A stretch of DNA of 28,296 bases from the IMG/VR virus record IMGVR_UViG_3300031840_000463, positions 1 through 28,296 of that record; one strand, 5' to 3'. The translations under genes were made by a program, and so were the position numbers. The notes under the pieces were generated by a model. The model did no database searches. It was not told the DNA's origin and worked only from the letters and a program-made list of their open reading frames with translations. Source of the DNA: a virus. Positions 1 through 28,296 of the stretch are shown piece by piece; within the stretch, counting starts at the first letter, position 1; every line of letters begins with the position of its first letter.

Positions 1-475
1 TGTCAGTGTAGGTCACCCCATCATTTGATTCTATCACACAGTCCTGTGTAGTGGTGGCATCTGTGTCATCTGTGGGTAACTGTAGACCCTCTGCACGGTC
101 TAGTTCTAGTGTCTTGTCATATGGTAGAAACCGTAAACCATGTACTATTTTCTTTTCTCTGATGTTGCTGCGATTGCGTTTAAACCATCGTTTATGTGCA
201 TAGACTGCTTCTGGAAACTTACAGATAGCATCTGACATCAGGTCATATGGTCGTTTGTTTGTTTCCCATGACAACAGTTCACAAACCTCTATCAGGTTTA
301 ATATACGTGGTGTACTATCCCCACGTATCCATGAATAGATAACTGAATACGATATACCTACATTGTTTACAATGTCTAGTATGGTGATATTTGCACGGTT
401 CATCTCTACTACTAACCAGATACCAAATGATGACATGTCTGGTGATGGTTTCAAAACCTTTCTAGGTCTGCCCAT
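1..475 (-). CDS. Cro/C1-type helix-turn-helix protein, 3' end off the left edge
   Basis: An uninterrupted reading frame starts at the ATG at 473-475 and runs off the left edge, so 158 codons are visible. The protein begins MGRPRKVLKPSPDMSSFG. Residues from about 28 to 70 read like a Cro/C1-type helix-turn-helix: NITILDIVNNVGISYSVIYS, then WIRGDSTPR and a leucine-rich helix. The rest is basic and then acidic and Thr-rich, with no domain I recognise. It starts 4 nt after the stop of the RusA-like gene, so it belongs to the same leftward operon. If the two window ends are joined across their shared 10 bp, the frame continues for 17 more codons and stops at a TAG that overlaps the GTG start of the small terminase. 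That makes it the gene just before terminase. Likely role: DNA-binding regulator, or possibly a factor acting at the packaging site. The fold call is moderately sure; the role is inference. Confidence 0.75.
   Translation of the reverse strand, partial: MGRPRKVLKPSPDMSSFGIWLVVEMNRANITILDIVNNVGISYSVIYSWIRGDSTPRILNLIEVCELLSWETNKRPYDLMSDAICKFPEAVYAHKRWFKRNRSNIREKKIVHGLRFLPYDKTLELDRAEGLQLPTDDTDATTTQDCVIESNDGVTYTD
2..11. repeat. Left copy of the 10-bp terminal repeat
   Basis: GTCAGTGTAG here is repeated exactly at 28287-28296, the last ten bases of the window. Base 1 does not match the base before the right copy. See the right-end copy for the interpretation. Confidence 0.6.
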
Positions 476-479
476 AGTG

Positions 480-851
480 TTACCCCTTTGTATTTATTGT
501 TTTCACAATAATAGTATAACACCATATCCCTTTTGTGTACTGCTTAGATGCAGAGATGTTTTGTATCTGACTGTCATCTACATAGACAGTATCATTCAAG
601 GCATCACAGACAGACCCAAAACAGTTCTGTACATCACGTCTACGTCTATCACCAAACGTCACAGATAGATGTAACTCTACTGGTTTGTCTGTTGCTTGCA
701 GTCCTGCAATGGTCATCACCTGCAGAGCCTTTGCACGTAGTTCTAGTTCAAACTGTCTGACATCTCTATGTTTGACTAGACGTCTACCACAAATCATCAT
801 CTGATTTTTCTTTGATGGTATCTTGCCTGTCATCTCTATAGATACTTTCAT
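480..851 (-). CDS. RusA-like Holliday junction resolvase with altered catalytic residues
   Basis: The 123-residue length and pattern fit the RusA family of small homodimeric endonucleases, which resolve Holliday junctions and branched DNA in phage and prophage recombination. The N-terminus has GKIPSKKN, like the family's PPS-N loop. The core GDRRRRDVQN (67-76) followed by CDAL and VDDSQI (91-96) aligns with the E. coli RusA core DRRRRDLDN...DALTKAGFWLDDAQ. Asp73 and Asp93 match catalytic Asp70 and Asp91. The position of Asp72 is Gln75 and that of Lys76 is Gly79. The alignment is by eye. Family membership is well supported; activity is doubtful or altered. The start ATG (849-851) overlaps the stop of the upstream basic-protein gene by 4 nt (ATGA), which implies coupled translation. 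A role in trimming branched concatemers before packaging would suit the position just before the terminase genes. Confidence 0.85.
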   Translation of the reverse strand: MKVSIEMTGKIPSKKNQMMICGRRLVKHRDVRQFELELRAKALQVMTIAGLQATDKPVELHLSVTFGDRRRRDVQNCFGSVCDALNDTVYVDDSQIQNISASKQYTKGIWCYTIIVKTINTKG

Positions 852-1132
852 GTTCGTTTTTTCCTACGTGCCCACAGTGATTCACATGCCCAGTATCGTG
901 CAGTCAGTTTGTCAGGTGGTTTTGTGTCACATTGCATACGTGCTCTAAAGTTTTCATTTGCAGGTGCACTGTAGTTATGTCTGTACTCTGCACTACCAAA
1001 CTTTATCAGTTTCTCTGTACCACCTTTACAGGCTTTTACTACACGTTTCTTTACACCATAGCCTGTCTCACTAGGTTTGATAGGTCGTGGTTTATTGCAT
1101 TTGAGTTTTGATTTGTCTATACGTTTTGCCAT
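848..1132 (-). CDS. Small basic phage protein, unknown function
   Basis: This encodes 94 residues, very rich in Lys and Arg. The start ATG at 1130-1132 follows a good ribosome site, GGTGA, five bases upstream. The C-terminal half has the pattern ENFRARMQCDTKPPD, then TARYWACESLW and a basic tail. From memory it resembles a family of short basic proteins in marine phages with a (S/N)FRARH...C...K...YW pattern; I cannot search to confirm. The Cys, His and basic residues would suit nucleic acid binding, but that is only a guess. It lies between a tiny membrane-like ORF and the RusA-like gene and overlaps the latter by 4 nt. Confidence 0.75.
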   Translation of the reverse strand: MAKRIDKSKLKCNKPRPIKPSETGYGVKKRVVKACKGGTEKLIKFGSAEYRHNYSAPANENFRARMQCDTKPPDKLTARYWACESLWARRKKRT

Positions 1133-1135
1133 GTG

Positions 1136-1270
1136 TCACCTGTGCATGCATCGTGTGTTGTAAAAATAGCACGTGTGTTTGACCTTTGGTAACACACCTT
1201 TGTAGTCTAAATATGCAAGGGTCATCATGAGGATAAACAAGATACAACACTCTGTCTTTTCTCTGTCCAT
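1136..1270 (-). CDS. Small 44-residue protein with a hydrophobic segment
   Basis: The ATG at 1268-1270 overlaps the TGA of the upstream gene by one base (TGATG). It follows a clean ribosome site, GAGGT at 1276-1280, five bases upstream. The protein begins MDREKTECCILFILMMTLAY, then a polar Lys/Tyr/Cys tail ending YNTRCMHR. Residues 9-20 are strongly hydrophobic and could form a short membrane segment. Its stop TGA lies inside the GGTGACAC ribosome site of the next gene, the same packing as the rest of the operon. An ORF in another frame (1092-1364) covers the same DNA but overlaps both neighbours badly. I recognise no family. The support is junction structure, not homology. Confidence 0.5.
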   Translation of the reverse strand: MDREKTECCILFILMMTLAYLDYKGVLPKVKHTCYFYNTRCMHR

Positions 1271-1665
1271 CATCTACCTCTGGTAACTCTGCTGCGTAAT
1301 CTATTTGAACGTGTAGACTGTGTACTTGTGGCACGTTGAATAGATGCTGCTGCAGCAAATGCATTTGTGTATGTGGTATCAGGTGGTGTAGTCACCTGTG
1401 TAGTCTTAGGTGTGTTGTCTCTCTTCATGAGATTAAACACTGTCTGTAGGGCTGCAGGCATAACTGGTATGGGTTTACCCCTTGTACCTTTTGGTTTGTT
1501 TATTGGTTCGCCTGACACCTGTAGTCTGCCCAGTGATTCTAACCTGATTGCAGTTGCAGTTGCCTGTTCTCTTTCCATTCCAAATTTTGCCATGAACTGA
1601 GGTACTGCACGTTCTATTCTGTTGTTTGCTGCACGACCTGATATATAAATGTTCTGTTTTGCCAT
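1270..1665 (-). CDS. Hypothetical protein, 131 aa, basic C-terminus
   Basis: The frame is open from further upstream, but the ATG at 1663-1665 (MAKQNIYISGRAANN) follows GGTGG at about six bases and gives a sensible N-terminus, so I use it. Residues 1-50 are mixed charged and helical (MAKFGMEREQATATAIRLES). The middle is Pro/Lys-rich. The end is Thr/Ser-rich and strongly basic (RSNRLRSRVTRGR), as in nucleic-acid-binding tails. No known domain is recognised. It is coupled to the 44-residue ORF downstream through TGATG. Another frame with its own ribosome site (1475-1735) overlaps its 5' half. Codons here favour GCA, ACA and AGA as in confident genes nearby, so I take this frame as the main product. 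Confidence 0.65.
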   Translation of the reverse strand: MAKQNIYISGRAANNRIERAVPQFMAKFGMEREQATATAIRLESLGRLQVSGEPINKPKGTRGKPIPVMPAALQTVFNLMKRDNTPKTTQVTTPPDTTYTNAFAAAASIQRATSTQSTRSNRLRSRVTRGR

Positions 1666-1735
1666 TGTTACCACCAAATAAATCATAACAGTCACAGGGT
1701 ATACACCCACAGACTGCACAGGGTTCTGAACTCAT
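1475..1735 (-). CDS. Overlapping Cys-rich ORF, 86 codons, doubtful
   Basis: The ATG at 1733-1735 has AGGT seven bases upstream and lies 7 nt after the stop of the helix-turn-helix gene at 1743, which fits the operon's spacing. The N-terminus MSSEPCAVCGCIPCDCYDLF has five cysteines in CxxC-like spacing, as in a small zinc ribbon. Downstream of about residue 25 the frame overlaps the 131-residue gene, and its codon choices become atypical (TGC, AGC, TCG), like a shadow frame. Either a short Cys-rich protein overlaps its neighbour by 190 nt, or the start is a vestige. A frameshift into the neighbour would need +1 or -2, with no obvious site. I recognise no family. Confidence 0.3.
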   Translation of the reverse strand: MSSEPCAVCGCIPCDCYDLFGGNNGKTEHLYIRSCSKQQNRTCSTSVHGKIWNGKRTGNCNCNQVRITGQTTGVRRTNKQTKRYKG

Positions 1736-1742
1736 TATATAC

Positions 1743-1997
1743 CTATCTGTTGTGCATCATGTGTAGTGCTGCATCTGTGACTGTTTCTGTCATATCCTGA
1801 CCAGTCATATCTGCTACACATTCAACCAACCATAACCAATCACAGAAACGTAATACAGTTTCACCATTCAGTATCCTGTACAGGGTTCTGATGTGCACAC
1901 CACTGTAGTCTGACAGTTGTAATACAGTAACAGATACAGGTGTGATTTGGTCATAGACCCAGTCACCAAATGATGCACGTGATTCTAGTGTAGACAT
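1743..1997 (-). CDS. Small helix-turn-helix protein
   Basis: This encodes 84 residues. Positions 21-62 (VSVTVLQLSDYSGVHIRTLY, then RILNGETVLRFCDW and a hydrophobic helix) fit a Cro/C1-type helix-turn-helix: helix 2 LQLSDYSGV, recognition helix HIRTLYRILNG. The ATG at 1995-1997 follows the stop of the nuclease-like gene (2005) by 7 nt. No Shine-Dalgarno sequence is visible, so translation may depend on coupling. A Cro-like repressor or an adaptor for the replication genes upstream would fit; the target is unknown. It is one of four such proteins in the genome. Confidence 0.75.
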   Translation of the reverse strand: MSTLESRASFGDWVYDQITPVSVTVLQLSDYSGVHIRTLYRILNGETVLRFCDWLWLVECVADMTGQDMTETVTDAALHMMHNR

Positions 1998-2004
1998 GTC
2001 TAGA

Positions 2005-2643
2005 CTATATCATATTTTGGTCAGTCAGGTCAGGTAATCCATCACAAACCTTTAACGTGGGCATACTCTTTTGTACCTGCATCATGTGTTGTATTTCATC
2101 CTGTCTAGTATCGTATATTTCCCTGTCAGTTCTACTCTGATTGAATGACCACAGATAACCATATGCAGGGTCTGCAATGTTGAATCTGATACCTGCTGCA
2201 GTACCACGTTTGTTATAGATTCTATTTGCCCACTGTGATTTGACTGCATCTGCAAATGTCTGACCATCATACCAGAAATGTATTTGTGATTCTGTATCTA
2301 CATAGACCATGTAGGTAGGTGGGTATACTAGGTATTCACTGTATGACATTGACCCCAGTTGTACGAGTTCTGCAAAGAATGAACGGTATCTACCACCATT
2401 CTTTGCACTTTTGACCTCTACTGTGAAACCTTGCAGATAGTTGTCTGTGATTGCATACCCCAGAATGTCAAATGGGTCTGATGGTTTAATGTCACGTGTC
2501 ATTAGTACCTTTTCACAGTCCTGATGACCTGTCAGATGACTGTAAAGGTCTAGATTCCAGATTGCAGTTTCCTGTACTGCCATTTCTGAAACTATACCCC
2601 TACATTTTAAACGTTTGAACTCTGCTTTATCTACTTTAATCAC
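2005..2643 (-). CDS. PD-(D/E)XK nuclease-like protein
   Basis: The 212 residues contain a plausible PD-(D/E)XK core: an N-terminal helix with Glu26 (AVQETAIWN), Asp59 in PSDPFDILG, then E76-V-K78 in FTVEVKSA, followed by a basic loop and FFAELVQ, as seen after the active site in this superfamily. Asp59 to Glu76 spacing is normal. Such proteins are Mg-dependent DNases used as restriction-like, recombination or replication-fork nucleases. The start is GTG at 2641-2643 with GAGGT upstream. It overlaps the TGA of the primase-helicase gene (GTGA), so the two are translationally coupled and probably work together. The motif-level assignment is moderately sure; substrate and role are unknown. A non-catalytic relative is the main alternative. 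Confidence 0.6.
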   Translation of the reverse strand: MIKVDKAEFKRLKCRGIVSEMAVQETAIWNLDLYSHLTGHQDCEKVLMTRDIKPSDPFDILGYAITDNYLQGFTVEVKSAKNGGRYRSFFAELVQLGSMSYSEYLVYPPTYMVYVDTESQIHFWYDGQTFADAVKSQWANRIYNKRGTAAGIRFNIADPAYGYLWSFNQSRTDREIYDTRQDEIQHMMQVQKSMPTLKVCDGLPDLTDQNMI

Positions 2644-5147
2644 TGTGCAAACCTCTGTGTGTTTGGATTGAATCGCAAATGCCCACCATCAAACTTGTCA
2701 TATAGGTACTGCTGCATGTCATCTGTCATGTCTGCAATGTTGACCCAGTCACACCCTATTTCACGTATCTGATATGGTTTGCCTGTGTCATCATAGAAAC
2801 GTATTTCAACATCTGTTATCTGACCATTTATCTCAATGTGTGATGGAATGACTACACCATCATTTACACGTTCAGGGGCTACATACCATCTACCTCTGAC
2901 ACCTCTGTATCTGCACTGTTTACCATCATTCATCATTGTCACACCTAGATTTTTCAATGCACCACTATACCACCTTAAGTATGATTTTGGTCTGACTGAT
3001 TTGTGTCTTTTTACAACAGACCCTGCATCTGTCTCCACCTCCTCAGTGTAAACCTCATCTATCATTTCTGACAGTGTGAATACTCTACTGGGGTTCTGGT
3101 CTAACCATTCTTCAACCATCGTTACATGCACATCTACAGTCTCAAATCTGGTATTTGTGCTATTTGATGCATTCTGTTCTGCAGCAGTCAACCACCATTG
3201 CACACCTTGTTTGTAGTAGTGTACTGATTCTGCCCATATTGCATCACGTACTGCAAGTAGTTCAGATTCATCATAGATACGTTCACCCTCTACACCACCA
3301 GATTCTACTATCCAGAAACGTCTAGACCCTGTACTGTCCTGCAGTATCTCATCATCATTTACTGTACCGACTATGACAGAATGTCTAGGGTGTACTGTCT
3401 CTTTTCTACCATATTTGGGTCTGTACTGGTCTGTCTGTGTTGTCAGAAACCGTTTAACATCATTGACCTCTGCACGGTTCATACCTGATAGTTCTGCCCA
3501 TTCATGTATCCATGCTAAACGTAGTTTTGTCAGTCCATCTACAGATTTTACATCTATATTTGCATCACTAAAATATGACTGTCCAGATGGGCAGACACCT
3601 GCAATACACTTAAAGAATTCAGACTTACCTGCACCCTGCAACCCTTTCAGAATCAACATGGTATCTACTTTGCAGCCCCATTCATATGCACGTGCTACTG
3701 CAGAGATACCCCATTTTTGTGCATACACTCTATTCATCTGTGTATCATTTGCATCTAAAAACTTGATAAATAGAGTTTCAAGACGTGGTACACCATCCCA
3801 TTTCAGACCATCTAGATACTCTATCAGTGTGTCACGTTGGTTTTCAAAACAGTATGATTCTACTGCATCTATGACAGTCATTTTACCCAGACGTCTACTG
3901 GGATAGAATCTACGACGTAATAGAGACTGAATCTGTGTATAGTGATGGTCACAAAACCGTTCACCATTGTACCATGTGTACCCTGTCCGTTTGCACATCC
4001 ACAAATCAAGGTCTAACAGACCCACCATGATTATCAGATTATCTACAGTGTCAAGTGGTCGCCACGACCCACCTCTATTTGAATACGATACCTCTACACC
4101 TGAATCACTGATGATACAGTCTCTGTGTGTTCTGTTTCTACCTGATGTGCATCTGTATCTGCAGATACCTGTCAAGGTGTCTACACGTCTACTGATAAAT
4201 GCACCACCTACAGACTGACCACCCTCTGCAATACACTGTATATTACCACTTGCATTCTGTGGTAGTGTATCCCAGTTCTCTATGTAGTATGTGAATGGTC
4301 TAGGTGTACCTGTGGCATCTGTTATGAGATGTGCACCTGTAACTACATCACGTCTATACCGTTCTGCAGTATCATCTGTCTCTGTTGTACGTGTTGCAGT
4401 TGTCTGTGTTGTTTGTTGTACTGCAGCTGTAGTTCTGGCAGATGTACCTGTGTTGATTGCATAGCCTGCATCTATCAGTGCAGATGTCTTAAAAATAGGA
4501 CCACTGGCAGAACGTGTAAACTGTGTACCATCTCTGTCTACTCTGTATGATGGTTTGAACCAGTATCTAGATGGGTCTTTTGTTGATTCGTCTAGATGTG
4601 GCATCATCTGTTCTATGGCATACCAGACACCACGTCTGTCATCTGTGATGTAGTCTGCAGCCTGTACTGGTTCATCAAATGGTACAATGACCCTGAATGC
4701 ACACAGACCACCTTTTGCAGGTGATTTGTGACTGAATGATGAATAGGCAATATGACAGATACCATCAAATGCAGATAGGGTTGCAGACATCTGGTCATCT
4801 GTCAGTGCATCAAAATCAAATACCATTGCATGCACTGTCTCTACTTTTGCTTTTGAACGTGCACCTGACATCTCTGACCATGTAACTGGGGCAAATATGC
4901 CAACACTCATTTTACCGTGTTCTGTGGTTTTGCCTTTTTTCACTGTCTCTGACAGGTCATCTACCTGCAGCATAGAACCAATCAATGATGACAGGTGCAC
5001 TGGTCGTTTCTGTGCATTCTCTAGTTTTGTGGTTCTGTACCATTTGCCACCTGTAGGGGCAGGGTGGTGTGTGCACAAAAGTGTCCATTTTTCAGGGTCA
5101 TAGTGTGTGTCAGTCAGGTAGTTTTGTGATATACTGTATTCAGTCAT
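2640..5147 (-). CDS. Primase-helicase: AEP-like primase fused to VapE-type ATPase
   Basis: This 835-residue protein is the replication engine. Residues about 100-215 look like an archaeo-eukaryotic-type primase: DFD at 111-113 for metal binding, SSFSHK at 136-141, RVIVPFDEP, and DESTKDPSRYWFKPS at 186-200. A Thr-rich linker (230-260) follows, then a segment with scattered Cys and His (305-345). The C-terminal half is a VapE/VirE-type superfamily 3-like helicase: LDGLKWDGVPRLETLF (445-460), Walker A GLQGAGKS (502-509), Walker B-like LAWIHEWAEL (544-553), FLTTQTDQYRPKYGR, and VGTVNDDEILQ...GSRRFW (593-612). In phages and satellites this pair primes and unwinds at the origin and recruits host polymerase. 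The start ATG at 5145-5147 has AGGA about ten bases upstream. The gene sits directly beside the candidate origin and overlaps the nuclease-like gene downstream. Confidence 0.93.
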   Translation of the reverse strand: MTEYSISQNYLTDTHYDPEKWTLLCTHHPAPTGGKWYRTTKLENAQKRPVHLSSLIGSMLQVDDLSETVKKGKTTEHGKMSVGIFAPVTWSEMSGARSKAKVETVHAMVFDFDALTDDQMSATLSAFDGICHIAYSSFSHKSPAKGGLCAFRVIVPFDEPVQAADYITDDRRGVWYAIEQMMPHLDESTKDPSRYWFKPSYRVDRDGTQFTRSASGPIFKTSALIDAGYAINTGTSARTTAAVQQTTQTTATRTTETDDTAERYRRDVVTGAHLITDATGTPRPFTYYIENWDTLPQNASGNIQCIAEGGQSVGGAFISRRVDTLTGICRYRCTSGRNRTHRDCIISDSGVEVSYSNRGGSWRPLDTVDNLIIMVGLLDLDLWMCKRTGYTWYNGERFCDHHYTQIQSLLRRRFYPSRRLGKMTVIDAVESYCFENQRDTLIEYLDGLKWDGVPRLETLFIKFLDANDTQMNRVYAQKWGISAVARAYEWGCKVDTMLILKGLQGAGKSEFFKCIAGVCPSGQSYFSDANIDVKSVDGLTKLRLAWIHEWAELSGMNRAEVNDVKRFLTTQTDQYRPKYGRKETVHPRHSVIVGTVNDDEILQDSTGSRRFWIVESGGVEGERIYDESELLAVRDAIWAESVHYYKQGVQWWLTAAEQNASNSTNTRFETVDVHVTMVEEWLDQNPSRVFTLSEMIDEVYTEEVETDAGSVVKRHKSVRPKSYLRWYSGALKNLGVTMMNDGKQCRYRGVRGRWYVAPERVNDGVVIPSHIEINGQITDVEIRFYDDTGKPYQIREIGCDWVNIADMTDDMQQYLYDKFDGGHLRFNPNTQRFAQ

Positions 5148-5186
5148 GGGGGTAGTTCCTATGGTTTTTTAGTTTGTTTGTTGTTT

Positions 5187-5221
5187 AGCCTGTACAGTCT
5201 CTGAAACTGTGCAGGCTTTTT
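5187..5221 (+). terminator. Hairpin with T-run, plus orientation
   Basis: AGCCTGTACAGT (5187-5198) pairs with ACTGTGCAGGCT (5206-5217): 12 bp with one T-G wobble and a 7-base loop, followed on the plus strand by TTTTT. It would stop rightward transcription before the candidate origin, although no rightward gene is seen to its left. On the minus strand the same hairpin falls in the leader of the primase-helicase mRNA, 40-70 nt before its start, without a U-run, so a leader structure is the alternative. Confidence 0.55.
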
Positions 5222-5432
5222 CATTATATCCAGTTCTGTGTATTTTGCATTATAAAAATAACCTGTCACACCACTTTTCTAGATGGGTGACACCCCTGTC
5301 ACAGATAGACACCCTGCAGTGGTATGTGTGACACCATGTGTGACATTCTACAGTACCTGCAACACTGGATACCATAGCATACCTGTCATACTGTCACACC
5401 ATAACCACTAAAAAAACATTTTATGCAAATCA

Positions 5433-5466
5433 GTGCCAAATAGACCCATATCTGCATATTTGGCAC
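5433..5466. repeat. 10-bp perfect inverted repeat in the origin region
   Basis: GTGCCAAATA (5433-5442) and TATTTGGCAC (5457-5466) are exact inverse complements around a 14-base spacer. There is no T-run on either side, so it is not a typical terminator. A strand-initiation hairpin or a dimeric protein site is possible. Confidence 0.75.
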
Positions 5467-5523
5467 GGTATATAGATAATGTTAAGATGTCACATCTATG
5501 TGTGACACCCCTGACAGGTCATC

Positions 5524-5544
5524 TGTGGATAAGTCTGTGGATAT
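5524..5544 (-). promoter_or_regulatory. Two DnaA-box matches
   Basis: TGTGGATAA at 5524-5532 is the exact complement of the DnaA consensus TTATCCACA. TGTGGATAT at 5536-5544 differs at one position. They are in the same orientation with starts 12 bp apart, and the second runs straight into the AT-rich repeats. Confidence 0.65.
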
Positions 5545-5586
5545 ATCTATTTTAGATTTGATGTAGGCAGATATATCTATTTTAGA
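5540..5586. repeat. Two 17-bp AT-rich direct repeats, period 30 bp
   Basis: GATATATCTATTTTAGA occurs at 5540-5556 and again at 5570-5586. The 30-bp period is close to three helical turns, so the copies face the same side of the DNA. A third partial copy, GATTTTAGA, lies just beyond (5598 onward). This looks like a DNA-unwinding element next to the DnaA boxes. Confidence 0.8.
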
Positions 5587-5601
5587 CAGGATATAATGAT
5601 T

Positions 5602-5949
5602 TTAGACCCATTCATCTGATTCACTGTCATCATCTATCTGCAGCTGTGTCATCATTTCCATATGGGTCAGTGTATTTAGTGCACACTGAATCACCTTTAA
5701 TGTCTGTGGGTGTTCATGGTGGTCATCAAAATCAACACCATCAGATGTAAACTCTACATACATGACACCATCTAGGTCATCATCTAACACATAGCCTTTA
5801 CCCTGACTGGTGATGTATGTCAGGTCTAGGGTCTGTACTGATTCTGCAAAATGATGTGCTGCAGTGATAGGGTCTATTGTTTCATCTGTTTTGATGCCAC
5901 GTAGTAACATTCTAACCAGAGTAACTATTGATATGTCTGATGTGTCCAT
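5602..5949 (-). CDS. Acidic hypothetical protein, 115 aa
   Basis: I recognise no family. The protein is strongly acidic, with a DDDLDG cluster in the middle, FDDHHEH near residue 75 and an acidic tail (DDDSESDEWV). The N-terminal 40 residues look helical. Such charge is seen in DNA-mimic and anti-host proteins as well as in many neutral phage proteins, so no role is assigned. It stands alone between a terminator on its upstream side and the candidate origin on its downstream side. The ATG at 5947-5949 has no Shine-Dalgarno sequence, but a promoter ending 7 nt upstream could give a leaderless message. Confidence 0.7.
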   Translation of the reverse strand: MDTSDISIVTLVRMLLRGIKTDETIDPITAAHHFAESVQTLDLTYITSQGKGYVLDDDLDGVMYVEFTSDGVDFDDHHEHPQTLKVIQCALNTLTHMEMMTQLQIDDDSESDEWV

Positions 5950-5955
5950 ACGTGT

Positions 5956-5984
5956 ATTCTATCATATATTTTGTCATTTGTTGA
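5956..5984 (-). promoter_or_regulatory. Candidate promoter for the acidic protein gene
   Basis: On the minus strand TCAACA (4 of 6 to TTGACA) and TAGAAT (5 of 6 to TATAAT) are 17 bp apart. The predicted start of transcription falls at or next to the A of the ATG at 5949. The position just after a terminator supports it; the match itself is modest. Confidence 0.4.
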
Positions 5985-5997
5985 TAAGTCTAAACGC

Positions 5998-6026
5998 AAA
6001 AAGGGCACTGGTGCAAACCAGTACCC
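5998..6026 (-). terminator. Rho-independent terminator of the leftward regulatory operon
   Basis: Read on the minus strand, GGGTACTGGT pairs with ACCAGTGCCC (10 bp, one wobble) around the loop TTGC and is followed by TTTTTGCGTTT. It lies 24 nt after the stop of the helix-turn-helix gene at 6050 and separates that operon from the acidic protein gene. Confidence 0.85.
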
Positions 6027-6049
6027 CTGTGGTGCAGCTGTCTCTGTTA

Positions 6050-6556
6050 TCAGTTTTTACGTTTGAACAGTAGAGACATGTGACCTAACATCTGTGCATC
6101 TGTCATCTGTTCTAGATGTGCAAATAAAAATGCAAGGTCGTGCCAGTGCTGCAGAGTACATTCACGTTTACCTGTCACCCAGTGGTTTACAGAGACACGT
6201 GATATATCTAGACGTTCACCCAGACCTGCCTGTGTCATTTCATGACGTTTCATCATGATTTGCAACCACTTGCCAAATGTCATAGATTCCATCAGTATAT
6301 AGTAGGTATTATGTATATAGTTTTTTGCATCTATCTCTGAATATGCAGGACGTGTGCAGGTTATTGGGTAATGTCTATTATCAAAACTACAGTCTGCATC
6401 CCAGATAAAGTCAGTGCAGGCATCTGACCAGTACACTGTAACTTTACCAATATGTAGACCTGTATTGTAAATGTCAAATGTCTGTTCTGAGTGTTCACGT
6501 GCTGCAGTTCTGCCCCAGTTTTTAATGTAGTCTCTAGTCGCTTTTGATTCTGTCAT
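6050..6556 (-). CDS. Helix-turn-helix regulator with N-terminal extension
   Basis: This encodes 168 residues. The C-terminal part (about 92-150) is a clear Cro/C1-type domain: TFGKWLQIMMKRHEMTQAGL, GERLDISRVSVNHWVTGKRE and a closing helix with Trp and Leu. The N-terminal 90 residues are a separate, mainly beta-looking region (VTVYWSDACTDFIWDADCSF) with no match I know; it may bind a ligand or a partner. The start ATG at 6554-6556 is coupled to the upstream gene by ATGA and preceded by AAAGGCAAAAC, a ribosome site shared with two other genes of this cluster. A phage repressor or timing regulator is the likeliest role, perhaps acting on the palindromes at 7.6-7.85 kb. Confidence 0.8.
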   Translation of the reverse strand: MTESKATRDYIKNWGRTAAREHSEQTFDIYNTGLHIGKVTVYWSDACTDFIWDADCSFDNRHYPITCTRPAYSEIDAKNYIHNTYYILMESMTFGKWLQIMMKRHEMTQAGLGERLDISRVSVNHWVTGKRECTLQHWHDLAFLFAHLEQMTDAQMLGHMSLLFKRKN

Positions 6557-6813
6557 TGTTTTGCCTTTGTTGTTTGTGTTGTGAAAATAGGTGCAACCAT
6601 AATAGATTGATAGATACCCCAGTGCCTGTCTGATGGGAACTGGGTACAGAGTTTGTTGATAATGTGCATCATTGGTATGTAACTAGGTACAACATCACCA
6701 GACAGTAGACCTGTGATGGTTGACAAGTCTACTACAGTACAGTGGTTTGCCAAATCTGCAGCTGACCACTCTAGTTCTGCCATGTACTTTTTTAGTGCAT
6801 CTATACCTGTCAT
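6553..6813 (-). CDS. Small helix-turn-helix-like protein
   Basis: This encodes 86 residues. ALKKYMAELEWSAADLANHC followed by DLSTITGLLSGDVVPSYIPM has the spacing of a Cro/C1-type fold: helix 2 SAADLANHC, recognition helix STITGLLSG, then a hydrophobic helix. It is less canonical than its neighbour. It overlaps the downstream regulator gene by 4 nt (ATGA) and the upstream gene by the same kind of junction, with GGTGTACA as ribosome site. Together with the 6050 gene it may form a two-regulator switch. The tail is basic and Thr/Lys-rich. Confidence 0.7.
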   Translation of the reverse strand: MTGIDALKKYMAELEWSAADLANHCTVVDLSTITGLLSGDVVPSYIPMMHIINKLCTQFPSDRHWGIYQSIMVAPIFTTQTTKAKQ

Positions 6814-7139
6814 TGTACACCCCCATTTACTACCTTTTCTATGAATGTCTGTGCACGGTCTATTGCTTCATCTACTGTATCAAAATACATACGTTGAATA
6901 GGCTCTACAGTTTTGGTCTCTGTTATTATATTTAGACTGTATGTCAGTTTTGGTATGGTATGTTTGTAGACTGTACCATGAATGTAGTGTGGGACATCAT
7001 GATGATTTGTACTGTCTAGTCTCATTTGTATTTGCCATTCTTGCTTATTAGAAGCATTATAGACCCACACACTTTTGTCTGGTGTACATATTTGTGACCA
7101 TCGTACACCATATGAACCTTGTATTATTTCATATGTCAT
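6810..7139 (-). CDS. Hypothetical protein, 109 aa
   Basis: The longer frame begins at 7160, but the ATG at 7137-7139 (MTYEIIQGSYGVRWSQICTP) has AGGTG at five bases and overlaps the stop of the 36-residue gene as ATGA, so I take it as the start. The sequence looks beta-rich and then helical near the end (FDTVDEAIDRAQTFIEKVV). That last part resembles the strand-plus-helix ends of many small phage proteins, but I recognise no family. Confidence 0.7.
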   Translation of the reverse strand: MTYEIIQGSYGVRWSQICTPDKSVWVYNASNKQEWQIQMRLDSTNHHDVPHYIHGTVYKHTIPKLTYSLNIITETKTVEPIQRMYFDTVDEAIDRAQTFIEKVVNGGVQ

Positions 7140-7246
7140 TGTACACCTGCCATGTGACACAGTGCCACAAATACAAATGATACTGCAGAGAATGCACTGA
7201 TGACCAGTGCTGCACCTGTTACATGTTGTTTGATTTGTTCTTTCAT
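7136..7246 (-). CDS. Tiny membrane protein, 36 aa
   Basis: The ATG at 7244-7246 follows AAAGGCAAAAC, the same leader found before two neighbouring genes. The protein is MKEQIKQHVTGAALVISAFS, then AVSFVFVALCHMAGVQ. It has a short charged N-terminus and one hydrophobic span of about 22 residues, as expected for a single-pass membrane peptide. The stop overlaps the next ATG (ATGA), and the codon choice is like that of other genes here. The function is unknown; small membrane effectors of phages and toxin-like peptides share this layout. Confidence 0.6.
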   Translation of the reverse strand: MKEQIKQHVTGAALVISAFSAVSFVFVALCHMAGVQ

Positions 7247-7307
7247 TGTTTTGCCTTTGTTTGTTGAGTGATGGCAGATGGGGTCACCACCTGCCTGTGA
7301 TTGTTTG

Positions 7308-7592
7308 TTATAGATTATTGACAGTTTTCTCTATTTCTGCCTGTTCATTACTTGATAAAGGGTCATGACAGTACATAGTTTTATTAAGTGCTACAGAAGG
7401 ATAAATACCATTAAAACCATCAGGTTTGATAACCAAAATATAATCACCACCAAATACGTGATCTGTAACTAGTAAAATAATATCTGTTGATGGTACTGGT
7501 ACAATATTTTTGAAGTCATTTATTGAATAGGGTTTTGGTACAGTATATTGTTCTGGTAGAGTAATATGATTCTTTCTTTGTTCTTTAGTCAT
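7308..7592 (-). CDS. Hypothetical early protein, 94 aa
   Basis: The frame is open from 7727, but the ATG at 7590-7592 (MTKEQRKNHITLPEQYTVPK) follows AAAGGCAAAAAATC and is the likely start. It is the first gene of the leftward operon from the control region. It is more AT-rich than its neighbours, uses ATA, AAA and TTA more, and holds one of only two GATC sites I found, so it may be a recent arrival. The centre (TDIILLVTDHVFGGDYILVI) suggests a beta core. No family is recognised. Confidence 0.65.
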   Translation of the reverse strand: MTKEQRKNHITLPEQYTVPKPYSINDFKNIVPVPSTDIILLVTDHVFGGDYILVIKPDGFNGIYPSVALNKTMYCHDPLSSNEQAEIEKTVNNL

Positions 7593-7620
7593 GATTTTTT
7601 GCCTTTGTTGTTTGTTGTTA

Positions 7621-7635
7621 TAGACTCTGTGTCTA
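7621..7635. promoter_or_regulatory. Palindromic operator candidate TAGAC-n5-GTCTA
   Basis: This perfect 5+5 inverted repeat with a 5-base centre overlaps the candidate -10 of the leftward operon. A dimeric helix-turn-helix repressor bound here would block that promoter, so autoregulation by the 6050 or 6553 product is plausible. Confidence 0.4.
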
Positions 7636-7770
7636 TGTCTTAAAGTTAACACGTGTTTACAGATATGTACAGTTAAATAGACAAATAAATATGTGTTTAT
7701 TTTGTATACACCGTAAGTACCGACCATGTAGAGATAAAGATTTTTTATCTATGCACCAGATACTACGTGG

Positions 7771-7797
7771 TGCAAATGGTGCAAATGGTGCAAATGG
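7771..7797. repeat. Three tandem copies of TGCAAATGG
   Basis: A 9-bp unit is repeated three times without a break in non-coding DNA between the divergent genes. It may be a cooperative binding site or slippage-prone filler. Confidence 0.85.
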
Positions 7798-7834
7798 TCA
7801 TTTTTCTGTACAGTTACCGTGTGTACTGGTCAAA

Positions 7835-7848
7835 ATACTGTACAGTAT
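7835..7848. promoter_or_regulatory. 14-bp palindrome upstream of the exonuclease gene
   Basis: ATACTGTACAGTAT is a perfect palindrome 27 bp before the exonuclease ATG. Its core CTGTACAG also occurs at 7806-7813, 32 bp away. An operator for a dimeric repressor is likely; it is too short for a standard LexA box. Confidence 0.5.
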
Positions 7849-7875
7849 GTCTGCACCCCACATCAGAGTAGATAC

Positions 7876-8415
7876 ATGGACTTAAACGACCCACACACCA
7901 TTCATTTTGTAGACCTAGAAACCACACACCTAGACCCTACAAAGGGTGAAATCATAGAGATTTGTATTCTGACATCTCACGACTGGGGTAAAACCATTCA
8001 TGACATCTACTGCACCAAAATCAAACCAGTACACATAGAGACTGCAGACCCTGCTGCACTGAATGTCAATGGGTACAATGAATCTGAATGGTCAGCTGCA
8101 CCTGTATGGTCTGACATTAAACGTCATGTATCTGCACTGTTGTCTGATGGTATCATATGTGCACATAATGCAATATTTGAATCAGACTGGTTAAAACATC
8201 ACTGTACAAATGCAATCACACACAGATTCATGTGTACACAGACACTTGCATACACATTTTTACCACTGCGTACTGCATCTATGTCTGCTATCAGAGACTA
8301 CTATAAATGGTCACATGATGATGCACACACTGCATATGCAGATGCATATGACTGCTACCTGTTCTTTGTTACTTGTATTGTTGACCCTTTACCTGACGTG
8401 CCTGACTGGATTTAA
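7876..8415 (+). CDS. DEDDh 3'-5' exonuclease (DnaQ-like)
   Basis: The frame is open from 7819, but the ATG at 7876 (MDLNDPHTIHFVDLETTHLD) gives the normal N-terminus, right before the first motif; the ribosome site is weak. All DEDDh residues are visible in the 179-residue form: Asp13 and Glu15 in FVDLETT, Asp104 in AHNAIFESDWL, then His151 and Asp156 in HDDAHTAYADA. This is the epsilon/ribonuclease T-type fold, a Mg-dependent 3'-5' exonuclease acting on single-stranded DNA or RNA ends. With no phage polymerase present it may proofread for host polymerase, process recombination ends, or degrade host nucleic acid. It is one of only two plus-strand genes, and it converges on the lysis group, overlapping the end of an antisense small gene by 47 bp. 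Confidence 0.9.
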   Translation: MDLNDPHTIHFVDLETTHLDPTKGEIIEICILTSHDWGKTIHDIYCTKIKPVHIETADPAALNVNGYNESEWSAAPVWSDIKRHVSALLSDGIICAHNAIFESDWLKHHCTNAITHRFMCTQTLAYTFLPLRTASMSAIRDYYKWSHDDAHTAYADAYDCYLFFVTCIVDPLPDVPDWI

Positions 8416-8512
8416 TCGCCTGCAGCTGTCTCTGTGCATCACGTCTACGTCTGTGAACTTTTGATGCAGTTGCATGTGCTTTATATCCACCTGATACCCT
8501 GACTACTGGCAT
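8369..8512 (-). CDS. Small basic protein, 47 aa, end of the lysis group
   Basis: The ATG at 8510-8512 shares a base with the TAA of the holin-like gene (TAATG), so translation is coupled. The protein MPVVRVSGGYKAHATASKVH, then RRRRDAQRQLQAIKSSQ, is very basic. From memory it resembles short phage proteins of the form MP-V-GGY...K...A..QLRAI found near structural genes; I cannot confirm this by search. The 3' end runs 47 bp into the end of the oppositely oriented exonuclease gene. The role is unknown. Confidence 0.6.
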   Translation of the reverse strand: MPVVRVSGGYKAHATASKVHRRRRDAQRQLQAIKSSQARQVKGQQYK

Positions 8513-8832
8513 TATTTATTCCGTGTAAAACTTGCTTTTATTTCATCTACCACTTTTGATAGCATGTCCAGTTTCTGCTGCAGTAAAGACACCTTTTTGT
8601 CTAGGTCGTTTATTTCCTTTACCAGTGTCTGTCTCATTACATCTTCTTTATCTTGCATGTCTGAGATGACTTTATCATATCTGGCACGTACATCTAGCAT
8701 CTGTGTCTCATATCTCTGTTCACGTGCATCTGACCTTTTTTGCTGCTCTTTATACTGCCACAGTAGAAACATGGCAAACGCTACATTTGGTGCACCGTTT
8801 GCCAGTAATGACATAAATTCCATTTCCATCAT
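8512..8832 (-). CDS. Holin-like membrane protein with coiled coil
   Basis: This encodes 106 residues. A short N-terminus is followed by one hydrophobic span (about 8-27, SLLANGAPNVAFAMFLLWQY), then a long charged heptad-like region to the end (KEQQKRSDAREQRYETQMLD; MLSKVVDEIKASF). One N-terminal membrane helix plus a cytoplasmic coiled coil is the layout of BhlA/UviB-type holin-like proteins. Position in the lysis group, two genes after the amidase, supports a holin. A spanin-like or other membrane protein is the alternative. Two adjacent ATG codons (8832 and 8829) follow AGAGGT. Confidence 0.6.
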   Translation of the reverse strand: MMEMEFMSLLANGAPNVAFAMFLLWQYKEQQKRSDAREQRYETQMLDVRARYDKVISDMQDKEDVMRQTLVKEINDLDKKVSLLQQKLDMLSKVVDEIKASFTRNK

Positions 8833-8838
8833 GAACCT

Positions 8839-9045
8839 CTACAAGTCTTTCAAAAGTGGTTCAAGTTTTGCAGGCAGGTCTAGTAAATGCTCTATGATTA
8901 TTTCTTGACGTTCATCACGTGTCACTTTTTGACCACCATCTGATTCAGGGTCTTTTGCATCTATGATGTCATCCACGATATCCCATACTATGGGTTGAAT
9001 CGCTTTTAAAATCATCGCTACCATTTTTATCTTTTTCCAATCCAT
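8839..9045 (-). CDS. Small protein of the lysis group, 68 aa
   Basis: MDWKKIKMVAMILKAIQPIV begins with a basic, amphipathic or weakly membrane-active helix and continues into an acidic region (DIVDDIIDAKDPESD) and a C-terminal helix with Leu and Glu. It follows GAGGT and sits between amidase and holin-like genes. It could be a holin partner, an antiholin or an unrelated small structural protein. No family is recognised. Confidence 0.7.
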   Translation of the reverse strand: MDWKKIKMVAMILKAIQPIVWDIVDDIIDAKDPESDGGQKVTRDERQEIIIEHLLDLPAKLEPLLKDL

Positions 9046-9057
9046 GATTTACCTCTT

Positions 9058-9627
9058 TTAGTTGTTTTCTAGATAGTACTGAATACCTTCTGCAAGTGCT
9101 ATACCTACACGTTTGATACCATCTGGTAATGTCAGTGGTTCATGTGCAATACAGTCTATGAACAGTGGTTCAAAACAGATAGATACAGGTTTGCCTACAC
9201 CTTTGATGGTGTAATATGCGTTTTTTGTCCAGTCATCAGCTGTAGCTGCAATCGCTTTTGCAGTTTGGAGTTCTGGACAGGCATTTAACAGTCTGACATT
9301 TATAGAATGTGCAAGTGATTTACCAGATGCAGACCTGTGGTCATAGAATGATGCAGCATATGAACCACCACCTGCATTAATATGGCAGGCAACGTAAACA
9401 CATTTACCATTCACATCTGCACAGTAATCATTTACACGTCTATGTCTGTCTTTGTACCACCCATCTGATAATACACACACATCAAAACCTTTAAAACGTA
9501 AATGATTCTCTGCATGAAAAATGTACTGACTGGTCAGATATGTTTCTGTCATACCTGCCTTTGCAGCACCCTCATCATTCCACCTGTTAGGTTTACCCAG
9601 ATGTTGTCTGTCTAGAAAAATCATCAT
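9058..9627 (-). CDS. Endolysin, N-acetylmuramoyl-L-alanine amidase (Amidase_3-like)
   Basis: This encodes 189 residues, the size of a single catalytic domain. Zinc amidase motifs can be followed: FLDRQHLGKP with His9 in place of the usual PGHG, Glu28 in GMTETYLT, ACHINAGGG with His82 (the H-x-N-A motif), and Glu153 in SICFEPLF near the end. The enzyme cuts the bond between N-acetylmuramic acid and L-alanine in peptidoglycan at the end of infection. There is no signal peptide and no separate wall-binding domain, so release should need the holin. Two adjacent ATG codons (9627, 9624) follow AAGGTGA; the second has the better spacing. It implies a bacterial host. Confidence 0.88.
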   Translation of the reverse strand: MMIFLDRQHLGKPNRWNDEGAAKAGMTETYLTSQYIFHAENHLRFKGFDVCVLSDGWYKDRHRRVNDYCADVNGKCVYVACHINAGGGSYAASFYDHRSASGKSLAHSINVRLLNACPELQTAKAIAATADDWTKNAYYTIKGVGKPVSICFEPLFIDCIAHEPLTLPDGIKRVGIALAEGIQYYLENN

Positions 9628-9681
9628 ACGTCACCTTATCACATCTACTGTGTTTGTCAGTCTGTTTGACTTGCACTGTCA

Positions 9682-11304
9682 TCATTCAAATAAAAGTGTA
9701 AATGTCCACTGTGTATCATTCCAGACCTTGCCTGCTACTATCATACGTCTGTTTAATACAAAATACCGTTCTATGGTGGCATCTACTATGTCACCTATTC
9801 TGAGATATCCAAACTCTGCAGCTGTTGCAATCTGTACTGTATAAACTGGTAAACACCCTGACCTGATTCTATCCATAGCAACTTTAACTGCAGTGTCTCT
9901 GTCATAGATGTAGTCTACCTCTATGGTGACTGGTTTCTGACCGTACAGATTCACACTTTTGACTGCGTAATCTGACACTACATCGTACGATTCTGTTTTG
10001 ACATTTGTGACCCTGCAGATGTTTGACTGTGACTGGTCGTGCCCTTTTTTGGCATATCGTAGTGTCAGTTGATTGACTAGGTCTGCAGTGTTTCTCTGTG
10101 TTGTAATGGGTGAAACTTGTATACATGGTTTATCATCGCCTATGTCTAATGTGGTCACTGCAGATACGTGTGTCAGTGCCCACATCTGATTTAAGATAGG
10201 TCTTATCCCATTTGCACCCACCTGTACACTGATGGGTAGATATGGAATGATGTTTGCCTGTAACCATTCAAATGCAGTTATTTCTGGGTCTGTGATGTAT
10301 CCAGAAAATGAATACTGATTCAGTATTACAGATAGGTTTGCCCACTCTGCATCATCATACTCTGTACCAGACCTAGACAGTGCCCATCTGCAGATGTCAC
10401 CACCACGTGATAAATCACCATCACCATACTGATTCAACAGACCACCATCATTCATGTACACCCACCATTCACGACTGTCACCAGACCCAGAATAGGCAGG
10501 CATGGCAACATTATCTGATGGTACTATCTCAATGTATGAATAAATGTTACCTCTACCATCATTGTCTGTCTGTATGGTTTTGGTTGCAGTTTCATAGTTA
10601 TCATCCTGAATGGTAGCTGTGGTAGATGTCACCCTGTGACCTGCAATCATGAAACGTGCATTATGACTGTCATACTCTTTTGTACAGTATGCAGGTGATG
10701 AAAATAGATTCTTTGTTGTACCCTCTGTCTGTCTGACCTTGTACCCACCACTACCTAGAATGAATGGGTATGGTTTACCATCTGCAGTCTCTATGTGTCT
10801 TGTACTGAATCTGTTGTCTATATACATGTTTGAATCTATCAATAGATTGTCTGATTCATAGGGTGGTGATTCTATACTGAATGATACAAAATCATCCAAA
10901 TCATCTGGGTCACCTATCTGTGGTTCTTGAATGTTGCCCCTGTACAGTGTGACCCTCTGACTGTATGTCTGTTGCACCTGTTCATTTTTGAGTAGGACAT
11001 AAAAGAACTGGGCAGCTGTACCCTCTAGTGTTTTACCCTCTGACCACAGTTTTAATACATTCACGTCCTGCAGCACTAGACCCATCATGACTATGTTCGA
11101 TTCTATATCCTGTGACAGTATCTGTGCAGATTCTGTGTAGTCAAAATCTCTGATGGTAGGTAAGTATTCATATGTGTCACCATCCTCTGCAGTCAGGGTG
11201 ACATACTCTGTACTGTATCTGTGTATCTTGCCTGCATATTCAAACTGCACACAGAATACAGGTCGTGCACCCATCAAATCATTTTGTGTGTAGATGTCTG
11301 ACAT
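9682..11304 (-). CDS. Tail tip / baseplate hub-like protein, 540 aa
   Basis: The frame opens at 11352, but the ATG at 11302-11304 (MSDIYTQNDLMGARPVFCVQ) follows AGGT and starts 1 nt after the preceding gene's stop, so I use it. The N-terminal region (YRGNIQEPQIGDPDDLDDFV, SFSIESPP) resembles tail-tip proteins of marine and gut siphophages that describe beta domains joined to the tube. The remainder alternates beta-rich segments and ends with a domain that could bind the next tail part (FGYLRIGDIVDATIERYFVL). The position after the tape measure and long tail protein, directly before the lysin, fits a hub or tip protein. The exact role is inferred from position. Confidence 0.65.
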   Translation of the reverse strand: MSDIYTQNDLMGARPVFCVQFEYAGKIHRYSTEYVTLTAEDGDTYEYLPTIRDFDYTESAQILSQDIESNIVMMGLVLQDVNVLKLWSEGKTLEGTAAQFFYVLLKNEQVQQTYSQRVTLYRGNIQEPQIGDPDDLDDFVSFSIESPPYESDNLLIDSNMYIDNRFSTRHIETADGKPYPFILGSGGYKVRQTEGTTKNLFSSPAYCTKEYDSHNARFMIAGHRVTSTTATIQDDNYETATKTIQTDNDGRGNIYSYIEIVPSDNVAMPAYSGSGDSREWWVYMNDGGLLNQYGDGDLSRGGDICRWALSRSGTEYDDAEWANLSVILNQYSFSGYITDPEITAFEWLQANIIPYLPISVQVGANGIRPILNQMWALTHVSAVTTLDIGDDKPCIQVSPITTQRNTADLVNQLTLRYAKKGHDQSQSNICRVTNVKTESYDVVSDYAVKSVNLYGQKPVTIEVDYIYDRDTAVKVAMDRIRSGCLPVYTVQIATAAEFGYLRIGDIVDATIERYFVLNRRMIVAGKVWNDTQWTFTLLFE

Positions 11305-11305
11305 G

Positions 11306-14300
11306 TTATCTGACCTCACGTAATACAACAGTAGACACTCTAAATACCTCACCTGTGGTATCAGATAGACCCTCTGAACCTATGACATGTTCTATCTGCA
11401 TGTCTGTACCCATAGTACATAGAATGTGTTCATGGTATCGGTTCAGTGTGATATGTGCACTGGGTAGTTTTGGCAATGATGGTAAATAGACTACTGCATC
11501 TGCAGACCCATCTACATACTGTACTAGACCCATCATTGTAGTAGGTGCATCCCCACGTGCTGCAATAGGTACACCAGAGTACAGACTGTAATGGTCTGGG
11601 GCTGCAGGGTCTGCAAATAGAGATGATGTATCTACCCCATCAGTCCATGCAACACGTACAACACGACCACCCTGACCACGTTTCTGTGTGTACAGTGTCC
11701 CAGATGGCATATCTGATTCAATCACATTTGATTCAAATGATATAGTACGACCACGACCATACTGGGGTGACGTGATAACCAATGACCCTAGAACCATCGT
11801 ACCTATTTCAAATCTACCCTGTGATGTTTTCTGTGACTGTATGACTATTCTGACCCCTGCATATTCATCTTGATTGAGAATCACAGTGCAGGCAGATGGT
11901 ATCAGATATGCAGTACCTGATGTAGGGTCTGTCTGTTTTACACCTGCAAGTGACAAATATGCACGTTTTGATGTGGTATTTGACAGTACACCTGACCCTG
12001 ATGATTCTACACGTCTCTGCACTACATTACCTGCACCATCATCTATCAAGATAGACCACCCTGCACATTCATTCATATGTAAATACTTACCTGTACTGTC
12101 TGTACTGGTTACAGCTGCACCAATACGTGTAAAACTGAAACCACTTGCACCATTTACTGTATTGTGAACTGTGGCAACACTAGACCATGATGTACCATTA
12201 TGTATCTCTACATCAAACTGTTTGAAGTTGATGCCTGTCAGATGTAGACCTGTGGCATCTGACTGTGTATGTGTCACTGCAGTACCCTGTAGGGTAATGT
12301 TCATCATAAATGCAATGGTTTGTGCAGGTACTAAATCTACATCTGCATCTGTGACTGTGTCAGATAACCACCCCACCTGTGGAGATGGTGACACTGTATG
12401 CAAAACACGTTGCACTGGTGACCCATACTGTGGGGTAATCGTGTATGTGTCACCCTCACGTGCTGCACCATCTAGGGTAGACAGTTCTAGACCATCCTTT
12501 ACTGTAGTATAGAAACCACGTGCAGCATACTGACGTGCATTTATGTCCTGTGGTGTCCACTGAATACCATTTGCACTACCTATACCATATGAAAAGAAAT
12601 GGTAATCTGCATCTACTGTACCTACACCACTTGCAGTAGGTATACCCCAGTAAACATTTTGTGTAGTATTTGCATCTAGGGTCAGTGTCCCTGTCAGTTC
12701 TGTGTACTGTAGTGGTGACCCTGCAGGTGCATAGTTTACATATACCTCACCTGTTTTATTATCTAAATATATCAACAGCTGCACACCATCAGGTAATGAT
12801 AAACCTGTAGCAGATGCCAGTGCAGAACCATACCCTGCATGCACATCATACACATGTATTCTGTTACTACCTACAACCACCTCTACATAGTATGTGTCTG
12901 TACTCAGTTGTGACTGTATCTGTACACCAAATGCAGTACCACGTGTGACTGTACCACCTGACACATTTGATAGACGTGTGTGTATCAGTGCCCCATTTGT
13001 TTTATCTGTAAACGTCTGTGTGTATTTGATGGTGTCAGATGATGCACACTGCAATGTGATGTGGTCACCACCCAGAACATCTGTAGGTGTACCAGAGACT
13101 GTACGTGTCCACACACCATTATGTGCAGGTAGGTCTGCTGCAACCCAGTCAGAACTGTTATAACCCCACTGATTATCTATGGGGTATGGGTTTAGACGTG
13201 GGTACTGTTGACTAGACCATACACCTAGATTTACCATCAATAGACTGTCTGCAAATGCATTTGTACCCTGATTATTCCAGTTACAAAATAGTAACTGTTG
13301 CCCCTGTCCTGCACAGGTTTGTATGTTGATGATACCTGCACCTGTGACTGTCACTACATTGTTATAAACTGTGGTATTTGAAAATGAAAATTCGTCATTC
13401 CAGTTATGCCACTTTTTAGCATAATCCTCTATTCCAATACCTGCAAGGTCACTAAATGCACCATGAATCTGTGCACCTGCATATGTGGCATTATATTTTG
13501 CAGCATAAAAGTACAAACGTCCATCAGTATCCTTTGACATGGTTATATCACCACCTATCAAACGATTTCCTGAACCTACACAGAGTGATGCACTGATGTC
13601 ATCTGCAGGAATGATACCCAGAACATCAAATACAGAATCAAATGCATTTGCAATACGTGTAAAATCTACAGAATCAGTAGATGAAATGTATGCAATGATG
13701 AATACCCCATTATGCTCTACTATCTGTGGTAAATAAAAATGTCCACCTGATGAACTGGACTTATCAATCTTTTGAAACGTCATACCACCATTTGCAGATG
13801 CATACTGTGTCATAGCAGAACCATATGTAGGTGACGTGTCATGAATGTACAGACCTGCAAACAGTAAAACCTGATGTGTAGATGCTGCAAGTGCAAGTGG
13901 TTGCAAATCAAAACCAGTATTACCTGCACCTGTTGTACCATCTACATCTATGTCATCTGGTAGTGCACGACTGGACACCAGTACAAATGTCTGACCATCA
14001 TCTGTAGACCTGTACATGTGGACATTTGCAAGTGACTTTGCAGGGTCGATGACCCACACTGCAAGTAAAACAGATGCATCTGACAGTTCACAGATGGTAG
14101 GGAATCGTTTATTACCTAGTAAACTTGCATTTGACTGTGTGTCTACCTGTACACTGGTATATGTACCTGTTGTACTGATTCTACCTACACGTGAAAAGTT
14201 ATCAGTGACTGTACTGTATTCATTTGCAATCAATACAGTACCAGATGTCAACCTGATAGATTTTCTAGGTACATATGATGTGTTCACACTCTGAGACTGC

Positions 14301-14602
14301 AACATCTGCACATCTGTTATTTTGTTTGGTGGTTCTGCACCATAGTACTGTGCATCACCCTCATTTTTCCATTTAAAACCTGCATTATCTGTGACATGTC
14401 CTGCACGATGGGTCACGACCTCTATATTTTGTGTCTGTGTACCACGTGTGACTAGTTGCAAATCAGGTTGACCTGTAGACTGGGGTATACCTGCATACTC
14501 ACCATTCTGGGTCAGTGTAGACTGTGTAGACCAGTAGTGGTCTGACTGTAGTTTAAATGGTGCTATAAAACCACGTATGTATTCTGGTGTAATGTCTGCC
14601 AT
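11306..14602 (-). CDS. Large tail protein with sialidase-type Asp boxes, likely receptor-binding or glycan-acting
   Basis: The 1098 residues sit just downstream of the tape measure. Residues about 60-450 look like a beta-propeller: two Asp-box motifs are visible, STDDGQTF (199-206) and SANGGMTF (269-276), of the S-x-D-x-G-x-T-F type found in sialidases and other BNR proteins. The middle (about 500-720) has features of a jelly-roll, lectin-like domain (CASSDTIKYTQTF, GIQIQSQL-like strands, DADYHFFSYGIGS). The C-terminal third is beta-rich with Gly and Asp, ending near the tail hub gene. It could bind or trim capsule or cell-wall sugars. Whether it is enzymatic cannot be told; I did not find a full sialidase active site. 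Confidence 0.7.
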   Translation of the reverse strand: MADITPEYIRGFIAPFKLQSDHYWSTQSTLTQNGEYAGIPQSTGQPDLQLVTRGTQTQNIEVVTHRAGHVTDNAGFKWKNEGDAQYYGAEPPNKITDVQMLQSQSVNTSYVPRKSIRLTSGTVLIANEYSTVTDNFSRVGRISTTGTYTSVQVDTQSNASLLGNKRFPTICELSDASVLLAVWVIDPAKSLANVHMYRSTDDGQTFVLVSSRALPDDIDVDGTTGAGNTGFDLQPLALAASTHQVLLFAGLYIHDTSPTYGSAMTQYASANGGMTFQKIDKSSSSGGHFYLPQIVEHNGVFIIAYISSTDSVDFTRIANAFDSVFDVLGIIPADDISASLCVGSGNRLIGGDITMSKDTDGRLYFYAAKYNATYAGAQIHGAFSDLAGIGIEDYAKKWHNWNDEFSFSNTTVYNNVVTVTGAGIINIQTCAGQGQQLLFCNWNNQGTNAFADSLLMVNLGVWSSQQYPRLNPYPIDNQWGYNSSDWVAADLPAHNGVWTRTVSGTPTDVLGGDHITLQCASSDTIKYTQTFTDKTNGALIHTRLSNVSGGTVTRGTAFGVQIQSQLSTDTYYVEVVVGSNRIHVYDVHAGYGSALASATGLSLPDGVQLLIYLDNKTGEVYVNYAPAGSPLQYTELTGTLTLDANTTQNVYWGIPTASGVGTVDADYHFFSYGIGSANGIQWTPQDINARQYAARGFYTTVKDGLELSTLDGAAREGDTYTITPQYGSPVQRVLHTVSPSPQVGWLSDTVTDADVDLVPAQTIAFMMNITLQGTAVTHTQSDATGLHLTGINFKQFDVEIHNGTSWSSVATVHNTVNGASGFSFTRIGAAVTSTDSTGKYLHMNECAGWSILIDDGAGNVVQRRVESSGSGVLSNTTSKRAYLSLAGVKQTDPTSGTAYLIPSACTVILNQDEYAGVRIVIQSQKTSQGRFEIGTMVLGSLVITSPQYGRGRTISFESNVIESDMPSGTLYTQKRGQGGRVVRVAWTDGVDTSSLFADPAAPDHYSLYSGVPIAARGDAPTTMMGLVQYVDGSADAVVYLPSLPKLPSAHITLNRYHEHILCTMGTDMQIEHVIGSEGLSDTTGEVFRVSTVVLREVR

Positions 14603-14604
14603 GT

Positions 14605-16851
14605 TTAATATGCCCCTGACCCTATTCTACGTGGGGTCTGACGTGCTACTGCACGGTTATATCTATCTATGTGTTTGAATGGTTGAATCAGTATGGGTGC
14701 ACCACCCATCATACCACCAGACTGTAAACGTCTGACACCCTCTGCACCACCCAGTGACTGCACTGTAGACCTGTCTAGTACTGCCTCACCACTGAGTAAA
14801 CTAGCCTGCACTACATCAGGTGCACTGTCATTTGAACCGACCATACCACCTACGTCAAACTTTGGTGGTGACTGTGATAACACTGCTGCAGTTTGTAGTG
14901 CCCCTGTTGCAGTCGCTGCTGCAATGGTTACTGCTGCTGCAACAGGTGGTAAAGTCAATGCCTGTGCAATCGCCTGTGCAGTGTCAAATGCAATAGATGA
15001 AACCGCTGCAGACTGATTGATTTTAAACTCTTTTAGTTTCAGTTCTTCTACCTGTTGACTGTATCCTTTTTCTATAGATGCCCTACGTTCTGCAGCCTGC
15101 TCTGCAGTGATGACACCATCCTTTACCATTTTGTCTATTGCTTTCAGTTCTGAATCAGTTTTATCTCTAAACTCTGTTATTTGTTTCTCATGAATGACAG
15201 ACATCAGGTCTGATATGGCAGTCATTACATTTACAAAGTTCTGACCCAAATCAGTTACACGTGTGATACCCTCCTGTTGTGCTGCAATGATGTCTGCCTG
15301 TGCTTTTTCCTCTGCTGCTTTTCTTTCAGAGATGTCATCTAGGTATTTCTTTTTACTGTCATCTAGAATGTCTTGCAGTTCTTTTTGCTCTGCTACTCTG
15401 TTTTCTGCTGCAAGTGATTCAAGTGTGTCTAGTTCATCTGCCAACATCAGTAACTGTGTCTGTTCTTTTACTGACAGTGCACGGGCATCTGTAGTATCTA
15501 CCAGTGCATCTAACTGTAACTGTGTAGAAAAGACCTGTGCATCTATTGCCTGCCCCAGTTCTTTTACTGCAGATAGTTGTTTCTGATACTCTGGTGTCAG
15601 TCTGTCCTTTACCTGTTGTTCTAACTCTACATTTGCTACCAGTGAATCATTTAAAAACTCTGCAATCTCGTCTATATTTTCTGTGACCTCTTTTGATGCA
15701 GTTGATAGACCTTTCATTGCATTTGTAGCAGTTTGTGTTGCATCTGCAGTTGCAGTCATTTTCTGGGGTGCAGTACTGGCTGCAGATAGTTTCTGAAACT
15801 GTGCTACACGTGCATTTGCACGTGCATATGCATTGACCATATTATCTACTGCCTGTGCATTTTCACGTGCTACATCATTCAGAATAACCATTGCACGTTC
15901 TGAATCACCTGTAACTAACAAAGCACCTGCCTGTGCTACAACAAATACATTTTCTATAGCCTGCCCTATCATAGCAAGTCTGTCACGCATCAATGACCCC
16001 ATAAAAATCACTGATTCAGTTACAAACTGTATAGATGCATTTATACTGTTACTACCACTGAAACCATCTATAACCCTTTGAATCTCACCTACTGATACTG
16101 TACTAAATTCTGCCATTTTTCTTTGAAAGTTTCCCATAGATTTTATACCATGTTCATCTATCGCAATACCGAATTCTGTTGCTAGTACTTTCATGTTTTC
16201 TAGATTTTCAAGTGCCCCAGATTGTATCAGTGCAGGACCTGCAGAACGACCGAATAAAATCATGGCAGTGGCATTACGTTCTGTGGCATTCTCTATCTGA
16301 CCCAGTGCCTTTACTGATTCATTGAAAACATCATCTGCAGTACGTAGATTACCCTCTGCATCTGCAACACTTACCCCTAGTTGTGCAAAGGCATCTGCAG
16401 TCAGTTTACTACCTTTATTTGCAGCATCCATAGACCCCTGAAACTTTATCAGACCACCCTCTAGATTACCAAATGCAAGACCAGACCCCTCTGCTGCAAG
16501 TCGTAGACCTGCAAGTGTGTCAACTGCTATACCTGTCTTTGTAGATGCATCTACCAGTTCATTTGTCAGGTCTGCAAAATGTTGACCCAGTTTTATAGTT
16601 GCTGCACCTATGGCAACCACTGCAGCCCCTACTGCTGCAAATGATTTACCCATGTTTTTCATTTTGGCAGACACTGATTTACTGGTCTTATCTGCAGAAC
16701 CCTCCATTTTTTTGAAGTTCTTATCAAGTTCTTTTGCAGCCTTTGATGCCTGTGCATCTGTTATGTTTGGTATCTTTTTTAGATTGCGTTCTAGATTCTC
16801 TGTAGATGCCTTGAATGCAATATTGACACTTTTATTTACATCACCTGCCAC
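14605..16851 (-). CDS. Tape measure protein
   Basis: This encodes 748 residues, the longest helical protein here, in the right place after the tail chaperones. The N-terminus is a Lys-rich coiled region (LERNLKKIPNI, AKELDKNFKKMEG), then a hydrophobic segment at 71-88 (FAAVGAAVVAIGAATIKL). The middle has the tape-measure pattern GIAVDTLAGLRLAAEGSGLA. Another coiled section follows (EKAQADIIAAQQ, ERRASIEKGYSQQVEELKL), and a second Ala-rich hydrophobic stretch near 655-690. At about 0.15 nm per residue the tail would be near 110 nm. The start is GTG (16849-16851) with AGGTGA upstream; it overlaps the stop of the tiny membrane protein gene. Confidence 0.93.
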   Translation of the reverse strand: MAGDVNKSVNIAFKASTENLERNLKKIPNITDAQASKAAKELDKNFKKMEGSADKTSKSVSAKMKNMGKSFAAVGAAVVAIGAATIKLGQHFADLTNELVDASTKTGIAVDTLAGLRLAAEGSGLAFGNLEGGLIKFQGSMDAANKGSKLTADAFAQLGVSVADAEGNLRTADDVFNESVKALGQIENATERNATAMILFGRSAGPALIQSGALENLENMKVLATEFGIAIDEHGIKSMGNFQRKMAEFSTVSVGEIQRVIDGFSGSNSINASIQFVTESVIFMGSLMRDRLAMIGQAIENVFVVAQAGALLVTGDSERAMVILNDVARENAQAVDNMVNAYARANARVAQFQKLSAASTAPQKMTATADATQTATNAMKGLSTASKEVTENIDEIAEFLNDSLVANVELEQQVKDRLTPEYQKQLSAVKELGQAIDAQVFSTQLQLDALVDTTDARALSVKEQTQLLMLADELDTLESLAAENRVAEQKELQDILDDSKKKYLDDISERKAAEEKAQADIIAAQQEGITRVTDLGQNFVNVMTAISDLMSVIHEKQITEFRDKTDSELKAIDKMVKDGVITAEQAAERRASIEKGYSQQVEELKLKEFKINQSAAVSSIAFDTAQAIAQALTLPPVAAAVTIAAATATGALQTAAVLSQSPPKFDVGGMVGSNDSAPDVVQASLLSGEAVLDRSTVQSLGGAEGVRRLQSGGMMGGAPILIQPFKHIDRYNRAVARQTPRRIGSGAY

Positions 16852-16954
16852 GTTTCACCTCTGATACTACACACCATATCACAATGCATACTATACATGT
16901 GAATACACACCATGAATACAGTCTATCTCTGATACCAGTGACAAACTCTGTCAT
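16841..16954 (-). CDS. Tiny membrane protein before the tape measure, 37 aa
   Basis: The ATG at 16952-16954 overlaps the TGA of the gp10-like gene (ATGA) and has AGGT six bases upstream. The stop lies 11 nt inside the tape measure gene. The protein MTEFVTGIRDRLYSWCVFTC, then IVCIVIWCVVSEVKRGR, is a single hydrophobic helix rich in Cys and Trp with a basic end, a typical single-pass membrane peptide. A longer in-frame ORF (from 17035) only adds sequence that shadows the upstream gene. An odd place for a membrane protein; it could be a DNA-entry or tail accessory peptide, but no role is assigned. Confidence 0.6.
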   Translation of the reverse strand: MTEFVTGIRDRLYSWCVFTCIVCIVIWCVVSEVKRGR

Positions 16955-17388
16955 TTCATACCTGCTATACGTTTTACTGTTTTCTCTGCTATTTCTTTTA
17001 AAACCTTGTCTACACTTGCCTTTGCAGGTGACCATAGAACTGCATCTGCAAGTCTTTTACCCTGTCTGATGTTTGTAGATGATTCCCTACCTACTCTGAT
17101 TGCATATGCATATGGTGCAGTGTTCTCTACAAATGCCTCAATGGTGTTAGGTGGTATGATACGTATGCCTGTTCTGTGCATGTATTTTGACCCTTTAGAT
17201 TCACCATATTTTGCCTGTCTAACTAACCACTGTTGTTCACTCTGCTTTGCAAGTTTCTCTGTGGTGTCCTCTAGTACCTGAACTATGATGGGGTCTGCAT
17301 CCTTTATGATTTGATAGAACATGTCACGTGATGCACCTGTAATCTCTACAGACCCACGACCTTTACCATATCGGATTGTTTTAGACAT
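16951..17388 (-). CDS. HK97 gp10-like head-tail or tail completion protein
   Basis: The ATG at 17386-17388 (MSKTIRYGKGRGSVEITGAS) has GGAG at eight bases; the longer frame to 17463 only shadows the tail chaperone extension. The 145 residues show the gp10-like pattern: an N-terminal helix pair (LEDTTEKLAKQSEQQWLVRQ), a basic loop, HRTGIRIIPPNTIEAFVENT, then APYAYAIRVG, and a C-terminal helix. Proteins of this class usually act at the head-tail joint. Here it lies between the tail chaperones and the tape measure, an unusual place. It overlaps the chaperone extension by 8 nt. Confidence 0.65.
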   Translation of the reverse strand: MSKTIRYGKGRGSVEITGASRDMFYQIIKDADPIIVQVLEDTTEKLAKQSEQQWLVRQAKYGESKGSKYMHRTGIRIIPPNTIEAFVENTAPYAYAIRVGRESSTNIRQGKRLADAVLWSPAKASVDKVLKEIAEKTVKRIAGMK

Positions 17389-17931
17389 TTTTCTGTCTCC
17401 ATTTACTGATTCTGTCCTGTTTTGCCCTTTGATTTTTTGTATCTGCATCCTTTTTTGATTCATGACACATCATGTAATCTACATACAGACGTGCCTGTAA
17501 ATCTGTTGACAGACTGCAAAACCATTCAGGGTCTTTATTCCAAAATCTAGAGATTGCAAATGCCTGTCTTTCTATGTTTCCTGCTCTGGTGGTTCTGTAA
17601 AATTTTCTGTTTCATTGACCTCTGCTGCAGATGGTAGTGCACCTGCCATAAGACCTATGCACTGCATACCAGATTCTAGAATCTGTGATACTGGTACATC
17701 TGCACCTAGTAAAACATCTAGACATCTAGACCCATAGTCTACAGTGTTTGTCACGTGTCTCTGTTTTGGCAGACGTGTATCATCTGAACAAATACAAATA
17801 GCAATAGCACACAAACGACCTGTAACAGACCTGCTCTGACTATCAGACCACTGTGATATGATGTCAAAACAGGTAGACAGTGATGGTGTTGATATATTCA
17901 TTTCACCAAATGTATGTAAAGTGATTTTCAT
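17381..17931 (-). CDS. Tail assembly chaperone GT fusion made by -1 frameshift
   Basis: The shorter frame (17572-17931) ends at a TAG. The -1 frame is blocked by TGA at 17612-17614 and then open until TAA at 17381-17383, with no usable start codon before its middle. The two frames overlap by only about 40 nt, and in that window lies A AAT TTT (17599-17605) in the correct phase for a -1 slip. The fusion would have 111 + 72 = 183 residues. The extension, YRTTRAGNIERQAFAISRFW, then NKDPEWFCSLSTDLQARLYV and a Lys/Arg-rich tail, has the typical T-part pattern with Trp and helix-forming residues. The pair helps tail tube protein assemble on the tape measure. Confidence 0.8.
17572..17931 (-). CDS. 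Tail assembly chaperone G (unshifted product)
   Basis: This 119-residue product of the unshifted frame lies directly after the tail tube gene, as G-type chaperones do. It begins MKITLHTFGEMNISTPSLST, has mixed helices, and ends in an acidic, low-complexity tail (SAAEVNETENFTEPPEQET) in which the slippery site lies. The start ATG at 17929-17931 follows AAAGGGGGTC. Confidence comes from position and the overlapping extension frame rather than clear homology. Confidence 0.8.
   Translation of the reverse strand: MKITLHTFGEMNISTPSLSTCFDIISQWSDSQSRSVTGRLCAIAICICSDDTRLPKQRHVTNTVDYGSRCLDVLLGADVPVSQILESGMQCIGLMAGALPSAAEVNETENFTEPPEQET
17599..17605 (-). other. Slippery heptamer A AAT TTT for -1 frameshifting
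   Basis: In the G frame the codons are GAA AAT TTT ACA. Slipping back one base re-pairs as AAA TTT and continues TAC AGA ACC. The heptamer sits inside the only window where both frames are open. Confidence 0.75.
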
Positions 17932-17967
17932 ATTGACCCCCTTTAGTCATGAAAACGTTATAGAATG

Positions 17968-18465
17968 TTATGCCTGTACGTATGTGACACCTGCATAACA
18001 CTCACCAGATACCTCAATGGTGTTACCATCAGATGATTCAGACAGGTTTGTAACCTCTAGTAAACACTTTGCATACGTTGCAGTGTATGTTTTACCAGAA
18101 CCTAGTGTACTGGTGTCACATTCAAATACAACAGACTGTAAGAACTGTTCAAAACCATCACCACCAGTAGATGTCAATGGTGCACCACTATTAAAACCTC
18201 TGTTGTAGATTCTGTCCATCAAGTTATCTGCAGTGGTGTCTGTGAGTGAACGCATGTGGACACTGAAACTAAATGTGATAACAGGGTCATCACCTTTACG
18301 TAGACCTACGATTGCACCACGGTCACGGATGACTACACGGTCTGCACGTGGTTCTGCTGCACTGAAATCACCTACTTCAAATGAAACCTCATATGATGAT
18401 GCTGCAGCATCTGTGATTGTGATTTTACCATCACGTCTTGTACCTACTACTGAACTATCTGCCAT
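17968..18465 (-). CDS. Major tail tube protein
   Basis: This encodes 165 residues, a normal size for a tail tube subunit. It has alternating beta strands and a hairpin-forming loop (VGDFSAAEPRADRVVIRDRG), a helix in the middle (TTADNLMDRIYNRGFNSG), and C-terminal strands ending GECYAGVTYVQA. It begins MADSSVVGTRRDGKITITDA, with GAGGTCAGTC before the ATG. Position between the tail terminator-like gene and the chaperone pair is the classical one for the tube protein. Confidence 0.85.
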   Translation of the reverse strand: MADSSVVGTRRDGKITITDAAASSYEVSFEVGDFSAAEPRADRVVIRDRGAIVGLRKGDDPVITFSFSVHMRSLTDTTADNLMDRIYNRGFNSGAPLTSTGGDGFEQFLQSVVFECDTSTLGSGKTYTATYAKCLLEVTNLSESSDGNTIEVSGECYAGVTYVQA

Positions 18466-18478
18466 GACTGACCTCTTT

Positions 18479-18922
18479 TTAATTTAGGGTTAAATAATGT
18501 AAAACTGTGAATGTTAAACTGATTGTACACCATTCACCAGAGTCTGACAGTTCATTGTCAATACCTCTGAATCTGATTTGTAGATTATCATGTAATGGTG
18601 TACTACGATTGGTGATAGTTTCCATAACTGTCTGTGCACTGGTCAGTGCATTATCATATGAATCTATCTGGTCTTTTGGTCTGATTCTAAATGCATATCT
18701 GACCAGTATTTCTGTGTCTGTCATGACACCTGCATCACGTCTCTGTCTGTCATCATCTCTACTACTGACAGTACCCACACCTACACTAAACCGTTTGTGT
18801 GCTACTGTATTTGGTCCACGTCCATACCCATCAAATGGATTACGTGATTCATCAAAACCAGACAGTGCAGTGATTGCCACTGCAAACCTCTGTCTGATGG
18901 TAGATAGAGACACTGCAGACAT
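18479..18922 (-). CDS. Tail terminator-like protein
   Basis: This encodes 147 residues. It begins MSAVSLSTIRQRFAVAITAL and later has VRYAFRIRPKDQIDSYDNAL followed by a helix (TSAQTVMETIT) and a strand (EWCTISLTFTVLHYL), the alpha/beta arrangement of gpU-type proteins that cap the tail tube. It lies just before the tube gene. GAGGTACTGAG precedes the ATG. The assignment rests on the pattern and position. Confidence 0.65.
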   Translation of the reverse strand: MSAVSLSTIRQRFAVAITALSGFDESRNPFDGYGRGPNTVAHKRFSVGVGTVSSRDDDRQRRDAGVMTDTEILVRYAFRIRPKDQIDSYDNALTSAQTVMETITNRSTPLHDNLQIRFRGIDNELSDSGEWCTISLTFTVLHYLTLN

Positions 18923-18923
18923 C

Positions 18924-19679
18924 TCAGTACCTCCGATACCAGATAGGTGGTGCAGATGTGTAAATCACACCCAGTGCAGCACGTCTATGGTTATCATTGT
19001 CTGTACGACCATCCTGATTCAAATCATATTTGAATGACAGTCTTTTAAAGTCGAATTCCATTTCTTTTCTATGGGTACGTGCAAGGTCTAAATATCGACC
19101 CTCACCTAAACCTGAACTGTCCATATCTTTAAAGATTAAATAGAATGTCAGATTTTTATGGGCTGCACGTAGTGACTGTGGTGACATTATCAAATACTCA
19201 ATGTTACCTAGGTCTCTAATACGTTGTATCAGTTGTACCCATGCCTCATCTATGTATGTCTGATATGAACTACCTAGACTACTGGGTCTGATAGATGCTA
19301 GGTCAGAATACTCTGCCTCTAAATCTAAATCACTGATAACAGGATACAGAGCACTGAGACAGATGGCAGATGGTTTTTTAAATGTATGTATCACACCATC
19401 TATAGTCAGTTCCCAGAACTGCATGTACCCATCTGACAGACGTAATGTAGTAGGTAGTTCAGACCCTGAAAGGTTATACGTGGCAACATTTGAAACAATA
19501 GATACTGCAGTACGTGCAATGACATCTGCACCATCTGGGTCAGTCAATCGAAAATAAGCAGATGTGGGTGACACAAGTGCATTATCTCTGTAGACAGGTA
19601 GGTCTACAGTGCATGCACGATTGCGTTCTAACACATCATGTATTCTGATTCTAGGACTGTAAATACGTTCTGTTGCCAC
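18924..19679 (-). CDS. Head-tail connector-like protein with N-terminal beta domain
   Basis: This encodes 251 residues, with GTG start at 19677-19679 after GGTGACAC. The first 110 residues look like an immunoglobulin-like beta sandwich (CTVDLPVYRDNALVSPTSAY, then strands to DGVIHTFKKP). After it comes a mainly helical part (DLEAEYSDLASIRPS, YIDEAWVQLIQRIRDLGN, SLRAAHKNLTFYLIFKDM) like a head-completion adaptor. Position between capsid genes and the tail terminator fits a connector. A beta domain in front of an adaptor is less usual; it may face outward. Confidence 0.6.
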   Translation of the reverse strand: MATERIYSPRIRIHDVLERNRACTVDLPVYRDNALVSPTSAYFRLTDPDGADVIARTAVSIVSNVATYNLSGSELPTTLRLSDGYMQFWELTIDGVIHTFKKPSAICLSALYPVISDLDLEAEYSDLASIRPSSLGSSYQTYIDEAWVQLIQRIRDLGNIEYLIMSPQSLRAAHKNLTFYLIFKDMDSSGLGEGRYLDLARTHRKEMEFDFKRLSFKYDLNQDGRTDNDNHRRAALGVIYTSAPPIWYRRY

Positions 19680-19689
19680 GTGTCACCTG

Positions 19690-20022
19690 TTATAGATTGT
19701 TTACATTCAAAAGTACGTACCACAAACTGTCTGATGACCCTAAAAGTGCAACCTCACCTGCAGACAAGGTCAGAACACCACCTGCAGCATCATCTTTTAT
19801 TGCAAGGTCATTTGTAGTACCTGCATTTTTGATGTAGTAAACACGTCCATCCTTTTCAGGTGGTAATGTAATATTACGTGTACCTAAACCACCATCTATA
19901 ACCTGAAAAAGGCTATCTTTATCAGTCAGTGTGATGTTACCTGAAATGGTTTTTACTTCTAGTCCACCTGCAAGTAATACAGGTCTGGGGATTTTGAAAA
20001 ATGGTTTGCCGTTATATGCCAT
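19690..20022 (-). CDS. Beta-rich virion protein, probable capsid decoration
   Basis: This encodes 110 residues: SGNITLTDKDSLFQVIDGGL, then RNITLPPEKDGRVYYIKNAG, then GGVLTLSAGEVALLGSSDSL and W. This pattern of short strands ending in a tryptophan recurs in small decoration and fibre-shaft proteins of many phages. The ATG follows AGAGGTGCATC. Decoration of the head is the favoured role from its place in the head group; a tail accessory protein is possible. Confidence 0.6.
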   Translation of the reverse strand: MAYNGKPFFKIPRPVLLAGGLEVKTISGNITLTDKDSLFQVIDGGLGTRNITLPPEKDGRVYYIKNAGTTNDLAIKDDAAGGVLTLSAGEVALLGSSDSLWYVLLNVNNL

Positions 20023-20037
20023 GATGCACCTCTATGG

Positions 20038-20181
20038 TTATTTGGATTTTTTGTTATCAAGTCTCTGAGCACGTTTCACCACATCTGCACGTACCTGTTC
20101 ACGTGATACATTCTGACCTGATTGACGTGCATCTACATACAGACGTTCTGTCACTCTGTCTACCTGTTCTTTACTAGGCAT
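20038..20181 (-). CDS. Small charged protein, 47 aa
   Basis: The frame starts at 20244, but the ATG at 20179-20181 (MPSKEQVDRVTERLYVDARQ) has AGGTGG upstream and is the better start. It overlaps the end of the preceding gene by 8 nt. It is a short helical, basic protein (REQVRADVVKRAQRLDNKKSK end). The role is unknown; it lies within the head-completion genes. Confidence 0.6.
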   Translation of the reverse strand: MPSKEQVDRVTERLYVDARQSGQNVSREQVRADVVKRAQRLDNKKSK

Positions 20182-20833
20182 TTGTACCACCTTTCTTTGT
20201 ACGTTTCTTTGTTGGTGTAGGTTCTGGTTCTGATTCAAGTTCATGTATAGAATCGTATGCAGCTTGCATCTGTTTTCTCAATGCATACAGGTCATCAATC
20301 TCTTTTTTGACCTCTGGTATGTGTTGGAATTTTAGTTTACGGTCTATTTTTCTATCTAAAATGTTCACTTTTGCGTGTATTACCTCTATCTCTGGTGGGT
20401 CAATGACACCCATAGTAACCAGTGATAGTCTCCATTTGTTGTATTCTGCAGTGTCTGTATTCCAGAATACTTTTTTACCTATCTGTTTTGGTAAGTCCCA
20501 TTTCATGGTGTAGTAGTAACCACCATATTTTGTCTCATATCGTGTGATGTATCCATATTCTCTATCTAGGACTGTCTGTCCTGATTCTGCCAGTTTCATT
20601 CTGGCTACTCTACTGTCTGGCCCTTGTGGGGTTTCTTCAATACCATTGACACCTGCAATCTCGTATAACTGACCAAACTGTGGTAACCAGATATGACCTG
20701 CAGACATCTCTACCAGTTCCCATTGAAAAGGACTGTGCAGCAGATAAAAAGGTGCATTTGGTTTAATGTTCAGACTAGGGGCAGTTTGTTGTCTAGTCCC
20801 TGTCCATGCTGATGGTGTAAATGTTGTACTCAT
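20174..20833 (-). CDS. Hypothetical head-module protein, 219 aa
   Basis: The ATG at 20831-20833 (MSTTFTPSAWTGTRQQTAPS) follows AAAGGGA; the longer frame to 20890 lacks a ribosome site. The first half is rich in aromatic residues and looks beta-structured (LVEMSAGHIWLPQFGQLYEI, YGGYYYTMKWDLPKQ). The second half is helical and charged (KVNILDRKIDRKLKFQH, EIDDLYALRKQMQAAYDSIH) and ends in an acidic Pro stretch and a Lys-rich tail. It follows the capsid gene and the hairpin pair. It may be a virion or assembly protein; no family is recognised. Confidence 0.7.
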   Translation of the reverse strand: MSTTFTPSAWTGTRQQTAPSLNIKPNAPFYLLHSPFQWELVEMSAGHIWLPQFGQLYEIAGVNGIEETPQGPDSRVARMKLAESGQTVLDREYGYITRYETKYGGYYYTMKWDLPKQIGKKVFWNTDTAEYNKWRLSLVTMGVIDPPEIEVIHAKVNILDRKIDRKLKFQHIPEVKKEIDDLYALRKQMQAAYDSIHELESEPEPTPTKKRTKKGGTNA

Positions 20834-20887
20834 AACTTTTTCCCTTTGTATGAATGTTGATTGTTTTAAAGTTTTGTGACTACACAC

Positions 20888-20944
20888 CATGACCCCGTAG
20901 GGTCATGGGTGCAGGGTACAAAGGGATAAACCTTGCACCCATGA
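20888..20944 (-). other. Two overlapping RNA hairpins after the capsid gene
   Basis: Just after the capsid stop the minus-strand transcript can form a 15-bp stem with one wobble (930-944 with 903-917 of the 20 kb block, 12-base loop). It can also form a second 8-bp stem at 20888-20907 closed by C(TACG)G, a UNCG-type tetraloop. They share five bases (20903-20907), so they are partly exclusive. There is no T-run on the minus strand, so this is not a simple terminator. A message stabiliser, processing site or partial attenuator for the abundant capsid message is likely. Confidence 0.65.
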
Positions 20945-20949
20945 ACCTT

Positions 20950-21867
20950 TTAGGCATCTGTCACGATTTTTACGATTCGGTCATCCTCTGTGATAGCAGC
21001 ACCACAGTACAAATGTCCCATAACCTCTGTTAACCCTTTGCTTTCGTCACGTTGAAAAGCGACTACAACAGGTGTCCCTGCAGGTCGAATCTCAACCCCT
21101 GCACCTGCTAGTGGTCGTGGTGTACCGACTGCATAAGCAACCCCACCACGTGACATCATTGCACCGATTTTATCACCTGTAGCTTCTGTGACATATGATG
21201 ATTTGAAAATCTCTACACCACCAAAACGACCTGCATAACCTTGCCCTTTAATGTTTAGCATGTCCTCTGTAGCAGGTGAGAATGCAAGTGCATTATTAGA
21301 TTCAGAACGTAAAGAATCACGTAAATCTGATAACTGTTGTGGGTGCAAGATACAGTAGAATTCACCATCATTAGATACTGATTCTAGTTGGAACATGGCA
21401 TCATAGAAATCATCTACAGACATGTCTACACCTGCAGTACCTACACTATTTGTAGCACTGGCAAATGTGGCTGCAATGATTTGATTGATACGTGCCTCTG
21501 CAGACATTGCCATTTTTTGGGCAATAGTGAACGGGTCAATGTCAATACCCAGACCTGTCATACTGGCAAGGTCAGTAATGTCATAACGCAATGCAGAACG
21601 ACCGACAGTTACATCTACAGTAGATGGTGTCAATGTAGCAGCACCAACCTCTGCACCATCTACAGCTGTGGCAAATGGACTTGCAGCACCCCAGTTTGCA
21701 TAACGTAAACGCATGGATTTAGAACCGATACCTGCAACGTCACCTGCAAACAATAATGCCCCAGTGTTACGGATAGATGCCATGTCTGCAAGTACTGCAC
21801 GTACTTCATTTTCAATCATTGCAGTTAAGCGCAAGTTACCTAGATTTGAATAGTCAATAGTAGTCAT
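20950..21867 (-). CDS. Major capsid protein
   Basis: The frame reaches 21981, but the ATG at 21865-21867 (MTTIDYSNLGNLRLTAMIEN) has AGGT six bases upstream, giving 305 residues, normal for an HK97-fold capsid. The N-terminal segment leads to AGDVAGIGSKSMRLRYANWG. Later come a helix-rich part (IDPFTIAQKMAMSAEARINQ), LESVSNDGEFYCILHPQQLS typical of the spine-helix region, and a C-terminal beta end (GHLYCGAAITEDDRIVKIV). Position between the scaffold/fibre genes and the head-completion genes supports it. It has its own control region, separated from the portal-scaffold operon by a terminator. Confidence 0.85.
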   Translation of the reverse strand: MTTIDYSNLGNLRLTAMIENEVRAVLADMASIRNTGALLFAGDVAGIGSKSMRLRYANWGAASPFATAVDGAEVGAATLTPSTVDVTVGRSALRYDITDLASMTGLGIDIDPFTIAQKMAMSAEARINQIIAATFASATNSVGTAGVDMSVDDFYDAMFQLESVSNDGEFYCILHPQQLSDLRDSLRSESNNALAFSPATEDMLNIKGQGYAGRFGGVEIFKSSYVTEATGDKIGAMMSRGGVAYAVGTPRPLAGAGVEIRPAGTPVVVAFQRDESKGLTEVMGHLYCGAAITEDDRIVKIVTDA

Positions 21868-22072
21868 TTTTTTACCTGTGGATAAGTATATTTTAACAAT
21901 AGAATGTGGTCGGATTCTTGCACTGTTAACGGTCGTGAACCTATCCGATGTATGACCATCTCCATACTGCAGTGCAGTCATGTAGTCTGTGTGTATTCTA
22001 TCTCAAAATGTGTTAGGATTGTATACAGTGACAGTATCTGTCAATCATACAACACATACAAAGGGATTCACC
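21868..22072. promoter_or_regulatory. Divergent control region of the capsid and plus-strand virion genes
   Basis: This 205-bp gap lies between two genes transcribed away from each other. A perfect DnaA-box sequence (21877-21885) merges with the capsid ribosome site. An inverted repeat TCGGAT...ATCCGA (21910-21915, 21943-21948) encloses a second small stem and a GTTAAC, with unusually many CpG for this genome. Near 22030-22042 is GACAG-TAT-CTGTC, an operator-like palindrome. A -10-like TATACT at 21885-21890 (minus) is a second promoter candidate. Confidence 0.55.
22018..22044 (-). promoter_or_regulatory. Candidate capsid promoter
   Basis: On the minus strand a perfect TTGACA (22039-22044) is followed after 15 bp by TACAAT (22018-22023, 5 of 6). 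The palindrome GACAG-n3-CTGTC overlaps the -35, suggesting regulation. The spacing is short, so confidence is modest. Confidence 0.4.
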
Positions 22073-22405
22073 ATGTCAGTAGACTACACAAACACAAATC
22101 TATACCCCAGAATAGAAACGATAGAAAACATTACCACATCTGCAGTACAGATTTTATTACCACGTGACTGTACATCTATCAGTTTTGGTTCACCTGCTGC
22201 ACTGCACTTTTCAAATGTGGGTGCAGAGGGTGACACATTTGGTAATACCAGTAGTGGGGCAGACATAAATGCATACAGTTTTGTACCTGCAAATAATATG
22301 TTACCCCTGCCTATGGAGACAGGCAGACAGTCAAACAGAACCCTACTGGTAGCAACACAGTCAGGTACTGCAGACCTGCATATCATGTTGATTAAAGAGA
22401 AATAA
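22073..22405 (+). CDS. Plus-strand beta-rich virion protein, 110 aa
   Basis: The frame opens at 21989, but the ATG at 22073 (MSVDYTNTNLYPRIETIENI) follows AAAGGGA at seven bases. The sequence is made of short strands: VQILLPRDCTSISFGSPAAL, SFVPANNMLPLPMETG, RTLLVATQSGTADLHIML. It resembles small decoration and spike proteins of marine phages in style, with a Pro-rich turn before a final hairpin. It is oriented opposite to all other structural genes, divergent from the capsid gene. A capsid decoration or vertex protein is inferred from position. Independent control of this subunit is the odd feature. Confidence 0.65.
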   Translation: MSVDYTNTNLYPRIETIENITTSAVQILLPRDCTSISFGSPAALHFSNVGAEGDTFGNTSSGADINAYSFVPANNMLPLPMETGRQSNRTLLVATQSGTADLHIMLIKEK

Positions 22406-22441
22406 AAGAACCCCCAGTACTGGGGATGCACTAAGGGTTCT
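22404..22441 (-). terminator. Terminator between convergent fibre and virion genes
   Basis: On the minus strand AGAACCC pairs with GGGTTCT around a loop that itself holds the perfect palindrome CCCCAGTACTGGGG (22412-22425), followed by TTTATTT. Either stem ends next to the T-rich tract. It lies downstream of the fibre gene and overlaps the end of the plus-strand gene's 3' side, so it separates the portal-scaffold-fibre transcript from the capsid gene. Confidence 0.7.
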
Positions 22442-22465
22442 AGGGATTAAGGGAATCAATACTTT

Positions 22466-23824
22466 TTAGATACTGATTGCAATGTCAATACCAGTTAAAG
22501 ACACTGTAGATTTAACCTGTACAACAGTATTTGATGTGTACACGACCTCTAAATCTACTGCATTACCTGACCCATCCATAGCCGATACATGCACCAAACG
22601 TTCACCCAGACTATGTGTCAAGTTCAATCCAGTATTTGCAGTCAATGTCTGATTTGCAAAACCTTTACGGAATGATGACAAGGCTACTAGAATGTCACCT
22701 GATGACTGATTAAAAGTTAACAAGTTACCTGCAGCAGGGTCTGCCTGAATAGAATTTCTGGCACGGGCTACTGTATGGTAAAGGTTTGACCCCTCTGCAA
22801 TGTCATCAGTATCTGCATTCAAAGCAATCTGACCAGTACCACTGTTGTATGCAAGTCCATTTGTATCTACACTGATAGCATTTCTGGCACGGCTATCTGT
22901 GAAATATAGGTTACCTGATTCTGACACCATTGACGTGTCTGCATTTAATGCAATCACACCTGATGAATAGGTAATACCTGTACCACCTGACAAATGTGCA
23001 TCTACACGTCCTGTAGTGAAATAGAGCGCGCTTGCATCCTCTGACACCATTGACGTGTCTGCATTTAAGGTATAGACACCATTTGAATAAGATAACCCAG
23101 TACCTGCACTGAACTCAGAAAATACATCTGACAGTTCAACACTGAGTACACCAGTACTGTTATTGTATTGCAACAGTTGTACATCTGGTCCTGCAACACT
23201 GGCAATACTGATACTGGCACGACTGCGTGCATCTGTATGAAATAGGTTGTTAGACCCCTCTGATATTTGGTCCGATGTGGCAGACAAACTGAACTGACCA
23301 CCTGAGTATGCAAGTCCTGCACCTGCACTAAAGAATGCCTGAATTTCTGACTGGTCTGCAGTGAATACACCTGTAGATGCATTATAGTCAATACCTGCAG
23401 ATGCAGAAAACTTTGCACGTATTTGTGCATCAGATAGACCACTGTTTACTAGATTCCAGTCTGCAGCAGTACCTGCACTACCACCATTATGGATGTATGA
23501 CTCAATAGGTGATGGTGTAGTCAAAAAGACAATATCGCCCTCTTGAAAGTTTGAACCTGTATAGACATTTGAAATGAAATCTGCAAGGTCTGTTGCAGTT
23601 GTATTGACTGTGACACTGGTGATGGTCAATGGGTCAATCTTAAGTTTGTTTACACCACCATCTGCAACTACACTTGCATAGTTTGCACTGTCAGGGTGAA
23701 TACCGTTAAGTACGTTACCGTGTAAATAGCCACGTGTTACTACGTGGTCGTCTGCAGATACTGTACCGTTCTGTGTGATAATCCCCTCAAATGTTACTGC
23801 AGGGGCTAAAAATCTTTGTGCCAT
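22466..23824 (-). CDS. Repeat-built fibre, probably attached to the head
   Basis: The reported frame begins with TTG at 23830, but the ATG at 23822-23824 (MAQRFLAPAVTFEGIITQNG) has GAGGT six bases upstream; 452 residues. The middle is made of about five repeats of 35-41 residues of the form (S/E)GSNLYHT-ARARNSI... followed by GLAYNSGTGQIALNADT. They match the NLYFTDARVRAAIS repeat known in marine phage fibres. A 29-bp stretch is identical at 22920-22948 and 23040-23068, exactly 120 bp (40 codons) apart. The C-terminal 65 residues (ANTGLNLTHSLGERLVHVSA, then strands) look like a tip domain. Its place among head genes, after scaffold and before capsid, suggests a head fibre; a tail fibre encoded out of place is the alternative. 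Confidence 0.7.
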   Translation of the reverse strand: MAQRFLAPAVTFEGIITQNGTVSADDHVVTRGYLHGNVLNGIHPDSANYASVVADGGVNKLKIDPLTITSVTVNTTATDLADFISNVYTGSNFQEGDIVFLTTPSPIESYIHNGGSAGTAADWNLVNSGLSDAQIRAKFSASAGIDYNASTGVFTADQSEIQAFFSAGAGLAYSGGQFSLSATSDQISEGSNNLFHTDARSRASISIASVAGPDVQLLQYNNSTGVLSVELSDVFSEFSAGTGLSYSNGVYTLNADTSMVSEDASALYFTTGRVDAHLSGGTGITYSSGVIALNADTSMVSESGNLYFTDSRARNAISVDTNGLAYNSGTGQIALNADTDDIAEGSNLYHTVARARNSIQADPAAGNLLTFNQSSGDILVALSSFRKGFANQTLTANTGLNLTHSLGERLVHVSAMDGSGNAVDLEVVYTSNTVVQVKSTVSLTGIDIAISI

Positions 23825-23867
23825 GGGCAAACCTCTATGTGTTTTGTGAATCAGTGACTGGTTTCAG

Positions 23868-24086
23868 TCATCTGTAATATATCACCCCTGTCTCTGTCGT
23901 CTCAAAAATGACAGTAAACGTCAGAGTATTATTATAGGTCACATCTCCATACACGCGCTGCCCATTTACCACCACCCAGACTACAGGTATGTAACCTAGA
24001 CCATGTGTCACCACTACTGTATTTAGGTTTGTAAAATCAAACCTAGATGGTACACCTGCACCATCTGAAAATAAAAAGTTTGCCAT
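23868..24086 (-). CDS. Small protein like a fibre tip domain, 72 aa
   Basis: MANFLFSDGAGVPSRFDFTN, then LNTVVVTHGLGYIPVVWVVV, then strands ending TETGVIYYR. The part NTVVVTHGLGYIPVVWVV lines up with the fibre's C-terminal NLTHSLGERLVHVSAMDG in spacing (T-H-x-L-G then hydrophobic pairs), which suggests a free-standing copy of the tip domain. GGGGTGACAC precedes the ATG. It lies between the scaffold and the fibre genes. It could cap the fibre or be an alternate tip. Confidence 0.65.
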   Translation of the reverse strand: MANFLFSDGAGVPSRFDFTNLNTVVVTHGLGYIPVVWVVVNGQRVYGDVTYNNTLTFTVIFETTETGVIYYR

Positions 24087-24096
24087 GTGTCACCCC

Positions 24097-24795
24097 TTAA
24101 AACTTGAATGGGCTATCTGTTTTACCAGACTGACTGTAGAATGCCTGTCTGATTGCATCCCTATTCTGTGCATAGAATGCAGGGTCTGTTGCACGTTTTA
24201 AAAGGTCGTTTGGTACTGGTGCACCTGTCCCTGCTGCTACACCTCTATTTGATGTGGGTGCAGGTGTATTCTGTTGCTGATGTTGCTGATACTGCTGCAG
24301 TGTTTGTTGCTGCAGGGTCTGTTGTGCAGGTGGTATCTGTGGTGCAGGTTGCTCTGCATCACCTACCTGTGGTGCATTTATAAATGGTCGTAAAACTGCA
24401 GGGGCAGATTCTGGACTGTCATGTATTGCCTGCATCCAGTCTGATAATGGTTGTCTGTCCTTTTTGTTTCTGCCTTGCATCTCGCGTTCATATGCCCATT
24501 CTACTGCATCACGTACACCACCATCTGTAATACCATACTGACTAATAACTGTATGTCTATCATATCTACTGTTTGCAGTGGTCAGTTCACCACGTAATGA
24601 TTCTACCTGTGATGTCAGATTATCTACCAGACCTATTTTTGCAGATGCCTCATCTAGTCTAGATTGATACTCTGATAGTTTAGATTCTGTGGTAGTCAGT
24701 TTCTCTGAATACTTTGCAATCCTCTGTCTGACTATTTCGTCTACATGGTCTTTTGCTATGTATTCTACACCATCATGTGTGATTGTTTTACTCAT
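24097..24795 (-). CDS. Head scaffold protein
   Basis: The 232 residues have the standard scaffold layout: a helical coiled-coil N-terminal half (VDEIVRQRIAKYSEKLTTTE, LTSQVESLRGELTTANSRYD), a Pro- and Gln-rich linker (QQQTLQQYQQHQQQ, residues about 155-175), and a C-terminal helix (PAFYAQNRDAIRQAFYSQSG) that could hold the capsid-binding motif. It lies between portal and capsid. GGTGTACAA precedes the ATG. No protease gene is visible, so the scaffold probably leaves intact or is removed by host action. Confidence 0.8.
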   Translation of the reverse strand: MSKTITHDGVEYIAKDHVDEIVRQRIAKYSEKLTTTESKLSEYQSRLDEASAKIGLVDNLTSQVESLRGELTTANSRYDRHTVISQYGITDGGVRDAVEWAYEREMQGRNKKDRQPLSDWMQAIHDSPESAPAVLRPFINAPQVGDAEQPAPQIPPAQQTLQQQTLQQYQQHQQQNTPAPTSNRGVAAGTGAPVPNDLLKRATDPAFYAQNRDAIRQAFYSQSGKTDSPFKF

Positions 24796-24818
24796 TTGTA
24801 CACCCTTTGTATGTGTGG

Positions 24819-26276
24819 TTAAAATGTTAGGTTATCCTGTTGGATTTTTAATAGTTCACGTTTTGCATCTGTATCATCAAAATCAGGATGCAGTGTCTTA
24901 ATGGCATCCAGTTTTGAAATCAGACCTGCCTGTAATAGGGCTAACATGTTTTCACGTTGCTCTTTACTTTCCTGTGGGCTTAACGGTATTGCATGGTATT
25001 CAACCCTGTAACCTGATTCAGGGTATGATGTGTTCATGTATCTGTTAGATATTTTTGCACTTATCTCTAGTGTCTCAATGTCTGCACGTCTGAATGCAGG
25101 TGCATATTTCCTTTGTGATTCTCTGAGTGAGCTGCGACTGATAGCAATGGCATACCCACTACGTGGGTCACCTGACATTTTCTGTACGTCTGCAGGATTG
25201 ATACCCATGTATGTACTTATTCGACGTTCATAGACTGTAATAGATTCTAACATCTGCCCTACATCACCACCTGCCTGATACTGTCCTATCTGGGGCTGCT
25301 GACCTGCCTGTAAATCTGGGTCAGGGGTAAACACTAGAATAGATGCAGGGTCAGATGCAATAGCCTGTCTACGTGATTCTAAATTATTATCAAACGTGTC
25401 TAGACCTGCAAGTGTTGCACCCATCAGGTATCTCTGTGGGTGGCTGCAATCACGTGCAAGGTGTAAAAAATATGTGTATAGGACTGCTGCATTTAATGCC
25501 CCCATCACTACCTCTCTATTTGCAAATGCATCAAATAAAGTACCATGTATCTCTGAATGATACAGACTGTATGGTAGAAACGGTTCACCTGTATTATCTC
25601 TGTATGGGTATGCTGCACCAGATAGTGACTGCCCTAGATACTTTTCTGTGACATCATCTGCACGTTCACCATTCTGATTCAGTGTGTATATTTCATAGAC
25701 TGGGTTCTGTAGGTCTTTGATACTCAGATGGTCTACTGTCCATTCATGTTTTTTAGAATCATGACAATAACGTAAACGTGTTTCTTTTATGGTGTGTGGT
25801 CGTGATGGGTCACCTGCAGATGCATCTGCATCTATCATATCTACTGTCACGATTCTGTACAGTAGACCCTGACCATCATCTGTCATGTCTACACGTATGA
25901 AACATTCATTCATACCCAGTGTGTAGTATTGAACCTTTTGCATCATAGACCATAGACCTGCACTGTTTACCAGACCCTCACGACCTACTAGACCTTCTGC
26001 AGTTTGTGCACCTGTCTCTGTCACACTTATAGTAGGTGGTTCTACATACAGACCACACAGTGCATCTACAGATGCTTTAAATATGTTCGATGACATATCA
26101 GGTACACCCCATGCAGCCTGTCTAGATTCTGGTATGTGGTTTGAAATCTCATCTATCAGGTCCTGCAACCACTGCCCACATAACATTCTACGTCTTAACC
26201 CTGAATGTTCTAGACGTCTCTGTGTTATCTGATTTGGATTAAGTGGCATCGGTGGTATTTGGTTATTTGTATACAT
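24819..26276 (-). CDS. Portal protein
   Basis: This encodes 485 residues directly after terminase. RRRMLCGQWLQDLIDEISNH, then SSNIFKASVDALCGLYVEPP is the N-terminal wing region. A central alpha/beta core has YYTLGMNECFIRVDMTDDGQ, and a long helical part follows (ADVQKMSGDPRSGYAIAISR, then SLRESQRKYAPAFRRADIET), as in portals of the SPP1/HK97-type. The C-terminus is helical (KEQRENMLALLQAGLISKLD). It forms the dodecameric ring for DNA entry and exit. AGGTAAAC precedes the ATG. The exact portal subfamily cannot be told by eye. Confidence 0.88.
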   Translation of the reverse strand: MYTNNQIPPMPLNPNQITQRRLEHSGLRRRMLCGQWLQDLIDEISNHIPESRQAAWGVPDMSSNIFKASVDALCGLYVEPPTISVTETGAQTAEGLVGREGLVNSAGLWSMMQKVQYYTLGMNECFIRVDMTDDGQGLLYRIVTVDMIDADASAGDPSRPHTIKETRLRYCHDSKKHEWTVDHLSIKDLQNPVYEIYTLNQNGERADDVTEKYLGQSLSGAAYPYRDNTGEPFLPYSLYHSEIHGTLFDAFANREVVMGALNAAVLYTYFLHLARDCSHPQRYLMGATLAGLDTFDNNLESRRQAIASDPASILVFTPDPDLQAGQQPQIGQYQAGGDVGQMLESITVYERRISTYMGINPADVQKMSGDPRSGYAIAISRSSLRESQRKYAPAFRRADIETLEISAKISNRYMNTSYPESGYRVEYHAIPLSPQESKEQRENMLALLQAGLISKLDAIKTLHPDFDDTDAKRELLKIQQDNLTF

Positions 26277-26278
26277 GT

Positions 26279-27709
26279 TTACCTACGTATTTTTGATTGT
26301 TTTGGTGCTCTGTATTGTTGGTCTATGATTCCCATTGTAGCATATCTGAGGGCATCTATACAGTGTTTCCATTCACTCATGGTATCCATACCCCCAGACT
26401 TTTTAATAGCCCAGTACTTTAGACTTTTTATGGTACGTTCTGCACGGGGGAAAATCTGAAAACGTGAATCACACATCATTTCATGCAGAGCCTGACAACC
26501 ATAGTACACACTGTATTTAGGTTTGTATGCAGTTCTGATTCTAAAGGGCAGCTTGCCCTTAGGGTATTTCAGGACATGGGCAAATGCAGACATCAACATA
26601 GTATTTGACATTCTACCCCCATTCTTTTTTGACCCACCATGTGACCTGTCACCTGTCCACCTGTGAATGTGTGCAATGTCTAAACCATTACGTTTGACCA
26701 TTGCTATGATTGATTTTGCATGTATCTCTGCTGATGTTCCAGATGCTACATATTCATCTACCACATATATGACTGGTCTGTCTCTGTCTGTCACATCTAC
26801 TGCAGTCAGTATTGCAACCTGTGATGCAATGTCATGACCGTGGTCTATACCTATTGACCAGATGTACTGTCTGTCAGGGTCAGGGGTCAGGTCAGATACT
26901 AGGTCATCTGTGAACTGTTCAAAGATTCTGCCCTCTGGCATGCCACCATCCCAGTCACCGTTCATACGTACGTCACGGTCTAGGGGCAGAAAAGACATAC
27001 GAAGTGATTCTATATCTGCCTCTGACATCAGGGGTCTACTGCCCTTGTACAGTGGGGTACAGTTTTCTACATTCATGATACCTACATGTTCATGCACTAT
27101 CTTATCTTTTACCAGTTGTTTTAACCATTCAAGGGGTGCACCTATAGGTGTCAAGGTAAATAACATTGTACCTTTTGTACGTGTGGTACGTGCTTTAAGT
27201 TCACCAAATAGGTCAGGTGGTGGTGGTTCATCTACCCAGATGTGATCAACAGTACCAGATGCAATACCTAGTGTACCCTGATTTGTAGTCTTGAATCTGA
27301 CCAGTGACCCATTTTTGAATCTGACTATGGGTGCACCTGTACCCCTGTAACCTTTACCAGTCACAAACTCTACTGATGGGTGTAGTTCATGTTTAGGTAC
27401 AAGTTCATGAAACTTACCCATAATGGTTCTGGACTGTTCCCATGAATGACAGATTACCCATGTCTCTATGGGTGGTGGTGGTACTGGTTTGAATGGGTGA
27501 CTGCCCATACACCTGCAGATGGTGTCAAATGCCCCACACATGGTCTTGCCTATCTGATTGCCTGCCCTAAATAGTACCATCTGGTGTCTATCCTCTAGAA
27601 CGTCCTTTTGTATCTGGGTAGGTCTCCAATACCTGATAGGGTTCTGTTCTGCATCTGCAGTCAGTTTACCTGCAGTACGTGCAATATTGGCAAGGGCAGA
27701 CAGATTCAA
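26279..27709 (-). CDS. terL: Terminase large subunit
   Basis: This encodes 476 residues. The ATPase part shows Walker A RAGNQIGKT (48-56), Walker B-type DHIWVDE (155-161) and the coupling motif FTLTP (184-188). The nuclease part has IDHGHD with Asp289, VVDEY near Glu319, and Asp452 in CIDALRYA. It drives DNA into the head and cuts concatemers. The start is TTG (27707-27709), overlapping the TGA of the small terminase gene (TTGA); the next in-frame ATG is 43 residues later, inside the fold, so TTG is favoured. One of only two GATC sites I found is in this gene. The packaging type (cos or headful) cannot be read from these motifs. Confidence 0.95.
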   Translation of the reverse strand: MNLSALANIARTAGKLTADAEQNPIRYWRPTQIQKDVLEDRHQMVLFRAGNQIGKTMCGAFDTICRCMGSHPFKPVPPPPIETWVICHSWEQSRTIMGKFHELVPKHELHPSVEFVTGKGYRGTGAPIVRFKNGSLVRFKTTNQGTLGIASGTVDHIWVDEPPPPDLFGELKARTTRTKGTMLFTLTPIGAPLEWLKQLVKDKIVHEHVGIMNVENCTPLYKGSRPLMSEADIESLRMSFLPLDRDVRMNGDWDGGMPEGRIFEQFTDDLVSDLTPDPDRQYIWSIGIDHGHDIASQVAILTAVDVTDRDRPVIYVVDEYVASGTSAEIHAKSIIAMVKRNGLDIAHIHRWTGDRSHGGSKKNGGRMSNTMLMSAFAHVLKYPKGKLPFRIRTAYKPKYSVYYGCQALHEMMCDSRFQIFPRAERTIKSLKYWAIKKSGGMDTMSEWKHCIDALRYATMGIIDQQYRAPKQSKIRR

Positions 27710-28236
27710 TCTGCACCACCATCATACATCTGCAATGGTGCACCATCTAACATGTCTATCAATCTGTCCTTTAATATGGGTGGTAGACCTTTTACTGTCA
27801 TTGCAATAGTCTGCAGTAGTTCATCAGGATTGGTAACACCATCTAGTTCCTCTGCATCTGTTTTCATCTGTACCCATTCATCATGTATCTGCACGTGCAG
27901 TCTATGAAACTGGGGCAGGGCATGTTGTGACCCTCTGTCACGTGTTGCCTGTATATCTGCTGCAATCTCTACCAGTTTTGCCTGTCTGAATCTCAGTGGG
28001 TCAGATTCTACACCTGCAGATGATGACACTACAGTCTGTACTGGTGTAGATGTGTCGTGTGTTTGTTTACGGTTCAGTTTCTTATTCTGTCCGTTCACTA
28101 TTCTACTGATTGTACTTTTATGCACACCATATTTGTCTGCTAGTGTTTGGTACGTGTGACCACCTGCAGCATACAGACCCTGAATGTCTACACGTTCAGT
28201 CTCTGACAGTGTACCACGTGTTGTATTACGTGCCAC
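27706..28236 (-). CDS. terS: Terminase small subunit
   Basis: This encodes 176 residues with GTG start at 28234-28236 after AGGGGGCAGTA. The N-terminal 55 residues form a helix-turn-helix (QGLYAAGGHTYQTLADKYGV, then HKSTISRIVNGQNKK) for recognition of the packaging site. A helical oligomer region follows (KLVEIAADIQATRDRG, FHRLHVQIHDEWVQM), then a C-terminal part that meets the large subunit. It overlaps terL by 4 nt. If the ends are joined, its GTG overlaps the TAG of the upstream helix-turn-helix gene (TAGTG). Confidence 0.88.
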   Translation of the reverse strand: MARNTTRGTLSETERVDIQGLYAAGGHTYQTLADKYGVHKSTISRIVNGQNKKLNRKQTHDTSTPVQTVVSSSAGVESDPLRFRQAKLVEIAADIQATRDRGSQHALPQFHRLHVQIHDEWVQMKTDAEELDGVTNPDELLQTIAMTVKGLPPILKDRLIDMLDGAPLQMYDGGAD

Positions 28237-28286
28237 TACTGCCCCCTGTTGCAGTTTTTATCTGTATCGCAAGAAAAAATATTGTG

Positions 28287-28296
28287 GTCAGTGTAG
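28287..28296. repeat. Right copy of the 10-bp terminal repeat; possible cos
   Basis: GTCAGTGTAG here matches 2-11 exactly. Merging the copies lets the gene at 1-475 read on for 17 codons to a TAG overlapping the small terminase start. The place, about 50 bp before terS, is where cos sites sit in many phages, and ten bases is a known length for cohesive ends. A chance match is possible because CAGTGTAG-like words are common here. Confidence 0.5.

Follow-up and report, generated by a model that had tools for sequence, protein, structure and literature searches.

The non-coding gap upstream of the primase-helicase gene in the viral DNA studied here (positions 5148 to 5601 on the ORF map) is probably an iteron origin of the SaPI/PICI kind, with iterons predicted to be bound by the primase-helicase and with an optional DnaA module. 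The DNA, a virus record of 28.3 kb (28,296 nucleotides) that we call the window, has nearly all genes of its ORF map on the minus strand. Within it and its relatives, we observed the motifs, their clustering and conservation, their co-variation with the initiator, and the homology of that initiator to PriRep1.

To place the gap in context, we used eight close relatives, which are IMG/VR uncultured phages found via the primase-helicase at 65 to 81% identity (L003 to L008, L011, and L013) and which with the window make up the nine phages referred to below. The same search supplied two distant relatives, L009/G007 and L010/G008, and G011 (L244) was found through a scan for DnaA-box doublets. The gap is bounded by the start of the primase-helicase gene (5147, minus strand) and the stop of a neighboring 115-amino-acid gene (5602), and it could be aligned in 8/8 close relatives at 67 to 78% DNA identity, in a set of relatives that are few, mutually related, and mostly incomplete contigs. 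Near-complete relatives measure 26 to 30 kb, and because G003 closes on itself via a 99-bp end repeat, the genome of the group is about 29.7 kb. A search of named phages and plasmids for a DNA match found none, and a host search among genome contigs with primase and terminase gave no match. Neither overall GC skew nor skew at fourfold sites showed a clear switch at the gap, in a genome whose genes lie nearly all on one strand.

Iterons, hairpin, and AT-rich tract

The best-clustered 7-mer of the genome is TGTSACA. Seven copies lie in the gap, at 5264, 5297, 5327, 5339, 5392, 5488, and 5501, and the remaining 12 of the window are dispersed. A density of seven per 244 bp compares with a maximum of four in 300 dinucleotide shuffles, so the claim of the sequence-only reading that seven such sites fall within 244 bp holds, with clustering far above chance. 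Unsupervised 7-mer scans picked the gap in most genomes, and across the nine phages it contains 7 to 11 GTGACA cores per 420 bp, where the remainder of the genome predicts 0.4 to 0.8. In satellite phage P4, replication also involves a second site, crr. We sought an analogue of it, but no second iteron cluster of comparable density was found elsewhere, and in this respect the window differs from P4.

The iterons occupy defined slots. Measured from the primase start, GTGACA cores fall near -368, -360, -250, -198, -186, -156, -145, and -122, with extra sites in some genomes. The left pair, TGTCACAtctatgTGTGACA (5488 to 5507), occupies one slot at about -360, which all nine phages conserve, and one at about -347, a partner whose position varies, being -368 in relatives and -347 in the window, G005, and G006. 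The right set (5264 to 5398) comprises the TGTSACA sites at 5264, 5297, 5327, 5339, and 5392, a GGTGACA at 5286 to 5292, and a degenerate TGTCATA at 5384, and relatives keep the position and orientation of these slots. Read in the orientation of the primase gene, the conserved left site is TGTCACA and the first right site is TGTGACA, and these two enclose a hairpin and an AT-rich tract; further right in the window the opposed orientation becomes mixed.

The hairpin (5433 to 5466) has the arms GTGCCAAATA and TATTTGGCAC at 5433 to 5442 and 5457 to 5466 around a 14-nt loop, which confirms the perfect 10-bp inverted repeat reported before. Taken alone, such a repeat is marginal, since one with a loop of up to 20 arose in 22/1000 gap shuffles (p about 0.02). 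Across the nine phages, however, most arm positions are invariant and the loop is variable, and the single-strand DNA fold gave z values of -3.6 to -5.4. Next to it, alignment places an AT-rich tract, GATTTGCATAAAATGTTTTTTTAG on the minus strand (5407 to 5432), a candidate conserved unwinding element, and in G001, G005, G009, and G010 the 30-bp stretch of lowest stability within the gap falls here. In these alignments, then, the constant element appears as GTGACA iterons flanking a hairpin with fixed arms and an AT-rich tract, before the primase-helicase gene.

A hairpin of this constancy could itself be the origin, as proposed for pRN1 and phage BIP-1, with the repeats secondary. It is present in 9/9 phages and in G007, and pRN1 replication requires only a stem-loop and the replication operon (PMC4234260). 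The arms here hardly vary, though, and look more like a protein-binding inverted repeat, whereas the stem-loops of pRN1 keep their structure and diverge in sequence; pRN1 moreover lacks iterons and has a stem-loop of about 100 nt that lies downstream of the gene. We consider this interpretation quite unlikely. Used as the sole search handle, the hairpin pattern was unspecific and returned mostly unrelated contigs, and a similar hairpin in L106, a T7-like phage, was put down to chance.

Repeats of other kinds were seen nearby or in related genomes. Another phage with an AEP-VapE protein (L012, 570 to 1130) carries about 12 GCGTCCAAAT repeats as well as TTTATATG repeats roughly 2 kb upstream of the gene for its primase-helicase. 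In L011/G009, an ORF some 2.7 kb upstream of the primase contains a GAGGCAGAGACTGTA-like 15-bp unit in nine tandem copies. The window itself has three exact copies of TGGTGCAAATGGT with a pitch of 9 bp, together with two 20-bp repeats that end in CTGTACAGT, at 7768 to 7846, directly preceding its only long plus-strand gene, which encodes a DEDD-type exonuclease.

Promoter features and the operator interpretation

Every motif that the sequence-only reading listed is in its place, but that list overlooked two features close to the primase start. One is the -10 element of a putative sigma-70-like promoter of the primase-helicase gene (5223 to 5251, minus strand), with TATAAT at 5228 to 5223 and a weak -35 position at 5251 to 5246; the -10 pattern TAnnnT is conserved in 9/9 phages. 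The other is a leader hairpin, GCCTGCAC..GTACAGGC (5187 to 5217), which is terminator-like on the plus strand and occurs in all relatives with varying inner pairs. A sigma-54 reading of the TTTGGCAC-TGATTTGC stretch was rejected because its spacing is one base short and the relatives do not keep the GC. The -35 of the primase promoter overlaps an iteron in G002, G003, and G010, and this placement suggests that the initiator may limit itself.

The region doubles as a promoter region, where operators are expected. The iterons might be purely regulatory operators of a phage repressor at the primase promoter, bound by HTH168 (6050 to 6556) or HTH86 (6553 to 6813), with the origin elsewhere. They do surround a conserved promoter, TGTSACA is near-palindromic, and HTH168 weakly matches HTH proteins of the Cro/C1 type. 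Against this, about ten sites are a large number for an operator, spread as they are over 250 bp around a hairpin and an AT tract. G007 retains the layout with neither HTH168 nor HTH86 detectable, and G011 keeps HTH86 (40%) while its repeat word and helicase change together. Because the HTH168 of G011 is just 24% identical, these points only weaken the operator interpretation, which we hold to be improbable.

The primase-helicase and its co-variation with the iterons

The proposed initiator is an 835-amino-acid primase-helicase (2640 to 5147, minus strand) with an AEP-like N-terminal part, a VapE-like helicase (residues 445 to 668), and a C-terminal extension. It matches PF05272 at 1.5e-69, and its helicase half matches PriRep1 (7pds) at 1.1e-45 by sequence profile and 2.9e-15 by fold. 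We take 7pds to be the SaPI5 protein; its record is worded "PriRep1" and "similar to D. nodosus vapE." A fold search matched the N-terminal part to the AEP primase-polymerase 6zp9 at 4e-4. The full-length model was of moderate quality (pLDDT 64, pTM 0.36), and a fold search with a model of the C-terminal domain (pLDDT 73) gave no recognizable DNA-binding fold and no usable match. A possible nuclease with a VEVK motif is encoded at 2005 to 2643 (minus strand), with a 4-bp overlap at the primase stop; it had no family match, and in G007 and G008, too, a gene of this type comes after the primase.

Next, we compared phages with more distant initiators. G007, whose initiator is 43% identical, retains the order iterons, hairpin, AT tract, iterons, with the word TGTAACA and a longer hairpin loop; HTH168, HTH86, and p115 (the product of the neighboring 115-amino-acid gene) were not detectable there. 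G008 has a similar initiator, and no iteron cluster was found on its 16-kb fragment. A profile of HTH86 touched the G007 and G008 primases in a short match within the helicase part, which we took as chance. Just upstream of the primase-helicase gene, L009 and L010 have a small gene whose product looks by eye like a ribbon-helix-helix protein, an arrangement that recalls orf56/orf904 of pRN1.

G011 shares many homologues with the window, namely, p94 (74%), p115 (56%), p149 (56%), p84 (54%), RusA (52%), and HTH86, and it has a separate AEP gene and a different VapE helicase (36%). Its iterons, GTGTGAAA, form a block at about 11-bp pitch that is followed by an AT-rich stretch and then by three in opposite orientation, and the opposed sets are clearest in this genome. 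The putative G011 origin lies downstream of the helicase gene; that of the window and all close relatives lies upstream. Because both G007 and G011 change the iteron word along with the helicase, word and initiator appear to change together, and this ties the iterons to the initiator.

DnaA boxes, AT-rich repeats, and p115

At the far end of the gap, the window has a perfect DnaA box, TTATCCACA (5524 to 5532, minus strand), and a second box with one mismatch, ATATCCACA (5536 to 5544, minus strand), at the 12-bp pitch seen in relatives' arrays. Across the window, DnaA-like 9-mers are no more numerous than expected by chance; weight is carried by the pairing and by the arrays of the relatives. 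An exact box with a second (at most one mismatch) within 15 bp occurred in 0/1000 gap shuffles and 0/100 whole-window shuffles, which bears out the claim of a box pair 12 bp apart. The same perfect 9-mer is arrayed near this place in five relatives, with seven copies each in G001, G004, and G006, six in G005, and five in G009. In each of these contigs a single array upstream of the primase gene accounts for all copies, with pitches mostly of 12 and 21 bp. Perfect DnaA boxes are absent from G002, G003, and G010.

Adjoining the boxes is a pair of AT-rich 17-mers, GATATATCTATTTTAGA (5540 to 5601), with copies at 5540 to 5556 and 5570 to 5586, a candidate extra unwinding element of the window phage. 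Such a repeat within 60 bp occurred in 0/1000 gap shuffles, and the 17-mers form the 60 bp of lowest stability anywhere in the window (5542 to 5601). Of the 30-bp period claimed for them, the two copies stand, but a degenerate third copy (83%, 5589 to 5606) lies 20 bp further, off phase, and runs into the neighboring gene. As to conservation in the gaps of related phages, which had been offered as a check, the iterons and hairpin are kept and DnaA boxes occur in 5/8 relatives, but the 17-mers are found in the window only.

The DnaA array adjoins the 3' end of the gene for p115 (5602 to 5949, minus strand), a small acidic protein encoded next to the array whenever an array is present. Relative to the window, the p115 gene is inverted in G001, G002, G003, G009, and G010; the boxes are inverted together with it in G001 but not in G009. 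In p115 and its homologues in nine relatives, an acidic run is followed by W or F and then by V or I at the end (DDDSESDEWV in the window; DDDSDDFTWV and ESESDEFI are others), which resembles the C-terminal tip of SSB, the tail through which the bacterial protein recruits its partners. A family search with p115 gave no convincing match.

Since the arrays vary (five relatives with, in one of them inverted, and three without) while the core is invariant, the DnaA part appears to be accessory and the iteron core constant. The boxes might instead be a sink or switch, titrating host DnaA or controlling phage transcription in the manner of datA or mioC, a reading limited to the boxes that leaves room for an iteron origin. 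In E. coli, clusters of boxes are known to titrate DnaA (PMC5835720), and the boxes here are dispensable, being absent in three relatives, and shift with p115 relative to the iterons. Yet where present they are never beyond about 1 kb from the iteron core, and those of the window and of G011 border AT-rich repeats in an oriC-like layout. We regard a sink or switch as possible but somewhat doubtful. A further suggestion, which we find rather unlikely, is that the array and p115 form a portable cassette that calls in the host replication machinery, with the SSB-like tail of p115 helping DnaA or the replisome load at the iteron origin; such a cassette would sit beside different initiators (fused AEP-VapE, or split AEP and VapE in G011) and flip as a unit.

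Doublets of the form TTATCCACA-N3-TTATCCACA occur in at least 120 IMG/VR viral contigs (L159 to L278), versus six for a letter-reversed control. A VapE homologue lies nearby at only 2 of the 120 doublet loci listed.

Comparison with known origins

The sequence-only reading regarded this as an undescribed replication module. That goes too far, because SaPI5 PriRep1 is a homologue of the helicase half and the origin plan has been published (PMC6092414, PMC9894130). In SaPI and PICI origins, an AT-rich stretch lies between oppositely oriented sets of iterons (PMC6092414, PMC9894130), and the C-terminal domain of SaPI Rep binds iterons (PMC7581432). The window shares with them the homologous helicase half (SaPI5 PriRep1, 7pds), primase and helicase in one protein, an initiator gene adjoining the origin, and iteron sets that flank an AT-rich stretch. 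It differs in having a conserved hairpin, DnaA boxes (arrays in five relatives), and another iteron word, and in being a tailed-phage genome rather than a satellite. Its putative origin also lies upstream of the gene, unlike in SaPI and SCC, where the iterons are downstream of the helicase gene.

Other systems share parts of this plan. The iteron plasmids P1 oriR, F, RK2, and pSC101 likewise combine initiator iterons, AT-rich repeats, and DnaA boxes in one origin, where DnaA adds melting or recruits the host helicase (PMC4980987); however, their winged-helix Rep recruits host DnaB, whereas the initiator here would itself be a primase-helicase, and the boxes here move freely relative to the iterons. 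An AEP-plus-helicase initiator and a conserved stem-loop are found in pRN1 and phage BIP-1 (PMC4234260), which differ from the window in having no iterons and in a downstream, much longer stem-loop conserved in structure and not in sequence, against the iterons and near-invariant arms here. P4 alpha, as proposed for the window protein, is a single multidomain primase-helicase-origin-binding protein acting on repeated sites, with a bacterial-type TOPRIM primase in place of AEP (PMC4234260). Clusters of the oriC type resemble the TTATCCACA arrays, which in the window and G011 lie beside AT-rich repeats, but no dnaA gene was seen and the boxes are optional and secondary to the phage iterons. What is new thus looks like a mix of known parts, in which a SaPI/PICI-like initiator origin is joined by an optional DnaA module, and not a new type of system.

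Proposed mechanism and implications

From these features we infer protein binding, origin activity, self-regulation, and a role for the hairpin. The gap (5148 to 5601) would serve as an origin of theta-type replication. The PriRep1-like primase-helicase would bind GTGACA/TGTMACA iterons on both sides of the hairpin and AT tract, form helicase rings there, open the AT tract, and unwind outward, with its AEP part priming. The hairpin may aid strand opening or act as a priming site, and through the promoter-adjacent iterons the initiator probably restrains its own expression. Host DnaA on the boxes would be an added aid, either by local melting at the AT repeats or by recruiting host DnaB or the replisome; this aid would be strong in relatives with five to seven boxes, and in the window phage it would be diminished, resting on two boxes and the AT-rich repeat pair. 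A host-DnaA-assisted origin with phage iterons, as first proposed, is thus still the best-supported reading, but its ranking of the elements was wrong: it is the iteron-hairpin core that is invariant and the boxes that are optional.

If this interpretation is right, one group of uncultured tailed phages has a SaPI/PICI-like origin with a self-loading initiator, where a host-DnaA module can be gained, lost, or inverted, and the relatives display a joint evolutionary change of initiator and iterons. The contribution of DnaA would then become testable at an origin that already supplies its own primase and helicase. DnaA doublets at 12-bp pitch are common in viral contigs, and the question therefore extends far past the window genome.
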